Source: an uncultured Chloroflexales bacterium (GTDB lineage Bacteria > Chloroflexota > Chloroflexia > Chloroflexales > Chloroflexaceae). Taken from it: a stretch of DNA of 64,000 nt. The stretch's first letter is position 1. Each line of letters opens with the position of its first letter. The stretch spans positions 1 to 64,000 of the forward strand of contig CAKZSI010000049.1 in the NCBI GenBank assembly GCA_937918935.1, written 5' to 3'. Shown here piece by piece: positions 1 to 64,000 of the stretch. The notes under the pieces are model-generated. The model searched no databases. It saw only the letters and a program-made list of their open reading frames with translations, and was not told the origin of the DNA. A program made the position numbers and the translations under genes.

Positions 1-15
1 GCGTTTCAATAGGTC

Positions 16-98
16 GCGCTTCTCGCCTCTTCGCACACGCCCCTCCAGCGTAGGTCCGAATTAATTCGGACCTACATGGCGCTTCTCGCCTCTTCGCA
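16..98. repeat. 20-bp direct repeat flanking a 26-bp perfect palindrome
   Basis: Positions 16-35 and 79-98 are identical over 20 bp, and similarity continues at lower identity to about positions 50 and 113. Between them, positions 50-75 form a perfect 26-bp palindrome centred on GAATTAATTC. The right copy is the 3' end of the minus-strand gene at 72-542, whose stop codon lies inside the palindrome. The left copy, read on the minus strand, encodes almost the same C-terminus (VCEEARSA) followed by Thr-Tyr-stop. It looks like a duplicated gene end with a palindrome between the copies. Confidence 0.75.
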
Positions 99-542
99 TA
101 CACTCTTCAAGCGGCGCATCTGAACCTTCGCATCCCATCCCATCAGCGGCCCCACCGTCGCCGGCCAGAGCACATCCAGGATAGGGATACACAGATTATA
201 CTCGATCCGGTTCTGGATCAGCGTGCGGCCTGCGTGGCCCTGGAACGGGCGCCAGTGCCAGGCGTCAAAGCCTTCCCAGAAGCCGTTGAAGGCCCACAGG
301 ACCAGCCCTGGCTGCCGGTCGTGGACGACATAGTGCGCTTCCAGAGCCCGCCCCAATCCGGTCAGGGTCAGCCGCCAGCGCGCCCCTGGCTCAAAGCTCC
401 ACGTTTCCAGCGGTTCGAAGCGCACCGCTGGCGACATCCAGCGCGTCATCAGCGCCCGTTCGGTCATGACCGCCTCGACCCGCTCCAACGGCGCCTCGAC
501 AACCACGAATTCTTCCTGAAGGTAGGTGTATTGGTGCTCCAT
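72..542 (-). CDS. SRPBCC/START-like hydrophobic-ligand-binding domain protein
   Basis: A 156-residue single-domain protein of the length and pattern of SRPBCC (polyketide cyclase/Bet v1-like) proteins. It has an N-terminal strand with VVVEAPLERVEAVMTE, a Trp-rich central sheet (LVLWAFNGFWEGFDAWHWRPF) and a long C-terminal helix after LMGWDAKVQMRRL. No signal peptide or membrane helix is seen, so it is probably cytosolic. The ligand is unknown. A near-consensus promoter (TGGACA, 17 bp, TATACT) lies so close that transcription should start within a base or two of the ATG. The family call rests on overall pattern only; there is no catalytic motif to confirm it. Confidence 0.7.
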   Translation of the reverse strand: MEHQYTYLQEEFVVVEAPLERVEAVMTERALMTRWMSPAVRFEPLETWSFEPGARWRLTLTGLGRALEAHYVVHDRQPGLVLWAFNGFWEGFDAWHWRPFQGHAGRTLIQNRIEYNLCIPILDVLWPATVGPLMGWDAKVQMRRLKSVCEEARSAM

Positions 543-549
543 ATTCTTT

Positions 550-578
550 AGTATACGTCAGTTGGGATGCCTTGTCCA
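550..578 (-). promoter_or_regulatory. Sigma70-type promoter of the SRPBCC gene, probably leaderless
   Basis: On the minus strand TGGACA (578-573) is followed by a 17-bp spacer and TATACT (555-550). The start codon begins at 542, about 8 nt after the -10, so the transcript should have essentially no 5' leader. Confidence 0.55.
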
Positions 579-1161
579 CCTTTTGCACAGTTAGAGCCGG
601 CCCGTCGAGCCATCTCCTGTGAAGGACCGCCGTCCCTGTACCGCCTCGACCCTTTCTCGGCGACCCGGTACCTTTTGACTATTGAGGCCCGTAGCGCGCG
701 CGCCTATAATTTTATCCAGAACGCCAGATTACTATAGACGCGTTTCGTCGCACGCGTCCCATCTGACCCATCCCACTACCTCGTCCCTCCCCCCACCCTG
801 CCCGGACGTCGCGAAGCCTGCGGTTGCGCAGTGCCAGTGAAGGGCGCAGTCGCGCCCTTCTGAACCGTTCCAGCCTCCATCCTACCTCCGAACTAGCGGC
901 GCTGCCTGCCGGTTCTCTGCGCCGAGGCCAATGCACGTGTCATCGCCCTTGCGGCACGAGAGCCGCCAGCCTGTTTCTGCGCCCTCCGGGGTGCTGTCGC
1001 CGTCGTTTCGCGCCTGGACATGCGCCATTGATTCCAGGCAGTAACCGCGAGGGAAGATCCCCGCGTTGACGGCTCTGTGTACCCCGATCTGTGCGCCCCT
1101 GACACCAACGGGGGAGCGGCCGGGTCGGCAATCCAGTGGTCAGATGGACGGAGGAATCCCC
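579..1161. other. Non-coding stretch upstream of the pilus locus
   Basis: No convincing gene was found here. It holds the promoter at 666-710 and then about 450 nt before the first Tad gene. Short ORFs in the interval have no recognisable domain, no good ribosome binding site and poor codon pattern. The stretch may be a long 5' leader. Confidence 0.5.
666..710 (+). promoter_or_regulatory. Tad-locus promoter with upstream TACCTTTTGAC box
   Basis: A 21-bp sequence at 666-686, containing TACCTTTTGACTATTGAG, is repeated exactly at 3902-3922. Its end supplies a -35-like TTGAGG (682-687), followed by a 17-bp spacer and a perfect TATAAT (705-710). The part upstream of the -35 is a candidate activator site. 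TTGAC-TA-TTGAG is itself a near-direct repeat. Confidence 0.6.
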
Positions 1162-3819
1162 ATGGGGAAAGTACGCAGCAGACGACTTGCGGCACACTCC
1201 CGCGCGCGGGGTCAGAGTCTGCCCTTGCTCAGCCTGATGATCGTTGTCATTGTTGGCATGGTCGGCCTGTCGGTTGATGTCGGCAACACCTTCTCCGAAG
1301 AGCGGCGCGCCGTCACCGCAGCCAACACCGCCGCCCTGGCGGGGATGAACACCTACATCGCCCGCTCCCAGGGAACCACCAATCGGGTGGTGTATACCTC
1401 GATCGTCAATGCGCTTAATGCCCACGGCGTGCAGGTGACCGCCCCCGGGGCCGAAGCGCAACCCGAAGAACTTACTCTTGAGGCGCGCTACCTCGACGCA
1501 CAGGGCCGCCCGATCGGCAATGGCTCCTCCCTGGTTAGCGACGATACCAACCCGGCGCCCAATAATGTCGCCTTCATCGAGGTGGGTCTCCGCGGTCGCA
1601 TTGATACCGCCTTCGCCCGTGTCGTCGGCCGCAACGACCTGGCGATCAATGCGATGGCCTATGCCGGCGCCTGCACCAGCAACTCGGGGTACTACCCCAT
1701 CACGGTGAACACCCGCATGATCGACGGGAATCGCTTCGTCCGCAGCAATGACCCCAACCTCAACTGGCGCGAGGTTCCCTACGACAGCCCTGACGTCTCG
1801 GGGCGCTTTACGGCCATGCGCGTGGTGGTGGGCGATGAGAGCGCCCGCACCTTCGGCTGGCTACGCTGGCGCAACGACGTCCCCGGGGCGCGTAGCGCCA
1901 TCACCCTGGCCCGCTCGTTGAGCGGCGAAGGCAATCTCGGTGAGGGCTTCGAGGAGGCGCCCTGGCCCAGTTCCCAGAATCGGCCCGAGGGCGTCTACCC
2001 ACCCGAACGCGGGGCCCTGACCCCCGGCGACTGGGTCTGGGGCAGCACCGCCTGGCCCGACTCTGGCGATGTGGTGGCGGCCCTTGACGAGCATATCCGT
2101 CTGGGGACGCGCATGATCCTGCCCATCCATCGCGATGCCTTCCGCGATGGCGATAACTCCCGCTTCCACATCGTGCGCTTCGGCCTCTTCGTGCTCCTCG
2201 ACCAGGGCCAGACCGGCAACAACCGCTGGCTTGATCTGCTCTTCCTCGGCGAGCCGCGCCCCCAGCAGCGCGCCTGTCTCTACGCCCCCACGGCGAATAA
2301 CGACGGCCAGGTGGGACTGGCCGGCTCCGTCTCGTTCCTGCCCGAATACCGCATTCAGCCCCGGCGGCGCCCGCCGGTTCAGTACACGGTCGTGCTCGAT
2401 GTCTCCGGTTCTATGAGCGCCAATTTTGCCGGCCAGTGCGATGTGTTCGACGCTGGCGCCCCCAACGCCAATCGGTATCGGAGCCAGAACAGTCAGGGCC
2501 ACGCCAACGGCGCGCAGCGTGGCTGGTGGCAGTGCGCCGAGGTGCCGGCCGATCCCAACTGGCCCGTCGCGCGCGCCGAGGTGCTGGGCACTGGTGAGGC
2601 CTACTGGTGGAGCAACGAACGCGATCGGCGCATCTATGTGGCGAAGAAGGCCCTCGAACGCCTGATCGAAGAGACCAACATGCCTGGTAATGCCGACTAT
2701 GACCCCGACCGTCCCTCTGACCAGATGGCCCTGGTCTGGTTCAATGACGGGGTGCCAGCGAACTTCGTCAGCAACTTCGACGGCGAGACTTTCTCCAACG
2801 ATCCACAGGAACTGATCAACGCCGTCAACCGGCAGGCCGCTACCCACCGCACCGGGAACACCTATCTCTCCCAGGGTGGCACCAATGGCGCCGCCGGCCT
2901 CTACCGCGCCTCTCTCGTGCTCGATCGCGCCCCGCGCACAGTGACCCATACCGATGGTCAGGTCTGGGAGTATAAACGGGCGGTGATCTTCATCACCGAT
3001 GGGGTGTCGAACATCTTATTCAACCCCAATGCCCGCGATCTGCGTTTTGGTCAGAGCGATCAGAACACCTATCCACGCGACCACGTCTGCAATACCTGGC
3101 TCGCTCCCGAGATGGCTAACTGCCAGACCACCGGCTTTGGCGGGCGCACCGTCGCCGCGGGCGGCGTGCCTGCCGGGCTGGATCGCCCCATCACTCAGGC
3201 TGTCAATGTCAGCGAACAGATGAAGTCGCGTCAGTACGAGATCTTCGTGGTCGCGCTCTCGAATATCCCCGACACCGGCCTGCGCGACGGCATCGCCTCG
3301 TTCCCCAGCTACTTCTTCTCGGCCCGGGAGTTGCAGCGCAATGCCGATGGCAGCACCAACGTTGACGCGATCATGGAGGCGATCAACAATATTGTGGAGA
3401 GCGGCGTCTGTGAACGGCGCGCCGATCCTCGCACCAGTTCCATCCCCGCCGGCGAGTTCCGCCCGGTCGCTGGTCTGGTCTACCCCAATGTGGGTGAGGT
3501 CATTCTGACCGACCAGAACACCGGCACGCAGTACCGCGCCCCCATCCGCGCCGACGCCTCCCGCGGCGGCACGCTGAGCTACCGCTTCGACCGCCTGCCT
3601 GCCGGTTCCTACCGCCTCGAGGCCTACCTCTTCTACCGCCATCCCCTCGATCCGCCCGATGCCGGCCCGCGGCGCTACAGCCTCATCGAACAGAACAATG
3701 AGACCCGCGCCGACATTGTGGTCAACGTGACGGTCGAAACCAACGTAGGCGGATTCTCCCGGGTGATCCGCCAGGATCTGCAACTGCGGCTCTCTGGCGA
3801 TGTGTGCGCTACCAGTTGA
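1162..3819 (+). CDS. TadG-like pilus protein with von Willebrand A domain (copy 1)
   Basis: An 885-residue protein. The start at 1162 is chosen because GGAGGA sits 6 nt upstream; longer frames have no ribosome site. The N-terminus carries the Tad/TadG signature (RGQSLPLLSLMIVVIVGMVGLSVDVG), which is a single membrane helix, then an ~60-residue helical segment rich in Ala. A VWA domain follows with the MIDAS motif DVSGSMS at residues 413-419, a GGTNGAAG loop and FITDGV. The C-terminus (GEVILTDQNTGTQYRAP onward) looks like a beta-sandwich domain. It is probably exported and surface-exposed, acting as a minor pilin or tip/adhesin component by analogy with VWA pilins. It is paralogous along its whole length to the gene at 5474-8098. 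Confidence 0.8.
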   Translation: MGKVRSRRLAAHSRARGQSLPLLSLMIVVIVGMVGLSVDVGNTFSEERRAVTAANTAALAGMNTYIARSQGTTNRVVYTSIVNALNAHGVQVTAPGAEAQPEELTLEARYLDAQGRPIGNGSSLVSDDTNPAPNNVAFIEVGLRGRIDTAFARVVGRNDLAINAMAYAGACTSNSGYYPITVNTRMIDGNRFVRSNDPNLNWREVPYDSPDVSGRFTAMRVVVGDESARTFGWLRWRNDVPGARSAITLARSLSGEGNLGEGFEEAPWPSSQNRPEGVYPPERGALTPGDWVWGSTAWPDSGDVVAALDEHIRLGTRMILPIHRDAFRDGDNSRFHIVRFGLFVLLDQGQTGNNRWLDLLFLGEPRPQQRACLYAPTANNDGQVGLAGSVSFLPEYRIQPRRRPPVQYTVVLDVSGSMSANFAGQCDVFDAGAPNANRYRSQNSQGHANGAQRGWWQCAEVPADPNWPVARAEVLGTGEAYWWSNERDRRIYVAKKALERLIEETNMPGNADYDPDRPSDQMALVWFNDGVPANFVSNFDGETFSNDPQELINAVNRQAATHRTGNTYLSQGGTNGAAGLYRASLVLDRAPRTVTHTDGQVWEYKRAVIFITDGVSNILFNPNARDLRFGQSDQNTYPRDHVCNTWLAPEMANCQTTGFGGRTVAAGGVPAGLDRPITQAVNVSEQMKSRQYEIFVVALSNIPDTGLRDGIASFPSYFFSARELQRNADGSTNVDAIMEAINNIVESGVCERRADPRTSSIPAGEFRPVAGLVYPNVGEVILTDQNTGTQYRAPIRADASRGGTLSYRFDRLPAGSYRLEAYLFYRHPLDPPDAGPRRYSLIEQNNETRADIVVNVTVETNVGGFSRVIRQDLQLRLSGDVCATS

Positions 3820-3841
3820 TCCGCCAGGCGATGAGGAGCAG

Positions 3842-3872
3842 GGGCGCAGGGAAACCGGGTTTCCCTGCGCCC
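3842..3872. repeat. Family-B palindrome (15-bp arms, 1-nt centre)
   Basis: Perfect inverted repeat whose core is GGGAAACC-G-GGTTTCCC, extended by GGGCGCA/TGCGCCC. It lies 23 bp after the stop of the first VWA gene. There is no T-run, so termination is possible but not shown. Confidence 0.8.
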
Positions 3873-3901
3873 TTCGTCTATCCCCCACCATGCGCGCTAC
3901 T

Positions 3902-3947
3902 CGGTACCTTTTGACTATTGAGCCTCGAAATGCGCCTGACCTATAAT
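3902..3947 (+). promoter_or_regulatory. Second copy of the Tad-locus promoter box
   Basis: Carries the same 21-bp sequence as 666-686, then TTGAGC (3918-3923), an 18-bp spacer and TATAAT (3942-3947). The TadE-like gene starts 42 bp downstream of the -10, giving a short leader. Confidence 0.6.
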
Positions 3948-3988
3948 CAGCGTACGATCGCGTATCGCGAGAGGAGCGTGAGCAGCGT

Positions 3989-4579
3989 ATGGATCGCCAC
4001 AACTCTGGTCAATCAATCGTCGAAATGGCGCTGATCCTGCCATTCATGCTCATGGTGCTCTTTGGCATCATGGAGTTCGGGTACATCATCTGGGCCTATT
4101 CAACCGTCTCCCAGGCCGCCCGCAACGGGGCCGAAGCCGCCGCCCAGGTGCCGCCCTATGAGTCCTGGCTCGCCTATCGCGATAATCCACCCAATGACTC
4201 GGATTACCCCGGCTTCCGCGGCGATGCCTGTGTCAATACCATCCTGGCGGCAGTGGAAAGTGATACGACCCTCTTCAGAGGTGATATCAACCAGGGTCGC
4301 AATGTGGTGGATTTCGTGACCATCCGCTACCCTGACGGCGGCAATACCCGCAACCTCCGCGACCGCGGGCCAATCGAGGTGGAGATCAGCTACCCGGTCA
4401 CCGGGCTGACCCCCCTCTTCCAGTTGCTGCGCATCGGCGGGAGTGAGGGTACGATCACCCTGCGCGTCATCCAGCGGCGCTCGCTCGAGAATCTTGGCCT
4501 TGACCCCACCCGGCCCGCCGGCGTGGCCTGCGCCCGCAATATGGCTGAATGGCGTGAGTTGAACCGGGTAAGCCAGTAG
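3989..4579 (+). CDS. TadE-like pseudopilin
   Basis: A 196-residue TadE-family protein. The N-terminus NSGQSIVEMALILPFMLMVLFGIMEFG matches the TadE signature: a short basic/polar leader, Gly, Glu five residues later, then a hydrophobic helix. Next comes AARNGAEAAAQ, typical of the family. The rest is a soluble domain exposed outside the membrane. TadE/TadF proteins are minor pseudopilins of the Tad secretion system. The gene has its own promoter (3902-3947). The next gene follows 11 bp after the stop, so the two are probably co-transcribed and partner proteins. Confidence 0.85.
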   Translation: MDRHNSGQSIVEMALILPFMLMVLFGIMEFGYIIWAYSTVSQAARNGAEAAAQVPPYESWLAYRDNPPNDSDYPGFRGDACVNTILAAVESDTTLFRGDINQGRNVVDFVTIRYPDGGNTRNLRDRGPIEVEISYPVTGLTPLFQLLRIGGSEGTITLRVIQRRSLENLGLDPTRPAGVACARNMAEWRELNRVSQ

Positions 4580-4590
4580 GAGTATTGACC

Positions 4591-5217
4591 ATGTTGCGCC
4601 GACTTCGTCCACATTACCGGCAGCCTCGCGCCAGGGGTCAGGCGCTGGTGGAACTGGCGCTCGCCAGCACCCTGCTCTTCTTCCTGCTGGCCGCCGCCGT
4701 CGATCTGGGGCTGATCTTCTTTACCCTCCAGGGCCTGCGCACTGCCGCCCAGGAGGGCGCCACCTTCGGCAGTTATCCGGTGCAGGTGATGGAGAATGGC
4801 CAGTTGCAGCGGGTCGATCTTAACTATGCCGAGATCGTGCGGCGCGTGCGCGGCGCCGGCGGCCCGCAGTCCACCGGCTTCGCCAATCTGCGCGACCTCG
4901 ATAACAACGGCGTGTGGGACGAGTATGAGACCGGCCGCCCCGTCCATAGCGACTGGTCGAACCCCAACGCCTATATCCGCATCGAGTTGCTGAGAGGGCC
5001 GAATCCAAACGCTCTGAGCGCCACCCCACCCTGCCGCACCGATGTGCGTGGCGAGGGTATGCAGGCCGGCGGGCGCGACTGCTGGGTCAGGGTCACGGTG
5101 AGCACCGATTACCAGTTTATCTTTCCTCTTGCGCCCGCCTTTGGCAACAGTGTACGCCTGCGAGCCATGTCCGTGATGCCCATTCGGAGTTCGTATGCCA
5201 ATAGCCCTGGCCAGTGA
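4591..5217 (+). CDS. TadE/TadF-like pseudopilin
   Basis: A 208-residue protein with the TadE-like N-terminus RARGQALVELALASTLLFFLLAAAVDLG and then LRTAAQEGATFGSYP. The ATG at 4591 is preferred over an upstream TTG at 4585 because AGTAGGAG ends 8 nt before it. A single N-terminal helix anchors a soluble domain of about 170 residues with two Cys in the C-terminal half. It is the probable partner of the TadE-like protein just upstream. It could equally be called TadF; the families are hard to separate by eye. Confidence 0.8.
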   Translation: MLRRLRPHYRQPRARGQALVELALASTLLFFLLAAAVDLGLIFFTLQGLRTAAQEGATFGSYPVQVMENGQLQRVDLNYAEIVRRVRGAGGPQSTGFANLRDLDNNGVWDEYETGRPVHSDWSNPNAYIRIELLRGPNPNALSATPPCRTDVRGEGMQAGGRDCWVRVTVSTDYQFIFPLAPAFGNSVRLRAMSVMPIRSSYANSPGQ

Positions 5218-5259
5218 TGGCCAGCGTTCATGCGGTCACCCGGGGCATCCGATGACCCA

Positions 5260-5282
5260 CCGGGAGGGATGCGCCCTCCCGG
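5260..5282. repeat. Family-A palindrome
   Basis: Inverted repeat CCGGGAGGG / CCCTCCCGG with a 5-nt centre, downstream of the second TadE-like gene. It is followed within 25 bp by a family-B palindrome. Confidence 0.75.
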
Positions 5283-5303
5283 CGCCGCCCCGCAGGTCGG
5301 GGT

Positions 5304-5326
5304 GCGGGGAAACCGGGTTTCCCCGC
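5304..5326. repeat. Family-B palindrome (11-bp arms)
   Basis: Perfect inverted repeat GCGGGGAAACC-G-GGTTTCCCCGC, placed between the TadE-like gene and the second VWA gene. Confidence 0.8.
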
Positions 5327-5473
5327 CGTCCTTACAATCGTGGGAGTGAGGCGAAGCTTTGTGAAGCTAACGCTGTTTGGAAACGTTGAAGGAGAATGCT
5401 GCCACAGGCTCCACGCGCGCAGATTCGTCCGCGCATGTTCGCCAGCAATTCAGTACCAGACGGAGGGATCTCT

Positions 5474-8098
5474 ATGGGGAACGCACGTCGTCGGCGTTAT
5501 ACTGCGCAAACCCGCGTACGCGGTCAGAGTTTGCCCCTTCTTGGCTTGATGATTGCGATTATCGTCGGTATGGTCGGTCTGTCGGTTGATGTTGGCAATA
5601 CCTTCTCCGAAGAGCGGCGCGCCGTGACCGCCGCCAATACCGCCGCTATGGCGGGGATGAATGCCTACATCGGTCGTTCGGAAAACACTAACAACCAGAC
5701 CATTTACAACGCGATACGCAACTCGCTAGAGGCCCACGGCGTGCGGGTGACTGCGCCCGGCGCCGAGCCGCAGCGCGACGAAGTGACGCTCCAGGCGCTC
5801 TACCTCGACGCCCAGGGCCGCCCAATTACCACCGGCTCGCCGTTCATTACGCCCGACACGAACCCGGTGCCCAACAATGTCGCCTTCATTCAGGTGGATT
5901 TGAAAGGCCGCGTGGATACCACTTTCGCCCGCGTGGTCGGCCGCAATGACCTGCCGATCAACGCCATGGCCCATGCCGGCGTCTGCACCAGCAACTCGGG
6001 CGTCTATCCCATTACCGTGAGCAGCCGCGTGATTGAAGGCGATCGCTTCATTAACCCTGGCAATCCCGATCAGAACTGGCGCGAGCTTGATTACGACACC
6101 GAGGATATCTACGGGCGCTTCACCGCTATGCGAGTCATCGTCAGCGGCGCGACCACTCCGGGCAACTTTAGCTGGCTGCGCTGGCGGAATAGCATCCCCG
6201 GCGCCACCAGCGAGCGGCGCCTGGCCGCCAGCCTCACCGGCGAAGGCAATCTCGGTGAGGGCTTCGAAGAGGCCCCCTGGCCCACGCCCCAGGATCGCCC
6301 GGAGACCTACCCGGAACAGCCCGGGGTGCTGAACGTGGGCGACTGGGTCTGGGGCGCCACCGGCTACATGAACTCCAACGACGTGCGCGACGCCCTCGAC
6401 GAGCATATCCGCGTCGGCACGCGCATGGTGTTGCCCATTCACAGCAACGCGGTTCTGAGTGGCGAGAACTCCCGTTTCCACATCGTGCGCCTGGGTCTCT
6501 TCGTCTTGCTCGACAAGGGGCAGACCCGCAACGACAAGTGGCTCGACCTGCTCTTCCTTGGCGATGCCCAGTACCAGCAGCGCGCCTGTCTCTACACCGG
6601 CGTGATTGATCCCAATACCGAGGGTATTGTCGAGTTGATCGGCTCGGTGTCCATCTGGCCCGAGTACCAGTACCGGCCCCAGGTCCGCCGGCCCATTCAG
6701 TATGTGGTGGTGCTCGACGTCTCCGGCTCTATGAGCGCCGACTTCGAAGGGCGCTGTGACAGAACTACTGTCAGCAACCCGCCCGCCGCCGGCCGACAGC
6801 GCGGCTGGTGGCGCTGCGCCGAGGCCCCGCCCAACTCCAATCCGCCACGCGCCGAAGTCACCGGCACCGGCCCGAATTACTGGTGGAGTAATGAGTCAGA
6901 ACGGCGCATTACGGTTGCCAAGCGCGCTCTCTACACCCTGGTGCGCTCGACTAGCATGCCCGGCAATGCCGAATACGACCCGAGCCGCCCGCCCGACCAG
7001 ATGGCCCTGGTGTGGTACACCCATGTGGTGCCGCCAAGCAATGTGAGCGGCTTTTCGGCCAACCCTACCACGATTATCAGCAATATTGACGCCGCCGGCG
7101 CCTACAACGGCGACCGCTACCGCACCAATGGCGGCACCAACAGCGCCGCCGGTCTCTACCGCGCGTCATTGCTATTGAACAACGCCCCGCGCACCGTCAC
7201 CCAGAATGGGCAGACCTGGGAGTACAAGCGTGTGGTAGTCTTTGTGACCGACGGCGTGGCGAACCAGTTCTTTAATCGCAATGATCAGAATCTGCGCTAC
7301 GATACCAGCAGCTACGAATCCTATCTCCCAGGTCACTATTGCCACTCGCTTCGCGATCTGGTCGTCGAGAGTGCCGCCTGCCAGACCACCGATGTGGGCG
7401 GGTTGTCACAGCAGGTGTGGCGAGGCAATCGGATCGTCGTGCCTGCCGGCCTTGACCGGCCCATTACCCAGGCGGTGAAGGTGAGCCGCCAGGATCTCCA
7501 GGCCAACGGGATTGAAGTGTACGTCGTTGCGCTCTCGCACATCCCCGATACCGGCCTGCGCGACGGGGTGGCCTCCTTCCCCAGCTACTTCTTCTCGGCG
7601 AAGGATCTGCAGCGCAACGCTGATGGCAGCACCAATGTGGACGCGATTATGCGGGCGATCAACACCCAGGTCGAGAATGGCATCTGCGAGCCACGCGCCG
7701 ATGCCGCCTGGACGAACGTCATTCCTCCCGAGAACTTCCAGGCCGTCGGCAGCCTCCAGTACCCCAATGTGGGCGAGGTCATCCTGACCGACCAGAGCAC
7801 CGGTACGGAATACACTGCTCCCATCCGCGCCGATGCCAGCCGCGGCGGCGCCCTGAGCTACCGCTTCGACCGCCTGCCCGCCGGCTCGTACCGCGTCCAG
7901 CCCTACCTGTTCTACCGCCATCCGCTCGATCCGCCCGGCGCTGGCCCGCGGCGCTACAGCCTGATCTATCAGAATGAGGAGACCGTCTCCGACATCGTGA
8001 TCAACGTTGCGCCCAATACCACTGTGGGTAGCTTTACCCAGACGATCCGCCAGGATCTGCAACTGAAGCTCTTCGGCGACGTCTGCGCGACGAACTGA
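5474..8098 (+). CDS. TadG-like pilus protein with von Willebrand A domain (copy 2)
   Basis: An 874-residue paralogue of the protein at 1162-3819. The start at 5474 is preceded by GGAGGG and matches the start of copy 1 (MGN/MGK). It shares the N-terminal Tad helix (RGQSLPLLGLMIAIIVGMVGLSVDVG), the MIDAS motif DVSGSMS at residues 415-421, GGTNSAAG, FVTDGV and the same C-terminal sandwich (GEVILTDQSTGTEY). The copies differ mostly in the loop just after the MIDAS motif and in the segment after the TDG motif. The duplication suggests heteromeric or alternative surface subunits of one pilus. Membrane-anchored and exposed. Confidence 0.8.
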   Translation: MGNARRRRYTAQTRVRGQSLPLLGLMIAIIVGMVGLSVDVGNTFSEERRAVTAANTAAMAGMNAYIGRSENTNNQTIYNAIRNSLEAHGVRVTAPGAEPQRDEVTLQALYLDAQGRPITTGSPFITPDTNPVPNNVAFIQVDLKGRVDTTFARVVGRNDLPINAMAHAGVCTSNSGVYPITVSSRVIEGDRFINPGNPDQNWRELDYDTEDIYGRFTAMRVIVSGATTPGNFSWLRWRNSIPGATSERRLAASLTGEGNLGEGFEEAPWPTPQDRPETYPEQPGVLNVGDWVWGATGYMNSNDVRDALDEHIRVGTRMVLPIHSNAVLSGENSRFHIVRLGLFVLLDKGQTRNDKWLDLLFLGDAQYQQRACLYTGVIDPNTEGIVELIGSVSIWPEYQYRPQVRRPIQYVVVLDVSGSMSADFEGRCDRTTVSNPPAAGRQRGWWRCAEAPPNSNPPRAEVTGTGPNYWWSNESERRITVAKRALYTLVRSTSMPGNAEYDPSRPPDQMALVWYTHVVPPSNVSGFSANPTTIISNIDAAGAYNGDRYRTNGGTNSAAGLYRASLLLNNAPRTVTQNGQTWEYKRVVVFVTDGVANQFFNRNDQNLRYDTSSYESYLPGHYCHSLRDLVVESAACQTTDVGGLSQQVWRGNRIVVPAGLDRPITQAVKVSRQDLQANGIEVYVVALSHIPDTGLRDGVASFPSYFFSAKDLQRNADGSTNVDAIMRAINTQVENGICEPRADAAWTNVIPPENFQAVGSLQYPNVGEVILTDQSTGTEYTAPIRADASRGGALSYRFDRLPAGSYRVQPYLFYRHPLDPPGAGPRRYSLIYQNEETVSDIVINVAPNTTVGSFTQTIRQDLQLKLFGDVCATN

Positions 8099-8150
8099 TG
8101 GTGTCCTCACCCTTCCCTCTTCACCTGCGGTGGAGAGGGGGGGCTGAGAG

Positions 8151-8179
8151 GTTCTGGGAGGGCTGTGCCCTCCCAGAAC
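8151..8179. repeat. Family-A palindrome (13-bp arms)
   Basis: Perfect inverted repeat GTTCTGGGAGGGC-TGT-GCCCTCCCAGAAC, 52 bp after the stop of the second VWA gene. It may act as a terminator-like hairpin but has no T-run. Confidence 0.8.
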
Positions 8180-8367
8180 TCTCCACCCTGAAGATTCGTC
8201 CGCGAGGACTTTTTTTATGGCCTTGAGATGAACAGGTTCTCATCTGGTAGCAACCGCTGGCTATGATAGCGTTGCAACGAGACGTTTGAGAGGAGGCCCG
8301 GAGGGGCCAGGCCCCTCCGCCAACTCTACCGAGACGTGGGCTCGTTGCAGGAATCAGGAGGTGGCCC

Positions 8368-11118
8368 GTGACGGCACAACATCGCCCGCGGCGGTATATC
8401 GCGCTTCTGCATCTGCTGCTCATCGCCGGGGCGCTTATGGCCCTGGCCCCCGGGCGCGACGCCAGCGCCCAGGCTGGCATTATTCAGGATCTCGACAATG
8501 GGCAGCAGGAGTTTGCCCGCGGCACATTCTATCGCACTTCGCTCGGCCCCGACCGCGACGCCGGCGATACTCAGGACCAGCCCGGCGCGGTGCAACTGAC
8601 TCCCATTGGCTTCCTCACCCCCTGGGAGAGCGCCGGCGTGGGCCTGCCCGAAGCCCTCTCCGGGACCGGCGCGGCGGTGATCGGCCGGCGTCTCTTCGTG
8701 GCCGGCGGCACCCGCGCCTCGGGCAACACTCCGCCCAGCAGCCCCTACGTCTACTGGGCCAACTTCAACCAGATCACCGGTGGGGCCATTCCCCACGGGA
8801 TCAGCGATGGGCGCTCCTTCGGCAATGAGAACTGGCTGCGCAGCGCCATGCCCCAGGCGGAGATGATCCAGCCGTCGAACGCCTGCGCGGATGGCCAGAA
8901 GCCCGGCCCGGCCCGCACCCGCGCCATGGCGACGGCTATGGCCACCGGCCCTGACACCGGCTACCTCTTCGTCATCGGCGGCAGCGTGCTGACCTCAAAT
9001 AGCGGCTGCCATCAGGAGGATCTCTCCACGCCGGTGATCCAGGTCGCGGCGGTCAACGGCGATACAATCACCTGGCGCGACCCGTTGTACCTGCCCAGCC
9101 CGCCACCGCAGCCTACAGCGATCGTAAACGTTGCCACCAGCGGCGCCGGCTTTGGCACGCGGCGTCTGGGGCTGGAAAGCGGCGCCGTGGCGCTGGTGCG
9201 CGTCGCGCCCGATCGGGCCTTTCTCTACGTGATCGGCGGCTTCGCCGCCTACCAGGGAACTGTGGGAAGCCCCTCCTCCATTCGCAACATGTACTCGCGG
9301 GCGGTCTTCTACACCCAGGTCAACGCCGACGGCAGCTTCAGCACGCCCCCGGTGAGCGGGAGCCTGCCGGTGGATGGCATCTGGGCGCGGGCCGCGGATC
9401 TGCCGCTGCCCGACTCGGCGCTGGGTCTCTTTGAGCATACGGCCATGGCGACGACAACCATCGTCGGCGATAGCCCGCGGCATGCCATCTTTGTGGCCGG
9501 CGGGCGTTTGAGTAACAACCCCGGCGACATCAATGAGTTCGTCTTCCGCGCCGTGGTCAACCCCGCGACCGGCGCGCTGACCTGGAGCGACCGGCCCAAC
9601 GCCAACAACGACCAGGTGAGTCTGGAGGGTCAGCGACGCCACAGCCTGGCCGGCGTGGCCTACAATAACCGGCTGTATGTAATTGGCGGGCGCGGACCAG
9701 GGGTGAATGCCTCGGCGAAGGTGCAGACCGCTGTGTACGATGATCAACCGGACATCCAGCGCATTCCCGGGGCCACCCAGTACTTTATCGGCAACGCCGG
9801 GCCGAACGTGCTGCCCGTCACCGATAGCGCCGACGGGCGCTACAGCATCAGCGCGGCATTGATGGACGCCCTGCCGCCACCTGACAACCCCTCGGGGAAC
9901 GACTCGCTCGGCTCGGCCTGGGTGTTCGTGGTGGGCGGCAACGACCGCAACAGCCTCCCGACAGATTCACTCTTCCGCGGGCGCCTGGGCGGTCTCAACG
10001 AGTTCACCCTGCAAAGCCGCGCCAACGAAGGCTGGTTCTACTCCAATGTCTTCCCGGTGAGCATCCGCGCCAGCGAGCGCGACAACGACGCCCGGGTGCT
10101 CTCCATCCGCTGGTACGCCGAGGTCAGCCGCCAGAACAATCCCAATGCCGACCTGATAGTGCAGTTCCGCACAGTCAACGGCGCGAACCCCAACTGCCCC
10201 GACGAGTCGGTGTTCCCTGCCAGCGCGCAGTGGACCACCATTGACGGCGACCCCGGAAGCGATTTCTTCAGCCGGCCCAGCGGCGAGAACCAGTACTCGC
10301 TGCGCGACACCAACATCGTCGCCACCTGTTTCCAGTACCGGGCACGCTTCCTGCAAAACGGCCTGAGCGGCGACCGGGCGGCCCAGCCGGGGCCGGGCGG
10401 CGCCAGCGACACGCCGCGCCTCTTCCGCATGGCGCTGGAGAAGATCCTGCCCACGGGCACGCCTGACATCCGGCTGTTTGACTTCACGGCCGGCGTTGGC
10501 GCCAGCGGCGGCCTGACCACCTTCAACGTACAGATCCACAACCTGAACACCCAGGGCATCGAGAGCACCGCCCCGGCCTCAACCGGCCCGGCGGACAACA
10601 GCGGCTTCTGGGTGGCGCTGTGCGTGCAGCGCACCGACGTGGGGCAGCCCCCGCCGACACTGAACGCCAGCAACATCCCGACAATGCCGATGGCCGACCT
10701 CACCTTCCCTGACTGCGTGGTGGCCATGTACCAGGTGCTCAAGTACCAGATGACGCCCGGGGCACGCATGCTGCTGCGCACCGGAACCGATCCGACTGGC
10801 AACCCGCAACGCTGGACGCGGGTGCGCGACGAGCAGGGCCAGTTGATCCAGAACGGCGGCGTGGTCGGCGTGCCGATCAACGATGTGCGCGAGTTGTTCC
10901 GCCAGCCGGGCAACTACGCCGTGGCGGTGTTGATCGATCCGTGGAACTACATCAACGAGGGCACAGCCGGAGAGGCCAACAACCGGGGCGAAGAGCAGAA
11001 CGCTCAGCCAACGCCCAACCAGCCCTGGGTGGTCACCTTCACGGTGACTAACCCGACAGCTCCGCCTGACGATAGCGAAGCTCCGCCTAACCTGTACCTG
11101 CCGCTGGTGCGACGCTAA
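8368..11118 (+). CDS. Secreted kelch-repeat-like protein of the pilus locus
   Basis: A 916-residue exported protein. The GTG start at 8368 has CAGGAGG 6 nt upstream. A signal peptide is clear: RRYIALLHLLLIAGALMALAPG, cleaved near DASAQA. The first ~530 residues contain kelch-like blades marked by Gly-Gly pairs after hydrophobic strands (LFVAGG, LFVIGG, LYVIGG, IFVAGG, LYVIGG, VFVVGG), so a beta-propeller is likely. The C-terminal ~350 residues look like beta-sandwich modules. The protein ends in NLYLPLVRR, a motif also found inside the secreted protein at 40267-42444. Its place between VWA pilins and cpaB suggests a surface role tied to the pilus, but that is inference. Confidence 0.7.
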   Translation: MTAQHRPRRYIALLHLLLIAGALMALAPGRDASAQAGIIQDLDNGQQEFARGTFYRTSLGPDRDAGDTQDQPGAVQLTPIGFLTPWESAGVGLPEALSGTGAAVIGRRLFVAGGTRASGNTPPSSPYVYWANFNQITGGAIPHGISDGRSFGNENWLRSAMPQAEMIQPSNACADGQKPGPARTRAMATAMATGPDTGYLFVIGGSVLTSNSGCHQEDLSTPVIQVAAVNGDTITWRDPLYLPSPPPQPTAIVNVATSGAGFGTRRLGLESGAVALVRVAPDRAFLYVIGGFAAYQGTVGSPSSIRNMYSRAVFYTQVNADGSFSTPPVSGSLPVDGIWARAADLPLPDSALGLFEHTAMATTTIVGDSPRHAIFVAGGRLSNNPGDINEFVFRAVVNPATGALTWSDRPNANNDQVSLEGQRRHSLAGVAYNNRLYVIGGRGPGVNASAKVQTAVYDDQPDIQRIPGATQYFIGNAGPNVLPVTDSADGRYSISAALMDALPPPDNPSGNDSLGSAWVFVVGGNDRNSLPTDSLFRGRLGGLNEFTLQSRANEGWFYSNVFPVSIRASERDNDARVLSIRWYAEVSRQNNPNADLIVQFRTVNGANPNCPDESVFPASAQWTTIDGDPGSDFFSRPSGENQYSLRDTNIVATCFQYRARFLQNGLSGDRAAQPGPGGASDTPRLFRMALEKILPTGTPDIRLFDFTAGVGASGGLTTFNVQIHNLNTQGIESTAPASTGPADNSGFWVALCVQRTDVGQPPPTLNASNIPTMPMADLTFPDCVVAMYQVLKYQMTPGARMLLRTGTDPTGNPQRWTRVRDEQGQLIQNGGVVGVPINDVRELFRQPGNYAVAVLIDPWNYINEGTAGEANNRGEEQNAQPTPNQPWVVTFTVTNPTAPPDDSEAPPNLYLPLVRR

Positions 11119-11245
11119 GTGGTCGGCATGGTAGATTTCCGGGCATTTCCGCCCCCCTCTCAGCCTCTCCCCATTGTGGGAAGGGCTGGGAGGGGGTAGG
11201 AGTGCAGTAAAACACTCTGTCTATGGACTGCCAGGTGCAATATCA

Positions 11246-11268
11246 CCGGGAGGGCAACGCCCTCCCGG
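11246..11268. repeat. Family-A palindrome
   Basis: Perfect 10-bp arms CCGGGAGGGC / GCCCTCCCGG with AAC between them. Confidence 0.75.
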
Positions 11269-11401
11269 CAGACAGGGGGACGCGGTCAGGAGGGTTCCTG
11301 GAAGGGCGTTGCCCTCCCGGACCCTCCCGTCGAGCGGGGCAAGTGTAAAGTCCGACAGCCGCTGGCAACGCCCTAAACCCCGTTCCAGATTTGCCAGCAC
11401 A

Positions 11402-11410
11402 TGCTATAAT
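11402..11410 (+). promoter_or_regulatory. Extended -10 element upstream of cpaB
   Basis: TGCTATAAT, a perfect TGn extended -10, lies 37 bp before the cpaB start. No good -35 is seen 17 bp upstream. The same nonamer precedes mutS and the regulator at 28581-29687. Confidence 0.5.
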
Positions 11411-11447
11411 TCACGGCAAAGCCCCCTGAAAGGAAGGATACTCTTGT

Positions 11448-12455
11448 ATGCGGCGTGGTGGCATTGTCATTCTGCTCATTGGTCTGATCCTGCTCGTCGG
11501 CGCTGCTGCCCTGTTTTTCCTGCTCCAGCAACCCGGCGGGGGTGAACTGATCGGGGGAGCGCAGCCAACGTCGGCCCTGGCCACCGAGGTGCCCGAGGTT
11601 CAGATCGTGCGGGCACGGGTGGACATTCCAGCTAACACCCTGATCGCCGACACCACCCTGCTCGATGTGATTACCGTCCCTCAAACGGAGTTCGATCCAG
11701 CCAAGAACTTCTCAAGCAGCGGTGAGGTCGTGGGCAAACTCACCACGCGGCTGTTCCGGGCCAACGAGTTCATCGTCAAGGCAGGCCTGACCGAACCGGG
11801 CCTCTCGCAGCAGATTCCCACCGCCGAGGCCGAACGGGCGCGCGACAAAGCCTATCCCTTTATTGTCAACAACCTCTCGGGCGTAGCCGACCGGATCGTG
11901 CCCGGCGACTTCGTGGACGTGGTGGCGACCTTTAACGTGCCCCGGCGCTGGTCGTACCCTACGGGCAGAGACGAGCAGACCCTCACACGTTCGCTGGACG
12001 ACCTTATCTTCGTCAGCACCAGAACCATCGTTCAGCGCGCCCAGGTGTTGCAGATCGTTCGCCCGCAGGTGAGCGCCGAGGGGACGCCGGTGCCGGGAGC
12101 GGCGCCAGGGAGCGGGAGCCTGCCGCAGGTAGACGCCTCGGGGCAGCCGATTGAGCCGGCATCCGGCCAGGCGTCCGGCCCGATCACTGCCGAGGCATGG
12201 ACGCTGTTGCTGGCGCTTAACGATCAGGAAGTAGAGTTGATAGAGTTCGCCCTGGCGTCCAATGCACGCATGGTGCTGGTGCTGCGCGGGGCAGGCGACG
12301 AGGCCTTCGAGCCGACCATCGGCGCGACCCTGGACCTGTTGATCTCCGAGTTCGGGCTGCCCCTGCCCTACGCCTTGCCGCCGCAGGTCGTGAGCGAAGA
12401 GGTTGCCTTCACCCCCGAGCCAACACGCACACCGGCGCCCACCCGCGTGCCGTGA
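11448..12455 (+). CDS. cpaB: CpaB/RcpC-like Flp pilus assembly protein
   Basis: A 335-residue protein with an N-terminal membrane helix (GGIVILLIGLILLVGAAALFFLL) followed by an SAF-type domain (VRARVDIPANTLIADTTLLDVITVP). A second region, LSGVADRIVPGDFVDVVATFNV, is typical of CpaB/RcpC. CpaB is a periplasmic/extracytoplasmic assembly factor of the Tad system. The Ser/Gly/Pro-rich linker near residues 205-250 and the Thr/Pro-rich tail are low complexity. It opens the assembly-machine gene set cpaB-cpaE-cpaF-tadB-tadC. GAAAGGAAGG lies upstream of the ATG. Confidence 0.85.
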   Translation: MRRGGIVILLIGLILLVGAAALFFLLQQPGGGELIGGAQPTSALATEVPEVQIVRARVDIPANTLIADTTLLDVITVPQTEFDPAKNFSSSGEVVGKLTTRLFRANEFIVKAGLTEPGLSQQIPTAEAERARDKAYPFIVNNLSGVADRIVPGDFVDVVATFNVPRRWSYPTGRDEQTLTRSLDDLIFVSTRTIVQRAQVLQIVRPQVSAEGTPVPGAAPGSGSLPQVDASGQPIEPASGQASGPITAEAWTLLLALNDQEVELIEFALASNARMVLVLRGAGDEAFEPTIGATLDLLISEFGLPLPYALPPQVVSEEVAFTPEPTRTPAPTRVP

Positions 12456-12494
12456 TGACCAGAGCGCGGGGGGACACGATGTGACAGGCCGGCC

Positions 12495-12566
12495 ACCGCC
12501 CCCGTCGTAGGCCCTGGTGGGGCGCTTGTCGCGGTCGTTGCCGCCCACCACGAATACCCGGGCCGA
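12495..12566 (-). pseudogene. Antisense fragment of a kelch-type gene
   Basis: Positions 12531-12554 on the minus strand are identical over 24 bp to positions 9925-9948 inside the kelch-like gene. The surrounding minus-strand frame reads ARVFVVGGNDRDKRPT, against AWVFVVGGNDRNSLPT in the intact gene. No start, stop or full blade set is present, so this appears to be an inverted remnant in the cpaB-cpaE gap. The ends given are approximate. Confidence 0.5.
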
Positions 12567-12591
12567 GAAGCAGCGGCTGCGCCGCTGCTTC
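12567..12591. repeat. Perfect hairpin in the cpaB-cpaE gap
   Basis: Inverted repeat GAAGCAGCGGC-TGC-GCCGCTGCTTC with 11-bp arms. It shares the GGC-TGC-GCC centre with family A but has different outer arms. A TATAAT (12655-12660) follows upstream of the next gene. Confidence 0.65.
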
Positions 12592-12781
12592 AGCTCTGCT
12601 GCGCCAGGACTCTGGCCCTCCCCCGGGGGCCATGGCCTGGTTCGCACAAAGCGGTATAATATATGTGCCCTGGCGCCTCCAGGAGCGCCGTGGGGCGGCA
12701 TCCTTGCCCGCGCATGCCACGTCGCCCGCCCGGGCGCCGTCAGAAGCCAATCCCCGGCCACAAAAGCGAGGAGTCTGTTCT

Positions 12782-14047
12782 ATGACCGAGGGTGAAAAGA
12801 TCCGGGTGATGATCGTTGACGATATCGTTGACACGCGCGATCAACTTGAGAAGTTGCTCTTCTTTGAAAAAGACATCGAAGTTGTGGCCAAAGCCGGCAA
12901 TGGCCGCGAAGCCGTGGCGCTCGCCAAACAGCACCACCCCGATGTCGTGCTCATGGACATCAATATGCCGGATATGGACGGCATTGCGGCCACCGAGGCG
13001 ATCCTCAGCCAGGACCCGGCGGTGCAGGTTATTATCATGAGCGTGCAGGGTGAGACGGATTACCTGCGGCGGGCGATGCTGGCCGGGGCGCGTGAGTTTC
13101 TGACCAAGCCCATCAGCGCCGACGACCTGTACAAGTCCATCCGTCACGTTCACAACCGCGCCGCGACGCGGCCCCGCCCGGTCGCGGGCGGCGTCGGGCC
13201 GGGCGTGGTTATGGCGAGAGAGAACATTCCCGAGGGGCAGATTATCGCCGTGTTCAGCCCCAAAGGCGGCGCGGGCACATCATCAATTGCTGCAAACCTG
13301 GCAGTGGCGATCCGCCAGCTTACCAACAAAAAAGTGGCCCTGGTAGACGCCAACAGCACCTTCGGCGACCAGAGCGTCATCCTGAACCTGCGCTCGGAGA
13401 AGACGATTGTGGAACTGGCGCAGCGGGTCGAGGAACTCGATCGTGACCTGCTCAATGATGTGCTGGCGACCCACACCTCGCAGATCAAGGTCCTCCTGGC
13501 GCCGCTCGATCCGCAGCGGGGCGAACTGGTCACCGCGGATCACCTGCGGGCAATCCTCGAAGGGATGAAACAGGAGTTTGACTTTATCGTGGTGGACACA
13601 CCGGCCTCGTTCCAGGATCGCTCCCTGGCGGCGCTGGATCTGGCCACGCGCATCGTCACCCTGATGACGCTGGAGATGCACTGCATCCGCAACATCAAGC
13701 TGTTCCTGGAAGTGGCCGAACTGCTGGAATACCCGCGCGAGAAGGTGATGCTGGTGCTCAACAAGGCCAGCAACCGCACCAACATCCGCGCCGAGGAGGT
13801 GGAGAAGAACATCCAGCGCAAGATCCAGTTGCAGATCTGCGATGCCGGCCATGATATGACCTTCGCCATCAACCAGGGCGTGCCGCTGATCATCGGCAAG
13901 CCGACCCACCAGGCGGCGCGCGATATCGGTATCCTGGCCCGCGAGGTAACGCTGACGACGAAGGCCGCGGCGGCAGGCGCCCCGGGGGCGGCTGAAGCGC
14001 CGGTCCAGAAGAGCGGCGGCCTGTTTAACCGGCTGATTAAACGCTAA
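12782..14047 (+). CDS. cpaE: Receiver-domain/TadZ (CpaE)-type ATPase of the Tad pilus
   Basis: A 421-residue fusion. The ATG at 12782 follows GCGAGGAG. Residues ~6-120 are a response-regulator receiver with an acidic pair (DD at 13-14), phospho-acceptor Asp59 (VVLMDINMPDMDG) and a Lys in FLTKPIS. Residues ~150-400 are a MinD/ParA-like ATPase with a deviant P-loop SPKGGAGTSS, which lacks the usual GKT lysine as is common in CpaE/TadZ proteins. VVDTPASF is the Walker B/switch region. TadZ proteins mark the polar assembly site and recruit the CpaF ATPase. It is followed by cpaF after 85 bp. Confidence 0.88.
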   Translation: MTEGEKIRVMIVDDIVDTRDQLEKLLFFEKDIEVVAKAGNGREAVALAKQHHPDVVLMDINMPDMDGIAATEAILSQDPAVQVIIMSVQGETDYLRRAMLAGAREFLTKPISADDLYKSIRHVHNRAATRPRPVAGGVGPGVVMARENIPEGQIIAVFSPKGGAGTSSIAANLAVAIRQLTNKKVALVDANSTFGDQSVILNLRSEKTIVELAQRVEELDRDLLNDVLATHTSQIKVLLAPLDPQRGELVTADHLRAILEGMKQEFDFIVVDTPASFQDRSLAALDLATRIVTLMTLEMHCIRNIKLFLEVAELLEYPREKVMLVLNKASNRTNIRAEEVEKNIQRKIQLQICDAGHDMTFAINQGVPLIIGKPTHQAARDIGILAREVTLTTKAAAAGAPGAAEAPVQKSGGLFNRLIKR

Positions 14048-14132
14048 GATATGGTTGGCGCCTGCGTTACCGCTGGAAAGGCGCGGGCAAACCTGGTTTC
14101 CCCATTCACACATCAGGAAGAAGGACACCACT

Positions 14133-15515
14133 ATGTCGTTGCTCAAACGTATCGGTGCCACCCCTGGCGAGGCCACGGCGACGCCGGCGGCACGACCAGG
14201 GGGCGGCATCGCGGCGTCGCGGGCGCCCGCGGCTCGCGAGGATGACACCTTCAACGAGATCAAGCTGCGGGTGCAGAACCGGTTGATCAACGAACTTGAC
14301 CCGAAAATCGATCTCTCGAATAAGGCCCGGGTGCGCAAACAGGTCGAAGACGCCTTCCAGGCCATCCTCGACGGTGAAAGCATCGTTCTCACGCGCAGCG
14401 AACGCCAGCGCATGTTCGAGAGCATCGAGGCGGATATTATCGGACTTGGGCCGTTGGAGCAACTGCTGGCCGATCCTGGGATCAGCGAAATTATGGTCAA
14501 TGGCCCGAAACAGATCTACATCGAAAAATCGGGCAAATTGATCAAAACCGACGTCACCTTTAGCAACGACGAGCACGTGCTGCGGATCATCGATCGCATC
14601 GTGGCCCCGCTGGGCCGGCGCGTAGACGAGTCGTCGCCCATGGTTGACGCCCGCCTGCCCGATGGCTCGCGCGTCAATGCGATCATTCGCCCGCTGGCGC
14701 TCAATGGTCCGACGATCACCATTCGCAAGTTCCGCAAGGATAAACTGACCATCCACGACCTGGTGCGCTTCGGCTCGATGAGCCAGGATATGGCCGATTT
14801 CCTGGGCGCCTGCGTCAAGGCGCGCACCAATATCGTGGTCTCGGGCGGTACCGGTTCGGGTAAAACGACCCTGCTTAACGTGCTCTCGAACTTCATCCCC
14901 GAAGACGAGCGCATCATCACGGTCGAGAATGCCGCCGAGCTGCAATTGCAGCAGGACCACGTGGTGAGCCTGGAGTCGCGCCCGCCGAACGTCGAGGGCC
15001 GTGGCGAGGTGACCATTCGCGACCTGGTGATTAACAGCCTGCGGATGCGCCCGGAGCGCATTATCGTCGGCGAGTGCCGCGGCGGCGAGACCCTTGATAT
15101 GCTCCAGGCCATGAACACCGGTCACGACGGCTCAATGACCACCATTCACGCTAACACGCCCCGCGATGCCGTGGGTCGTATCGAGACCATGTGCCTGATG
15201 GCGGGGATGGACCTGCCCGCGCGGGCCATCCGCGAGCAGATCGCCTCGGCGGTGCAACTCTTTGTGCAGCAGTCGCGCCTCAAAGACGGCTCGCGCAAGG
15301 TGACGCAGATCACCGAGGTGTCGGGTATGGAAGGCGATGTGGTGGTGATGCAGGACATCTTTGTCTTCGAGCAGACCGGGATCGACGAGCGGGGTAAGAT
15401 CGTCGGCCAGTTGCGGCCCACCGGGGTACGCCCGAAGTTCATCGAGAAGTTTGAGACCCTGAACATCTTCCTGCCGCCGAACATCTTTGGTTCCGGTGAT
15501 CGCTTTAGTTTCTAA
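14133..15515 (+). CDS. cpaF: Flp pilus assembly ATPase CpaF/TadA
   Basis: A 460-residue type II/IV secretion ATPase that powers Tad pilus extension and retraction from the cytoplasmic face. It has an N-terminal helical domain, then DPGISEIMVNGPKQIYIE. The Walker A GGTGSGKT starts near residue 238. ENAAELQL, the Walker B-type segment RIIVGECRGGE and the His-box GSMTTIHAN complete the set. The ATG at 14133 is preferred over upstream frames because GGAAGAAGGA precedes it. It is tightly followed by tadB (18 bp). Confidence 0.93.
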   Translation: MSLLKRIGATPGEATATPAARPGGGIAASRAPAAREDDTFNEIKLRVQNRLINELDPKIDLSNKARVRKQVEDAFQAILDGESIVLTRSERQRMFESIEADIIGLGPLEQLLADPGISEIMVNGPKQIYIEKSGKLIKTDVTFSNDEHVLRIIDRIVAPLGRRVDESSPMVDARLPDGSRVNAIIRPLALNGPTITIRKFRKDKLTIHDLVRFGSMSQDMADFLGACVKARTNIVVSGGTGSGKTTLLNVLSNFIPEDERIITVENAAELQLQQDHVVSLESRPPNVEGRGEVTIRDLVINSLRMRPERIIVGECRGGETLDMLQAMNTGHDGSMTTIHANTPRDAVGRIETMCLMAGMDLPARAIREQIASAVQLFVQQSRLKDGSRKVTQITEVSGMEGDVVVMQDIFVFEQTGIDERGKIVGQLRPTGVRPKFIEKFETLNIFLPPNIFGSGDRFSF

Positions 15516-15533
15516 GGCAAGGAACAGGTGGCC

Positions 15534-16520
15534 ATGGATCGTATGCTCTCGCCTGAACTGCTGCCGATCTTGCTGGCACTCGGCGGGCTGCTGTTGCTGA
15601 TCGTCTGGCTGGTCTGGCAGTTACGTGGCCAGAGGAGTGAAGCCGTTTCCTCGCGCCTGACGGAGCTCGTCGGCCCGAGCGGCGCGCAGGCTGAGGCCAA
15701 CCCGCGCCAGGCGCTGGAGCGCCTTGACCGTGTGGTGGTGCAGAGCAAGCGTGGGGGCAATATCCAGCGTGATCTGGCGCGGGCCGACGTCAAACTGACT
15801 GTCACGGAGTATATTATTATCAAGTTCCTCTGCGCGCTGGTGGGGGCGGGCTTCGGGGTCTTCGTCGGGCGGGCCAGCATGGCGGCGATGTTTGCCAGCG
15901 GCCTGGCAGGAGCGGTGGTGTTCTCGTTTCTGCCGAACCTCTACCTCTCCATCCAGGCCCGGCGGCGCGTCAAGGCCTTTAACAACCAGCTTGGGGACAC
16001 GATCACCATGATGGCGAATGCGCTGCGCGGCGGCTACAGCTTCCTGCAGACGCTGGACATGGTCTCGCGCGAGGCCCCGGCGCCGATGTCGTCGGAGTTT
16101 CGCCGGGTGGTGCAGGAGGTTGGACTGGGGCGCAGCACCGAAGACGCGCTGCAAAACCTGCTGCGGCGCATGCCCTCGGACGATCTGGAACTGCTGATTA
16201 CCGCGGTGAGCATCCAGATGGAAGTGGGCGGCAACCTGGCGCAGATCCTCGATACGATCGGCCATACCATTCGCGAGCGGGTGCGCATCAAAGGCGAGAT
16301 CCAGACCCTGACGGCGCAGGGGCGCATTTCGGCGTGGGTGATTACCGGCCTGCCAGTGGGCCTGGCGATCTTTATCTCTATGGTCAATCCAGACTACATG
16401 GCGCCAATCTTCACCCTGGGCATGCCGCCAGAGGCCTGGTGCTGTCTGCCCGTCACTGCGGGGGTGATGATCGTTATCGGTTATTTTGCGATTATGAAGA
16501 TTATTGATATTGATGTGTAA
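15534..16520 (+). CDS. tadB: Tad pilus inner-membrane platform protein TadB
   Basis: A 328-residue T2SS-F-type membrane protein. It has an N-terminal helix (LLPILLALGGLLLLIVWLVW), a central hydrophobic pair (LCALVGAGFGVFVG onward), a cytoplasmic T2SSF domain (LGDTITMMANALRGGYSFLQTLDMVSREAP ... GGNLAQILDTIGHTIRERVRIKGEIQTLTAQGRIS) and two C-terminal helices. The ATG at 15534 has AAGGAACAGG 6 nt upstream. It forms the inner-membrane platform together with TadC. Confidence 0.9.
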   Translation: MDRMLSPELLPILLALGGLLLLIVWLVWQLRGQRSEAVSSRLTELVGPSGAQAEANPRQALERLDRVVVQSKRGGNIQRDLARADVKLTVTEYIIIKFLCALVGAGFGVFVGRASMAAMFASGLAGAVVFSFLPNLYLSIQARRRVKAFNNQLGDTITMMANALRGGYSFLQTLDMVSREAPAPMSSEFRRVVQEVGLGRSTEDALQNLLRRMPSDDLELLITAVSIQMEVGGNLAQILDTIGHTIRERVRIKGEIQTLTAQGRISAWVITGLPVGLAIFISMVNPDYMAPIFTLGMPPEAWCCLPVTAGVMIVIGYFAIMKIIDIDV

Positions 16521-16536
16521 GTGCTAAAGCGGGTCC

Positions 16537-16593
16537 CCGGGAGGGCTGCGCCTCCCGGTGGGGGGGGTTATGGAGAAACCAGGTTTCCCCATA
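16537..16593. repeat. Adjacent family-A and family-B palindromes
   Basis: Family A: CCGGGAGG at 16537-16544 pairs with CCTCCCGG at 16551-16558. Family B: TATGGAGAAACC / GGTTTCCCCATA at 16569-16593 with one mismatch. A further partial family-B copy follows at about 16676-16692. They fill the tadB-tadC gap. Confidence 0.7.
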
Positions 16594-16728
16594 CCTCTCC
16601 AACCGGCCCGCTCGACGCGCCGGGGATCTCCGGGATGGCACAGCTCTCCCCGATCCTCTACCTATCGGACAGGGGTGTGGGGAAACCTGGTTTCGCTGCG
16701 CGTGTAACGCTCACAGCGAGGAGAAGCC

Positions 16729-17655
16729 ATGACAACACTGGTGCTCATGGGTGTTGTGCTGTTTCTGTTTGCGGTGGTCCTCATCATCGGCGTAATCCTG
16801 GTGGCGCGCATGCGCCAGCCTGATGTGGTCGGCGAACGGCTGAACCAGTACACTGAGCGGGTGATGACCCTGGAGGAACTGGAACTGCAACAGCCGTTCC
16901 ACGAGCGCGTGCTCATTCCCGCGGCGAAGAGCATCCTCGCGACGCTCGGCAAGTATGGCCCCAAACAGAGCGCCGAACGCCTGCAGCTCAACCTGCAAAT
17001 GGCCGGCAATCCGTTCGGGCTTACGCCGGTGATGTTCGTGGGTCTGCGAGTGGTGCTGGCCCTGGGGCTGGGGGGCATCACCAGTGTGCTGTTGTTCCGC
17101 ACGATGAATCCCTCTCAAGCGCTGTTGTACAGTGCGGTGGTCTTTGCGCTGGGCTATATGCTGCCGGTCGTCTTGCTGGGTCGCCAGATCACCGCGCGGA
17201 AGAAGGCCATCACCAAAGCCCTGCCCGACGCGCTCGATCTGTTGTGCATCAGCGTTGAAGCCGGGTTGGCCTTCGACCCGGCACTGCAACGGGTCGCCGA
17301 CAAGTGGGACGATGAACTCTCGCGGGAGTTCAGGCGGGTGCTCAAAGATATGCAACTCGGACGCAGCCGGCGCGAGGCGCTCAAGGATCTTGCCGATCGC
17401 ACCGGCGTGGACGATGTGCGGACCTTTACCTCCGCGGTCATCCAGGCCGACCAACTGGGCGTCTCGATGTCAAAGATTCTTCGCATCCAGAGCGATCAGA
17501 TGCGGGTACGCCGCCGGCAGCGGGCGGAAGAACTGGCGCAGCAAGCCCCCATCAAGATGCTCTTTCCGATGGTGTTCTTGATCTTTCCGGCGTTGTTCGT
17601 AGTGATCCTGGGACCGGCAGTGCCCCGCATCTTCTCCAGTTTCGGCGGTCTCTAG
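16729..17655 (+). CDS. tadC: Tad pilus inner-membrane platform protein TadC
   Basis: A 308-residue T2SS-F-type protein, partner of TadB. It has an N-terminal helix (VLMGVVLFLFAVVLIIGVILV), a middle helix pair around LALGLGGITSVLLF and YSAVVFALGYMLPVVLLG, the T2SSF domain (KALPDALDLLCISVEAGLAFDPALQRVADKWDDELSREF ... DQLGVSMSKILRIQSDQMRVRRRQRAEE) and a C-terminal helix (LIFPALFVVILGP). GCGAGGAG precedes the ATG. The 208-bp gap to tadB is filled by palindromes. Confidence 0.9.
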   Translation: MTTLVLMGVVLFLFAVVLIIGVILVARMRQPDVVGERLNQYTERVMTLEELELQQPFHERVLIPAAKSILATLGKYGPKQSAERLQLNLQMAGNPFGLTPVMFVGLRVVLALGLGGITSVLLFRTMNPSQALLYSAVVFALGYMLPVVLLGRQITARKKAITKALPDALDLLCISVEAGLAFDPALQRVADKWDDELSREFRRVLKDMQLGRSRREALKDLADRTGVDDVRTFTSAVIQADQLGVSMSKILRIQSDQMRVRRRQRAEELAQQAPIKMLFPMVFLIFPALFVVILGPAVPRIFSSFGGL

Positions 17656-17887
17656 GCTCCGCTCCCTGCAACCAGATGGCGGGGATATGGCCGCCGCGTC
17701 TCTGCCGCCGCGGGCGGAACGCATCGCCGGGGGTGGCGGCTGTCGCATCTCCTCCGAACGGTTGCTCAAATGGCCATGCGGGAAAACGATATCCAGGCGA
17801 AGCCAGGGGCGGTTGGCAAACCGCTCCTTCCCCCAGCCGACAGCATGCGGGCGCGCTAGTCGCGCACCAGCAGAGGCGCTTCACACC

Positions 17888-18256
17888 ATGACCCTGGTGC
17901 GCATCCGAAACCTGACCCGTGAGCAGGTGCTCGCGGAACGCTGCGGGGTGGCCCGCAGCTTTCTGGCCCGCGGGCGCGGCCTGATCGGGCGCGACATGCT
18001 GGCCACGGGCGAAGGGCTGCTGATACGCCCGTGCTCGAGCGTGCATAGCTTTTTTATGCGCTTTCCGATAGATGTCGTCTTTGTCGATCGGCATGATCGG
18101 GTCGTCGGACTCACCGAGGCAATGCCCCCAAACCGGCCCTACGCTGGCGCATGGCGCGCGCGCTATGTCGTCGAGCTGCCGAGCGGAACCATCGCCGCGA
18201 CGGGGACGCGCGTGGGAGACGTGTTGCGCGTCGAGGAGACGCACACCCTGCCTTGA
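17888..18256 (+). CDS. DUF192 family protein
   Basis: A 122-residue DUF192 protein recognised by RGLIGRDML, the CSSVHSFFMRFPIDVVFVD core and GAWRARYVVELPSGTIAATGTRVGDVL. The function of the family is unknown. The ATG at 17888 is taken because homology-like sequence starts there; there is no clear ribosome site and no signal peptide, whereas many DUF192 proteins are exported. DUF192 genes often sit close to Tad genes, which fits its place directly after tadC. Confidence 0.8.
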   Translation: MTLVRIRNLTREQVLAERCGVARSFLARGRGLIGRDMLATGEGLLIRPCSSVHSFFMRFPIDVVFVDRHDRVVGLTEAMPPNRPYAGAWRARYVVELPSGTIAATGTRVGDVLRVEETHTLP

Positions 18257-18400
18257 TCTGCGGTATGATACACTGCGGAGGTAGCTGCCCACCAGGTGGG
18301 GTCTCTGGGGCCTGTCTCGATAACGCTGGCTCAGCCCTGGACGGCACAGGCTGCCCCGCTACAGGCGATCAAGAGCCATTTTGCCAAGGAGCGCTCCTGC

Positions 18401-19201
18401 ATGCATATACTCGTCACCAACGACGATGGAATTGATAGTCCGGGCCTGTGGGCGCTGGCCGGCGCCCTGCGCGAGGCGGGGCTGGGCACGGTGACTGTGG
18501 TGGCCCCGGAGGAAGAGCAGAGCGGCATGAGCATGGCCCTGCCCCTGCCCCGCCGTGACCTGACCCTGCGCCCCGTCCCGCCCCCTGATCCGATCCACGC
18601 TGGCATTCCGGCTTATGCCTTCAGCGGTACGCCGGTGGGCTGCGTGCTGGCCGGGATGCTGGCCAGGCTCGGCCCACGCCCCGAGGTAGTGGTTTCGGGC
18701 ATCAACCGCGGCCTCAACAGCGGCACCAATGTGCTGCTGAGCGGCACGGTGGGCGCGGCCATGCTCGCGGCCCTCTGGGGCCTGCCGGCAATGGCCGTCT
18801 CGCAGATGTTTGTGGGCGATGCGCCGATGCCCTGGGGAACGGCCACATGGGCCGCAGTGAAGAGCTTCCCGCTGCTCGAACAGTTGCGGGGACGCGGCCC
18901 GGTGGTGCTCAATGTGAATGCCCCCCACCTGCACGACATTGCCGACGTGCGGGGCTTTCGGCAGACCCGTCTCTCCGATTTCTTCTACGGCAACGTCGTG
19001 GACATGGAACTGGAGTCCGACCCGACCGACGGTGACGGCCGGCGGCGGCTGCTGATCCGCTTCGCGCGCGATCGCATCCCCGACTTCCCCGAACACACCG
19101 ACGATGGCGCGGTTCGCTCCGGCTATGTTTCCCTCTCCGTGCTCACCCCGATGGGCATCGCGAACGACCTCGACCTCAGCGCGGCGATTGAGCATCTATG
19201 A
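18401..19201 (+). CDS. surE: 5'/3'-nucleotidase SurE
   Basis: A 266-residue SurE-type metal-dependent nucleoside monophosphate phosphatase. It begins MHILVTNDDGIDSPG with the metal-binding Asp-Asp pair at residues 8-9. Then come the Ser-containing EEEQSGMSMALPLPR loop, AFSGTPVGCVL, and VVSGINRGLNSGTNVLLSGTVGAAM with the metal-binding Asn. The length is typical. The ATG at 18401 is preferred because the SurE N-terminus starts there, even though the frame stays open upstream. Confidence 0.93.
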   Translation: MHILVTNDDGIDSPGLWALAGALREAGLGTVTVVAPEEEQSGMSMALPLPRRDLTLRPVPPPDPIHAGIPAYAFSGTPVGCVLAGMLARLGPRPEVVVSGINRGLNSGTNVLLSGTVGAAMLAALWGLPAMAVSQMFVGDAPMPWGTATWAAVKSFPLLEQLRGRGPVVLNVNAPHLHDIADVRGFRQTRLSDFFYGNVVDMELESDPTDGDGRRRLLIRFARDRIPDFPEHTDDGAVRSGYVSLSVLTPMGIANDLDLSAAIEHL

Positions 19202-19205
19202 GCGG

Positions 19206-19295
19206 TCCTCACCCTCCCCCAACTCCCTCCCCGCTCCACCTGCGGGGGAGAAGGGGAGCAGGCGCCGAGCGCAGCGAGGCGGGGGAGGGTGAGGA
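19206..19295. repeat. 90-bp element with 15-bp perfect terminal inverted repeats
   Basis: TCCTCACCCTCCCCC at 19206-19220 is perfectly inverted at 19281-19295, just after surE. The inside contains a CTCCCC...CTGCGGGGGAG segment. Positions 8104-8150 resemble the left part (TCCTCACCCTTCCC ... CACCTGCGGTGGAGA), so this looks like a dispersed element. Confidence 0.65.
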
Positions 19296-19399
19296 AGAAC
19301 ACCCCTGCCGGACGGGTTGCATGCAACCCGGCGGAGTATCATAGAATGAAGACAGAGTGACGATAAGTGGCGCATCAGCATATTCTTGAAGAGGAGAGT

Positions 19400-19422
19400 C
19401 TGGAAGGGCGAAGCCCTCCCAG
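19400..19422. repeat. Family-A palindrome followed by a T-run
   Basis: CTGGAAGGGC-GAA-GCCCTCCCAG with one mismatch, followed by TTTTT at about 19430. This makes it the best terminator-like member of the family on the plus strand. Confidence 0.65.
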
Positions 19423-19490
19423 AAACCCTTTTTCCCAACCAATCGTGCAAGGGATCTGGCGGGTGCGCCGCCAGGGAATGAGGTAGGCGC

Positions 19491-20261
19491 GTGAGCAGCA
19501 TTGATATGTCCGAGGTGCGGGCGTGGGTGCGCGAGGGAGGGCTCCACGCCCGCCGCTACTTTAACAATGTGGAGGTGCAGCGGAAGGCCGACCGGAGCTG
19601 GGTGACGCGGGCCGATCTGGAAGTTGAACAGTTGTTGCGTGAGCGGATCGCCGCCCGTTATCCGGATCACGGGATCATCGGCGAGGAGCAGGGAGCGGGA
19701 GCGATCGATCGTGAGTTCGTATGGTGCCTGGACCCGATTGATGGCACCGGATCATTCGTAGCCGGGTTGCCCACGTGGTGCGTTTCGGTCGGCCTGTTGC
19801 GCGAGGGGCAACCCTACCTGGGCGCGATCTATCTGCCCATTCTCGATGATTGCTACTGGGCCGAGGCAGAGGGATCGGCCTACCGCAACGAGACGCCGAT
19901 CCACGCCAGTACCGCTACGACGATTGACAATAACGACTGGATCAGCGTTTCATCCTACGCGCACCGTCAGTATCGGATCGACTTTCCGGCCAAAACGCGG
20001 AGTCTCAGCAGCGTGGCCGTGGATTGCTGCTACGTCGCCCGTGGCAGTTCGCTTGGCGCACTGATCGGGCGGGCCAACCTGTGGGATCTGGCAGCCGGCC
20101 TGGCGATCATCCGCGCCGCCGGAGCGGTAGCTGTGGGGCTGAGCGGCGCGCCCCTGGAGACGGCGCAACTCCTCGACGGGCGTCGCTTGCCCGAGCCGAT
20201 CATCATCGCTCCGCCGCAGCTTGTTGAGCTCCTGCGGAGCTATATCTCGCGGCGCGGATGA
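19491..20261 (+). CDS. Inositol monophosphatase family phosphatase
   Basis: A 256-residue Mg2+-dependent phosphatase of the IMPase/CysQ/FBPase superfamily. Visible motifs are HGIIGEEQG (metal-binding Glu-Glu), WCLDPIDGTGSF (the DPIDGT motif) and LWDLAAGLAIIRAAGA (motif B, WD plus A). The substrate cannot be told from sequence; candidates are inositol phosphates, PAP or histidinol phosphate. The GTG at 19491 is preceded by GAGGTAGG; the ATG at 19506 is an alternative start. Confidence 0.88.
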   Translation: MSSIDMSEVRAWVREGGLHARRYFNNVEVQRKADRSWVTRADLEVEQLLRERIAARYPDHGIIGEEQGAGAIDREFVWCLDPIDGTGSFVAGLPTWCVSVGLLREGQPYLGAIYLPILDDCYWAEAEGSAYRNETPIHASTATTIDNNDWISVSSYAHRQYRIDFPAKTRSLSSVAVDCCYVARGSSLGALIGRANLWDLAAGLAIIRAAGAVAVGLSGAPLETAQLLDGRRLPEPIIIAPPQLVELLRSYISRRG

Positions 20262-20383
20262 GCAGTGGGGCAACCGGTTTTCCCCTTGCCCCCGCCCGAG
20301 CCGAGGTCCGGGAGGATATGACCTTCCCGAACGTGGCGGGAACCTCCCACGAGCAGAGGTATGGCGGGAGACGGCTTTACGAT

Positions 20384-21547
20384 TTAGTCGCTCTGGGGCG
20401 AGCGCAGGGGGCGATTCAGCCCGACTTCCAGGCGCCATTCGGCGAGGGAGGAGCCGGTAGCCGCAGCATACACATCGGTGAGGGCGATAGCGGCCAGTTC
20501 CCAGCCGTGGCGACGCTCCACCAGACGACGCGCGGCTCGCCCCAGGCGCCCACGGACAGGCGCGTCGTTCAGCAGGGTCAGCGTGGCGCGCGCCAATCCG
20601 GAGACGTCCTCCGCGACGAGGAGTTCCTCGCCGTCCCGCCCGCTCACGTCACGGGCCAGACGCTCACACGCCACCAGGGGGAGTGCGGTTGCCAGCGCCT
20701 CCAGCGTATTGTGAGGGGTAGTTGCCGTAGGCGCAAGCGGCGCCAGGGCCATGGTTGCGGTGGTCAGGTAGATCCGTGAGTCGTGCACGGGATTGGCAAA
20801 GATGACTCGTGGATCATCGGCGAGGGGGCCGCGGAGTTGCTGGGCAGGCGGTTCCAGCACCGTGAGATGCACATCAGGGCGCACATCCCAGATCGCGGCA
20901 AGGGTCGCGGCAGCCAGGCGCAGGGCGTGGCGCGCCTCGGAATGGCTCAGGTTGCGGAGATCGAGCAGCACGGTCGTAGGAGCGCGCAGATGAAGCGGGG
21001 GGGTGAAGCGCTCCAGGTCGAGCGTATCGGGCACGGCATAGACATGCGCGCCGGTAGTTCTGGTGATCCCCAGAGCATGCAGGGCGCGGATGTCGTCTTC
21101 GGAGGAGAGGATGATGTGCTGGAAGGGTTGCAGCCGCCGAAGCTCCTGCCGGCGGATCCAGGCCAGCCGGGCAGCGTGCCGGATGCGAGCCAGGGGAGCG
21201 TTGGTGCGTGTGGCGTGCTCCAGGCGCCGTGAGACGCAGGTAACTGCATCCACCACGGTTGGTATGGGCAGGGGCCGGCCCAGCAGGTCCGCCGCGCCGC
21301 TGTCGAGGTGGGCCAGGTCGAAACGCTCGCCGGCAACGAGGCCAGAAACGACCCTGGCGAGATTGCGCGGGTGCCGCACGGGAACCACCCGCCGGCAGTA
21401 GCGGCTGAGGTCATCGAACGTGGTGCCCGCCCGATCGGCAAAGACGAGGGTCACGGTATGCCCATAGCGCGCCAGGGCCGCGATGAAGCCGTGGGTTCGC
21501 GGGTAGCTTCCGGTAGGCGCCGCGTCGCAGACAAGCAGTACATCCAT
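20384..21547 (-). CDS. Glycosyltransferase, group 1 (GT4-like)
   Basis: A 387-residue GT-B-fold glycosyltransferase. The ATG at 21547 has GGAGG 5 nt upstream. The N-terminal Rossmann half begins MDVLLVCDAAPTGSYPRTHGFIAALARYGHTVTLVFADRAG. The C-terminal donor-binding half shows MALAPLAPTATTPHNTLEALATALPLVACERLARDV, the position of the GT4 sugar-nucleotide loop. Acceptor and donor are unknown. It lies convergently against the IMPase-family gene and is alone on its strand locally. Cytosolic, with no membrane helix. Confidence 0.82.
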   Translation of the reverse strand: MDVLLVCDAAPTGSYPRTHGFIAALARYGHTVTLVFADRAGTTFDDLSRYCRRVVPVRHPRNLARVVSGLVAGERFDLAHLDSGAADLLGRPLPIPTVVDAVTCVSRRLEHATRTNAPLARIRHAARLAWIRRQELRRLQPFQHIILSSEDDIRALHALGITRTTGAHVYAVPDTLDLERFTPPLHLRAPTTVLLDLRNLSHSEARHALRLAAATLAAIWDVRPDVHLTVLEPPAQQLRGPLADDPRVIFANPVHDSRIYLTTATMALAPLAPTATTPHNTLEALATALPLVACERLARDVSGRDGEELLVAEDVSGLARATLTLLNDAPVRGRLGRAARRLVERRHGWELAAIALTDVYAAATGSSLAEWRLEVGLNRPLRSPQSD

Positions 21548-21874
21548 GGACACCCTCCTCGACGCACACACCGCAACCCCCGGCTGACAATGCTGTCATT
21601 CGAGGTTGATTGTAGACCGGGCTGATGAACAGGGGTTGGCACGAACAGCCTCACTGGATTGCGTTCCTGTCATCAGCCGGCGCGCCACGAATTGCTCTTT
21701 TCCGCCCGCGGCGGGCACGCGCCCCGGCGAAGCAGGCGAGTTGCCGCTGCTGAAGGCGGAAAAAGGGTTTGCGGGGAGGATGTGCCTCCCCGCACCCTTC
21801 CGCCTGGAACGAACGATGATCGGGGCGAACACTCTTTCGCCCCGACACTTGTAGCAAGGGGGACAACGACGAAT
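21548..21874. other. Divergent intergenic stretch with a long imperfect hairpin
   Basis: No gene found. Positions 21755-21804 can form a long stem: GCGGGGAGG (21771-21779) pairs with CCTCCCCGC (21785-21793), flanked by AAGGGT/ACCCTT and GGCGGA/CCGCC. This is an extended family-A type element. Confidence 0.55.
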
Positions 21875-22387
21875 ATGGAGCGATCGCTTGCCCTGGTGGG
21901 CCTGAGCGGCGCGGGGAAGTCCACGCTGGCGCGGATGCTCGCTGCACATCTGGGATGGCCGGTGGCCGACACCGATGCGCTGGTGGTGGAGCGGGCGGGG
22001 CTTCCGGTGGCGGCGATTTTCGCGGGGCAGGGTGAAGCGGCGTTTCGCGATCTGGAGGCCGAGATGCTGGCCCGGGCGCTGGAGCGGGGGCCGGCAGTGG
22101 TGGCGACAGGGGGCGGCGTGGTGCTGCGGCCGGCCAACCGGGCCTTGCTGCGAACGCGGGCCTTTGTGGTCTGGCTGGATGCCCCTGACGCGGAACTGGT
22201 CGAGCGGCTGCGCGCCCACGATGAGGAGCGCCCCCTGCTGGCGGGAGATGCCCTGGCGCGCCTGGCCGCGCTGCGGGCCGCACGCGAGCCGCTCTACGCC
22301 GAAGTGGCGCACCTGCGCCTGGAGACGGCAGGGATGGAACCCGAGGAGGCGACCCGGCGGATCATCAGCGCCTATCGGGAGGTGTAG
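21875..22387 (+). CDS. aroK: Shikimate kinase
   Basis: A 170-residue P-loop kinase that phosphorylates shikimate to shikimate-3-phosphate in the chorismate pathway. It has Walker A GLSGAGKST near the N-terminus, the substrate-binding Asp in VADTDALV, FRDLEAEML (Arg/Glu pair) and GGGVVLR. The lid region contains ERPLLAG. Length fits AroK. The ATG at 21875 follows CAAGGGGG; longer frames upstream run through the palindromic intergenic DNA and are rejected. It could be a related small-molecule kinase, but shikimate kinase is much the best fit. Confidence 0.9.
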   Translation: MERSLALVGLSGAGKSTLARMLAAHLGWPVADTDALVVERAGLPVAAIFAGQGEAAFRDLEAEMLARALERGPAVVATGGGVVLRPANRALLRTRAFVVWLDAPDAELVERLRAHDEERPLLAGDALARLAALRAAREPLYAEVAHLRLETAGMEPEEATRRIISAYREV

Positions 22388-22422
22388 GGCTGAAGCGTTG
22401 GCTGCAGGGCTACGCTCGCGTG

Positions 22423-22431
22423 TGCTATAAT
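22423..22431 (+). promoter_or_regulatory. Extended -10 of mutS
   Basis: TGCTATAAT, a perfect extended -10, lies 47 bp before the mutS ATG. The -35 region is weak. It is the same nonamer as upstream of cpaB. Confidence 0.55.
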
Positions 22432-22478
22432 CCGCGGTTGGGACGAGCAACAACGTGTGAGCCGGAGCACGCCCCGTT

Positions 22479-25400
22479 ATGGCCAAGATCGAAATCCACG
22501 CCTGGTATCGCCAGTATCGCAAGCTCAAGGCGCAGGTCGCCGACGCCATTTTGCTCTTTCGCTTTGGCGATTTCTACGAAACCTTCGACGACGACGCGAA
22601 GCTGGTGGCCGAATTGCTCGATGTCACCCTCACGCGCAAAGACTACGCCGTAGACAAGAGCAAACCCCGCGACAGCCAGAAACTCTACGCCCCGATGGCG
22701 GGCATGCCCTACCACGCGGTTGAGCGGTATGTCAGCGAACTGGTGGGCCGGGGCTATCGCGTGGCGATCGCCGAGCAACTCACTGAGACCGAGGCGACGC
22801 GCACCGATACGCGCCCCCGCTCGGTCTTCGCAGCGGGCATTCAGCACACGACGCCCGGCGAGATCGAGCGCAAGATGGTACACCGTGAGATCGTGCGCGT
22901 CATTACTCCCGGCACGGTCGTGGATCTGGGGATGCTCACGGCCACAGTCAACAATTACCTGGCCGCAGCGATTGTCGAGGGTGAGCGCGCTGGCCTGGCC
23001 TACGCCGACCTCAGCACGGGCGAGTTTGCCGCCACCGAGTTCAGCGGCGAGCGCGCCCTCCAGCAACTGCTGGGGGAACTGGCGCGTTTGCAGGCCGCCG
23101 AGGTGCTGGTACCCGACGCGGAGGGTCTGCGCCCGCCGGGCCTGGCCCCGGCCGAGGCGCGGCTGACGCGCGACCTGGCGCCCATGACGCGCGATGAGCG
23201 CGAGGCATTGCTGCCACACGAGCGCGTGGCCCGCCGGCTCGACAGCGAGAACGCGGCGCGCTGGTCCCGCGGGCATGTGACGGCATGGCCGGCCTGGCGC
23301 TGGGATGTGTCCGAGGCGCGGGAGGTGCTGCGGCGACAACTCCGTGTTGGTACGCTGGCGGCCTTCGGGCTTGATGAGCGGCCCCTCGCCACCCGCGCCG
23401 CCGGGGCGCTGCTTCAGTACGTGCATGAGACCCAGCGGCACCAGGCCATGCAGTTGAATACGCTGCGGGTCTACTCGATGGCCAGTTTCATGTTTCTCGA
23501 CCCGCAGACGCGCCGCAATCTGGAACTGCTGGAGCCGGGGCGCCAGGGCGCGCGCACCGCGCTGGTGAATGTGCTCGACCGCACTCGCACGCCGATGGGG
23601 GCGCGGCTGCTGCGCCGCTGGATCGCCCAGCCCCTCGTCAGCCTGGCCCCCCTGCGGGCGCGCCAGGCCGCGGTAGCCCGCCTGGTGGAGCGGTCTATGC
23701 TGCGCGCCGAATTGCGCGAGGCCCTCGGGGCGGTCGGCGATATGGAACGGGCGCTCAACCGGATCGCTCAGGGCCTGGCCGTGGCTACGCCGCGCGACCT
23801 GGTGCAATTGCGGGCCTCGCTGCGCGCCCTGCCCGCGGTGCTGGCCGCCGCCGGCGCCGACCTGGCCAACCTTGTCCCCGATGATGAGATGACGCCGGGG
23901 TCCAGCGTCGTGACGCCGCCAGAGGGCGACGCCGCGGATGAGGGGTTGTTCGAGGCCGAAGCAGGTGCGCCTCCGCCGCCCATCTTCGACCCCTGCGCCG
24001 ATGTGCTTGATCTGCTCGAACGAGCCCTGGACGACGAACCGCCGGCTCTGCTTGGGGCCTCCAATTACCTGCGGAGCGGCGACGACGGCGGCGAACGGCC
24101 GCGCCGGGTGATCCGCCCGGGCTTCGAACCACGGATCGATGCCCTGGTGCAGGCCAGCCGCCATGCCCAGGAGTTCATTGACCGGCTGGAGGCCAGGGAA
24201 CGCGAGCGCACCGGCATCAAATCGCTCAAGGTGGGCTACAACAGCGTCTTCGGGTACTACATCGAAGTCTCGCGCGCGGCCGACGAACGGCTCATCCCCA
24301 GAGACTACGAACGTAAGCAGACCCTCGTCGGGGCCGAGCGATACATCACCGCCGAGTTGAAGGAGTACGAACAGATCATTGACCGGGCCAGGCTGCAACT
24401 CATCGAACTGGAACGGGAAGCCTTCGCGCGGCTCTGCGCCCAGGTCAGCGAACACGTGGAGCGGCTGCGCCGCGTCGCCCGGGCACTGGCGCGCCTCGAT
24501 GCGATCCAGTCGCTGGCCGAGACCGCCGCGCGCTGCGGGTATACCCGCCCGCACCTCGACGACAGCACGCGCCTGCGGATCACGCGCGGACGCCACCCCG
24601 TGGTCGAGCAGATGCTGGCCGAGCCGTTCGTGCCCAATGACATCGCCCTTGACACCGACGAGGCCCAGTTGCTGATCATCACCGGCCCCAATATGGCCGG
24701 TAAAAGCACCGTGCTGCGGCAAGTGGCGCTGATCGCCCTCATGGCGCAGATTGGCTCCTTCGTGCCCGCCGAGCACGCCGAAGTGGGCCTGGTGGACCGC
24801 ATCTTCACCCGTATCGGCGCCCAGGATGATATTGCCACCGGCCAGTCGACCTTTATGGTCGAGATGACCGAGACCGCCGCGCTGCTACTGCAGAGCACCC
24901 GGCGCAGCCTGATCATCCTCGATGAGGTTGGTCGCGGCACGTCAACCTACGACGGCATGGCGATTGCCCGGGCCGTGGTCGAGTACCTGCACAACGAGCC
25001 GCATTTAGGCTGTCGCACCCTGTTCGCGACCCACTACCACGAGTTGACGGCGCTGGAAGGAACGCTGCCGCGGGTGCGCAACTACCACATGGCCGCGGTT
25101 GAGCAGGACGGGCAGGTGGTGTTCCTGCACGAACTGCGTCCGGGCGGGGCCGATCGCTCCTACGGCATCCACGTGGCGGAACTGGCCGGTATTCCCCGCG
25201 CGGTGACGGCGCGCGCCAGCGCCTTGCTGGCCGAACTGGAGGGGCGACGGGATCTGGCGACGGCGAGAAGGGGGCACGAGCAAGGGCAAGAACAGCCGGT
25301 CGTGGAGGCGGCGGAGGAAGCGGAGGCGTCCGACGGCGCACAAGGCCCCCCACCAGTCGCGGCGCCCCCACGTGGAGGACGCCCGCAGACCAGCGGGCAA

Positions 25401-25535
25401 CTCAGCCTCTTCGACGTGGCGCCCGGCCCGGTGCTGGAGTATTTGCGCCGGTTGAACATCAACGAGTTGACGCCGCTGCAGGCGCTTAATCTGCTGTACG
25501 AGTTGCAGAATCTGGCGGGTGAGACGGAGGGATAG
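22479..25535 (+). CDS. mutS: DNA mismatch repair protein MutS
   Basis: A 1018-residue MutS, longer than the usual ~850-900. The N-terminal mismatch-binding domain has the Phe-Tyr-Glu motif (FGDFYE, Phe32/Glu34). Core domain: HETQRHQAMQLNTLRVYSMASFMFLD. ATPase: Walker A GPNMAGKST near residue 736, DDIATGQSTFMVEM, Walker B SLIILDEVGRGTSTYDG and ATHYHEL. Extra length comes from an acidic/Pro-rich insert at about residues 465-535 and a Gln/Glu/Ala/Pro-rich linker at about 930-975, before the conserved QLSLFD and a C-terminal dimerisation helix (LRRLNINELTPLQALNLLYEL). It recognises mispairs and recruits MutL. Confidence 0.96.
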   Translation: MAKIEIHAWYRQYRKLKAQVADAILLFRFGDFYETFDDDAKLVAELLDVTLTRKDYAVDKSKPRDSQKLYAPMAGMPYHAVERYVSELVGRGYRVAIAEQLTETEATRTDTRPRSVFAAGIQHTTPGEIERKMVHREIVRVITPGTVVDLGMLTATVNNYLAAAIVEGERAGLAYADLSTGEFAATEFSGERALQQLLGELARLQAAEVLVPDAEGLRPPGLAPAEARLTRDLAPMTRDEREALLPHERVARRLDSENAARWSRGHVTAWPAWRWDVSEAREVLRRQLRVGTLAAFGLDERPLATRAAGALLQYVHETQRHQAMQLNTLRVYSMASFMFLDPQTRRNLELLEPGRQGARTALVNVLDRTRTPMGARLLRRWIAQPLVSLAPLRARQAAVARLVERSMLRAELREALGAVGDMERALNRIAQGLAVATPRDLVQLRASLRALPAVLAAAGADLANLVPDDEMTPGSSVVTPPEGDAADEGLFEAEAGAPPPPIFDPCADVLDLLERALDDEPPALLGASNYLRSGDDGGERPRRVIRPGFEPRIDALVQASRHAQEFIDRLEARERERTGIKSLKVGYNSVFGYYIEVSRAADERLIPRDYERKQTLVGAERYITAELKEYEQIIDRARLQLIELEREAFARLCAQVSEHVERLRRVARALARLDAIQSLAETAARCGYTRPHLDDSTRLRITRGRHPVVEQMLAEPFVPNDIALDTDEAQLLIITGPNMAGKSTVLRQVALIALMAQIGSFVPAEHAEVGLVDRIFTRIGAQDDIATGQSTFMVEMTETAALLLQSTRRSLIILDEVGRGTSTYDGMAIARAVVEYLHNEPHLGCRTLFATHYHELTALEGTLPRVRNYHMAAVEQDGQVVFLHELRPGGADRSYGIHVAELAGIPRAVTARASALLAELEGRRDLATARRGHEQGQEQPVVEAAEEAEASDGAQGPPPVAAPPRGGRPQTSGQLSLFDVAPGPVLEYLRRLNINELTPLQALNLLYELQNLAGETEG

Positions 25536-25573
25536 ATTTTGGATTTTAGATTTTAGATTTTGGATTTTGGATT
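25535..25573. repeat. Heptameric tandem repeat GATTTTR
   Basis: About 5.5 copies of GATTTT(G/A) fill the gap between mutS and ribF. The first base overlaps the mutS stop codon. AT-rich heptads like this resemble the short tandemly repeated sequences known from cyanobacteria and some Chloroflexota. Confidence 0.85.
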
Positions 25574-25607
25574 GGCGTGTTATGGTTTGACGGACTGGAG
25601 AAGATCT

Positions 25608-26528
25608 GTGGACGTAGTTCGCTCCCTCACGCCGGGCCTGAGCACCCGTCCTTCCGTCCTGACGATGGGCAAGTACGACGGCGTGCACCTGGGGCACCAG
25701 CAACTGATCAGCACCACGGTCGAGCGCGCGCGCAGCCTGGGGATGCAGAGTGTCGTGCTGACATGGGAGCCGCACCCGAATGCAGTGATCCGGCCCGATC
25801 TGCCACTGCAACTGCTAACCAGTCTGGAGGAGCGCATCGAGTTGATCGCCGGGCTGGGGCCGGATCTGCTGATTGTCGCGCCGTTCACCACCGAAACCAG
25901 AGACACCAGCGCCGAGGCGTATATGCGGCAGATCGTCGCCGCGACGCCGGTGCGTGAACTGTGGGTCGGCGAGGACTTCGCAATGGGGCGTGGGCGGAGC
26001 GGCGATGTTGCTGCATTGATGACCATCGGGGTGAAACTCGGTTTCGCGGTGGGCGCGGTGCGCAAGGTCATCGTCGGCGGGGAGCCGGTGAGCGCCTCGC
26101 GGGTGCGCGAGGTGCTGCGCCGCGGGGCCGTGGACCAGGCGGTGGCCCTGCTCGGGCGGCCCTTCGGCCTGCGGGGGATTGTGGTGGAGGGCGACCGGCG
26201 GGGCCGGACGATCGGCTTTCCTACTGCCAATCTGATGATCGACCCGACGCATGTGCTGCCCGCGGACGGGGTCTATGCCGGTCACGTTTACCTCAACGGA
26301 GAAGCGCTGCCGGCGGTGACCAACGTGGGCCTGCGGCCGACGTTCAACGGTTTGCACCGAACGGTTGAGGCCCATCTGCTAGATTGGAGCGGCGATCTCT
26401 ATGGGCGTTCGATCCGGGTGACGTTCCTGCACCGGCTGCGCGGCGAGCAGCGCTTTGACGGGCCGGCGGCTCTGGTTGCGCAGATCGGCCAGGACGCCGC
26501 GCGGGCGCGGGAGTTGCTGAGGCCATGA
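25608..26528 (+). CDS. ribF: Bifunctional riboflavin kinase/FAD synthetase RibF
   Basis: A 306-residue RibF that makes FMN and then FAD. The N-terminal FMN adenylyltransferase domain has SVLTMGKYDGVHLGHQQLI (the usual GxFDGxHxGH, here GKYDGVHLGH), VLTWEPHP and GEDFAMGRGRSGD. The C-terminal kinase domain has VVEGDRRGRTIGFPTANL and YAGHVYLNGEALPAVTNVGLRPTF. The GTG at 25608, with GGAG 7 nt upstream, is favoured over an ATG at 25560 that lies inside the AT-rich repeat. Its stop overlaps the next start (ATGA), so the two genes are translationally coupled. Confidence 0.93.
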   Translation: MDVVRSLTPGLSTRPSVLTMGKYDGVHLGHQQLISTTVERARSLGMQSVVLTWEPHPNAVIRPDLPLQLLTSLEERIELIAGLGPDLLIVAPFTTETRDTSAEAYMRQIVAATPVRELWVGEDFAMGRGRSGDVAALMTIGVKLGFAVGAVRKVIVGGEPVSASRVREVLRRGAVDQAVALLGRPFGLRGIVVEGDRRGRTIGFPTANLMIDPTHVLPADGVYAGHVYLNGEALPAVTNVGLRPTFNGLHRTVEAHLLDWSGDLYGRSIRVTFLHRLRGEQRFDGPAALVAQIGQDAARARELLRP

Positions 26529-28510
26529 GCGCCTCCACCCGCTCGCCCGTTCCGGCGCGGGAGACGCCGGTCGTCACCGGCGCGCTGGCGCCTCCACGCT
26601 TTCGCATCGCGCTGCTTGCGGTGGCGCTGCTCCTGGTAGTATGGGCGACCCTCTGGTTTTCCCTGGCCGCGCCACGCTCCTTCGCCCTCGATGTTGGCGG
26701 CATTGGCTCCGGCGACCGCATCTTCCTGCGCGGGATGTACCAGCCTGAGATCGCGATCGCCAACGATCCAGCGGCGCGCACCTACCGCTGGGCGCACGGC
26801 GATGCCGAGGTGTTGCTACCCGTGGGCCGGAACGCTCCAGCGATCTTTAGCGCCGATATGAATGCCGTACCGCTGCCATCGGGACGTCCGCTGGCCTTCG
26901 CGATGTACGCAGGCAACGAACTGCTGCGCTTCGACGTGCCTGCGGTGGTGCGGGAGTACCATATCTTGCTGCCACCTTCCAGCGTGGAGCAAGGGGTCAT
27001 CCGGCTGCGCTTCGCGAGCCCGACAGTCAGCCCGCCGGGTGACGACCGGCAACTGGCGGTGGCGCTGGGCCGGGTGGACATACATCCGCTGCCGGTGCTG
27101 GCCCGCCCCGCACTGGCGCCGATACTGGCCGAGACGGCCCTGGTGGGGCTGGCGGTGGCGTTGTTCCGGGCCAACGGCGCGCGCGTGGCCGGGATGGCGG
27201 CGGCTGGATTGGGCGCAACGGCGCTGCTGGCCGGCCTGAACGTTGCGGCGAGCGCCTGGATGGTTGTGGGAGTCTGGCCGCTGCTGCTGGCGGGCGCGAC
27301 CCTGGTGGCAGCCAGCCTGGCGGCGCGCTGGCTGCTGCCCCGCGTCGCGCCCGCCGAGGCGCAATTTGCACGGCATCTCTGGTTGATTACCCTGGGCGGC
27401 CTGGCCCTGCGGCTGATCGGCGTCAGCGCACCGGGCTTTGTGTTTAACGATCAGGACATCCAGGAGATATTTCTCGGCAACGTGCTACGGGGCGAGGTGT
27501 TTTTGTTTGTGGGGTCGCACGAGTTCGCCGGAGGGCAAACCTTCTACCCCAGCGGGCCGTACACCCTGGCGTTGCCACTCCTTCTGCTCCGCCCGGCGCT
27601 GCCGTTCGCGCTGCACATCGGCGCGGCCCTCGCCGACGCCTGCGGACCGCCGTTGCTGGCGCTGGTGGCGCGCGAGTTGGGCCTGGGGCGCCGGGCGGCG
27701 CTCATCGCGGCGGGATTGCTGGCCCCGCTCCCCGTGTTCCTGACGGCGATCTGGTGGGGCTTCCTGGGCAACATCAGCGGCCAGATGTTCCTGCTGCTGC
27801 TGCTCTGGCTGCTGCTGCGCTACACGCGCGCCCCGAACCGGGCGGGCACGGCGCTGCTGTTCGTGAGCTTCTGCCTGGTGCTGCTCTCCCACGTGGGGGT
27901 GTTGATCCTTACCGCCACCGCCGGGCTGCTTACCCTGAGCCTGGCCTGGCTGCGCCCGCACCCCTCGGCGACGGCCTGGCGCGGCGTGACCCTGGCAGGC
28001 CTGGGCGCGCTCGGCGTGTGCGTGCTGATGTACCTGAGCGCAGTGGCGTGGCCGATGCTGGCTTCGGCGCGAATGCTGACGAGTGACCAGAACCTGCTCT
28101 CGCCCGAACGCATGGCCGAGCACCGGGCCTATTTGAACTACGTGCTGCCGGTGGCCGTCTGGCGGGGCATGGGCATGCTGCCATTCCTGCTGCTACTGCC
28201 GGGTATTCCACTGCTGCTACAACGGGCCGAGCGTCCGCTGGGACGCGCGCTGGTGCTGGGCTGGCTGATCACGCCCTTCGTCTACCTAGCGGTGGATTAC
28301 CTGAACACCATGCAGGTTCGTTATGTCTACTTTATTGCCCCGTTGTGCTGTCTGGCCAGCGCGGCGGTGCTGGGGCGGTTGTGGGGGCGCCCCGGCGGGC
28401 GGCAGGTGGCGCTGGTGGTGCTGGCCCTGATCGTCTGGCTAGGGGTGTTTCTGTGGTACCGGGGGGCGGTGATAGGGATCAAGATGTCGCTGGTGCCGTT
28501 GACGCATTAG
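26525..28510 (+). CDS. Polytopic membrane protein, possible GT-C-type glycosyltransferase
   Basis: A 661-residue integral membrane protein with about 12-13 hydrophobic helices. It has an N-terminal helix (IALLAVALLLVVWATLWFSLA) and then a ~150-residue exported domain (residues ~50-185). The segment GFVFNDQDIQEIFLGNVLRGE followed by GQTFYPSGPYTLALPLLLL resembles the first luminal loop of GT-C enzymes (acidic residues, then Tyr-Pro-Pro/Ser-Gly). That would mean lipid-linked sugar transfer to the outside, but no diagnostic motif proves it. It is coupled to ribF by a 4-bp overlap; this is likely only transcriptional convenience. Confidence 0.6.
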   Translation: MSASTRSPVPARETPVVTGALAPPRFRIALLAVALLLVVWATLWFSLAAPRSFALDVGGIGSGDRIFLRGMYQPEIAIANDPAARTYRWAHGDAEVLLPVGRNAPAIFSADMNAVPLPSGRPLAFAMYAGNELLRFDVPAVVREYHILLPPSSVEQGVIRLRFASPTVSPPGDDRQLAVALGRVDIHPLPVLARPALAPILAETALVGLAVALFRANGARVAGMAAAGLGATALLAGLNVAASAWMVVGVWPLLLAGATLVAASLAARWLLPRVAPAEAQFARHLWLITLGGLALRLIGVSAPGFVFNDQDIQEIFLGNVLRGEVFLFVGSHEFAGGQTFYPSGPYTLALPLLLLRPALPFALHIGAALADACGPPLLALVARELGLGRRAALIAAGLLAPLPVFLTAIWWGFLGNISGQMFLLLLLWLLLRYTRAPNRAGTALLFVSFCLVLLSHVGVLILTATAGLLTLSLAWLRPHPSATAWRGVTLAGLGALGVCVLMYLSAVAWPMLASARMLTSDQNLLSPERMAEHRAYLNYVLPVAVWRGMGMLPFLLLLPGIPLLLQRAERPLGRALVLGWLITPFVYLAVDYLNTMQVRYVYFIAPLCCLASAAVLGRLWGRPGGRQVALVVLALIVWLGVFLWYRGAVIGIKMSLVPLTH

Positions 28511-28526
28511 CCACCAGGATAAACAA

Positions 28527-28565
28527 AGACGTTCCTGGGAGGAGTGCGCCCTCCCAGGAACGTCT
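28527..28565. terminator. Bidirectional hairpin between convergent genes (family A, 16-bp arms)
   Basis: Perfect 16-bp arms starting AGACGTTCCTGGGAGG with a 7-nt loop. It fills the 70-bp gap between two convergent genes, where a shared terminator is expected. There is no U-tract on either side, so it would have to act as a stem-only or factor-aided terminator. Confidence 0.5.
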
Positions 28566-28580
28566 CGCCGGGGCGGAGGG

Positions 28581-29687
28581 CTACGGCCTCGCGACGAGGC
28601 TCAACAGATAGGCCCAGAGTTCCTGGAAGAAGGTCAGCGCGCGGCCAAAGAACCCGGGATCGAACATGGCGATGGCCCCGATGCCCACGGCGAGGGCCAG
28701 CGCCACGGCGATTAGCACGATGATCGAGCGCGGCAGGCTGCGCGGCGCGGGCGCGCCTCCCAGGGAGGGGAGGGGTTCCATCACTTCGAGGCTGAACTTG
28801 CTGCTCAACTCTTCCAGCACGGGAGCAGGATCGACCCCCATGTGTTCGGCATAACGCCGGATCATATCCAGGGCCGCCGGGCCGCGCGGCAGCAGGGTGA
28901 ACTTCTCGTCTTCGATCGCCTGCAGATAGGACATGCGGATGTGCAGTTCGTTCTCGAGTTGCACCAGGGTCAGGTGGCGCCGCACACGCTCCGCGCGCAG
29001 CCGGGGGCCGAAACGCGCCTCCTCCTCCTGGCTGAGGATCGCCGCAGCCGGCGGCGTCTGGATGCCGCTAGAAGACGGTGCGCGCAGCAGGGCCATCTCT
29101 TCGGCCTCGGACATAAACACCGTCTCGTCGTGATTGTTGCGCGCATTGCGTCGCTTGCTGTTCGACCGGGGTTTCGGCGGCGGGGCGACGGGCCGGGCGG
29201 AGGGCCCCGACGGCGACGGTCGGGGTTCCGGCGCATCGGTGGAACTGGCAGGGGGCGTCGGCGATGACGCCGGGGGCAGGGGGGACGTGACGGCAGATGA
29301 AGACGCTGCGGTGGCGTTCGCCAGAGCGGGAGCGGGGAGTTCACTCAGACGGGCGCCGATGCGGGCCAGCAGTTCGGCTGAACGGTAGGGCTTGGCAATG
29401 AAATCGGCAGCGCCGGCCTCGAAGGCGCGAACGACGTCTTCCTCGCGGGCCAGGCCACTGAGCACCATGACTGGACGCTCGGAAGCCAGGCGCTCGAGCA
29501 GATCCCAGCCGCGACCGTCACCGGCGCGCACCTCCAGGATTACCAGATCGGGACGCTGTTCGGCAAACAGTTGCTCGCCGTGAACCACATCGCTACTGCG
29601 GGCCACCTGGAAGCCTGCGGCCTCGAGTTGCGCCGACAGGCGCGCCAGCAGGGTCACATCATCGTCTATAATCAAAAGAGAAGCCAC
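28581..29687 (-). CDS. Receiver-RodZ-like HTH membrane regulator with Glu at the phospho-site
   Basis: A 368-residue protein. The GTG at 29687 is preferred because AGGAG lies 8 nt upstream and the receiver fold starts at once (ASLLIIDDD). Residues 1-112 are a CheY-like receiver with the acidic triad at 8-10 and Lys99 in IAKPY. The phospho-acceptor position is Glu52 (PDLVILEV) instead of Asp. Residues 112-222 are a disordered Ser/Pro-rich linker. Residues 226-295 are a RodZ-type Cro/cI HTH (RLRAERVRRHLTLVQLENELHIRMSYLQAIEDEKF). A membrane helix is at about 321-341. RodZ HTH domains bind MreB, so a cell-shape or division role is possible. It is divergent from mnmG. Confidence 0.78.
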   Translation of the reverse strand: MASLLIIDDDVTLLARLSAQLEAAGFQVARSSDVVHGEQLFAEQRPDLVILEVRAGDGRGWDLLERLASERPVMVLSGLAREEDVVRAFEAGAADFIAKPYRSAELLARIGARLSELPAPALANATAASSSAVTSPLPPASSPTPPASSTDAPEPRPSPSGPSARPVAPPPKPRSNSKRRNARNNHDETVFMSEAEEMALLRAPSSSGIQTPPAAAILSQEEEARFGPRLRAERVRRHLTLVQLENELHIRMSYLQAIEDEKFTLLPRGPAALDMIRRYAEHMGVDPAPVLEELSSKFSLEVMEPLPSLGGAPAPRSLPRSIIVLIAVALALAVGIGAIAMFDPGFFGRALTFFQELWAYLLSLVARP

Positions 29688-29757
29688 ATGGGTGCTCCTG
29701 TGCGGGTGCGACGTGCGCGTCACATCTGCCCGGGCGCTGATGAAACGGCGCGCCAGG

Positions 29758-29791
29758 GCGACAACGGTCGCTTTGGGGCGCTATTATAGCA
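29758..29791. promoter_or_regulatory. Overlapping divergent promoters with a symmetric -10
   Basis: Plus strand: GCGACA (29758-29763), 18-bp spacer, TATTAT (29782-29787), with mnmG starting 11 nt later, so the leader is nearly absent. Minus strand: TGCTATAAT (29791-29783), reading toward the receiver/HTH gene. The two -10 elements overlap in CTATTATAG, so one AT-rich core can fire both ways. Confidence 0.55.
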
Positions 29792-29797
29792 CGGCAT

Positions 29798-31780
<1,983 letters not shown>

Positions 31781-31935
31781 GCAGCGCGGAGAACCCGGGA
31801 TTCGCACCGTCTCTGCCTACAGGGGAGGGTTGCACTATCATGCGCCAACGCCCCGGTCCTGACATCCCCGCGCCTGGAACGAGCACCCGTGCAATGGAGC
31901 CGCGCCTGTGAGGGCATAGCAGGGAGCGTTTGATC

Positions 31936-33186
31936 ATGCCCGCTGCAGTACCCGAGGCCGAAGGCACGCGGGAAAGCGCCCTGCTACGCCGCAAATGGTC
32001 AACCCTGCTCTTGCTGGCCCTGGCCGAACTGCTGGCGATGGGGCCCTGGTTCTCGGCGTCGGCAGTAGTGCCGGCGCTGAGCGCCGAATGGAACCTGGAC
32101 CCGACCCTGCAAGCCTGGCTGACCATGTCGGTGCAGGCGGGTTTCGTGGCGGGGGCCTTCGGTTCGGCGTTGTTGAACCTGGCCGACCGGGTTCCTGCGC
32201 GCTGGCTCTTTGCGGGCGCGGCTGCTACGGCCGCACTGGCAACGACGCTGATCACCGCCCCCGGCGTCGGTCCAGCCCTGGCCCTGCCCCTGCGCTTCCT
32301 CACCGGGATGGCCCTGGCGGGGGTGTATCCTGTTGGCATGAAAATCACCGCCACGTGGACACGGCACGACCGTGGTCTGGGTATCGGCCTGCTGGTGGGC
32401 GCGCTGACCATCGGCAAGGCCGGGCCGCACCTGCTCAATGCGCTGGGCGGCGCTGACGACTGGCGTCCGGTGCTGTGGCTGGCGGCGGGGATGGCGGCGC
32501 TGGGGGGCCTGGTGGCGGCGCTGTTTATCGAGGAAGGCCCCTACGCCGCAGCGGCGCCCCGCTTCCGCTGGCAATACGCGGGTGAAGTGCTGCGTGACCG
32601 CAACCTGCTGCTGGCCAACCTGGGCTACCTGGGCCATATGTGGGAACTGTACGCGATGTGGGCCTGGGCGCCGTTGTTCCTGCTGGCCAGCTATCAAGTT
32701 GCAGGAGTGGACCCGGTGTGGGCAAGCGTGGCCGCGTTCGCGGTGATCGGCGCGGGAGGAGTGGGCAGCCTGCTGGCCGGGGTGCTCGCCGACCGGGTCG
32801 GGCGCACGCAGGTCGCCATCGCCTCGCTCCTGATCAGCGGCGGATGCGCCCTGGCGATCGGCTGGTTCTACGGGGGCAACCCGGCCCTGGTGACGCTGCT
32901 GGCCCTGCTCTGGGGCTTTGCCGTTGTGGCCGACTCGGCCCAGTTCTCCGCCGCAGTCAGCGAGTTGTGCCGCAGCGAGTACACCGGCACCGCCCTCACC
33001 CTCCAGACCAGCCTGGGGTTCCTGCTAACGTTGTTTACCATCTGGATGGTACCGCCCCTGGTCAGCCTGATCGGCTGGACGGGCGCCTTTGCTGCGCTGG
33101 CGGCAGGACCGGTGTGCGGCATCTGGGCCATGTTCAGGTTGCGGCGTTCACCAGCGGCAGCGAGGCTCGCCGGGGGGCGCGGCTGA
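31936..33186 (+). CDS. Major facilitator superfamily transporter
   Basis: A 416-residue permease with 12 predicted membrane helices. The first half contains LAELLAMGPWFSASAVVPALSAEWNLD, an MFS helix-1 pattern resembling the CynX/NarK-like or sugar/organic-anion branches. The loop 2-3 signature is NLADRVPARWLFAGAA, and the second copy is LAGVLADRVGRTQVAIASLL. The substrate is unknown. The ATG at 31936 has AGGGAG 9 nt upstream; a TTG two codons earlier is also possible. Inner membrane. Confidence 0.88.
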   Translation: MPAAVPEAEGTRESALLRRKWSTLLLLALAELLAMGPWFSASAVVPALSAEWNLDPTLQAWLTMSVQAGFVAGAFGSALLNLADRVPARWLFAGAAATAALATTLITAPGVGPALALPLRFLTGMALAGVYPVGMKITATWTRHDRGLGIGLLVGALTIGKAGPHLLNALGGADDWRPVLWLAAGMAALGGLVAALFIEEGPYAAAAPRFRWQYAGEVLRDRNLLLANLGYLGHMWELYAMWAWAPLFLLASYQVAGVDPVWASVAAFAVIGAGGVGSLLAGVLADRVGRTQVAIASLLISGGCALAIGWFYGGNPALVTLLALLWGFAVVADSAQFSAAVSELCRSEYTGTALTLQTSLGFLLTLFTIWMVPPLVSLIGWTGAFAALAAGPVCGIWAMFRLRRSPAAARLAGGRG

Positions 33187-33277
33187 CAGGCGGCAGCCAC
33201 AAGGCACTGCAAATCCAGGGCAAAAGATGTGCAATTGTGGTATGCTACCAGGGAGGAGAAATATTAGAAGGTAAGGA

Positions 33278-33302
33278 TCTGGGAGAGCTGCGCCCTCCCA
33301 GA
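33278..33302. repeat. Family-A palindrome
   Basis: TCTGGGAGAGC-TGC-GCCCTCCCAGA with one mismatch, just before the hydrolase gene and overlapping its likely leader. Confidence 0.65.
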
Positions 33303-33328
33303 AACCCCTACCTAACCATCAAAAAGAT

Positions 33329-34216
33329 ATGGATCCAACAACCACCACAAGCACCGCGCCCGCGACCGAGCGGCGCTACGCGATCAGCGAACACTACATT
33401 GACGGGCCGCAGGGGCCGATGCGCTACTGGGCCTCCGAGCCGCGCCACGGGCTGCCCGTGGTGTTCATTCACGGCTACGGGGCGCTGATCGAGCACTGGC
33501 GGCCGATCATGCGCCCGGTAGCGCGCAGGCACAGCCTGTTCGCGCTCGATCTGTACGGTTTTGGCTACTCGGCCCGACCCGGCGGCCTGCCGAGCCGGCA
33601 GGGCTGGGCCGACCAGGTGGCTACCTTTCTTGACAGGGTGGTAGGCGGCCCGGCGGTGGTCGTCGGCCACTCGATGGGCGGGGTCGTCGCCAGCGAGGTG
33701 GCCCGGCGCCACAGCGCGCTCACCCGCGCCCTGGTGCTGGTCAACAGTTCGGGCATGCAGCCCTACGAGCGCCCGCTCACGCCGACCGACCGGCTCCTGC
33801 TCAATGTCATCGGCGCGCCCCTGGTCGGCGAAACCGTGGCCGGCTTCTTCGCCAATGAGTGGGGCGTGCGCCAGGCACTGCTGGCATCCTACCACCGCAA
33901 GGAGCGGGTAACTCCCGAACTGGTGCAAACCTTTGCCGGCCCGCTGCGCCGCTTTGGAGCGAACTCGTACCTGGCGGCGACCCGTAACGCGACCAACCTG
34001 GTGATCGAGATGCGCCCCGGTGAGTACGGCGGCCCGGCGCTGCTGATCTGGGGCGCCGAAGACCGTTCCATCCCCCCGTCGGATGCCGAGGCGATCAAGC
34101 GCCTCTTCCTACCCCAGGCCGAGATCACTGTTCTTGCCGACAGTGGTCACTGCCCCTTTGACGAAACCCCGGAGGCGTTCTGCGACGCGCTGTTGCCCTG
34201 GTTGGAACGACTCTGA
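33329..34216 (+). CDS. Alpha/beta hydrolase
   Basis: A 295-residue alpha/beta-hydrolase-fold enzyme with an intact triad. The nucleophile Ser is in GHSMGG, the acid Asp in LLIWGAEDRSIPP and the His in DSGHCPFDETPEAF. The oxyanion-hole motif is VVFIHGYGALIEHW. A helical cap lies between residues ~150 and 220. There is no signal peptide, so it is cytosolic. Likely activities are those of the haloperoxidase/epoxide hydrolase/2-hydroxy-6-oxo-acid hydrolase group; the substrate cannot be inferred. Family-A and family-B hairpins flank the gene. Confidence 0.88.
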   Translation: MDPTTTTSTAPATERRYAISEHYIDGPQGPMRYWASEPRHGLPVVFIHGYGALIEHWRPIMRPVARRHSLFALDLYGFGYSARPGGLPSRQGWADQVATFLDRVVGGPAVVVGHSMGGVVASEVARRHSALTRALVLVNSSGMQPYERPLTPTDRLLLNVIGAPLVGETVAGFFANEWGVRQALLASYHRKERVTPELVQTFAGPLRRFGANSYLAATRNATNLVIEMRPGEYGGPALLIWGAEDRSIPPSDAEAIKRLFLPQAEITVLADSGHCPFDETPEAFCDALLPWLERL

Positions 34217-34268
34217 GGGTGCGTCAGGCACGATAGGGCTGCGCCTTCCCAGACCATCACAGCGAGCA

Positions 34269-34302
34269 GGGGGATGGGGAAACCTGAGTTTCCCCATCCC
34301 CC
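34269..34302. terminator. Bidirectional family-B hairpin between convergent genes
   Basis: Perfect 15-bp arms starting GGGGGATGGGGAAAC with a CTGA loop. It lies in the gap between the hydrolase (+) and the Pro/Thr-rich protein (-), so it is placed like a shared terminator. No T-run is evident apart from TGTTTG after the right arm. Confidence 0.5.
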
Positions 34303-34337
34303 TGTTTGCAGAACGCTCGAAGCGGCTTTTCGGGTGT

Positions 34338-35096
34338 CTACGGACCGGGGGTTCGTGCGGGCGAAGGCGGGGGGCCTGCCGTGGGCGATTCGGGTGGTGC
34401 GCTGGCCGTCGTCCCGGTTGGCGCCATGGTAGGCTCTTCGGAGAACGGCGGCGTAGGGAGTTCGACCGGCGCCGTGGTGGGCGCTTCCGAGGGGAAGAGA
34501 CCAGGGGTCTCCGTCGGAATCTCCGCGGTCGGCGGCGTCGGCGGCGGCTCCACAACCTCGGTTGCGGTCGGCGGCGGCTCCACAACCTCGGTTGCAGTCG
34601 GCGCCTCGGGAGTGATCGGTGTCAACGGCTCCGGTGTGCTGGTTGGCGCCGGAGGCGGCGGGATATAGATTGGCGGTGTGAAGGTTGCCGTGGGCGGCTC
34701 GGGGCTAGGGCTAATAGCCTCGATCGTTGGCAAAACCGATGCAGTCGGCGTGGCGCCAGGCGTGGGGGTACTCGAGGGCCGCGCGATCGGCGTCGGCATT
34801 GCCGTGCGCGTGGCGGTCGCAGCAGGGGGCGGCGCCAGAATCCCGGGCCCGGGTTCTTCGGTCGAGGTGGGTGCAGGCGGCGGTGGCCCGCCAGAGAAGG
34901 CGCCCTCACGGATCAGGCCCACCCCCGCAACCGCGTAGACCACCAGAATCACTCCCAGCAGGGCAAGCAGCATCCCATAAATGGCGCGGTCGCGGGCAGG
35001 AAGACCCGCCAGCCAGCCACGCAGCCCGCCAGCGGAAGCCAGTACTGGTTCAATCGGTGCGTTGGCGACCGGTACCGGCGTTGATGGGAGGACCAT
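34338..35096 (-). CDS. Single-pass membrane protein with Pro/Thr-rich tail
   Basis: A 252-residue protein of unknown function. About 40 cytoplasmic residues precede a membrane helix (AIYGMLLALLGVILVVYAVAGVGLI). The remaining ~180 residues are Pro/Thr/Ala/Glu-rich and presumably extracytoplasmic and unstructured, as in wall-spanning stalks. An almost exact 30-bp tandem repeat (34537-34566 and 34567-34596) encodes TATEVVEPPP twice. The ATG at 35096 is chosen because the upstream frame runs through intergenic DNA with promoter sequences. A strong minus-strand promoter lies at 35354-35326. Confidence 0.65.
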   Translation of the reverse strand: MVLPSTPVPVANAPIEPVLASAGGLRGWLAGLPARDRAIYGMLLALLGVILVVYAVAGVGLIREGAFSGGPPPPAPTSTEEPGPGILAPPPAATATRTAMPTPIARPSSTPTPGATPTASVLPTIEAISPSPEPPTATFTPPIYIPPPPAPTSTPEPLTPITPEAPTATEVVEPPPTATEVVEPPPTPPTAEIPTETPGLFPSEAPTTAPVELPTPPFSEEPTMAPTGTTASAPPESPTAGPPPSPARTPGP

Positions 35097-35109
35097 GCCC
35101 GTGTATAAT
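35081..35109 (+). promoter_or_regulatory. Sigma70-type promoter reading toward the metallophosphoesterase
   Basis: TTGATG (35081-35086), a 17-bp spacer and TATAAT (35104-35109). It overlaps the 5' end of the opposite-strand gene. The leader to the next plus-strand gene would be about 255 nt. Confidence 0.55.
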
Positions 35110-35325
35110 GGGCATCTAACATGATCCGCAGAAAGACAGAAGCTGATCTGATATTCCGGCGGGGTAGAAGGGATCTCCTGAGCCTGGCCGGTAGCATAGC
35201 AGCGATGCTCAGGCGTCGGTGAGGCGAAGCGGATCGCCTGATTCTGCTTGAGCCCGAGGTATGGGCAGTGTCCGGTTGGCTCGAGCATAGTTGGTGAACG
35301 GTTTCGCTGCGACGTTGCTGTGCCC

Positions 35326-35354
35326 ATTATAGAACCCGGTTCAAGTGACGTCAA
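35326..35354 (-). promoter_or_regulatory. Sigma70-type promoter of the Pro/Thr-rich protein gene
   Basis: On the minus strand TTGACG (35354-35349), a 17-bp spacer and TATAAT (35331-35326), close to consensus. The leader to the ATG at 35096 would be about 220 nt and antisense to the leader of the plus-strand gene. Confidence 0.6.
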
Positions 35355-35372
35355 AGAAGCACAGGTGCTCGT

Positions 35373-36107
35373 ATGCGCGTGGTTATTGTCTCTGACATTC
35401 ACTCAAACTTTGTTGCCCTGGAGACAGTTCTAGCCGCGGCAGGCAGTTTTGACGAGCTCTGGTGCCTGGGTGATACGATCGGCTACGGCCCGCGCCCGAA
35501 TGAATGCGTTGCATTCATGCGCCAGTACGCCAGCAAGGCCCTCACTGGCAACCACGACCTCGCCTGTCTGGGCAAGATCGATCTGCGCGACTTCAACCCC
35601 GATGCGCGCCGGGCCAATATCTGGAACGGCGAACAACTCAGCGCCGAGAATCGCGCCTGGCTCGAACAACTCGCCCCTACGCTGCCGATTGACGAGCGCT
35701 TCTTTCTTGCCCACGGCAGTCCCCGTGAGCCGATCTGGGAGTATCTGCTCTCGACTGAGCAGGCCACCGGCAACTTCCAGGTGTTTGATCAACAGGTATG
35801 TTTCATCGGCCATTCGCACGTCCAGCTCGGCTTTCGCGTCCGCGATGGCTATGACCGCTGCGAACGCTTCATGGCCGACCGCCAGCGGGTGGTGGAGCTT
35901 GAGGATCACTCCCGCTTCATTATCAACCCCGGCAGTGTTGGTCAACCGCGGGACCAGGACCCTCGCGCTGCCTATGCCATCCTCGATACCGACCGCGGAA
36001 CCGTAACCTTTGCTCGCGTGGAGTACGACGTGCGCGCAACGCAGCGCCAGATGATCGAGGCGCGACTACCGGGCGCGCTGGTCCGCCGGTTAGAGTATGG
36101 GATGTAG
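35373..36107 (+). CDS. Metallophosphoesterase (calcineurin-like, YfcE-like)
   Basis: A 244-residue dinuclear metal phosphoesterase. The motif series is complete: SDIHSNFVAL (DxH), GDTIGYGPRPNE (GD), GNHD, HGSP and GHSHVQ, with INPGSVGQPRD typical of the YfcE/MJ0936 group. The family includes cyclic-nucleotide and phosphodiester hydrolases; the actual substrate is unknown. It is cytosolic, with no signal peptide. It is transcribed divergently from the Pro/Thr-rich membrane protein, with two nested promoters in the shared 276-bp gap. Confidence 0.88.
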   Translation: MRVVIVSDIHSNFVALETVLAAAGSFDELWCLGDTIGYGPRPNECVAFMRQYASKALTGNHDLACLGKIDLRDFNPDARRANIWNGEQLSAENRAWLEQLAPTLPIDERFFLAHGSPREPIWEYLLSTEQATGNFQVFDQQVCFIGHSHVQLGFRVRDGYDRCERFMADRQRVVELEDHSRFIINPGSVGQPRDQDPRAAYAILDTDRGTVTFARVEYDVRATQRQMIEARLPGALVRRLEYGM

Positions 36108-36415
36108 TAGGCCGACTGGCGTTCCCCTTGCTCTGGCCCATCCCGGTGTCCGACTCCTCCACCCTCTCCTTGATTAACGTGCCAACGACCGATTATTGAG
36201 CCAGGAGAGATGCAAGCAGACCATGAGAGGATCGTCATTCGCCGAGTGCCCGCTGTTGAGGCACGTGCAAGTGCCGCCGCGCATACTGGCACTACAACGA
36301 GACTCCGTCTCGGTAGGGGGTGCGGGGGCCGGTGGTCCGCGCACAGTTTCCCGTTCCTGTGCGGTGCGGCTTCACCGCGCCTCACGGGAACGGCGCTTTC
36401 GCGAGCGAGGGACCA
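36108..36415. other. Intergenic leader region of uppP
   Basis: About 300 bp without a convincing gene; short frames here run into the uppP frame. A perfect small hairpin, CGAGAC-TCC-GTCTCG, lies at 36298-36312, and a second possible stem is around GGCACGTGCAAGTGCC (about 36259-36274). A structured leader RNA is possible but not supported further. Confidence 0.35.
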
Positions 36416-37357
36416 ATGCAGAAACAATCCGCCCACGAGGTTAGCGCGCCCGCGCCAGCGCTGCCCCTGCCCCTCCTGATCGGCGCGGCTATCGCCCTGC
36501 TGGGAAGCCTGGTCATTGCCGTCCCCGGAGACCCCGAGTGGTGGAAGGTTATCGTCCTGGGGGTGGTTCAGGGGATCACCGAATGGCTGCCGATCTCCTC
36601 CACCGGCCACCTGCTGATCGTCTCGGATTTGCTCGGGTATAGTGGCAGCATCGGGGGTACCTTCGAGATTTTCATCCAGTTCGGCACGGTGCTGTCGGTG
36701 ATGGCATTCTACGCCGGGGATCTCCTGGCCCAGGGGCGCGCCCTGCTGGGGCGGGGCACGCACGACGAGGCGCTGATGGCGCGCCGTCTGTGGATCGGGG
36801 TGTTCATCGCAGCCCTGCCCGCCGCACTCATTGGCATCGTCTTCCGCGACTTCATCAAGGCCGTGCTCTTTGAGACGCCCCAGGTTATCGCCGGGGCGTT
36901 GATCGTGGGTGGAGTCATCTTTCTCATCATCGAGCGCTTTCCGCTCCGCACCCCGCGCACCCACGACCCGGGGCGCGTTACGCCCTGGCAGGCCCTGGGG
37001 GTTGGCATTGCCCAGGTCTTTGCGCTTATCCCAGGGATGTCGCGCTCCGGCTCGTCAATCGTCGGTGGGTTGCTGGCCGGTCTCGACCGGCGCACCGCGA
37101 CGGCCTTTTCGTTCTACCTCTCGATCCCTGTTCTCGGGGCGGCAACCTTTGTGGACCTGATCGGCAGCCTGGACCAGGTGCAGGCCGGCGACTGGGGCCG
37201 CCTGCTGCTGGGCACGGTGGTGGCGATGATCGTCGGCTACGCGGCGATTGGCTGGCTGTTGCGCTACGTCGCGCGCCACACCTTTGTTGCCTTCGGCATC
37301 TACCGCATCCTGATCGGGCTGCTCATTCTGTGGCTGGCTGCCGTGGGTATGCTGTAG
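36416..37357 (+). CDS. uppP: Undecaprenyl-diphosphatase UppP (BacA)
   Basis: A 313-residue integral membrane enzyme that recycles undecaprenyl pyrophosphate to the monophosphate carrier for peptidoglycan and polysaccharide synthesis. Diagnostic motifs are VVQGITEWLPISSTGHLLI near residue 45 and LIPGMSRSGSSIVGGLLAGLDRRTA in the second half. Eight or so helices are predicted. An N-terminal extension of about 35 residues (MQKQSAHEVSAPAPALPLPLL) precedes the usual start. The ATG at 36416 lacks a strong ribosome site. Confidence 0.94.
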   Translation: MQKQSAHEVSAPAPALPLPLLIGAAIALLGSLVIAVPGDPEWWKVIVLGVVQGITEWLPISSTGHLLIVSDLLGYSGSIGGTFEIFIQFGTVLSVMAFYAGDLLAQGRALLGRGTHDEALMARRLWIGVFIAALPAALIGIVFRDFIKAVLFETPQVIAGALIVGGVIFLIIERFPLRTPRTHDPGRVTPWQALGVGIAQVFALIPGMSRSGSSIVGGLLAGLDRRTATAFSFYLSIPVLGAATFVDLIGSLDQVQAGDWGRLLLGTVVAMIVGYAAIGWLLRYVARHTFVAFGIYRILIGLLILWLAAVGML

Positions 37358-37573
37358 GGCCTTCCAGCCGGTACAGGCGGGGAACCCGGCCTCTCCGGGC
37401 AAAAAGCCCCCGGGCGGGCGCTGGCGGCCCCGCGCCGGTTGCAGGCAGGCGGGGCAACCAGGGTTCCCCGCGCCCCTCCTGGGAAGGCCGGGACCCTGGC
37501 CTTCCCTCCCCCTGGTCCATAAGCGAGCGCCTGGGACCCTATGCGGACGGTAGAAGGCGGCGCAACCCGGTTT

Positions 37574-39688
37574 CTAAGCCTCGGTAAGTTCCAGCATCTC
37601 CTGGGCCTGAATGGCGGTGATCGCCACGGTGTTGACAATGTCCTCCACGCTGCACCCACGGCTCAGGTCATTGACCGGCTTGTTCAGCCCCTGAAGCACC
37701 GGACCCACCGCGATTGACCCCGTTTCACGCTGTACGGCTTTGTAGGTGTTGTTGCCGGTGTTGAGATCGGGAAAGATCAGCACCGTGGCCCGTCCCGCGA
37801 CCCGGGAAGCGGGCATCTTGGTGCGGGCGACGGTTTCGTCCACGGCGGCATCGTACTGCAGCGGTCCCTCCAGCAACAGATCGGGGCGGCGGGCCCGGGC
37901 CAGTTGGGTCGCCTTTCGCACCCGCTCCACCTCCTCGCCCTCACCCGACTCGCCCGTCGAGTAGGAGAGCATAGCCACCCGCGGCTCGATGCCGAACAGT
38001 TTTGCCGTATCTGCCGAGGCGATCGCGATATCGGCCAGTTGCTCGGCAGTGGGCCGGGGATTGATCGCACAATCCCCGTAGACCAGCACCCGATCCTCCA
38101 GACACATAAAGAACACCGAGGACACGATCGAGATCCCCGGGCGCGTCTTGATGATCTGCAGCGCAGGGCGAATGGTATGGGCCGTGGTGTGCGCTGCGCC
38201 CGAGACCATCCCGTCGGCATCGCCCATGTGGACCATCATGGTGCCGTAGTAGGAGACATCGAGCATCAGGTCGCGCGCGAGGTCCCGGGTCATACCACGG
38301 TGCCGGCGCAAGTGGTAGAGTTCGTCGGCGTAGGCGTCGAAGCGCGGTGAGGTGGCCGGGTCAATGATCTCGACCTGATCGAGATCCAGGTCAATCCCCA
38401 GACGGCTGACCATGGCGCGGATCTCCTGCGGGTTGCCGAGGAGGATCAGGTCGGCGATGCCTTCACGCACCAGAATGTCACCGGCGCGCAGGATGCGCTC
38501 CTCGTTACCCTCGGGCAAGACGATGCGCCGACGGTTGGCGCGGGCCTGCCGGGTCAGGTTGAAGAGGAAGAGCCGGGGCGAAACACCGCGCGGCTCGATG
38601 GTGCCGTAACGCTGTTCGAGCGCGGCCCCGTCAATATAGCGTGCGCAGAGTTGCAGCCCCGCTTCGATCTTCACTGGCGTGTCGGTGGTGATGTAGGACT
38701 TCACGCGGAACAGTTCGGTGGCCGTCTCGTAGGTGTCGCTGGTCACCGCGATCACCGGGGGGATCTCGCCCACCCCATCGAGCAGGCGCATCAGGGCCGC
38801 CGAGGGCCGCTGTCCGGCCGTCAACACGATCCCGGCCAGCGAGGGGTAGTTCGCCGAGTGGTGGGCCAGCACCGCGCTCAGGAGCACATCACCGCGATCG
38901 CCCGGCGTGACCAGCAAGGCATGGTCGCTAAGGCGCTCCAGGTAATGCTCCATCTGCATGGCCACGATCATCACCCGGCGGGCCTGGCGGTCGAACTGCT
39001 CGCGGCCGTAGAGCACCTCGGCGTTGAGCTGCTCGACCACCTCGCGCACGGTCGGGCTGCCCAGCACGACATCGGTGGGCAGGACCACCAGTTGATCAGG
39101 GGGAAGGCTCAGATCCCGGGCAAGCGATGCGCGCAGCGTATCAAGGCGTTCGGGCTCGACCTTGTTCACCACCAGCGCCACCACCGGACAGCCGCGGGCG
39201 CGAAAGGCATCGTGGGCCTGCCGCAGAATGCCAGCAAGCTCCTCGTCGCTACGACCCTGACCGCTCGTCAGCAGGATGACCGGACTGTCGAGGCTGCGGG
39301 CAATTTCGACATTCAGGTTGAACTCAAACTGGGGGGCATCGTGGTGGCCGTCGGAGCCCATGCAATAGACAAAATCATAGCGCCCGGCCAGGCGCTGATA
39401 GGCGGCGATGATGCGATTGAGGATCTCGTCGTAGCGATTATGGGCCAGCAAGGCGTCAGTCGCCGAAGCGGTAAGGGCATAAGTTTCGCCATAGACCTGA
39501 TCAAGGCGAAAGTGGCCCAGGAGCAGATCAATGGTCTTGTCGGGCCGGGTAATGGCCTCATCGCGAATCACCGGGCGAAAGATCGCCACGCACCGTGTCT
39601 TCCGCAGCACGTAATCGAGGATCCCGAGTGAAAGCAGCGAGGTTCCGGCGTGGCGTTCCAGGGGAACGAGGTACAGCGAGCGTGCCAT
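37574..39688 (-). CDS. pta: Phosphate acetyltransferase, long form (BioD-like/DRTGG/PTA)
   Basis: A 704-residue long-form phosphotransacetylase that interconverts acetyl-CoA and acetyl phosphate. The N-terminal ~220 residues are a BioD-like P-loop domain without an intact Walker lysine (VPLERHAGTSLLSLGILDYV). The middle ~110 residues are a DRTGG-type regulatory domain. The C-terminal ~330 residues are the PTA_PTB catalytic domain: NRRRIVLPEGNEERILRAGDIL, DGMVSGAAHTTAHTIRPALQII, FFMCLEDRVLVYGDCAINPRPTAEQLADIA and RATVLIFPDLNTGNNTYKAVQRE. No acetate kinase gene is adjacent. Cytosolic. Confidence 0.94.
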   Translation of the reverse strand: MARSLYLVPLERHAGTSLLSLGILDYVLRKTRCVAIFRPVIRDEAITRPDKTIDLLLGHFRLDQVYGETYALTASATDALLAHNRYDEILNRIIAAYQRLAGRYDFVYCMGSDGHHDAPQFEFNLNVEIARSLDSPVILLTSGQGRSDEELAGILRQAHDAFRARGCPVVALVVNKVEPERLDTLRASLARDLSLPPDQLVVLPTDVVLGSPTVREVVEQLNAEVLYGREQFDRQARRVMIVAMQMEHYLERLSDHALLVTPGDRGDVLLSAVLAHHSANYPSLAGIVLTAGQRPSAALMRLLDGVGEIPPVIAVTSDTYETATELFRVKSYITTDTPVKIEAGLQLCARYIDGAALEQRYGTIEPRGVSPRLFLFNLTRQARANRRRIVLPEGNEERILRAGDILVREGIADLILLGNPQEIRAMVSRLGIDLDLDQVEIIDPATSPRFDAYADELYHLRRHRGMTRDLARDLMLDVSYYGTMMVHMGDADGMVSGAAHTTAHTIRPALQIIKTRPGISIVSSVFFMCLEDRVLVYGDCAINPRPTAEQLADIAIASADTAKLFGIEPRVAMLSYSTGESGEGEEVERVRKATQLARARRPDLLLEGPLQYDAAVDETVARTKMPASRVAGRATVLIFPDLNTGNNTYKAVQRETGSIAVGPVLQGLNKPVNDLSRGCSVEDIVNTVAITAIQAQEMLELTEA

Positions 39689-39744
39689 GCGTGTTCCTCA
39701 CGTATGTTCATGCGGCTGCGCCGCCCAACATCAAGAGTGTTTTC

Positions 39745-39767
39745 GTGGGAGGGCCACGCCCTTCCAC
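39745..39767. repeat. Family-A palindrome upstream of pta
   Basis: GTGGGAGGGC-CAC-GCCCTTCCAC with one mismatch, preceded by AAGAGTGTTTT. The same lead-in precedes the copy near 52707. Confidence 0.6.
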
Positions 39768-39934
39768 ACCCTCCCAGGTATGATTGTAGCTTCCCGAGTC
39801 ACAAGGGAGCGCGGACCCGGAGCTTGTGCAAAGGGACAGGCCCCCAACCCCGATGGTTGGGAGGTTTTAGCGGCGCAGCCATCAAAACCACGTAAAACAA
39901 CCTCCGGGGCGCCTACGCCATCCTGGACCCAATA

Positions 39935-40130
39935 CTTTTCAAATAAGACAAGGCTTACGGCAAGGCCCCCCTCCCAGCCCCCCCGCCGGGGGGAGGAGCG
40001 GGGCAGCATGCGGCGGGGCAGGCGCTCGTGCGCCGTCGGGATGCTTCCGAACCGCTCCAACGGGGAGCGGCGCTGGAAGCCCTCCCCCGTTGGGGAGGGT
40101 TGGGAGGGGGCAACGCGCTTATTTGAAAAG
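39935..40130. mobile_element. 196-bp MITE-like element
   Basis: CTTTTCAAATAAG at 39935-39947 is perfectly inverted at 40118-40130 (13 bp). Inside, GGCCCCCCTCCCAGCC-type and GGGTTGGGAGGGGG-type tracts are also mutually complementary, so the whole unit could fold on itself. No coding capacity and no clear target duplication were seen. It occupies the 578-bp gap between pta and the next gene; the rest of that gap (39689-39934 and 40131-40266) shows no gene. Confidence 0.55.
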
Positions 40131-40266
40131 GACCCTGCTGTGGGAGATGGACTTTACTCAAGCCCTGGGGGCGGGCCATCCTGGGGTGCGAAATCCGTTG
40201 CAAATCTCGTTATATAAGGAGCCCCCGGGTCGGTTCTCAACGCACGAGCAACAAAAGGAGAAGCTG

Positions 40267-42444
40267 ATGTACGCACGTCCAAGCCGTCTGCCGTTGCGCC
40301 TGATGCTGCTGACACTAATGTTCAGCATAGCTCTCACCGGTGCCTGGACCGCCCGTTCCGCTCCGCCCGTCTTCGTAACCGCGAACAATATCGTCCTTCA
40401 GCAGGGAAATACGCTGCCGATCTTCCCCCTGAGCGCGCCGCAGGTGACCGATGACACGACGCGGGCGCTGGCCCAACGTTTCAGCGGCATTTACAATCGC
40501 CAACCGATCGCTTCGGACACGTATCTTGGCGCGGCACGCTATACGGTTCCATTCACCGACACGCGTTCGCTGCTGGTGCGCTACGGGGCTACGGGCGGCT
40601 ACTACGCGACGAATCTAGGCGAACTCGGTCGCGAGAGCGTACGCGGGGCCATTGACCGGGCGCAGGCACAACGTCTGGCATGCCTGTTCCTCCGCAATAA
40701 CGGCTTTATGGACGCCCGAGGCAGGTTGCTGCTGGACCCGCAGAACCCGCAGGGGGTGCTTACCCCCAACCCCCAGGGCTGCGATTTCAACCCCGATCCG
40801 CAGAACCCGCTCTACCCGACGAGCCTGATCCGCACCGCCACGGTCTCCGCGAACACCCCCGGCGCGGCCCCGACTGAGCAGGACGTCGGCGTGGTGGTAC
40901 GGGTGCCGATGAGCCTGCCGGTGCAGTTTGGCCAGCGGTCCGACTTGCCCCTCGGGGGGCCGGGCGGGCACCTTTCGCTGCTCTTTACCACTACGGACCT
41001 CGACAATGGCCCCACGCTCGACGACGCCGTACCGGGCCTGGCGGGGGTAGCGATGCCCTTCTTCGGACGCCAGCTCGGCCAGCCACGCAACGTTCCCATC
41101 GCCGACCCCAACGCCATCCGCAATCAGGTCGAGCAGCAGGTGCGCGCTTCGTTCCCCGGCGCTACCGGGGTGAACGTGCCTCAACCGGAGCTGTCCTACT
41201 ATGTGCTCGACGCCGCAGTCGAGCAGCGGGCGCTGGAGCCGGTGCTGGAGTTTCAGGGCATCGAGGTTACCGTCGGTGGCGAGACGGTGATCCTGCGCGA
41301 CATCGTAGCGCCGCTGGCCCGGTCGGGGGCGGGAGGCTTTGGCCCGGCGGTGAGCATCACCAACCCGGCCAACGGCTCGCCCTTCAACCCCGGGGCAGAA
41401 GTGCTCCTGCGCGGCGAGATCAGCGACGGCGCGGCGCCCTACAGGGTCGAATGGCTCACCGGCGACGGCGTAACTCTGGCCTCCGCCACAACCGTGACCA
41501 GCCCCGGTACGGTTGAACTGCGTACCCGCGACCTGCCCGCAGCGGGCCGTGACGGCGCACCCACCCCGGTGACGGTGGTGCTGCGCGTGACCGACAACGA
41601 GGGCGCGGTGCGGGAGGCGCAGATCAGCCTGCGGCCCGCCGTAGCGCCTACACTCTACCTGCCACTGATCATCCGCGAGCGGAGCGGCGCGCCCGCAACC
41701 GCTGAAGCCATCCTGGAGCAGGTCGGCTACGGTTTCGGCGTCGAAGCCAACTGGGACTATCCGCCAGCCGGTACGGGTGGCAGCGACCTGCCGGGGGTAA
41801 TCCCCGACGCGAACGGCTTCCGCAGCGGGATGCTCGGCTATGGCTACAGCCAGCGCTTCTACTGGACCAACAGCGCCGCCTGGGAGCGCGACTGGCGGGA
41901 TTGCGGTCTGGGGGGAATTGACTGCACCCTGGGCGTGGACCGGGCCGACTTTGTGTACTACGCCGGTCACGGTGGGCCGGCCGGTCTGAGCCTGGCCTCG
42001 AACAAAGACAGCACCTGGGCCAGCGCCACTAACGCCCGCTTCAACAGTGCCCGCTGGGTCGGCTTCGCCTCCTGCCAGACGCTACGGGTGCAAGGCTATA
42101 CCACGGGCAACGAACCGATCCGCAAGTGGTTCAACTCGTTCCAGGGGGCGCACATGTTGCTGGGCTTCAACAGTAACATGCGAGACGTGGCCTTCGGCGG
42201 GCGCCTGGTAGAAAACATGCGTATGCCGAGCTTCCTGGGAATCGACTTCCCCTGGGCCCAGCCGACCATCGCCCAGGCCTGGATCAAGACCTCCTTCGAA
42301 CTGAACGCCGGCAAGATCGCCTACATCTATGCGCGTAGCAGCACGGTCAACCCTGTCACCGACCGGCTCCCCAAACCGGGGCAGGCCATGCCGCCCCGCC
42401 CATTGCCGGTAAGCTCGTATCACTGGGTGTGGGAGACATTCTAG
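40267..42444 (+). CDS. Secreted DUF6345-like protein with possible His/Cys dyad
   Basis: A 725-residue exported protein. The ATG at 40267 has AAAGGAG 6 nt upstream. The signal peptide is RLPLRLMLLTLMFSIALTGAWTARSAPP. The middle contains an Ig-like domain (ITNPANGSPFNPGAEVLLRGEISDGAAPYRVEW, residues ~355-455), then LYLPLIIRE. The C-terminal ~240 residues resemble DUF6345, with DFVYYAGHGG (His568) and WVGFASCQTL (Cys603), followed by MLLGFNSNMRD. A His in a GHG turn followed by Cys at the end of a strand is the layout of clan CD (caspase/gingipain-like) peptidases. That activity is inference. Probably cell-surface. Confidence 0.65.
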   Translation: MYARPSRLPLRLMLLTLMFSIALTGAWTARSAPPVFVTANNIVLQQGNTLPIFPLSAPQVTDDTTRALAQRFSGIYNRQPIASDTYLGAARYTVPFTDTRSLLVRYGATGGYYATNLGELGRESVRGAIDRAQAQRLACLFLRNNGFMDARGRLLLDPQNPQGVLTPNPQGCDFNPDPQNPLYPTSLIRTATVSANTPGAAPTEQDVGVVVRVPMSLPVQFGQRSDLPLGGPGGHLSLLFTTTDLDNGPTLDDAVPGLAGVAMPFFGRQLGQPRNVPIADPNAIRNQVEQQVRASFPGATGVNVPQPELSYYVLDAAVEQRALEPVLEFQGIEVTVGGETVILRDIVAPLARSGAGGFGPAVSITNPANGSPFNPGAEVLLRGEISDGAAPYRVEWLTGDGVTLASATTVTSPGTVELRTRDLPAAGRDGAPTPVTVVLRVTDNEGAVREAQISLRPAVAPTLYLPLIIRERSGAPATAEAILEQVGYGFGVEANWDYPPAGTGGSDLPGVIPDANGFRSGMLGYGYSQRFYWTNSAAWERDWRDCGLGGIDCTLGVDRADFVYYAGHGGPAGLSLASNKDSTWASATNARFNSARWVGFASCQTLRVQGYTTGNEPIRKWFNSFQGAHMLLGFNSNMRDVAFGGRLVENMRMPSFLGIDFPWAQPTIAQAWIKTSFELNAGKIAYIYARSSTVNPVTDRLPKPGQAMPPRPLPVSSYHWVWETF

Positions 42445-42451
42445 GTGAGGG

Positions 42452-42474
42452 GCGGGGAAACCGGGTTTCCCCGC
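42452..42474. terminator. Family-B hairpin between convergent genes
   Basis: Perfect GCGGGGAAACC-G-GGTTTCCCCGC (11-bp arms), 8 bp after the stop of the secreted protein and in the convergent gap before mfd. No T-run. Confidence 0.45.
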
Positions 42475-42563
42475 GTCCCTGCCCCGGGGAGTACGCTCGG
42501 CTCCTTCCCCCCGCCGGGGGGAGGCTGGGAGGATGGGCAGCAATGCAAGGGTTCACGGACCAT

Positions 42564-45500
42564 TCATGCGGCCAGGGCCTCGAGCACGCCGATGAGCTTT
42601 TCGCTCCAGGCGCCGTCGAGGGTGCGCCGGTCGAGGCGCACGAATTGCGGGCCGACCTTGACCGCATGGTCGCGCAGGAAGCGCCGGCGCAGACGCTCGC
42701 GCCGGGCGCTCTCGAGCACCGGCAGGCGAATGACAAACTCGTCACCCGAGGCGACGACCGAACTGACGCCTGCCTGAAGGGCCAGGGCCTTGATGTGCAG
42801 CCAGGTAAGCAGGTGCAGGGCCGCCTCCGGGGGCTTGCCGAAACGGTCCTGCAACTCCTGGCGCAACGCGCGCACCTCCTCCACCGTCTGCGCCTCGGTC
42901 ATGCGCTGGTACATCGCCACCCGCAGCACGGGGTCGGCAATGTAGTCTTCGGGCAGATAGGCCGTCAGCGGCAGATCCAGGGTGACGAGCGGCGAGACCA
43001 GTACCTTCTCGCTGATGATCAATTTGCTGGCGGCTTCACTCAGGCTGATCTGGGGCGTGGCTTCCCCGGATGGCGGCGCGGCACGGTCAACGCTGGCCTT
43101 GAGTTGCCGCACGGCCTGTTCTAGCAGCCGCGAGTAGAGATCAAAGCCCACGGCGGCGATGTGGCCGCTCTGTTCTGCGCCCAGGAGGTTGCCCGCGCCC
43201 CGGATCTCCAGATCGCGCATAGCGACGCGGAAGCCTGCGCCGAGTTCGGCGGCCTCCTGGATAGCCTCCAGGCGCGCCTGGGCCTCCTGGGTCATCGGTT
43301 TCTCCTGGCGGTAGAGCAGGTAGGCATAGGCGCGGTTGGCGCTGCGACCAACCCGCCCGCGCAACTGGTAGAGTTGCGCCAGGCCGTAGTTGGTGGCATC
43401 GTCGATAATGATCGTATTGGCGTTGGGCACGTCCAGCCCGCTCTCAATAATGGTGGTACAGACCAGCACATCGTAGCGCCCGTCGAAAAAATCAAGCATC
43501 ACTCGCTCCAGTTCGCGCTCGTCGAGTTGCCCGTGCCCCACGGCGATGCGCGCCTCGGGAACCAGGTTCTGGAGGCGGTTGGCGACGTGGTAGATGCTCT
43601 GCACCCGATTGTGGACGAAGTAGACCTGACCGTCGCGTTCCAGTTCCCGATTGATGGCCTCACGCACCAGTTCTTCGTTGTAGGGCGCCACATAGGTCTT
43701 GATCGGCAGGCGGTCCTCAGGAGGGGTATCAATCACGCTCAGGTCGCGAATGCCGGCCATGGCCATGTGCAGGGTGCGTGGGATGGGGGTGGCAGTGAGG
43801 GTCAACACGTCAACCTCGGCGCGCAGGCGCTTGAGACGCTCCTTGTGACGCACGCCGAAACGCTGCTCCTCGTCAACCACGACCAGCCCCAGGTCCTTGA
43901 ACTGCACATCGTTGGAGAGGAGGCGGTGGGTGCCGATGACGATATCCACCTGGCCGCGGGCAAGAGCGGCGATGATGGCGTCCTGTTCTTTAGGCTGGCG
44001 GAAGCGCGAGAGCATTTCGACCCGCACCGGGAAGGCGGCCATGCGTTTACGGAAGGTGTCGTAGTGCTGCTGGGCCAGCACAGTGGTGGGCACCAGCACG
44101 GCCACCTGTTTGCCGTCCTGCACAGCCTTGAAGGCGGCACGGAGGGCCACCTCGGTCTTGCCAAAGCCCACATCGCCGCAGATCAGGCGGTCCATCGGCA
44201 CGGGTTGTTCCATGTCGCGTTTCACCTCGCCGATAGCGCGGAGCTGATCCTCGGTTTCCAGGTAAGGGAAGGCATCTTCCAGTTCACGCTGCCAGTCATT
44301 GTCGGGGCCATAGGGATGGCCCTGCTTCATCTGGCGCTGAGCGTAGATGGTCAGCAATTCCTCAGCCAGGTCCTGCACCGCGGCGCGGGCCTTGCGCTTG
44401 GCCCGTTCCCAATCCTGCGTGCCCAGGCGCGTGAGCGTAGGCGCGGCGTCGCCAGCGCCAATGTAGCGGGTGACGCGATCCACCTGGTCCACCGGCACGT
44501 AGATCTTATCGTCGCCGGCATAGCACAGCACCAGATACTCGCGCTCGATCTCGCCGACGACGCGACGGATGAGGCCCTCGAAGCGGGCAATGCCGTGTTC
44601 GATGTGAACCACATAGTCGCCCGGCTTGAGACCACGCACGAAGGCGGCCCGTTCCTCGGCGGAAGTGCCGCGTTTGCGCCGCTCGCTGAGGGGACGGCGC
44701 TGGCGAATGCCAAAGATCTCGCTATCGGTGTAGAGGGTCAGATTAAGGGCGGGGAGGCGCCAGCCGCCCTCCAGGGCGCTGTGGGCCACGGCGAAGCGTG
44801 TCCGGGCCGCCCCGGCATCGGCGCCGGTGTTCTGGAAGGCCTCCTCGACCAGTTCCTGGAGCCGGGCAGCCTGGCTGGTAACGGCCAGCACCCGCTCGCC
44901 ACGCTCCAGGCGAGTAACGATGTCGTGGACCAGGCGGCGGAACTGGCCGCCGAACAGTTCGGGGGCCTCGAAACGCAGATCACCGAGGGGGAGCGACTCA
45001 TCCACACTGCCCGCATCGGGCGCCTCGGAACCGCTGAGGTCGACCAGCGCGCCGCGGACGGAGGGCGCGCCGGGGTCGAAGAGTTCCTCCCAGAGGAAGT
45101 AGGGCCGGGGAACATCGGGCGGCAGTTCGCCAGCGTCAATCAAGCGCGTGCGCCCATGCTCGGCCTGTTCGTGAATCTCGGCGGCGTGGCGGGCCAGAAA
45201 CTGCGCCTCAGAGAGCAGGATGGCCGCGCCCTCGGGCAGATGGTCAAGCAGCGAGGCGCCCATGCCGTAGCGAAAGAACGGGGCGTAGAAGGCGCGGCCC
45301 TCGAAGCGTTCGCCCTGTTCGAGGCGTTCGAGGGCGACTTCCCACCCCAGGCGCACCTCACGGCGAAGGCCGCTGCGATCAAGGGCAGCAATGCGGGCCA
45401 CGGCCAGTTCGCGGCGCCACAGGGGGATCTCGTGAGGCGGGCCGAGCGTGACCGCTTCCAGACGGACCGCGCTGCGCTGGGTGGCGGGGTCAAAACGGCG

Positions 45501-46142
45501 GATGCTCTCCACCTCGTCGCCGAAAAAGCCAATCCGCAGCGGCAGATCGTCCGCCGGGGGCCAGACATCGAGCAGATCGCCGCGGCGGTTGACTTCGCCC
45601 GGCGCCTCCACCGTCGGGGCCATCTGGTAGCCCAGGTGCAACAACTGGCGCGTGAGGAACTCGGGGCGAAGAGTGGCGCCCAGGTCCAGGCGCAACGTTG
45701 CCTCGGCCAGTTCGTCGAGGGTCAACGTCGGCTGCATGAGCGCCTTGATCGGCGCGACAATCACCGGCGCTTCCGCCGGCGCCGCCCCGGTGCGCCAGGC
45801 AGCGAGAACCTGGAGAACGCGCAGGCGCTGGCCGATCACCTGGCTCCCGGCTGACATATGCTCGTAGGGCAGCGCGTCACTGGCGGGATAGTAGAGGGGC
45901 CGGGCCGGACCGAGCCACTGCCGGAGGTCATCGGCGGCGCGCAGGGCCACATCGGCGCTCGACAGGACGAAGAGCAGCGGTGCGCGGTGGTGGCGCGCCA
46001 GGGCCGCCGCCAGGGGCGCGCGAGTTGCCGCCGGCAGCGGCGCCAGCCGCGGTCGCGCGCTGGCCTTGCCGAGGGCGGCGGCGATGGAGGCAACGGTAGG
46101 ATGGGCAGCCAGTTCGGCGCAAAGCTCCTCAAGGGTACGCAT
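42564..46142 (-). CDS. mfd: Transcription-repair coupling factor Mfd
   Basis: A 1192-residue Mfd, full length. It displaces RNA polymerase stalled at DNA lesions and recruits UvrA. In order it has an N-terminal UvrB-like module ([27 protein letters not shown]), the CarD-like RNA polymerase-interaction domain ([23 protein letters not shown] ... [17 protein letters not shown]) and RecG-like translocase motifs. The latter include [16 protein letters not shown] (GKT near 661-663), [18 protein letters not shown] and [14 protein letters not shown]. After these come [18 protein letters not shown] and QLRGRVGRS, then the C-terminal TRCF domain. An extended -10 (TGCTATAAC) lies at 46236-46228. Confidence 0.97.
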
Positions 46143-46227
46143 GGTAACTCAAAATGAGGCTGATCGTGCCGACCAGCCCTTCAGGCGCAACTCCGGCCAG
46201 CCGGAGGCGCGGCGTGGTTCTGTTTAT

Positions 46228-46236
46228 GTTATAGCA
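46228..46236 (-). promoter_or_regulatory. Extended -10 upstream of mfd
   Basis: TGCTATAAC on the minus strand, 86 bp upstream of the mfd ATG. It differs by one base from the TGCTATAAT elements at cpaB, mutS and the receiver/HTH gene. Confidence 0.45.
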
Positions 46237-46315
46237 CAGGTGCGGGCAAACATGCACTCGGCCAGGGCTTTAGCCCGCAGCGTTCGACGATGCCGGATTA
46301 AATCTCTAACAATCA

Positions 46316-48610
46316 TCACTCGTGGACCACAATCGTATTGCGCCCGGCGCGTTTGGCGGCATACAGGGCCTCATCGGCAGCGCGCAGCAACTCATCGGCG
46401 CCGCCGACACCAGCATAGGCGGCCACGCCCACCGAAATGCTCACGGGTTCCAGGTGGTTGCCGTGAAAGTCAATCTGCAGAGCGTTCACCAGGCCACGAA
46501 TCTGTTCCAGCCGTTGCACCGTATCCTCTACCGCCGAGCCGGGCAGGACCAGCACAAACTCTTCGCCCCCGTAGCGGCAGGCAATGTCGCTCTTCCGCAT
46601 ATGCTCCCGAAAGATCCATCCCACCTCGCGCAAGAGCGTATCGCCGGCCTCGTGCCCGTAGCGATCGTTAAAACTCTTGAAATAGTCAATGTCCAGCATA
46701 GCCACGCAGAGGGGCTCACCCTCGCGCTGCACACGGTACACCTCACGGGGCAGGGTCGCCTCCAGGTAGCGCCGGTTGAACAACCCGGTCAGCGGATCGA
46801 GAATAGCCTGCTCGCGCAAGGCCTCGCGGAGATCAATATTTGCCAGCGCCAGTTTGATCGCATCGCCGACAGAAATCAACAACTCGATGCGGGGCTGAAC
46901 CTCGCCGGCAATATGTAGTACGCCATAGATTTCGCTCCGCACGGCGAGGGGCAGGCAGCAACTGTACGCGGCCTGGAGCGCACTAAGATGGCGACAGCGC
47001 GGACCCGCCCGGCGTCCGGCGAGCACGTGGATCTGGCCACGACGCAAAGCCCAGCAGTCTGCAATGGGGAACACAAGCTGCGTCGGACGTTGCTCGCCCC
47101 ACTGGCAGATCACTTCCAGATCATCGCTGCCGGGAATCCGCACTGCCAGATACCCGCCGTGCTCGGGAAACAACGCGGCCAGGCGCAGCCCGATAACCTC
47201 GGCGGCTTCGGTGCGATTCTGGCAGACCTGGAGCAGATCGTGCATCTGATTGATCTGCATTACCTCGGCAGTATGACGGCGCGCTTCGATAATTGCCTGT
47301 TCGAGGCGCGTATTAACTGCCTGGAGCAGCCCTTCGACATGGCGGCGCTCACTGATGTCGCGGTTGATCGCCACTACGCCCGTCACCTGTCCAGCGCCAG
47401 TGCGAAGCAGGGCGACCGATGACTGGATGGGCACGTAGCTCCCATCATGCCGGCGCTGCTCCACCTCGCCGCTCCACCGCCCCTCACGGAACAGGACCTC
47501 CAGGGCGGCTTCTTCGGTGTCGTTCACATAAGAGGTCACCAGTACCTCATCAACCGGCCGACCGAGGACCTCGCCGGCGGTCCAGCCATAGATGCGTTCC
47601 GCGGCGGCATTCCAGCTCTTGATATGGAAGGCAAGATCGGTGGCAATCACCGCATCGGCGACGTTGGCGAGCAGGCTCGCCTGGTATTGGAGCTGCTCTT
47701 CGTACAGATGCTGCGCGGTCACATCTTCGATCTGCCCCAACACCTGGCGGACCCGACCCTCGGCGTCACGGCGGAAGACCCGAACACGGCTGCGCATCCA
47801 GCGCCAGGAGCCATCGCGGTGGCGCAGACGAAAGGTGTGCTCAACAGTCTGCTCATCGGTCATAGCCCGCAGTTCCTCCAGCCCACGCTCCAGATGGGCG
47901 CGATCGTCGGGATGCAGCAGGTGCGGCAGGGTGTCAACGTTAGAGGCGCGGATCTCGTCGGCGGTGTAGCCAAGCAGGCGGGACAGGGAGCTATTGGCAT
48001 AGACGCCGCGCTGTTCCGTCAGATCAAAGATGAAGACCGTGGCCGGCAAGCGATCGGTGATCGAACGAACAAAATGATAATCCGCTGACAGGCGCCACTC
48101 CAGTTGGGCGACCGACCATGGTTGCGGCACCGGCGGAATAAGATCGGGAAACTCGCCCTCGCCAAGCACCCACACACTCACGTGGCGTCCCTGCCAGGTG
48201 CCGCCCGGATCGGTGAACGGGCGGCAGCGGTGCAACACCCGCCGCACTGTACCATCCCGATGAACCAGGCGCAAAAGCAGGGCGCAGCATTCGCCGTGGT
48301 CAGCGCGCAGCACGCGGCGCCAGTGCCCTGCCCAGAAATCCTGGTCGGCGGGATGCACACAGCGCGCCAGCAGGCCAGGGTCGGCATAGAGTTCCTGAGG
48401 CGTGTAGCCGATGATGGCGCTGCTGGCGGGGCTGCTATAGCGACACTGGCCATGGGGACCGATCCACAGTTCCCACTGAAAGGCAGCGGAGCGCAGATGC
48501 TGCACCAGGTCAGCGGCAGGCGTCAGAGCGGACTCAGGCGCCAGGCATTCAAGCTGTGCGCGCAACGCAGCAAGCTGCTCGTAGAGTGGCGCGAGGGCTT
48601 CAGGATCCAT
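46316..48610 (-). CDS. PAS-PAS-PAS-GAF-GGDEF diguanylate cyclase
   Basis: A 764-residue soluble sensor-cyclase making c-di-GMP from GTP. Successive PAS/PAC units are YSSPASSAIIGYTPQELY, YANSSLSRLLGYTADEIRAS (with PAC HRDGSWRWMRSRVRVFR) and WNAAAERIYGWTAGEVLG (with PAC ... VVAINRDISERR). A GAF-like region follows (residues ~450-590). The GGDEF domain has LTGLFNRRYLE, MLDIDYFKSFNDRYGHEAGD and active-site GGEEF at about 681-685. The inhibitory I-site RKSD lies exactly five residues upstream, so product inhibition is expected. No membrane helix. The start is uncertain: ATG 48610 or an ATG at 48658. Confidence 0.9.
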   Translation of the reverse strand: MDPEALAPLYEQLAALRAQLECLAPESALTPAADLVQHLRSAAFQWELWIGPHGQCRYSSPASSAIIGYTPQELYADPGLLARCVHPADQDFWAGHWRRVLRADHGECCALLLRLVHRDGTVRRVLHRCRPFTDPGGTWQGRHVSVWVLGEGEFPDLIPPVPQPWSVAQLEWRLSADYHFVRSITDRLPATVFIFDLTEQRGVYANSSLSRLLGYTADEIRASNVDTLPHLLHPDDRAHLERGLEELRAMTDEQTVEHTFRLRHRDGSWRWMRSRVRVFRRDAEGRVRQVLGQIEDVTAQHLYEEQLQYQASLLANVADAVIATDLAFHIKSWNAAAERIYGWTAGEVLGRPVDEVLVTSYVNDTEEAALEVLFREGRWSGEVEQRRHDGSYVPIQSSVALLRTGAGQVTGVVAINRDISERRHVEGLLQAVNTRLEQAIIEARRHTAEVMQINQMHDLLQVCQNRTEAAEVIGLRLAALFPEHGGYLAVRIPGSDDLEVICQWGEQRPTQLVFPIADCWALRRGQIHVLAGRRAGPRCRHLSALQAAYSCCLPLAVRSEIYGVLHIAGEVQPRIELLISVGDAIKLALANIDLREALREQAILDPLTGLFNRRYLEATLPREVYRVQREGEPLCVAMLDIDYFKSFNDRYGHEAGDTLLREVGWIFREHMRKSDIACRYGGEEFVLVLPGSAVEDTVQRLEQIRGLVNALQIDFHGNHLEPVSISVGVAAYAGVGGADELLRAADEALYAAKRAGRNTIVVHE

Positions 48611-48931
48611 GGTGCGGTTCCCGCGAGCTGGTTCAGGCAATGTCTTGTCTGGTGACATGATAGCAGAGCAGGCATTCACGCGCCGTACCAGGGAGCATGG
48701 TATTGACCGGCACAGTTGCCCTTACCGGCGGTTGGCGTTACAATGTCTGGACAATTTGTCGCTCCAGTCGTGCCTGCCAGCGGGTGCCGGGGCGTGGAGA
48801 AACCCGGTTTCCCCATCCTCCACCCACCGGCGCCGGGGCGCCGAAAAGCCCCGCGGGTCGGGGGAGAATTCGGTTTCCCCGTTTCTGGGAAGGCAAAGTT
48901 GGCGACCCCTGTGCATCTCAGAGGAAACGCA
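48611..48931. other. Divergent intergenic region with family-B copy
   Basis: No gene apart from possible N-terminal extension of the cyclase. An imperfect family-B palindrome, GGAGAAACC-C-GGTTTCCCC, lies at 48796-48814, and another GGTTTCCCC half-site near 48872. It also holds the plus-strand promoter at 48716-48744. Confidence 0.5.
48716..48744 (+). promoter_or_regulatory. Candidate promoter of the 48932 gene
   Basis: TTGCCC (48716-48721), a 17-bp spacer and TACAAT (48739-48744). The leader to the ATG would be about 180 nt. Confidence 0.4.
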
Positions 48932-49558
48932 ATGATAACCTATGACGATCTGGTAGCGGGGCTGGAAGATGCCTGGCTCGCCGTGGGCCTGCATGAACAC
49001 ACCTTTATTGAGAGTATCATTCCCGCCACCCAGGATCGCGTATGCAAAGTTGAACTCTATCCTGAACACGAAGAGCCTCTTACCAGTGAAAACGTTCCTC
49101 CCTTTCTTGAATTGAGCTTCACCTGGTCGCCGGTGCATCAGTTACTGTCCGAGGGCCGCAATTTGCCCGGTGAGCCGCTTGATCTGCAGTGGACTTACAC
49201 GGCCACGGCAACCATCGCGCAGGAGCGCAGCGATACGGAACTGGTGCGCATGTTCCAGCGCGCGGTGGCGAATGCCTTCCAGCGCTTCTACCCTGCCGAG
49301 GCTGCCGAAATGGAGCCGGTGATGGTCGAGGTGCGCCGCGTGTATCAGGGCGGGCCGGAGCGCCTGCACCTTGAACAGACCCAACTGGTGAGCAGTACCG
49401 TCTCCGACCTGTTCGAGCTGTGGTCCGACGGCGATCTTCAGACCCTGCGCCAGGTGCTGCGGATTGAGATGCAGCTCGCCAGCACGATCATCGCCAATCT
49501 GGCCGATGCCTTTACCCCCCGCGGGCGTGGCGGCTACCGCACGGTTGACGCGGCGTAG
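48932..49558 (+). CDS. Conserved-looking hypothetical protein
   Basis: A 208-residue soluble protein not recognised. The ATG at 48932 has GAGGAAA 6 nt upstream, and the frame upstream of it runs through palindromic DNA. Predicted mixed alpha/beta: YDDLVAGLEDAWLAVGLHEHTFIESIIP, then PPFLELSFTWSPVHQLLSEG, then a long helical stretch TELVRMFQRAVANAFQRFYPAEA and a C-terminal helix DLQTLRQVLRIEMQLASTIIANLADAF. No metal-binding or catalytic motif is obvious. Codon pattern and ribosome site support it as real. Its 3' end overlaps the convergent membrane-protein gene by 25 bp. Confidence 0.65.
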   Translation: MITYDDLVAGLEDAWLAVGLHEHTFIESIIPATQDRVCKVELYPEHEEPLTSENVPPFLELSFTWSPVHQLLSEGRNLPGEPLDLQWTYTATATIAQERSDTELVRMFQRAVANAFQRFYPAEAAEMEPVMVEVRRVYQGGPERLHLEQTQLVSSTVSDLFELWSDGDLQTLRQVLRIEMQLASTIIANLADAFTPRGRGGYRTVDAA

Positions 49559-50280
49559 GTCGCCAGGGCCAGAACCGCCGCTCCTCCCACCGCCCCGATC
49601 CAGCCAACCCGGCGCTCCGGTATGCGGAACGCGGCGCCTGACGCCAGGGCCGCGCCGAGAATGGCCAGGGGCGGCACCAGCCAGCCTGCACTCTCTGCGG
49701 GAAGCCACTGGCCGGCGCCAGCCGCGAGGGCGCCGAGCAGCGGCAGCGCCCCGACCAGGAGCAAGCCAAGGGCCCGCAAGGCCCCCGCAGGACCGCCCGG
49801 CCCGGCACGGAGCAGACGTGGCAAGCTCAACAGCCACAGTGCGGCGCCTACTGCCAGCAGCGCCCGCTGCGGCGCCGCCTCGGGCCAGCGCAGCAGCCCG
49901 GCCAGCTCCAACCCGCCCGTTGCCACGACTATGGCCAGAACAGCCACCAGCGGCAGCGCGTAGTCGCGCAACGCCTCGGCGGGAGCGCGATCGCGCGCGG
50001 CCAGGGCGCGGAAGCGTGGCCACTCCAGCAGCACCAGGGCCACGGGCAGGTCAAGGCCAAAGGGGAAGGGCCGCGCCGGGGCCAGGGGCAGCAGGGTCAG
50101 CACGGCAAGGGGCGGCACGAGGTCGAGCGGGGTCGCCGGTGGGGCCGGCCAGGCCGGTTCGCCGCCACAGGCCGCCAGCCAGCGCATCAACAGGTAGCTG
50201 GCCACGAGTGCGAACAGGCCCCCGGGGTAGAGGATCACACGGGGCCAGGCCAGACCGAGGGCGCCAGGGAGTTCACCCAT
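49534..50280 (-). CDS. Polytopic membrane protein of unknown function
   Basis: A 248-residue protein with about 7 hydrophobic helices and Ala/Leu/Pro-rich loops. It lies 3 bp after the complex I-like membrane protein, so the two are surely co-transcribed and probably form one complex. The start MGELPGALGLAWPRVILYPGGLFALVASYLLMRW resembles the first helix of NuoH/HyfC-type subunits, but none of the conserved NuoH quinone-site motifs is visible, so I leave it unnamed. The C-terminus overlaps the 3' end of the plus-strand gene by 25 bp. Confidence 0.6.
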   Translation of the reverse strand: MGELPGALGLAWPRVILYPGGLFALVASYLLMRWLAACGGEPAWPAPPATPLDLVPPLAVLTLLPLAPARPFPFGLDLPVALVLLEWPRFRALAARDRAPAEALRDYALPLVAVLAIVVATGGLELAGLLRWPEAAPQRALLAVGAALWLLSLPRLLRAGPGGPAGALRALGLLLVGALPLLGALAAGAGQWLPAESAGWLVPPLAILGAALASGAAFRIPERRVGWIGAVGGAAVLALATYAASTVR

Positions 50281-50283
50281 TGC

Positions 50284-51576
50284 TTAACGCTCGCGCAGAG
50301 CGAACAACCGCAGGGCCACCCGGCACAGTGCGCTGAGAACGAGCATCAGCCCGACCAGGGCCAGTGAGGGGAGCGTGGCAACCGGCTGCCGTGTCGTGTC
50401 AAACGCGACGATCAGCCCTGCCCAGGGCCAGACAACGATCTCACCGAAGGGCGTCAGGCCACCCTCGAGCTGGACCGTCACTGGCGCCAGCAGGGCCATC
50501 AGCAGCAGAGGCGCGCCCAGGCCCAACCCGGCGCTGCACCCTGCCGCGAGCCAGACCCGCCCATCGCTGCTTGACGACACAGCGGGCGCGAGGGCCAGGC
50601 GCGCGGGGGGCAGGGCCATCAGCAGCGCCGCGAGCCACAACACCACTGCCAGCGCGGGTAACCCTCCGGCGGTGGCCGCGGCAATGGCCAGCCAGCCAGC
50701 CACGAAGGGTCCGCTCAACGGTACGGCAGCGGAGAGCAACCAGAGCGCGCGTGTCCCTGCCACGGGCCGTTCCAGCCCCAGACGCAGCACGGGCCAGAGC
50801 AGAAGGACATACCCCGCGACGGTAAGCCCGGCTGCCGATCCCAGCCCCACCCCGGTAATGGCCATGCCGCTCAGCGACAGGTTGAGCCATGGCGCAGACT
50901 GCTCTGCCGGCGCAAGAGCGGCCCGCCAGGCCGCCCAGAACGCCACCAGACCTCCCATTAACAGGGCGGCAAAGAGCCAGCCCAGGTTCCACGGCCCCAG
51001 ACTGAACAGACGCACCAGCACGTAGAGACAACCACTGGCGACCATCGGCGTGCCGGCGAGCGCGCGTTCGCCCGCCAGCGCCGGCGCGTCCAGCGCCAGC
51101 AGCGCGGCCACGAGGATCAGCGCAAAGCTCACACTGTTCAACCCCGCCCCCGCCAGCGGCGCGCCGTAGTTCCACGCGCCGCCGGTCATGCCAACGAGCG
51201 CCAACCCCGCCAGCACACCGAGAGGGGCCAGACGCCGGACGTGCCGGTACCAGACGGGCCGTTCATCCACCGACCCCGTGTCCTGCAGCAGCCCGGCGAG
51301 AACCAGCAGCCCTCCCAGGGCGGCAAGGTGGCCCTGCAGCGTAGCCATCCCCACCAGCCAGGCTGCAGCCGCCACGCGCCAGGGACGCAGCGCACCGTGG
51401 GCCAGGGTCACCAGGCCATGCGCGGCGACGACGATCAACAGCAGCGCACTGAGCGCATCGGCGCGCAGCAGCCCGTTCCAGACGGCCAGCGGCGCAGCGC
51501 GGGTCAGCCCGGCCAGGGTCAGGCCAATGGCCAGCAAGGATACTATGAGGGCGAGGGAGGCGTTTCTCACTACCAT
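50284..51576 (-). CDS. Membrane protein resembling a degenerate NuoN/MrpD antiporter subunit
   Basis: About 430 residues with some 12-14 membrane helices. The central part, TPMVASGCLYVLVRLFSLGPWNLGWLFAAL followed by APWLNLSLSGMAITGVGLG, lines up in spacing with the core of complex I/Mrp antiporter subunits (SG..K.G.Y.L.R, then the broken-helix region). The proton-path lysines are replaced (Tyr at the first). The frame opens with a TTG at 51591 directly after the preceding stop; the ATG at 51576 is used here. It sits between a ParA-like ATPase and another membrane protein. The family assignment is inference from pattern only. Confidence 0.55.
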   Translation of the reverse strand: MVVRNASLALIVSLLAIGLTLAGLTRAAPLAVWNGLLRADALSALLLIVVAAHGLVTLAHGALRPWRVAAAAWLVGMATLQGHLAALGGLLVLAGLLQDTGSVDERPVWYRHVRRLAPLGVLAGLALVGMTGGAWNYGAPLAGAGLNSVSFALILVAALLALDAPALAGERALAGTPMVASGCLYVLVRLFSLGPWNLGWLFAALLMGGLVAFWAAWRAALAPAEQSAPWLNLSLSGMAITGVGLGSAAGLTVAGYVLLLWPVLRLGLERPVAGTRALWLLSAAVPLSGPFVAGWLAIAAATAGGLPALAVVLWLAALLMALPPARLALAPAVSSSSDGRVWLAAGCSAGLGLGAPLLLMALLAPVTVQLEGGLTPFGEIVVWPWAGLIVAFDTTRQPVATLPSLALVGLMLVLSALCRVALRLFALRER

Positions 51577-51591
51577 CACGACCAGCGTCAA

Positions 51592-52629
51592 CTACCTTCT
51601 GACGCCGCTCGCAAGCTCCTGGCGGCGGTAGCGGCAGTGATCGCAGTAGACCACCCGATAGCCGGCTACGGTAGCGCGATGCAGCGGGCCGCCGCAGTGC
51701 GGGCAGCTCAGCGACAGGAGGCTGCCCGCCCCGGTGACGACCGGTTCCTGATTGGGCGCTACAGTCGGGGGCGTGGCAGGATCAGGCGGAGAGGGTGCGG
51801 GTGGCGGCGCGACGGGCGGGTCACCCCGGGGAGCGGGAGGTGCAGATGCCGGCGCAGGTACAACCGGCGGCGCGGACGCTGGCGGCGCAAAGCCCCAGAG
51901 GTCGCTCAGCCGCTCGACGAGCTGGGCATAATCGGCAGCGCCACGGGAGCGCGGATCGTACTCGTAGATCGTCTTGCCCTGGGCCGACGACTCCGACAGG
52001 CGCACATTGATGCGAATGGGGGCGGTGACCAGGCTGCCATACCGCTCGCGCAACTGTTCGAGCAACTCTACCGACTGCCGGGTTCGCGCGTCGAAGAGGG
52101 TCGGCACGATCGCTCGCAGGCTGCCGGCGCTGCCTTTGACCCGGCTGAGCTGCACCACGAGCATTTCCAGGCCCCGAACAGCAAACGGCTCGACCGTTGT
52201 CGGCACGATCACATCGCTGGCCGCGTGCAACGCGTTGAGATTCAGAACCGTCAGGGAGCCGCCGCAGTCCACGAAGATAAAATCGTACTCCGAACGCAGC
52301 GGGCGAAGGACCTGTTCGAGCACCCGCGGCCAGTCGGGCCGTCGGGCAATCGTCGGCTGGGCCGTAAGCAAGGTCGCATCAGCGGCGATCAGGTCGAGAT
52401 TGTGGCGCACGGGGATGCGGCAATCAGCGGCGCGCGCGCCGTCAACCAGGGCATCGTAGAGCGTGCGGCGCGGGCTGACACCGAGGGCCATCGCCAGGTT
52501 GCCCTGGGCATCCACGTCCACCAGCAGCACGCGCGCCCCTTTAAGCGCCAGACCGGCGCTGAGGTTCACTACCGTGGTGGTCTTGCCGATTCCGCCTTTC
52601 AGGTTGGTAACTGCGACGATACGGCCCAT
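51592..52629 (-). CDS. ParA/Soj-like ATPase with C-terminal zinc ribbon
   Basis: A 345-residue protein. Residues 1-~215 form a ParA-type ATPase: deviant Walker A LKGGIGKTTT, VLLVDVDAQGNLAMALG, FIFVDCGGSLTVLNLNAL and VVPTTVEPFAVRGLEML. A Pro/Ala-rich linker follows (~245-300). The C-terminus is a four-Cys zinc ribbon (CPHCGGPL ... YCDHCRYRRQ). No parB gene or parS-like site is nearby. Its stop abuts the frame of the membrane-protein pair, so it may position a membrane complex rather than DNA, as MinD- or TadZ-type relatives do; that is inference. Confidence 0.8.
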   Translation of the reverse strand: MGRIVAVTNLKGGIGKTTTVVNLSAGLALKGARVLLVDVDAQGNLAMALGVSPRRTLYDALVDGARAADCRIPVRHNLDLIAADATLLTAQPTIARRPDWPRVLEQVLRPLRSEYDFIFVDCGGSLTVLNLNALHAASDVIVPTTVEPFAVRGLEMLVVQLSRVKGSAGSLRAIVPTLFDARTRQSVELLEQLRERYGSLVTAPIRINVRLSESSAQGKTIYEYDPRSRGAADYAQLVERLSDLWGFAPPASAPPVVPAPASAPPAPRGDPPVAPPPAPSPPDPATPPTVAPNQEPVVTGAGSLLSLSCPHCGGPLHRATVAGYRVVYCDHCRYRRQELASGVRR

Positions 52630-52706
52630 GGGAAACCTGATTTCACCTGATGTTTATGTTAAGCTACACGGCTGCACCGTACAGCGATGGTGGCAAAGAG
52701 TGTTTT

Positions 52707-52730
52707 CCTGGGAGGGCTGCGCTCTCCCGG
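52707..52730. repeat. Family-A palindrome
   Basis: CCTGGGAGGGC-TGC-GCTCTCCCGG, imperfect, preceded by AAGAGTGTTTT. A half-degenerate copy follows near 52767-52789 (GAGAGCTGCACCCTCCCGG). Confidence 0.6.
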
Positions 52731-52890
52731 ACTCCCGCACGGGCCGATGCTCACTCCGGGGCGGTTCTGAGAGAGCTGCACCCTCCCGGCCCGCCTTTGC
52801 GCCTCTGGCGCATATCACAGCAAGTGTAGTGCAATCACCGGGGCGTGTCAAATACCACGCGGTAGGCAATAAGATAGTGTCCCATCTACC

Positions 52891-52971
52891 GAACACGTTC
52901 GCACCGCAGAGGGCTTCAAAACGTTCACCATCTCCGTTCCTCTGCGTGCTCTGCGGTACATCTGAACACGT
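52891..52971. repeat. Small inverted-repeat element with 8-bp flanking duplication
   Basis: An insert at 52899-52963 has the imperfect inverted ends ACCGCAGAG (52903-52911) and CTCTGCGGT (52949-52957). It is flanked by GAACACGT on both sides (52891-52898 and 52964-52971), like a target-site duplication. The CTCTGCG motif family is common in intergenic repeats of several phyla. The rest of the gap 52630-52987 shows only family-A copies and no gene. Confidence 0.5.
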
Positions 52972-52987
52972 ACCGCGGATGGCCGTC

Positions 52988-53566
52988 TCACGGCCCGGCG
53001 GCGGCGCGGCAGAGCATATTGAAGAGCACCGTCAGACCGATCAGCACCAGCAATCCGGGCCAGAAGAGACGTGGCACGGTGAACAACACGCCCAGCCCAA
53101 AGAGCCAGATCACACTGGACAGGCCCTCGATGATCCGCCCGCTCATCGCCTTGACAACAAAGACCATCAGGCCGATAACGAAGAGGATGGCCGGCCAGAT
53201 GGCCACGCGGGTGAGTATGAGCACCCCGAAACCGATGAGGAATACGGCCAGACCAACAAGCTCGGGGCCAGGGCCGGCGCGTCGCATGGGCGGCGGTGGC
53301 GTAAGCGGCTCGGTGGAACGGGCCAGGCGTTCCGGCATATTGACGCCGGGGATAGGGACGGGACCTTTGATCAGCGCGCCGCAGCGCACGCAGTACGCGG
53401 CGTGGGCGGGATTGACGGCGCCGCACATGCCGCAGACAAGCGCATCCGCGGTGGGTCTGGAGAGCACGGTGGTCGCGCCGGTGGCGACGGGCCGCAGGCT
53501 GACTCCGCACTCGATGCAGAACAGCGCGTCGTCGGGCACGTCTGCGCCGCAAGACGGGCACTTCAT
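52988..53566 (-). CDS. Double zinc-ribbon membrane protein
   Basis: A 192-residue protein. The ATG at 53566 has GGGAG 8 nt upstream. Two Cys4 zinc ribbons are clear: MKCPSCGADVPDDALFCIECG (residues 1-21) and LVCGMCGAVNPAHAAYCVRCG (43-63). A Pro-rich linker leads to four hydrophobic helices in two pairs (LVGLAVFLIGFGVLILT, IWPAILFVIGLMVFVV, VIWLFGLGVLFTV, LFWPGLLVLIGLTVLF), the second pair resembling a DUF5668-type LiaI/LiaF membrane motif. Function unknown. The ribbons face the cytoplasm if the N-terminus is inside. Confidence 0.75.
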   Translation of the reverse strand: MKCPSCGADVPDDALFCIECGVSLRPVATGATTVLSRPTADALVCGMCGAVNPAHAAYCVRCGALIKGPVPIPGVNMPERLARSTEPLTPPPPMRRAGPGPELVGLAVFLIGFGVLILTRVAIWPAILFVIGLMVFVVKAMSGRIIEGLSSVIWLFGLGVLFTVPRLFWPGLLVLIGLTVLFNMLCRAAAGP

Positions 53567-53702
53567 TGGTTTTCTCCCTGTATGTTGAACCGGGCAGCCC
53601 GGGTTCCCCGGGGTTCCGGTAAAAAGAGCGTAGAGGAGGGCCGCGTCTTCTCGCAGCCTCCCACCCCGCAGGCAGGGCCGCGGGGAAACCCGGTTGCCCC
53701 GC

Positions 53703-55010
53703 CTACCGGCGCAGGCATTGTTCGGCCTCCGCCTGCATGGCAGCCGCGGCCGCGGCCTGGTTGAGCGCGCCGTCGAGCAGATGCGGCAGCCAGCCATCGA
53801 TGGCGTAGAGCAGACAGCGCGCTGCGGGCGTCGGCGGGAGACCGGGGGCCGCTGTGGCGCCTGCGGCCATGGCAGCCAGAAGCGGGTCGGCGGTAACATT
53901 CGCGGCCTCCAGCGCGCCAGCGCGGGCCGGCAGCCGTTCGAGCACAGCAGGAATCCGCGCCTGCGTCGCGGGTTCCAGCAGCCACCTTGCGAATGCGCGT
54001 GCCCGCTCCACCTCCTTGCCAGCGAGATCCCGCTGGAAAAGCAAGTAGGAACCCCCGAGCAGACCGGGCGCGGGCCTGCCGGTCGCCGGAACAACCGGCA
54101 GCGGGGCGATGCCGAGATCCAGCGTAGGGCTGATCTGCCGGTAGCGCGGCAGCACCCACTCACCATCAATGGCGAACGCGGCATAGCCCTGGGCGAACAG
54201 CCGCTGCCCACGCTGATAGCCCGCGCCATTGGTTGGTGCGGCCACGTACAACTCGCGCAGCAAGCCCAGCGCCGCGACCATTTCCGGCGTATCCAGACTG
54301 ATCGTCTGACCATCGGGCGCCAGGGGCGCCCCGCCGAAAGCGTAGAGCCACGGCAAGAGCCAGCGCGCCTCGTCCCAGGCCATCACCAGACCAGCAACGT
54401 CCTTCGTTGCAGCGGCCCGCGAGCGGGTGATGAGGGCATCGCTGGTGATCGGCGCGTCGGACGCCAGGGCGCGATTGTAGAACAACAGCAGGCTATGGCG
54501 CACGGCCAGCGGCACGCCCCAGAGCCGACCGTCGGCGGTAGCAGCGGTCAGCAGAGCCGGCAGCGTATCGTCCGGCATCACCACTCCCGGTGGTTGCACC
54601 TGCCCATCGGCAAGCAACCCCGCCAGGAGTTCCTGGTCGCCCCAAAGCAGATCCGGCAGCGGATCGCCCACCAGCGCGGACGTCGCCAGACTCAGGCGCA
54701 ACCCATCGGCAGGACGGGCAACCACCTCCAGCGGCGTGCCGGTCTCAGCGGTAAAGTCGCGCGCCAGCACCCGCACCCCTTCGAGGGCCGGCCCTTCCTC
54801 GGCGACCCAGAGGGCCAGGGGGCGCGGCGCCGGGGTAGGGGTGGGGAGCGGTGGGGAAGGGGAGGCCGCTGGCACAGGTTGGGGAGCGGCGCGGGTGGGC
54901 GCGGGCGACGCCGTGGGTGCGGGAGGCGGCGCGCCAATGCAGCCAACCAGGGCCAGCGCCGCAATCAGGAGCGCCAGAAGCCGCGGTGGGCCGTCAAGCA
55001 TTGCATTCAT
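53703..55010 (-). CDS. ABC transporter substrate-binding lipoprotein (sugar-type)
   Basis: A 435-residue family 1 extracellular solute-binding protein. A lipoprotein signal (LLALLIAALALVGC) precedes a Pro/Ala/Thr-rich spacer. The mature domain has ALWVAEEGPALEGVRVLARDFTAETGTPLEVV, DLLWGDQELLAGLLADGQVQP, GVPLAVRHSLLLFYNRAL and YAAFAIDGEWVLPRYRQ, which is the maltose/oligosaccharide-binding fold. Tethered outside the cytoplasmic membrane. No permease or ATPase genes are adjacent, so it may be an orphan. The start at 55010 (MNAMLDG) or three codons later; no strong ribosome site. Confidence 0.85.
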   Translation of the reverse strand: MNAMLDGPPRLLALLIAALALVGCIGAPPPAPTASPAPTRAAPQPVPAASPSPPLPTPTPAPRPLALWVAEEGPALEGVRVLARDFTAETGTPLEVVARPADGLRLSLATSALVGDPLPDLLWGDQELLAGLLADGQVQPPGVVMPDDTLPALLTAATADGRLWGVPLAVRHSLLLFYNRALASDAPITSDALITRSRAAATKDVAGLVMAWDEARWLLPWLYAFGGAPLAPDGQTISLDTPEMVAALGLLRELYVAAPTNGAGYQRGQRLFAQGYAAFAIDGEWVLPRYRQISPTLDLGIAPLPVVPATGRPAPGLLGGSYLLFQRDLAGKEVERARAFARWLLEPATQARIPAVLERLPARAGALEAANVTADPLLAAMAAGATAAPGLPPTPAARCLLYAIDGWLPHLLDGALNQAAAAAAMQAEAEQCLRR

Positions 55011-55057
55011 ATCAGTCGGCCATGCGGCTGCACCGCATTCCAATGAGAAAGCTGTTC

Positions 55058-55080
55058 CCGGGAGGGCTGCGCCCTCCCGG
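55058..55080. repeat. Family-A palindrome (canonical copy)
   Basis: Perfect CCGGGAGGGC-TGC-GCCCTCCCGG in the divergent gap between the lipoprotein and the DUF4397 gene. It is the clearest match to the family consensus. Confidence 0.75.
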
Positions 55081-55260
55081 CCCCCCCGTCGGGCAAGGAC
55101 CCGCGGCTCCGCCGCACAACGGCACCTCCCGTGGGGAGCTTATGTTCACATGAGGATTATACAGGATCAGCGCCGATCTCTCTGGATTGCATACATCCAC
55201 CAGCGCGCCAGCAGCGTATGTAAGGGTAATACGGAGTCGCACAGTACCAAGGAGATGCCC

Positions 55261-55926
55261 ATGATGCGCAAGCTTGTTCTGGCCCTGATCGCCCTGCTCG
55301 TCGTCGCCGTCGCCGCCCCGGCCACCAGCGCCCAGACCATGAACATGGTCCGGGTGATGCACGCCTCGCCAGACGCCCCTGCTGTTGATGTGTACGTCAA
55401 TGGGCAGCCGGTGCTCACCAACGTGCCGTTCTTCGCCGTAAGCAACTACCTGAGCCTGCCCGACGGCAGCTACGCCGTGGCAATCACCCCGACCGGAAAG
55501 CCTGAGTCAGACGCCGTGCTGCGCGCCACCCTGAAGGTGCAGGGCGGCTACACCGGCACAGTGGCCGCGGTCGGGTTCGTCAATAATATTGACACCGTTC
55601 TCTTCGAGGACAACCTCAGCCCGGTTCCGGCGGGCAAGGCGCGCGTGCGGATCATCCACGCCAGCCCCAATGCTCCGGCGGTAGACATCAAGCTGGCTGG
55701 CACCAGCACGGTGGTGGTGGCGAATGCGCCGTTCAAGGCCGCGGCCACGGTTGAGGTGGATGCGGGCACCTACCAGTTCGACATCAGCCCGGCCGGTCAG
55801 AGCGCGGTCGTCTTCACCACGCCGGCTCTGCGCTTCGAGAGCGGCTGGGTGTACACGCTGGTGGCGACGGGCGACCTGAACAAGAACTTCTGGGTGCAGT
55901 CGCGAGTTGACAAGGTTGGGCCGTAA
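55261..55926 (+). CDS. Secreted DUF4397 protein
   Basis: A 221-residue exported protein. AAGGAG lies 6 nt before the ATG at 55261. Signal peptide: KLVLALIALLVVAVAAPATSAQT. The mature part is two related beta-sandwich halves: VRVMHASPDAPAVDVYVNGQPVLTNVPF ... DGSYAVAITPTG and VRIIHASPNAPAVDIKLAGTSTVVVANAPF ... AGTYQFDISPAG. The HASPxAPAVD motif is diagnostic of DUF4397. Family function is unknown; members are surface or wall associated. Single gene with its own leader. Confidence 0.88.
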   Translation: MMRKLVLALIALLVVAVAAPATSAQTMNMVRVMHASPDAPAVDVYVNGQPVLTNVPFFAVSNYLSLPDGSYAVAITPTGKPESDAVLRATLKVQGGYTGTVAAVGFVNNIDTVLFEDNLSPVPAGKARVRIIHASPNAPAVDIKLAGTSTVVVANAPFKAAATVEVDAGTYQFDISPAGQSAVVFTTPALRFESGWVYTLVATGDLNKNFWVQSRVDKVGP

Positions 55927-56153
55927 GACACGGTTTCATCCTACGTTACGGTCCTGAAGGGGTGCGGGGAGGTAAAGTCTTCCCGCGCCCCTGCCTTTGC
56001 ATCCATAGCGGGGGCGCCCTGGCGCAACCGGTATGAGCCAGCCGTCGCCACGGGCGGAACCAGAAGCTCGCGGACGACCGGCGCCCTCCACACCCGCCCT
56101 GAGCGGTAGCTCAACGGGAAGGCAAGACCCTTCCTGTTGCAAGTTCTGTTGAT

Positions 56154-56630
56154 TCAGGCACCAGGGCGCATCGCCTCGGGCATCTGCACGGCCACCACCT
56201 CACCGCGCACGGTCACCTCGCCCTCAGCCACGATCCACGCCTCCACCACCACCTTGCGCCCCTTCACCTCTTTGATCCGACCGCGCACCTCAAGTACGCC
56301 GCCGAGCGGCGTCGGACGCAGATAGTTGACCTGCAACGACCCCGTGACGAACCGCAGCGGAGGATCGCTGCCCATCGGTCGTCCGGCTGCCCGGTAGGCC
56401 GCGGCCGAGGCGGTGCCGGTGCCATGGCAATCGATCAACGAAGCCAGCAAACCGCCATAGACGTAGCCAGGAATGGCGGTGTGGTACGGTCGCGGGGTGA
56501 AGTAGGCCACTGTCTCCTCACCGTCCCAGGCGCTCTTGATCTGCAAGCCATGCTCGTTAAGACGTCCGCAGCCATAGCAGTGGCTCAACTCGTCGGGGTA
56601 GTAATCCTGAAAGTAGCCTGTTTCGGTCAT
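56154..56630 (-). CDS. PaaI-like hotdog-fold thioesterase
   Basis: A 158-residue protein of the 4HBT/PaaI hotdog family. The N-terminal CYGCGRLNEHGLQIKS motif is typical of this subgroup. Then come YHTAIPGYVYGGLLASLIDCHGTGTA, with the catalytic-helix region and Asp, and VTGSLQVNYLRPTPLGGVLEVRGRIKEVKGRKVVVEAWI. It is expected to hydrolyse acyl-CoA or acyl-ACP thioesters in the cytosol. The ATG at 56630 has GGAG 7 nt upstream; longer frames are rejected. Confidence 0.88.
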   Translation of the reverse strand: MTETGYFQDYYPDELSHCYGCGRLNEHGLQIKSAWDGEETVAYFTPRPYHTAIPGYVYGGLLASLIDCHGTGTASAAAYRAAGRPMGSDPPLRFVTGSLQVNYLRPTPLGGVLEVRGRIKEVKGRKVVVEAWIVAEGEVTVRGEVVAVQMPEAMRPGA

Positions 56631-56674
56631 TGGGACGCTCCTTGTACAATTCACGGAACCTGAGGAGAGGGGCA

Positions 56675-56695
56675 TGGGAGGGCCTCGCCCTCCCA
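56675..56695. repeat. Family-A palindrome
   Basis: TGGGAGGGC-CTC-GCCCTCCCA, perfect 9-bp arms, between the thioesterase and the channel gene. Degenerate family-B copies follow near 56770-56795 and 56826-56848. Confidence 0.7.
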
Positions 56696-56891
56696 CACCC
56701 TCGCGGTGAGGAGAGCTTCAGCTTCACCTGCACGGGCGTGGGCCGCACCATTTCCTCCGGCAGGGGCGGGGGAAAACCCGGTCCCCCCATCGGCCTCGGG
56801 GCGCCGCGCCCGCTCTTTCGGCAGGGGCGTGGGGCAACCCGCTTGCCCCACCTGTCCCCACCCGGCCTCGGGGCGCCGAAGCTCCCCTATT

Positions 56892-59030
56892 CTACGGGGC
56901 GTAGACAAAGATCACCAGCGTTGAGAGGAGCAAAGCGCCCATACACAGCGGCCAGAAGATCAATTTGGGCAGGAAGTTGTGCTGGTAACTTACAAAGATC
57001 ATCCCCGGCACATGCACGATCAGGAAGGCGATCATCGTGACCAGGAGGATCACGATGTACAGCAGCAGGTAGAGGTGCTCAAGGTAGGTAATGCCGACCG
57101 CCGCGACACTGTCGCGCAGGGTGGTATGCACCAGAGCGATCACGAAGAACAGGGCCGCAGTGTAGCTCAGCGCGGAAACCAGATCCTGGGTGTCGGTCAA
57201 CTGACGATCGCTCAGCAGAAAGGCAAACACCAGCCCCAGGGTCACCATCCCCGGCAACACGTAGGCGATGAACGGGCCAACCACATTACGCCGGGCCACC
57301 AGCGAAAACTCCAACACGGGCGGCGCGGCACGCTCTGCGCGGGTCGTCAGTCCCAGGGTGGCATTGCCATCTGACGGGATCAGGCTGAAGTAGCTGCGTT
57401 CAAAATGCCAGTTGGTAATCTGCACCCCCTCGTCCACACCGGGCAGGGCGCCGGGTCGAAGCAGAACGTAGCTCTCCAGATCCGGGGTCAGGACGACGTT
57501 CCGCTCCACCTCGGCAGGCAGCAACCGTAGGTGGATCGCACGTTCGTCAAAGGGGAACTTGACCGGGTTCCAACTCTGCTGCAAGGTCGTGTTGACACGC
57601 CACACAATTACTTCGCCATCGCCGCGCGGCGCGCGGGCCACTTCCTCAACCGGCATCAATTCGCCGAGCTCCTGGCTGAGGTTAAAGCCGCGACTGACCT
57701 CTTCGGGAATGCTGTTGCTGTAGAACTGCCACACGAACCCGCCCACCGTCACCGAAGTCGCATCAGGAAACTGCACCGCTGTCAACTGTACGCCGGTCGG
57801 AACGACGAAGAGCTGATCCTCGGGATCAAGCTCGCGGCGGTAGCGTTCGAGTACCCGTTCGACAGCCGCCTGGCTGGTGAGCGCGCTGGCGGCCTCGCGG
57901 ATCAGGCGCGAGTCGAGTTGCCAGATCAGCCCGATCAAGGCCAGACACGTGGCGGTGAAAGCGAGGGTAATGAACCAGGGCCCCGCGACGGGGCCGAGGC
58001 GCGTGGCGCTGAAGAGGGCCAGGCCCAGGACCAGCGCGCCCGCGGCGGCAAGGGCGATCCCGGTCACGTCACGCAGGATCTGGCCGGCGGGGAGCTGAAA
58101 CTCAGCCTCGTCTATCACCAATGCCAGGGCGCTGCCACTGGTCGGCAGCGGAGCGAAGAACAATCGCGTATCTCGCCCGGTCAACGAATCGCGATGGTCC
58201 AGTTCCAGCGTTTCGCCGGCCAGGGAGCGGCGCGCGGCGTCCTGCACCTCGGGGTCGAAGCCACTATCCTCATCGAACATGGTACTCCGCGCCACCCGTG
58301 TGCGATCGGGGTAGTCGAGAAACACGCCGTTCCGACCGATCACGAACCCGTAGCCCTGCGCGCCCAGATCGAGCCGGGCGAGCAGATTGCGCACCTCCTG
58401 CAGCGACAGGTCGGAGGTTACCACGCCAGCGGGCTCGTTCCGGCCGTCAGGATGGGCGAAGGGACGGGCATATTCAATCAGCACCTTGCCGGCCCCGGTG
58501 GCCAGAAACGGGTCGCTCCAGTTCGCTCCGCTGCGGATGGTGTCGTAGTACCAGGCCGTTTTGGGAGCGTCGGGGTCATCAGAGGGGGGTTGGGTGTAAT
58601 CGTAGGTGGCGCCGATCAACTCTTCGATGCGCCCCTCGGGGGTACGGTACACATAGACCTGAAAGAGGCGCTGCGCCGGGTCGTAGACGAACGGCGCAAA
58701 GGTCACGGCCAGGCCATTCACGTTGGGCGCGCCTTCGAGATCGGCGCGCAGTCGCTGAGGGATCTGGTCGAAAGGCAGGGCCCCGGAGGTCAGATCCTCG
58801 GCCAGAGCGTCGCCCAGGTCCTGCGCGGTAGCAAAGGCGGCATCAATGCTTGCAGCGGATTCGCTCAGGCTCTGGCGCGCGAGGGCGGTTGTATCCATGG
58901 CTGCCGCTGTGCGCCGCTGGAGGTGCAGCACGGTCAACAGGGCGGTGAGCAGGAGCAAGGCTACGAACGATCCGGCGAGCGCCCGGCGCCCTGTCACGCG
59001 GCTGGTCGAACTGGCAGTTGTGGTTGTCAC
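56892..59030 (-). CDS. Cache-domain sensor fused to a pentameric ligand-gated ion channel
   Basis: A 712-residue protein from the GTG at 59030. Order: TM1 (~17-36); an extracytoplasmic Cache sensor (~50-310; TAWYYDTIRSG, GYGFVIGRNGVFLDYPD); TM2 (~322-341); TM3 (~351-371); a beta-rich domain (~405-580); then four helices (~584-606, 613-638, 647-674, 686-710). The second half matches prokaryotic Cys-loop-type channels. It has the invariant loop FPFD (492-495), ERNVVLTPDLES, EFSLVARR leading into M1 with a Pro, a pore-like M2, and M3/M4 with M4 near the C-terminus. It should bind a ligand outside and gate ion flow. The GTG start is chosen because it lies just before TM1; its ribosome site is weak. 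The fusion order, with a two-helix hairpin between sensor and channel, is unusual. Confidence 0.78.
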   Translation of the reverse strand: MTTTTASSTSRVTGRRALAGSFVALLLLTALLTVLHLQRRTAAAMDTTALARQSLSESAASIDAAFATAQDLGDALAEDLTSGALPFDQIPQRLRADLEGAPNVNGLAVTFAPFVYDPAQRLFQVYVYRTPEGRIEELIGATYDYTQPPSDDPDAPKTAWYYDTIRSGANWSDPFLATGAGKVLIEYARPFAHPDGRNEPAGVVTSDLSLQEVRNLLARLDLGAQGYGFVIGRNGVFLDYPDRTRVARSTMFDEDSGFDPEVQDAARRSLAGETLELDHRDSLTGRDTRLFFAPLPTSGSALALVIDEAEFQLPAGQILRDVTGIALAAAGALVLGLALFSATRLGPVAGPWFITLAFTATCLALIGLIWQLDSRLIREAASALTSQAAVERVLERYRRELDPEDQLFVVPTGVQLTAVQFPDATSVTVGGFVWQFYSNSIPEEVSRGFNLSQELGELMPVEEVARAPRGDGEVIVWRVNTTLQQSWNPVKFPFDERAIHLRLLPAEVERNVVLTPDLESYVLLRPGALPGVDEGVQITNWHFERSYFSLIPSDGNATLGLTTRAERAAPPVLEFSLVARRNVVGPFIAYVLPGMVTLGLVFAFLLSDRQLTDTQDLVSALSYTAALFFVIALVHTTLRDSVAAVGITYLEHLYLLLYIVILLVTMIAFLIVHVPGMIFVSYQHNFLPKLIFWPLCMGALLLSTLVIFVYAP

Positions 59031-59496
59031 TGGGAACTCTTCACTATGGGGCAAAAGGGTTTTCCTGGGAGGGCCGCGCTTTGCCGAACCCTCCGCCCGG
59101 CAGGGCCGAGGGTGCATCCGCCGCCCGCAGCGGAGTCCGGGGCTTGTCTTGAAGCCGTTGCCTCAGCCCTGCTCCGCCCGGACGGGCGGCCATACTGAGA
59201 CGGGTCTCGCTACGCCGCGCCCGGCGCCACCTCAGAGGTGACCGCGCCGAACTCGACGTCATTCACCTGGATGGTTATAGCGTGCGGCCCGGGATAGACC
59301 GGACGCACCCCCACCGGAGCGAGCGAGTGGCGTTTCTTATCGCGCCGGGCGCCAGCCACTCCGAGCGGAGCTTGAAGACCTTCGGCGGTATTTGAAGGGC
59401 TGCGGTCCACGCGCCATAGGGCGCTCCTTGCCATCTCGCGCAGACTCAAAAGGGCCGAGCGGGGTGCCGCTGCGGCCCTGAAGGTATCATCACCGA
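59031..59496. other. Intergenic stretch between the channel gene and acpP
   Basis: A degenerate family-A copy lies near 59068-59097. A 79-codon minus-strand frame (59210-59449) exists but shows no domain and no ribosome site. Nothing else was recognised. Confidence 0.4.
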
Positions 59497-59748
59497 CTAC
59501 TGCTGAATTGCGGGGTGCGCCACAAGGTAGTCCAGCGCGTCCTGAACCGTCTCGATCTTTTCGGCGTCGTCATCGCTGATTTCAATATCGAACTCTTCCT
59601 CGATGGACATGATCAGTTCCACCAGGTCGAGCGAATCGGCCTTAAGATCCTTAGCGAACGAGGCACCGGGCACCACCTGCGTTTCATCAACGCCGAGTTG
59701 TTCAGCGACGATCTTGCGCAGGCGCTCTTCGATATCGGTTGATTGCAT
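59497..59748 (-). CDS. acpP: Acyl carrier protein
   Basis: An 83-residue ACP carrying growing fatty-acyl chains on 4'-phosphopantetheine. The attachment Ser is in the [16 protein letters not shown] motif. It is acidic with four helices and of normal length. The ATG at 59748 has AAAGGG upstream. It follows nusB on the same strand after 50 bp, in a cluster with accC and fabG. Confidence 0.96.
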
Positions 59749-59798
59749 GTCAGACCCTTTCATCTCACCCAACGGACACTGCGCGCACCGGTGACGCA

Positions 59799-60230
59799 TC
59801 ACGAGTCCTCGGACCTGGGGCGATAGCGCAGCACCACCGTGCCGAGAACGCCGTTCACGAAGCGACTGGAATTATCGCTGCCAAACTGCTTGGCCAGTTC
59901 CACGGCCTCATTGATCACCGCCTTTACCGGCGTGCGTTCAAGATCATCCACCAGCAACTCGTAGAGCGCGATACGCAAGATCGCCTTATCCACGCCGGGC
60001 ATCTGCGTGATGGGCCAGTTTGGGGCGGCCTCTTCGATAATCCGGTCCAGGTAGGAGCGATGCTCCCAGACGCCAAAGACCAGATTGCGTAGAAAGCGTT
60101 CGCCATCGGCGGCAAAGGACTCCTCTTCGAGCCGGCGCTCATAGACTACATCAACAGGGTGGTCCGTAGCATCCACTTCGAAAAGGATCTGCAGCGCGGC
60201 GATGCGGACGCGATGACGCAGACTACCCAC
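59799..60230 (-). CDS. nusB: Transcription antitermination factor NusB
   Basis: A 143-residue all-alpha NusB that with NusE/S10 supports antitermination on rRNA operons. Motifs: [73 protein letters not shown]. The GTG at 60230 has GGGAGGT 6 nt upstream, which decides the start. A nusB next to fatty-acid synthesis genes, near accC, is a common arrangement. Confidence 0.94.
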
Positions 60231-60541
60231 ACAGGACCTCCCGAGCGTGCAGCAAGCGGCCTTCGTGAGCGACGCGCGCCGGACCATGGATCAGGCGAGG
60301 TATGGCCGCGCCGGAAAGCCTTGCCGGTCGAGGAGGTGGCAGGCGGCGTTGTATGCCGGCAAACGTGACCTGCGACCCCTCGAGGAACACGACGTCCACC
60401 CACTCAGGACGTTCTCTAGTCACGGCGCAGTTCCAGTTCTCGCGATAGACCCGACCCGCGCACCGTTCCGCCACATTGCCGCCTCTGAGCCACCAGTGCG
60501 CCCCGGATGGCCGCGATCGAGCGCAAGGACGACTATCCCGG
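60231..60541. other. Gap between accC and nusB
   Basis: 311 bp on the sense side of an otherwise tight minus-strand cluster. Short frames on both strands have no recognisable product and no ribosome site. No family-A or family-B palindrome stands out. Confidence 0.4.
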
Positions 60542-61921
60542 TTACACAGCGGCGGGGGCGGCAGAGCGCTCTTCCTTCCAGGTGCGGAGCAACTCACCGA
60601 CATAGGCCGTATGGTAACGAGCGGCGCGAAACTCCGGGTCATCAATCAGGGCCAGTTGGAAGGGGATGGTTGTTTTGACCCCCGTAATCACACATTCGTT
60701 AAGCGCCCGGCGCATGCGATTCAAGGCATCATCGCGCGTTTCGCCCCATGTGATAATTTTCGCCAGTAGCGAGTCGTAGTGGCGGGGCGGTGTATAGCCC
60801 GCATAGAGATGCGAGTCAACACGCACTCCAGGGCCACCAGGCGGCAAGTAGAACTCTACTTCACCGCCGGCCGGGAGGAAGTCCCGTTCGGGATCTTCGG
60901 CATTAATACGACACTCCACCGCGTGCCATGCTAGTTTAATATCATTCTGTTGCAGCGTCAAGCGTTCTCCAGAGGCGATCAGCAATTGCCAGCGCACCAG
61001 ATCCACGCCGGTCACCATTTCGGTCACCGGGTGTTCAACCTGAATGCGCGTATTCATCTCGATGAAGTAATAATTCCCCTCCTGATCCATGAGGAATTCA
61101 AGTGTTCCAGCATTCACATAGCCAATGGAGGTGATACCGCGCACGGCATCGGCGCCCATCTTCGCCCGCACCTCGGGAGTGACAATCGGCGAGGGCGCCT
61201 CCTCGACAATCTTCTGATGGCGGCGCTGGGCCGAGCAGTCGCGTTCACCAAGGTGGATGGCATGGCCGTAGCGGTCGGCGAGCACCTGGATCTCGACATG
61301 ACGCACCTTCGTGAGATACTTCTCCAACAGGAGATCGCCGCGCCCGAAAGCCGCCTCGGCCTCGGCCCGCGCGGTGGGATAGGCGCGCACGAGATCGCCC
61401 TCGTCATGGGCCACGCGCATGCCGCGCCCGCCGCCGCCGGCGGAGGGCTTGAGCAGCACCGGGTAGCCGATCTGCCGGGCAATCTCGATCGCCTCTTCGA
61501 GATTGCGCAACTCGCTTTCCGAACCGGGCACCGTTGGCACCCCTGCGGCGCGCATCGTCTGACGCCCGATGGCCTTATCGCCCATGAGGCGCATCGTCTC
61601 GGCGGAGGGACCCACGAAGGTCAGTTTGACATCGGCGCACATCTCGGCAAAGTACGGATTTTCCGAGAGGAAGCCATAGCCAGGGTGCACGCCGTCACAG
61701 CCGGTGATCAGGGCGGCGGTGATCAGGGCAGGCGGGTTGAGATAGGACCTGGCCGCGGCAGCCGGACCGATGCAGACCGCTTCATCAGCCAGGCGCACGG
61801 CGAGTGAGTCGCGATCGGCCTCGCTGTAGGCGACCACACTCTTGATGCCCAGTTCCTGGCATGCGCGAACGATCCGAACGGCAATTTCGCCCCTGTTGGC
61901 AATAAGGACTTTGTTGAGCAT
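60542..61921 (-). CDS. accC: Acetyl-CoA carboxylase biotin carboxylase subunit
   Basis: A 459-residue biotin carboxylase that carboxylates biotin on AccB using ATP and bicarbonate. Motifs: MLNKVLIANRGEIAVRIVRACQELGI, KPSAGGGGRGMRV (Gly-rich ATP loop), ERDCSAQRRHQKIVEEAPSP, YFIEMNTRIQVEHPVTEMVTGVDLV and MRRALNE. Length fits AccC alone, with no fused biotinyl domain. It lies 18 bp after fabG. No accB is next to it. Confidence 0.96.
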   Translation of the reverse strand: MLNKVLIANRGEIAVRIVRACQELGIKSVVAYSEADRDSLAVRLADEAVCIGPAAAARSYLNPPALITAALITGCDGVHPGYGFLSENPYFAEMCADVKLTFVGPSAETMRLMGDKAIGRQTMRAAGVPTVPGSESELRNLEEAIEIARQIGYPVLLKPSAGGGGRGMRVAHDEGDLVRAYPTARAEAEAAFGRGDLLLEKYLTKVRHVEIQVLADRYGHAIHLGERDCSAQRRHQKIVEEAPSPIVTPEVRAKMGADAVRGITSIGYVNAGTLEFLMDQEGNYYFIEMNTRIQVEHPVTEMVTGVDLVRWQLLIASGERLTLQQNDIKLAWHAVECRINAEDPERDFLPAGGEVEFYLPPGGPGVRVDSHLYAGYTPPRHYDSLLAKIITWGETRDDALNRMRRALNECVITGVKTTIPFQLALIDDPEFRAARYHTAYVGELLRTWKEERSAAPAAV

Positions 61922-61939
61922 ACTGGCCCCGAAGATCAA

Positions 61940-63635
<1,696 letters not shown>

Positions 63636-63695
63636 TGAGATATCTCCCCGAAGGGCACGCTGCCCGAGCGGGCGGACGCCCGCCGCGGCGGCGGA

Positions 63696-64000
63696 TTACG
63701 AGTTTGCAAGCAGTTCATCAACCGCCTCGCGCAACTTGCCGATGTCGGCGAAGGAGCGATAGACCGACGCGAAACGAATGTACGCCACCTCATCGAGATC
63801 GCGCAGGCGGCGCATCACTTCATCGCCGATCATTTTGCTGCTGACTTCCTGCGCGTCGGTGGACATAATCGCTGCTTCGACATCGTTGACCAGTTGTTCG
63901 AGTTGCTGCACCGAGACAGGGCGGCGGTAGCAGGCCGTGCGCACCCCGCGCATCACCTTCTCACGATCGTAGGGTTCCCGCTCGCCGTCTTTCTTCACCA
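63696..64000 (-). CDS. nrdR: Transcriptional repressor NrdR (partial, 5' end outside the window)
   Basis: Only the C-terminal ~100 residues are present; the N-terminal zinc ribbon lies beyond position 64000. The ATP-cone domain is clear: [43 protein letters not shown], then [36 protein letters not shown]. NrdR senses ATP/dATP and represses ribonucleotide reductase genes by binding NrdR boxes. No such box was searched for outside this sequence. Confidence 0.94.

Follow-up and report, generated by a model that had tools for sequence, protein, structure and literature searches.

The gene described here encodes a protein in which a sensor of the kinase and chemoreceptor type is wired straight to a neurotransmitter-receptor-type pore. 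By predicted fold and by homology, a pentameric ligand-gated channel (pLGIC) makes up the C-terminal 310 residues, and computation showed seven rather than four membrane helices in each subunit, with a Cache sensor domain and the ligand-binding domain (LBD) sharing the outer side of the membrane. The protein is a bacterial relative of nicotinic and GABA receptors to which a chemical-sensing Cache domain, with membrane helices of its own, has been added. On the combined sequence and model evidence it is probably the subunit of a homopentameric pLGIC that acts as a Cache-modulated ionotropic chemosensor.

The following features were located in the window, that is, the whole stretch of 64,000 nucleotides that was analysed.

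56892..59030, minus strand: the Cache-pLGIC gene (ORF list and translation; same-genus orthologues)
58917..58979, minus strand: TM1, about residues 18-38, continuing into the long first Cache helix (hydropathy of relatives, AlphaFold)
58086..58910, minus strand: dCache_1 sensor domain, about residues 41-315, extracytoplasmic (Pfam, PDB profile match to 3lib, VIA-align)
57999..58088, minus strand: TM2, residues 315-344, first hairpin helix (model, hydropathy in relatives)
57906..57986, minus strand: TM3, residues 349-375, second hairpin helix (model, start point of three shorter relatives)
57288..57830, minus strand: pLGIC-type ligand-binding beta sandwich, residues 401-581 (superposition on GLIC 9-315, Z about 20)
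57546..57557, minus strand: Pro-loop FPFD, residues 492-495 (two invariant residues)
56901..57281, minus strand: M1-M4 pore domain, residues 584-710 (model, PDB superposition)
57105..57191, minus strand: M2 pore helix, residues 614-642 (HMMER alignments to GLIC, conservation counts)

The sensor and channel halves

An earlier note on this DNA had described one frame of 712 residues. The ORF list and translation bore this out, with a GTG start at 59030 and a stop at 56892-56894, and supplied the strand, minus, which that note had not given. An in-frame ATG at 59117 is a possible alternative start, giving 741 residues; the additional residues were not conserved in the same-genus copies L003 and L008. 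Same-genus copies were 70-84% identical over essentially their full length, which indicated that the gene is real, and identity was 52% to the Chloroploca copy and 37% to copies from farther Chloroflexales. One of the same-genus copies (G002:C12:146828-148953, L003) had a frame change near the start of M3, so either the gene is broken there or the assembly is at fault. Relatives were collected by a single peptide-pattern scan of GTDB contigs, which is not a census; it yielded 42 loci, and most of the full-length ones kept the order TM-Cache-TM-TM-LBD-4TM. The layout proposed in the earlier note (TM1, Cache, two helices, a beta-rich domain and four helices) agreed with the Pfam matches, the AlphaFold model and the hydropathy of the relatives.

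Only the Cache part of the 712-residue protein was seen by Pfam and NCBIfam. The Cache/PDC profile search that had been proposed for this part gave matches over residues 53-306 to PF22673 (MCP-like_PDC_1; 1e-10, above cut-off) and to PF02743 (dCache_1; 5e-10, slightly below its cut-off). When a sensor profile of 37 relatives was compared with the PDB, the best matches were the histidine-kinase sensors 3lib (6e-26) and 3li8 (1.5e-25), both from Methanosarcina mazei, and the uracil chemoreceptor 9hvj (8e-24); in those proteins the output is a kinase or chemotaxis domain, whereas here it is a channel. The AlphaFold model superposed on 3lib with a Z of 27.6. As in other dCache_1 domains, a double PDC fold was placed between two TM helices and began with a long N-terminal helix (8-82).

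The sensor of 3lib binds methylamines, including dimethylamine (PMC10104139). In the sensor studied here the dCache amine and amino-acid motifs were only partly retained. The Arg that stands two residues before Trp-Tyr in dCache_1AA domains (R126 of PctA, which holds the ligand carboxylate) was absent and its position was occupied by Thr158; Thr was found there in 20 of the 32 rows with a residue at this position, and Arg in only 2. The canonical amino-acid Cache motif was rejected, since its defining Arg is missing from this protein and from nearly all relatives. Of the dCache_1AM amine pocket, W160-Y161 and D207 (corresponding to PctD D235) were present, D207 being found in 12 of 32 rows and so not conserved across the family; paired aromatics, this Asp and an R103/D133 insertion together define the amine type. 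Our guess is that an amine-like small solute is the first candidate to consider as the Cache ligand.

In the channel half, the sequence marks listed in the earlier note were all located: FPFD at 492-495, Arg-Arg at 580-581 just before M1, a proline in M1 (P593) and four helices, modelled at 584-606, 614-642, 649-673 and 686-710. P493, D495 and R581, the basic residue that closes the LBD, were invariant in all 37 aligned rows. The M1 proline was present in about 31 of the 37; a few rows from cyanobacteria and archaea had Arg or Leu in its place.

A channel-profile search of residues 405-712, also suggested in that note, had a divided outcome. Single-sequence scans found no channel model in Pfam or NCBIfam, even at E=10, but profiles of the relatives matched GLIC in the PDB, at 3e-5 from the Pro-loop to M3 with six sequences and at 3e-4, reaching through M4, with 38 sequences. 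Read strictly, the silence of the two libraries is an outcome that the earlier note had named as refuting its reading; because profile and structure comparison both match pLGICs, it was taken as a false negative. Among Methanosarcina-related genomes, no match above cut-off was found to PF02931 in three or to PF02932 in four other Methanosarcina, which indicates that these models are blind to the family in those genomes. No phage relatives of the channel half were found.

The anticipated ten-strand beta sandwich plus four-helix bundle was present in the AlphaFold model of the full protein (pLDDT 85, pTM 0.77). The C-terminal 367 residues were also modelled separately, with similar confidence (pLDDT 84.5, pTM 0.78). 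Both models superposed on GLIC end to end (GLIC residues 9-317). In Foldseek/VIA-align comparisons, both matched GLIC, ELIC, nAChR, GlyR and GluCl with a Z of about 20 over 277-285 residues at an rmsd of about 3 Å, and for the C-terminal model the 50 matches listed were exclusively pLGICs, GLIC chimeras included. GLIC, the proton-gated channel of Gloeobacter violaceus, has in common with this protein the LBD and M1-M4 fold, the Pro-loop, the pre-M1 Arg and a Ser at 6' of M2, but it has neither an N-terminal sensor nor TM1-TM3 and is only about 14% identical.

Membrane topology and the pore helix

The computed chain order places the dCache domain outside, held by TM1 and TM2, after which TM3 returns the chain outward to the LBD and the M1-M4 pore domain follows. 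The two-helix hairpin reported in the earlier note was recovered as model helices 315-344 and 349-375, and hydropathy gave two hydrophobic stretches at this site in nearly all relatives. In 30 relatives the N-terminus was positively charged (mean net +3.6), the TM2-TM3 loop had a net charge of +1.2 and the flanks of the Cache domain and the LBD were negative, a pattern that fits a cytoplasmic N-terminus and a cytoplasmic turn.

In three relatives (L061, L052 and L062) TM3 is the N-terminal helix. The Cache-less members, from Acaryochloris, Colwellia and an Enterobacterales MAG, formed one fully supported clade, in which TM1-Cache-TM2 is missing and the protein starts at TM3. Loss of the sensor is suggested by this grouping in an unrooted sequence tree.

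Prime numbering of M2 was taken from the gapless profile alignment to GLIC and assigned S622 to 6', A625 to 9', F629 to 13', H635 to 19' and R639 to 23'. Across the 37 rows, 13' was Phe in 36, 9' was Ala, Ser or Gly in 36, and 19' (His or Gln) and 23' (Arg) were without exception. GLIC, in contrast, has Ile at 9' and Ala at 13', and the best PDB sequence matches were A237F mutants of GLIC, in which the 13' residue is likewise Phe. On this pattern, the gate would lie at Phe 13' and not, as is usual, at 9'. The M1-M2 loop was acidic in every Chloroflexota row, which was read as cation selectivity; in this lineage the channel is probably cation-selective.

Proposed mechanism and alternatives

In the mechanism that we favour, a small extracytoplasmic solute would bind the Cache domain, and the resulting shift would travel via the continuous TM1/Cache helix and via TM2 to TM3, which is predicted to pack beside the M-helix bundle and to lead directly into the LBD. 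The signal passing through TM1-TM3 would set how easily the M2 gate opens, a path suggested by the connectivity of the chain. The LBD would provide a second, possibly separate, site for a ligand or ion, and the cell would use the channel as an ionotropic chemosensor that alters membrane potential or ion content. A homopentamer was inferred from the one gene of the family that was found in the source genome. The co-conservation of Cache domain, hairpin and channel, in the same layout, in about 30 relatives from at least five phyla was counted for this mechanism. In kinases and chemoreceptors, dCache domains generally work as dimers, which mismatches fivefold symmetry and is a point against this mechanism, and the existence of a channel core without a sensor in the Cache-less relatives also counts against it.

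Since those relatives keep TM3-LBD-M1-M4 intact, they would also fit a Cache domain that plays no part in gating and instead captures or concentrates solute, or aids assembly, with opening left entirely to the LBD. Tasneem et al., in the accessible part of their paper (PMC549065), suggested that Cache has a preliminary role in concentration or sensing, and the N-terminal domains of DeCLIC, another pLGIC with an additional N-terminal region, are highly mobile. However, TM1, Cache and TM2 are helices continuous with the rest of the protein and the TM2-TM3 loop is steady at about 13 residues across phyla, features better suited to tight coupling than to a tether, and a Cache domain with no role in gating was judged rather unlikely.

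A receptor with the shape of a pLGIC that conducts barely or not at all, and signals by its conformation or through a partner protein, is considered improbable. The large Phe at 13', where GLIC has Ala, the A237F matches and an M2 otherwise poor in polar pore positions would be consistent with this reading; on the other side, conservation extends over M2 and the loops that join it to M1 and M3, the 9' residues are small, and gating may occur at a different level of the pore. ELIC, whose gate is a Phe at 16', does conduct. The silence of Pfam and NCBIfam would be expected of a different membrane-protein family, for example a DUF4436-like one, that merely resembles a pLGIC; an unrelated protein of this kind was ruled out, to a negligible residual probability, by the full-length superposition on pLGICs and the significant GLIC profile match.

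It is quite possible, although we stop short of calling it likely, that the Cache-modulated channel favoured here represents a large and almost unstudied pLGIC branch with seven helices per subunit (35 per pentamer), a sensor that reaches the pore via the hairpin and a gate at Phe 13'. If so, the hairpin would have arisen by the joining of a complete TM-Cache-TM input before a signal-anchored channel, or would have been cleanly removed in the Cache-less clade. The direct link between such a sensor and the pore makes it possible to test how modular allostery works and which ligands the pLGIC superfamily originally had.

Earlier reports, distribution and gene neighbourhoods

The suggestion in the earlier note that the architecture might be undescribed was not supported. 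Tasneem et al. (2004; PMC549065), in the part of the paper that is accessible, described Methanosarcina, Cytophaga and Microbulbifer proteins in which MCP-N and Cache domains are fused to the ART-LGIC core, placed the extra domains between the signal peptide and the LBD, and proposed that such fusions serve as chemotactic receptors. Those proteins likewise carry a Cache sensor N-terminal to an LBD and a four-helix channel in one chain; the protein studied here is a Chloroflexota member, and the Methanosarcina form analysed here plainly belongs to the same family. The accessible text of that paper does not mention a hairpin, two extra membrane helices or a 7-TM topology, nor the breadth of the family or its pore pattern (Phe 13', small 9', His/Gln 19'). 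What may be new is therefore narrower than the architecture, namely the hairpin with seven membrane helices.

In the literature searched, no function, structure or later study of any Cache-pLGIC was found. Later papers describe the N-terminal domains of such channels as little known, with DeCLIC from Desulfofustis as the sole characterised case. Its periplasmic N-terminal region consists of two beta-rich calcium-binding lobes and, unlike the protein studied here, no Cache domain or extra TM helices have been reported for it (PMC9897478, PMC12664993). Under ion channels, the accessible part of a 2016 Cache-domain census lists VWA_N and VGCC_alpha2 alone, which agrees with the failure of Pfam to see the channel half.

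Cache-pLGICs are far more widespread than the 2004 report could show. Loci with the full-length layout came from Chloroflexota, cyanobacteria, Methanosarcinales, Saprospiraceae, Bacteroidales, Vibrionaceae, Clostridiaceae and Dependentiae, and 7 of 31 Methanosarcina genomes carried the gene (696-722 residues, identical layout). Standard profile libraries overlook the channel half, so annotations probably list the products of these genes as hypothetical, or as Cache proteins and nothing more, and the family is probably under-counted.

Several loci departed from the single-gene, single-sensor form. In the cyanobacterium Argonema antarcticum, two Cache-pLGIC genes lay side by side and in the same orientation (L031:274-2406 and 2897-5080), so its channels may be heteromeric. 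In a euryarchaeal relative (L042:1232-5059), 1276 residues long, two tandem Cache regions preceded the hairpin and channel. In another Chloroflexota genome, a protein of 865 residues (L091:3017-5614) combined a TPR-like cytoplasmic start, one TM helix and a type I periplasmic-binding domain (Peripla_BP_6, 1e-33), placed before a pLGIC core (Neur_chan_memb, 3e-9).

In the window, the neighbours of the Cache-pLGIC gene were acpP and a 4HBT thioesterase gene; as the earlier note had stated, they do not explain its ligand, and deduction of the ligand from these uninformative neighbours was rejected. A link to a chemotaxis operon was also rejected, since the one MCP gene and the CheW-domain genes were clustered on contig C8 and the channel gene lies on C49. 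Within the Chloroflexales (L001-L010), the neighbours varied by genus (a HEAT-repeat gene, a YhgA-like transposase and others), so that no partner gene could be inferred. In Vibrio coralliilyticus the channel gene lay directly after an SBP_bac_3 solute-binding protein gene and a permease-like ORF, and in Vibrio mexicanus the gene directly after the channel gene encodes an SBP_bac_3 protein with a PF03458 (glycine transporter/TRIC-like) domain attached (L056:394-2621 and L049:5107-6285). These Vibrio neighbours resemble the PBP-II neighbourhoods that Tasneem et al. (PMC549065) reported.
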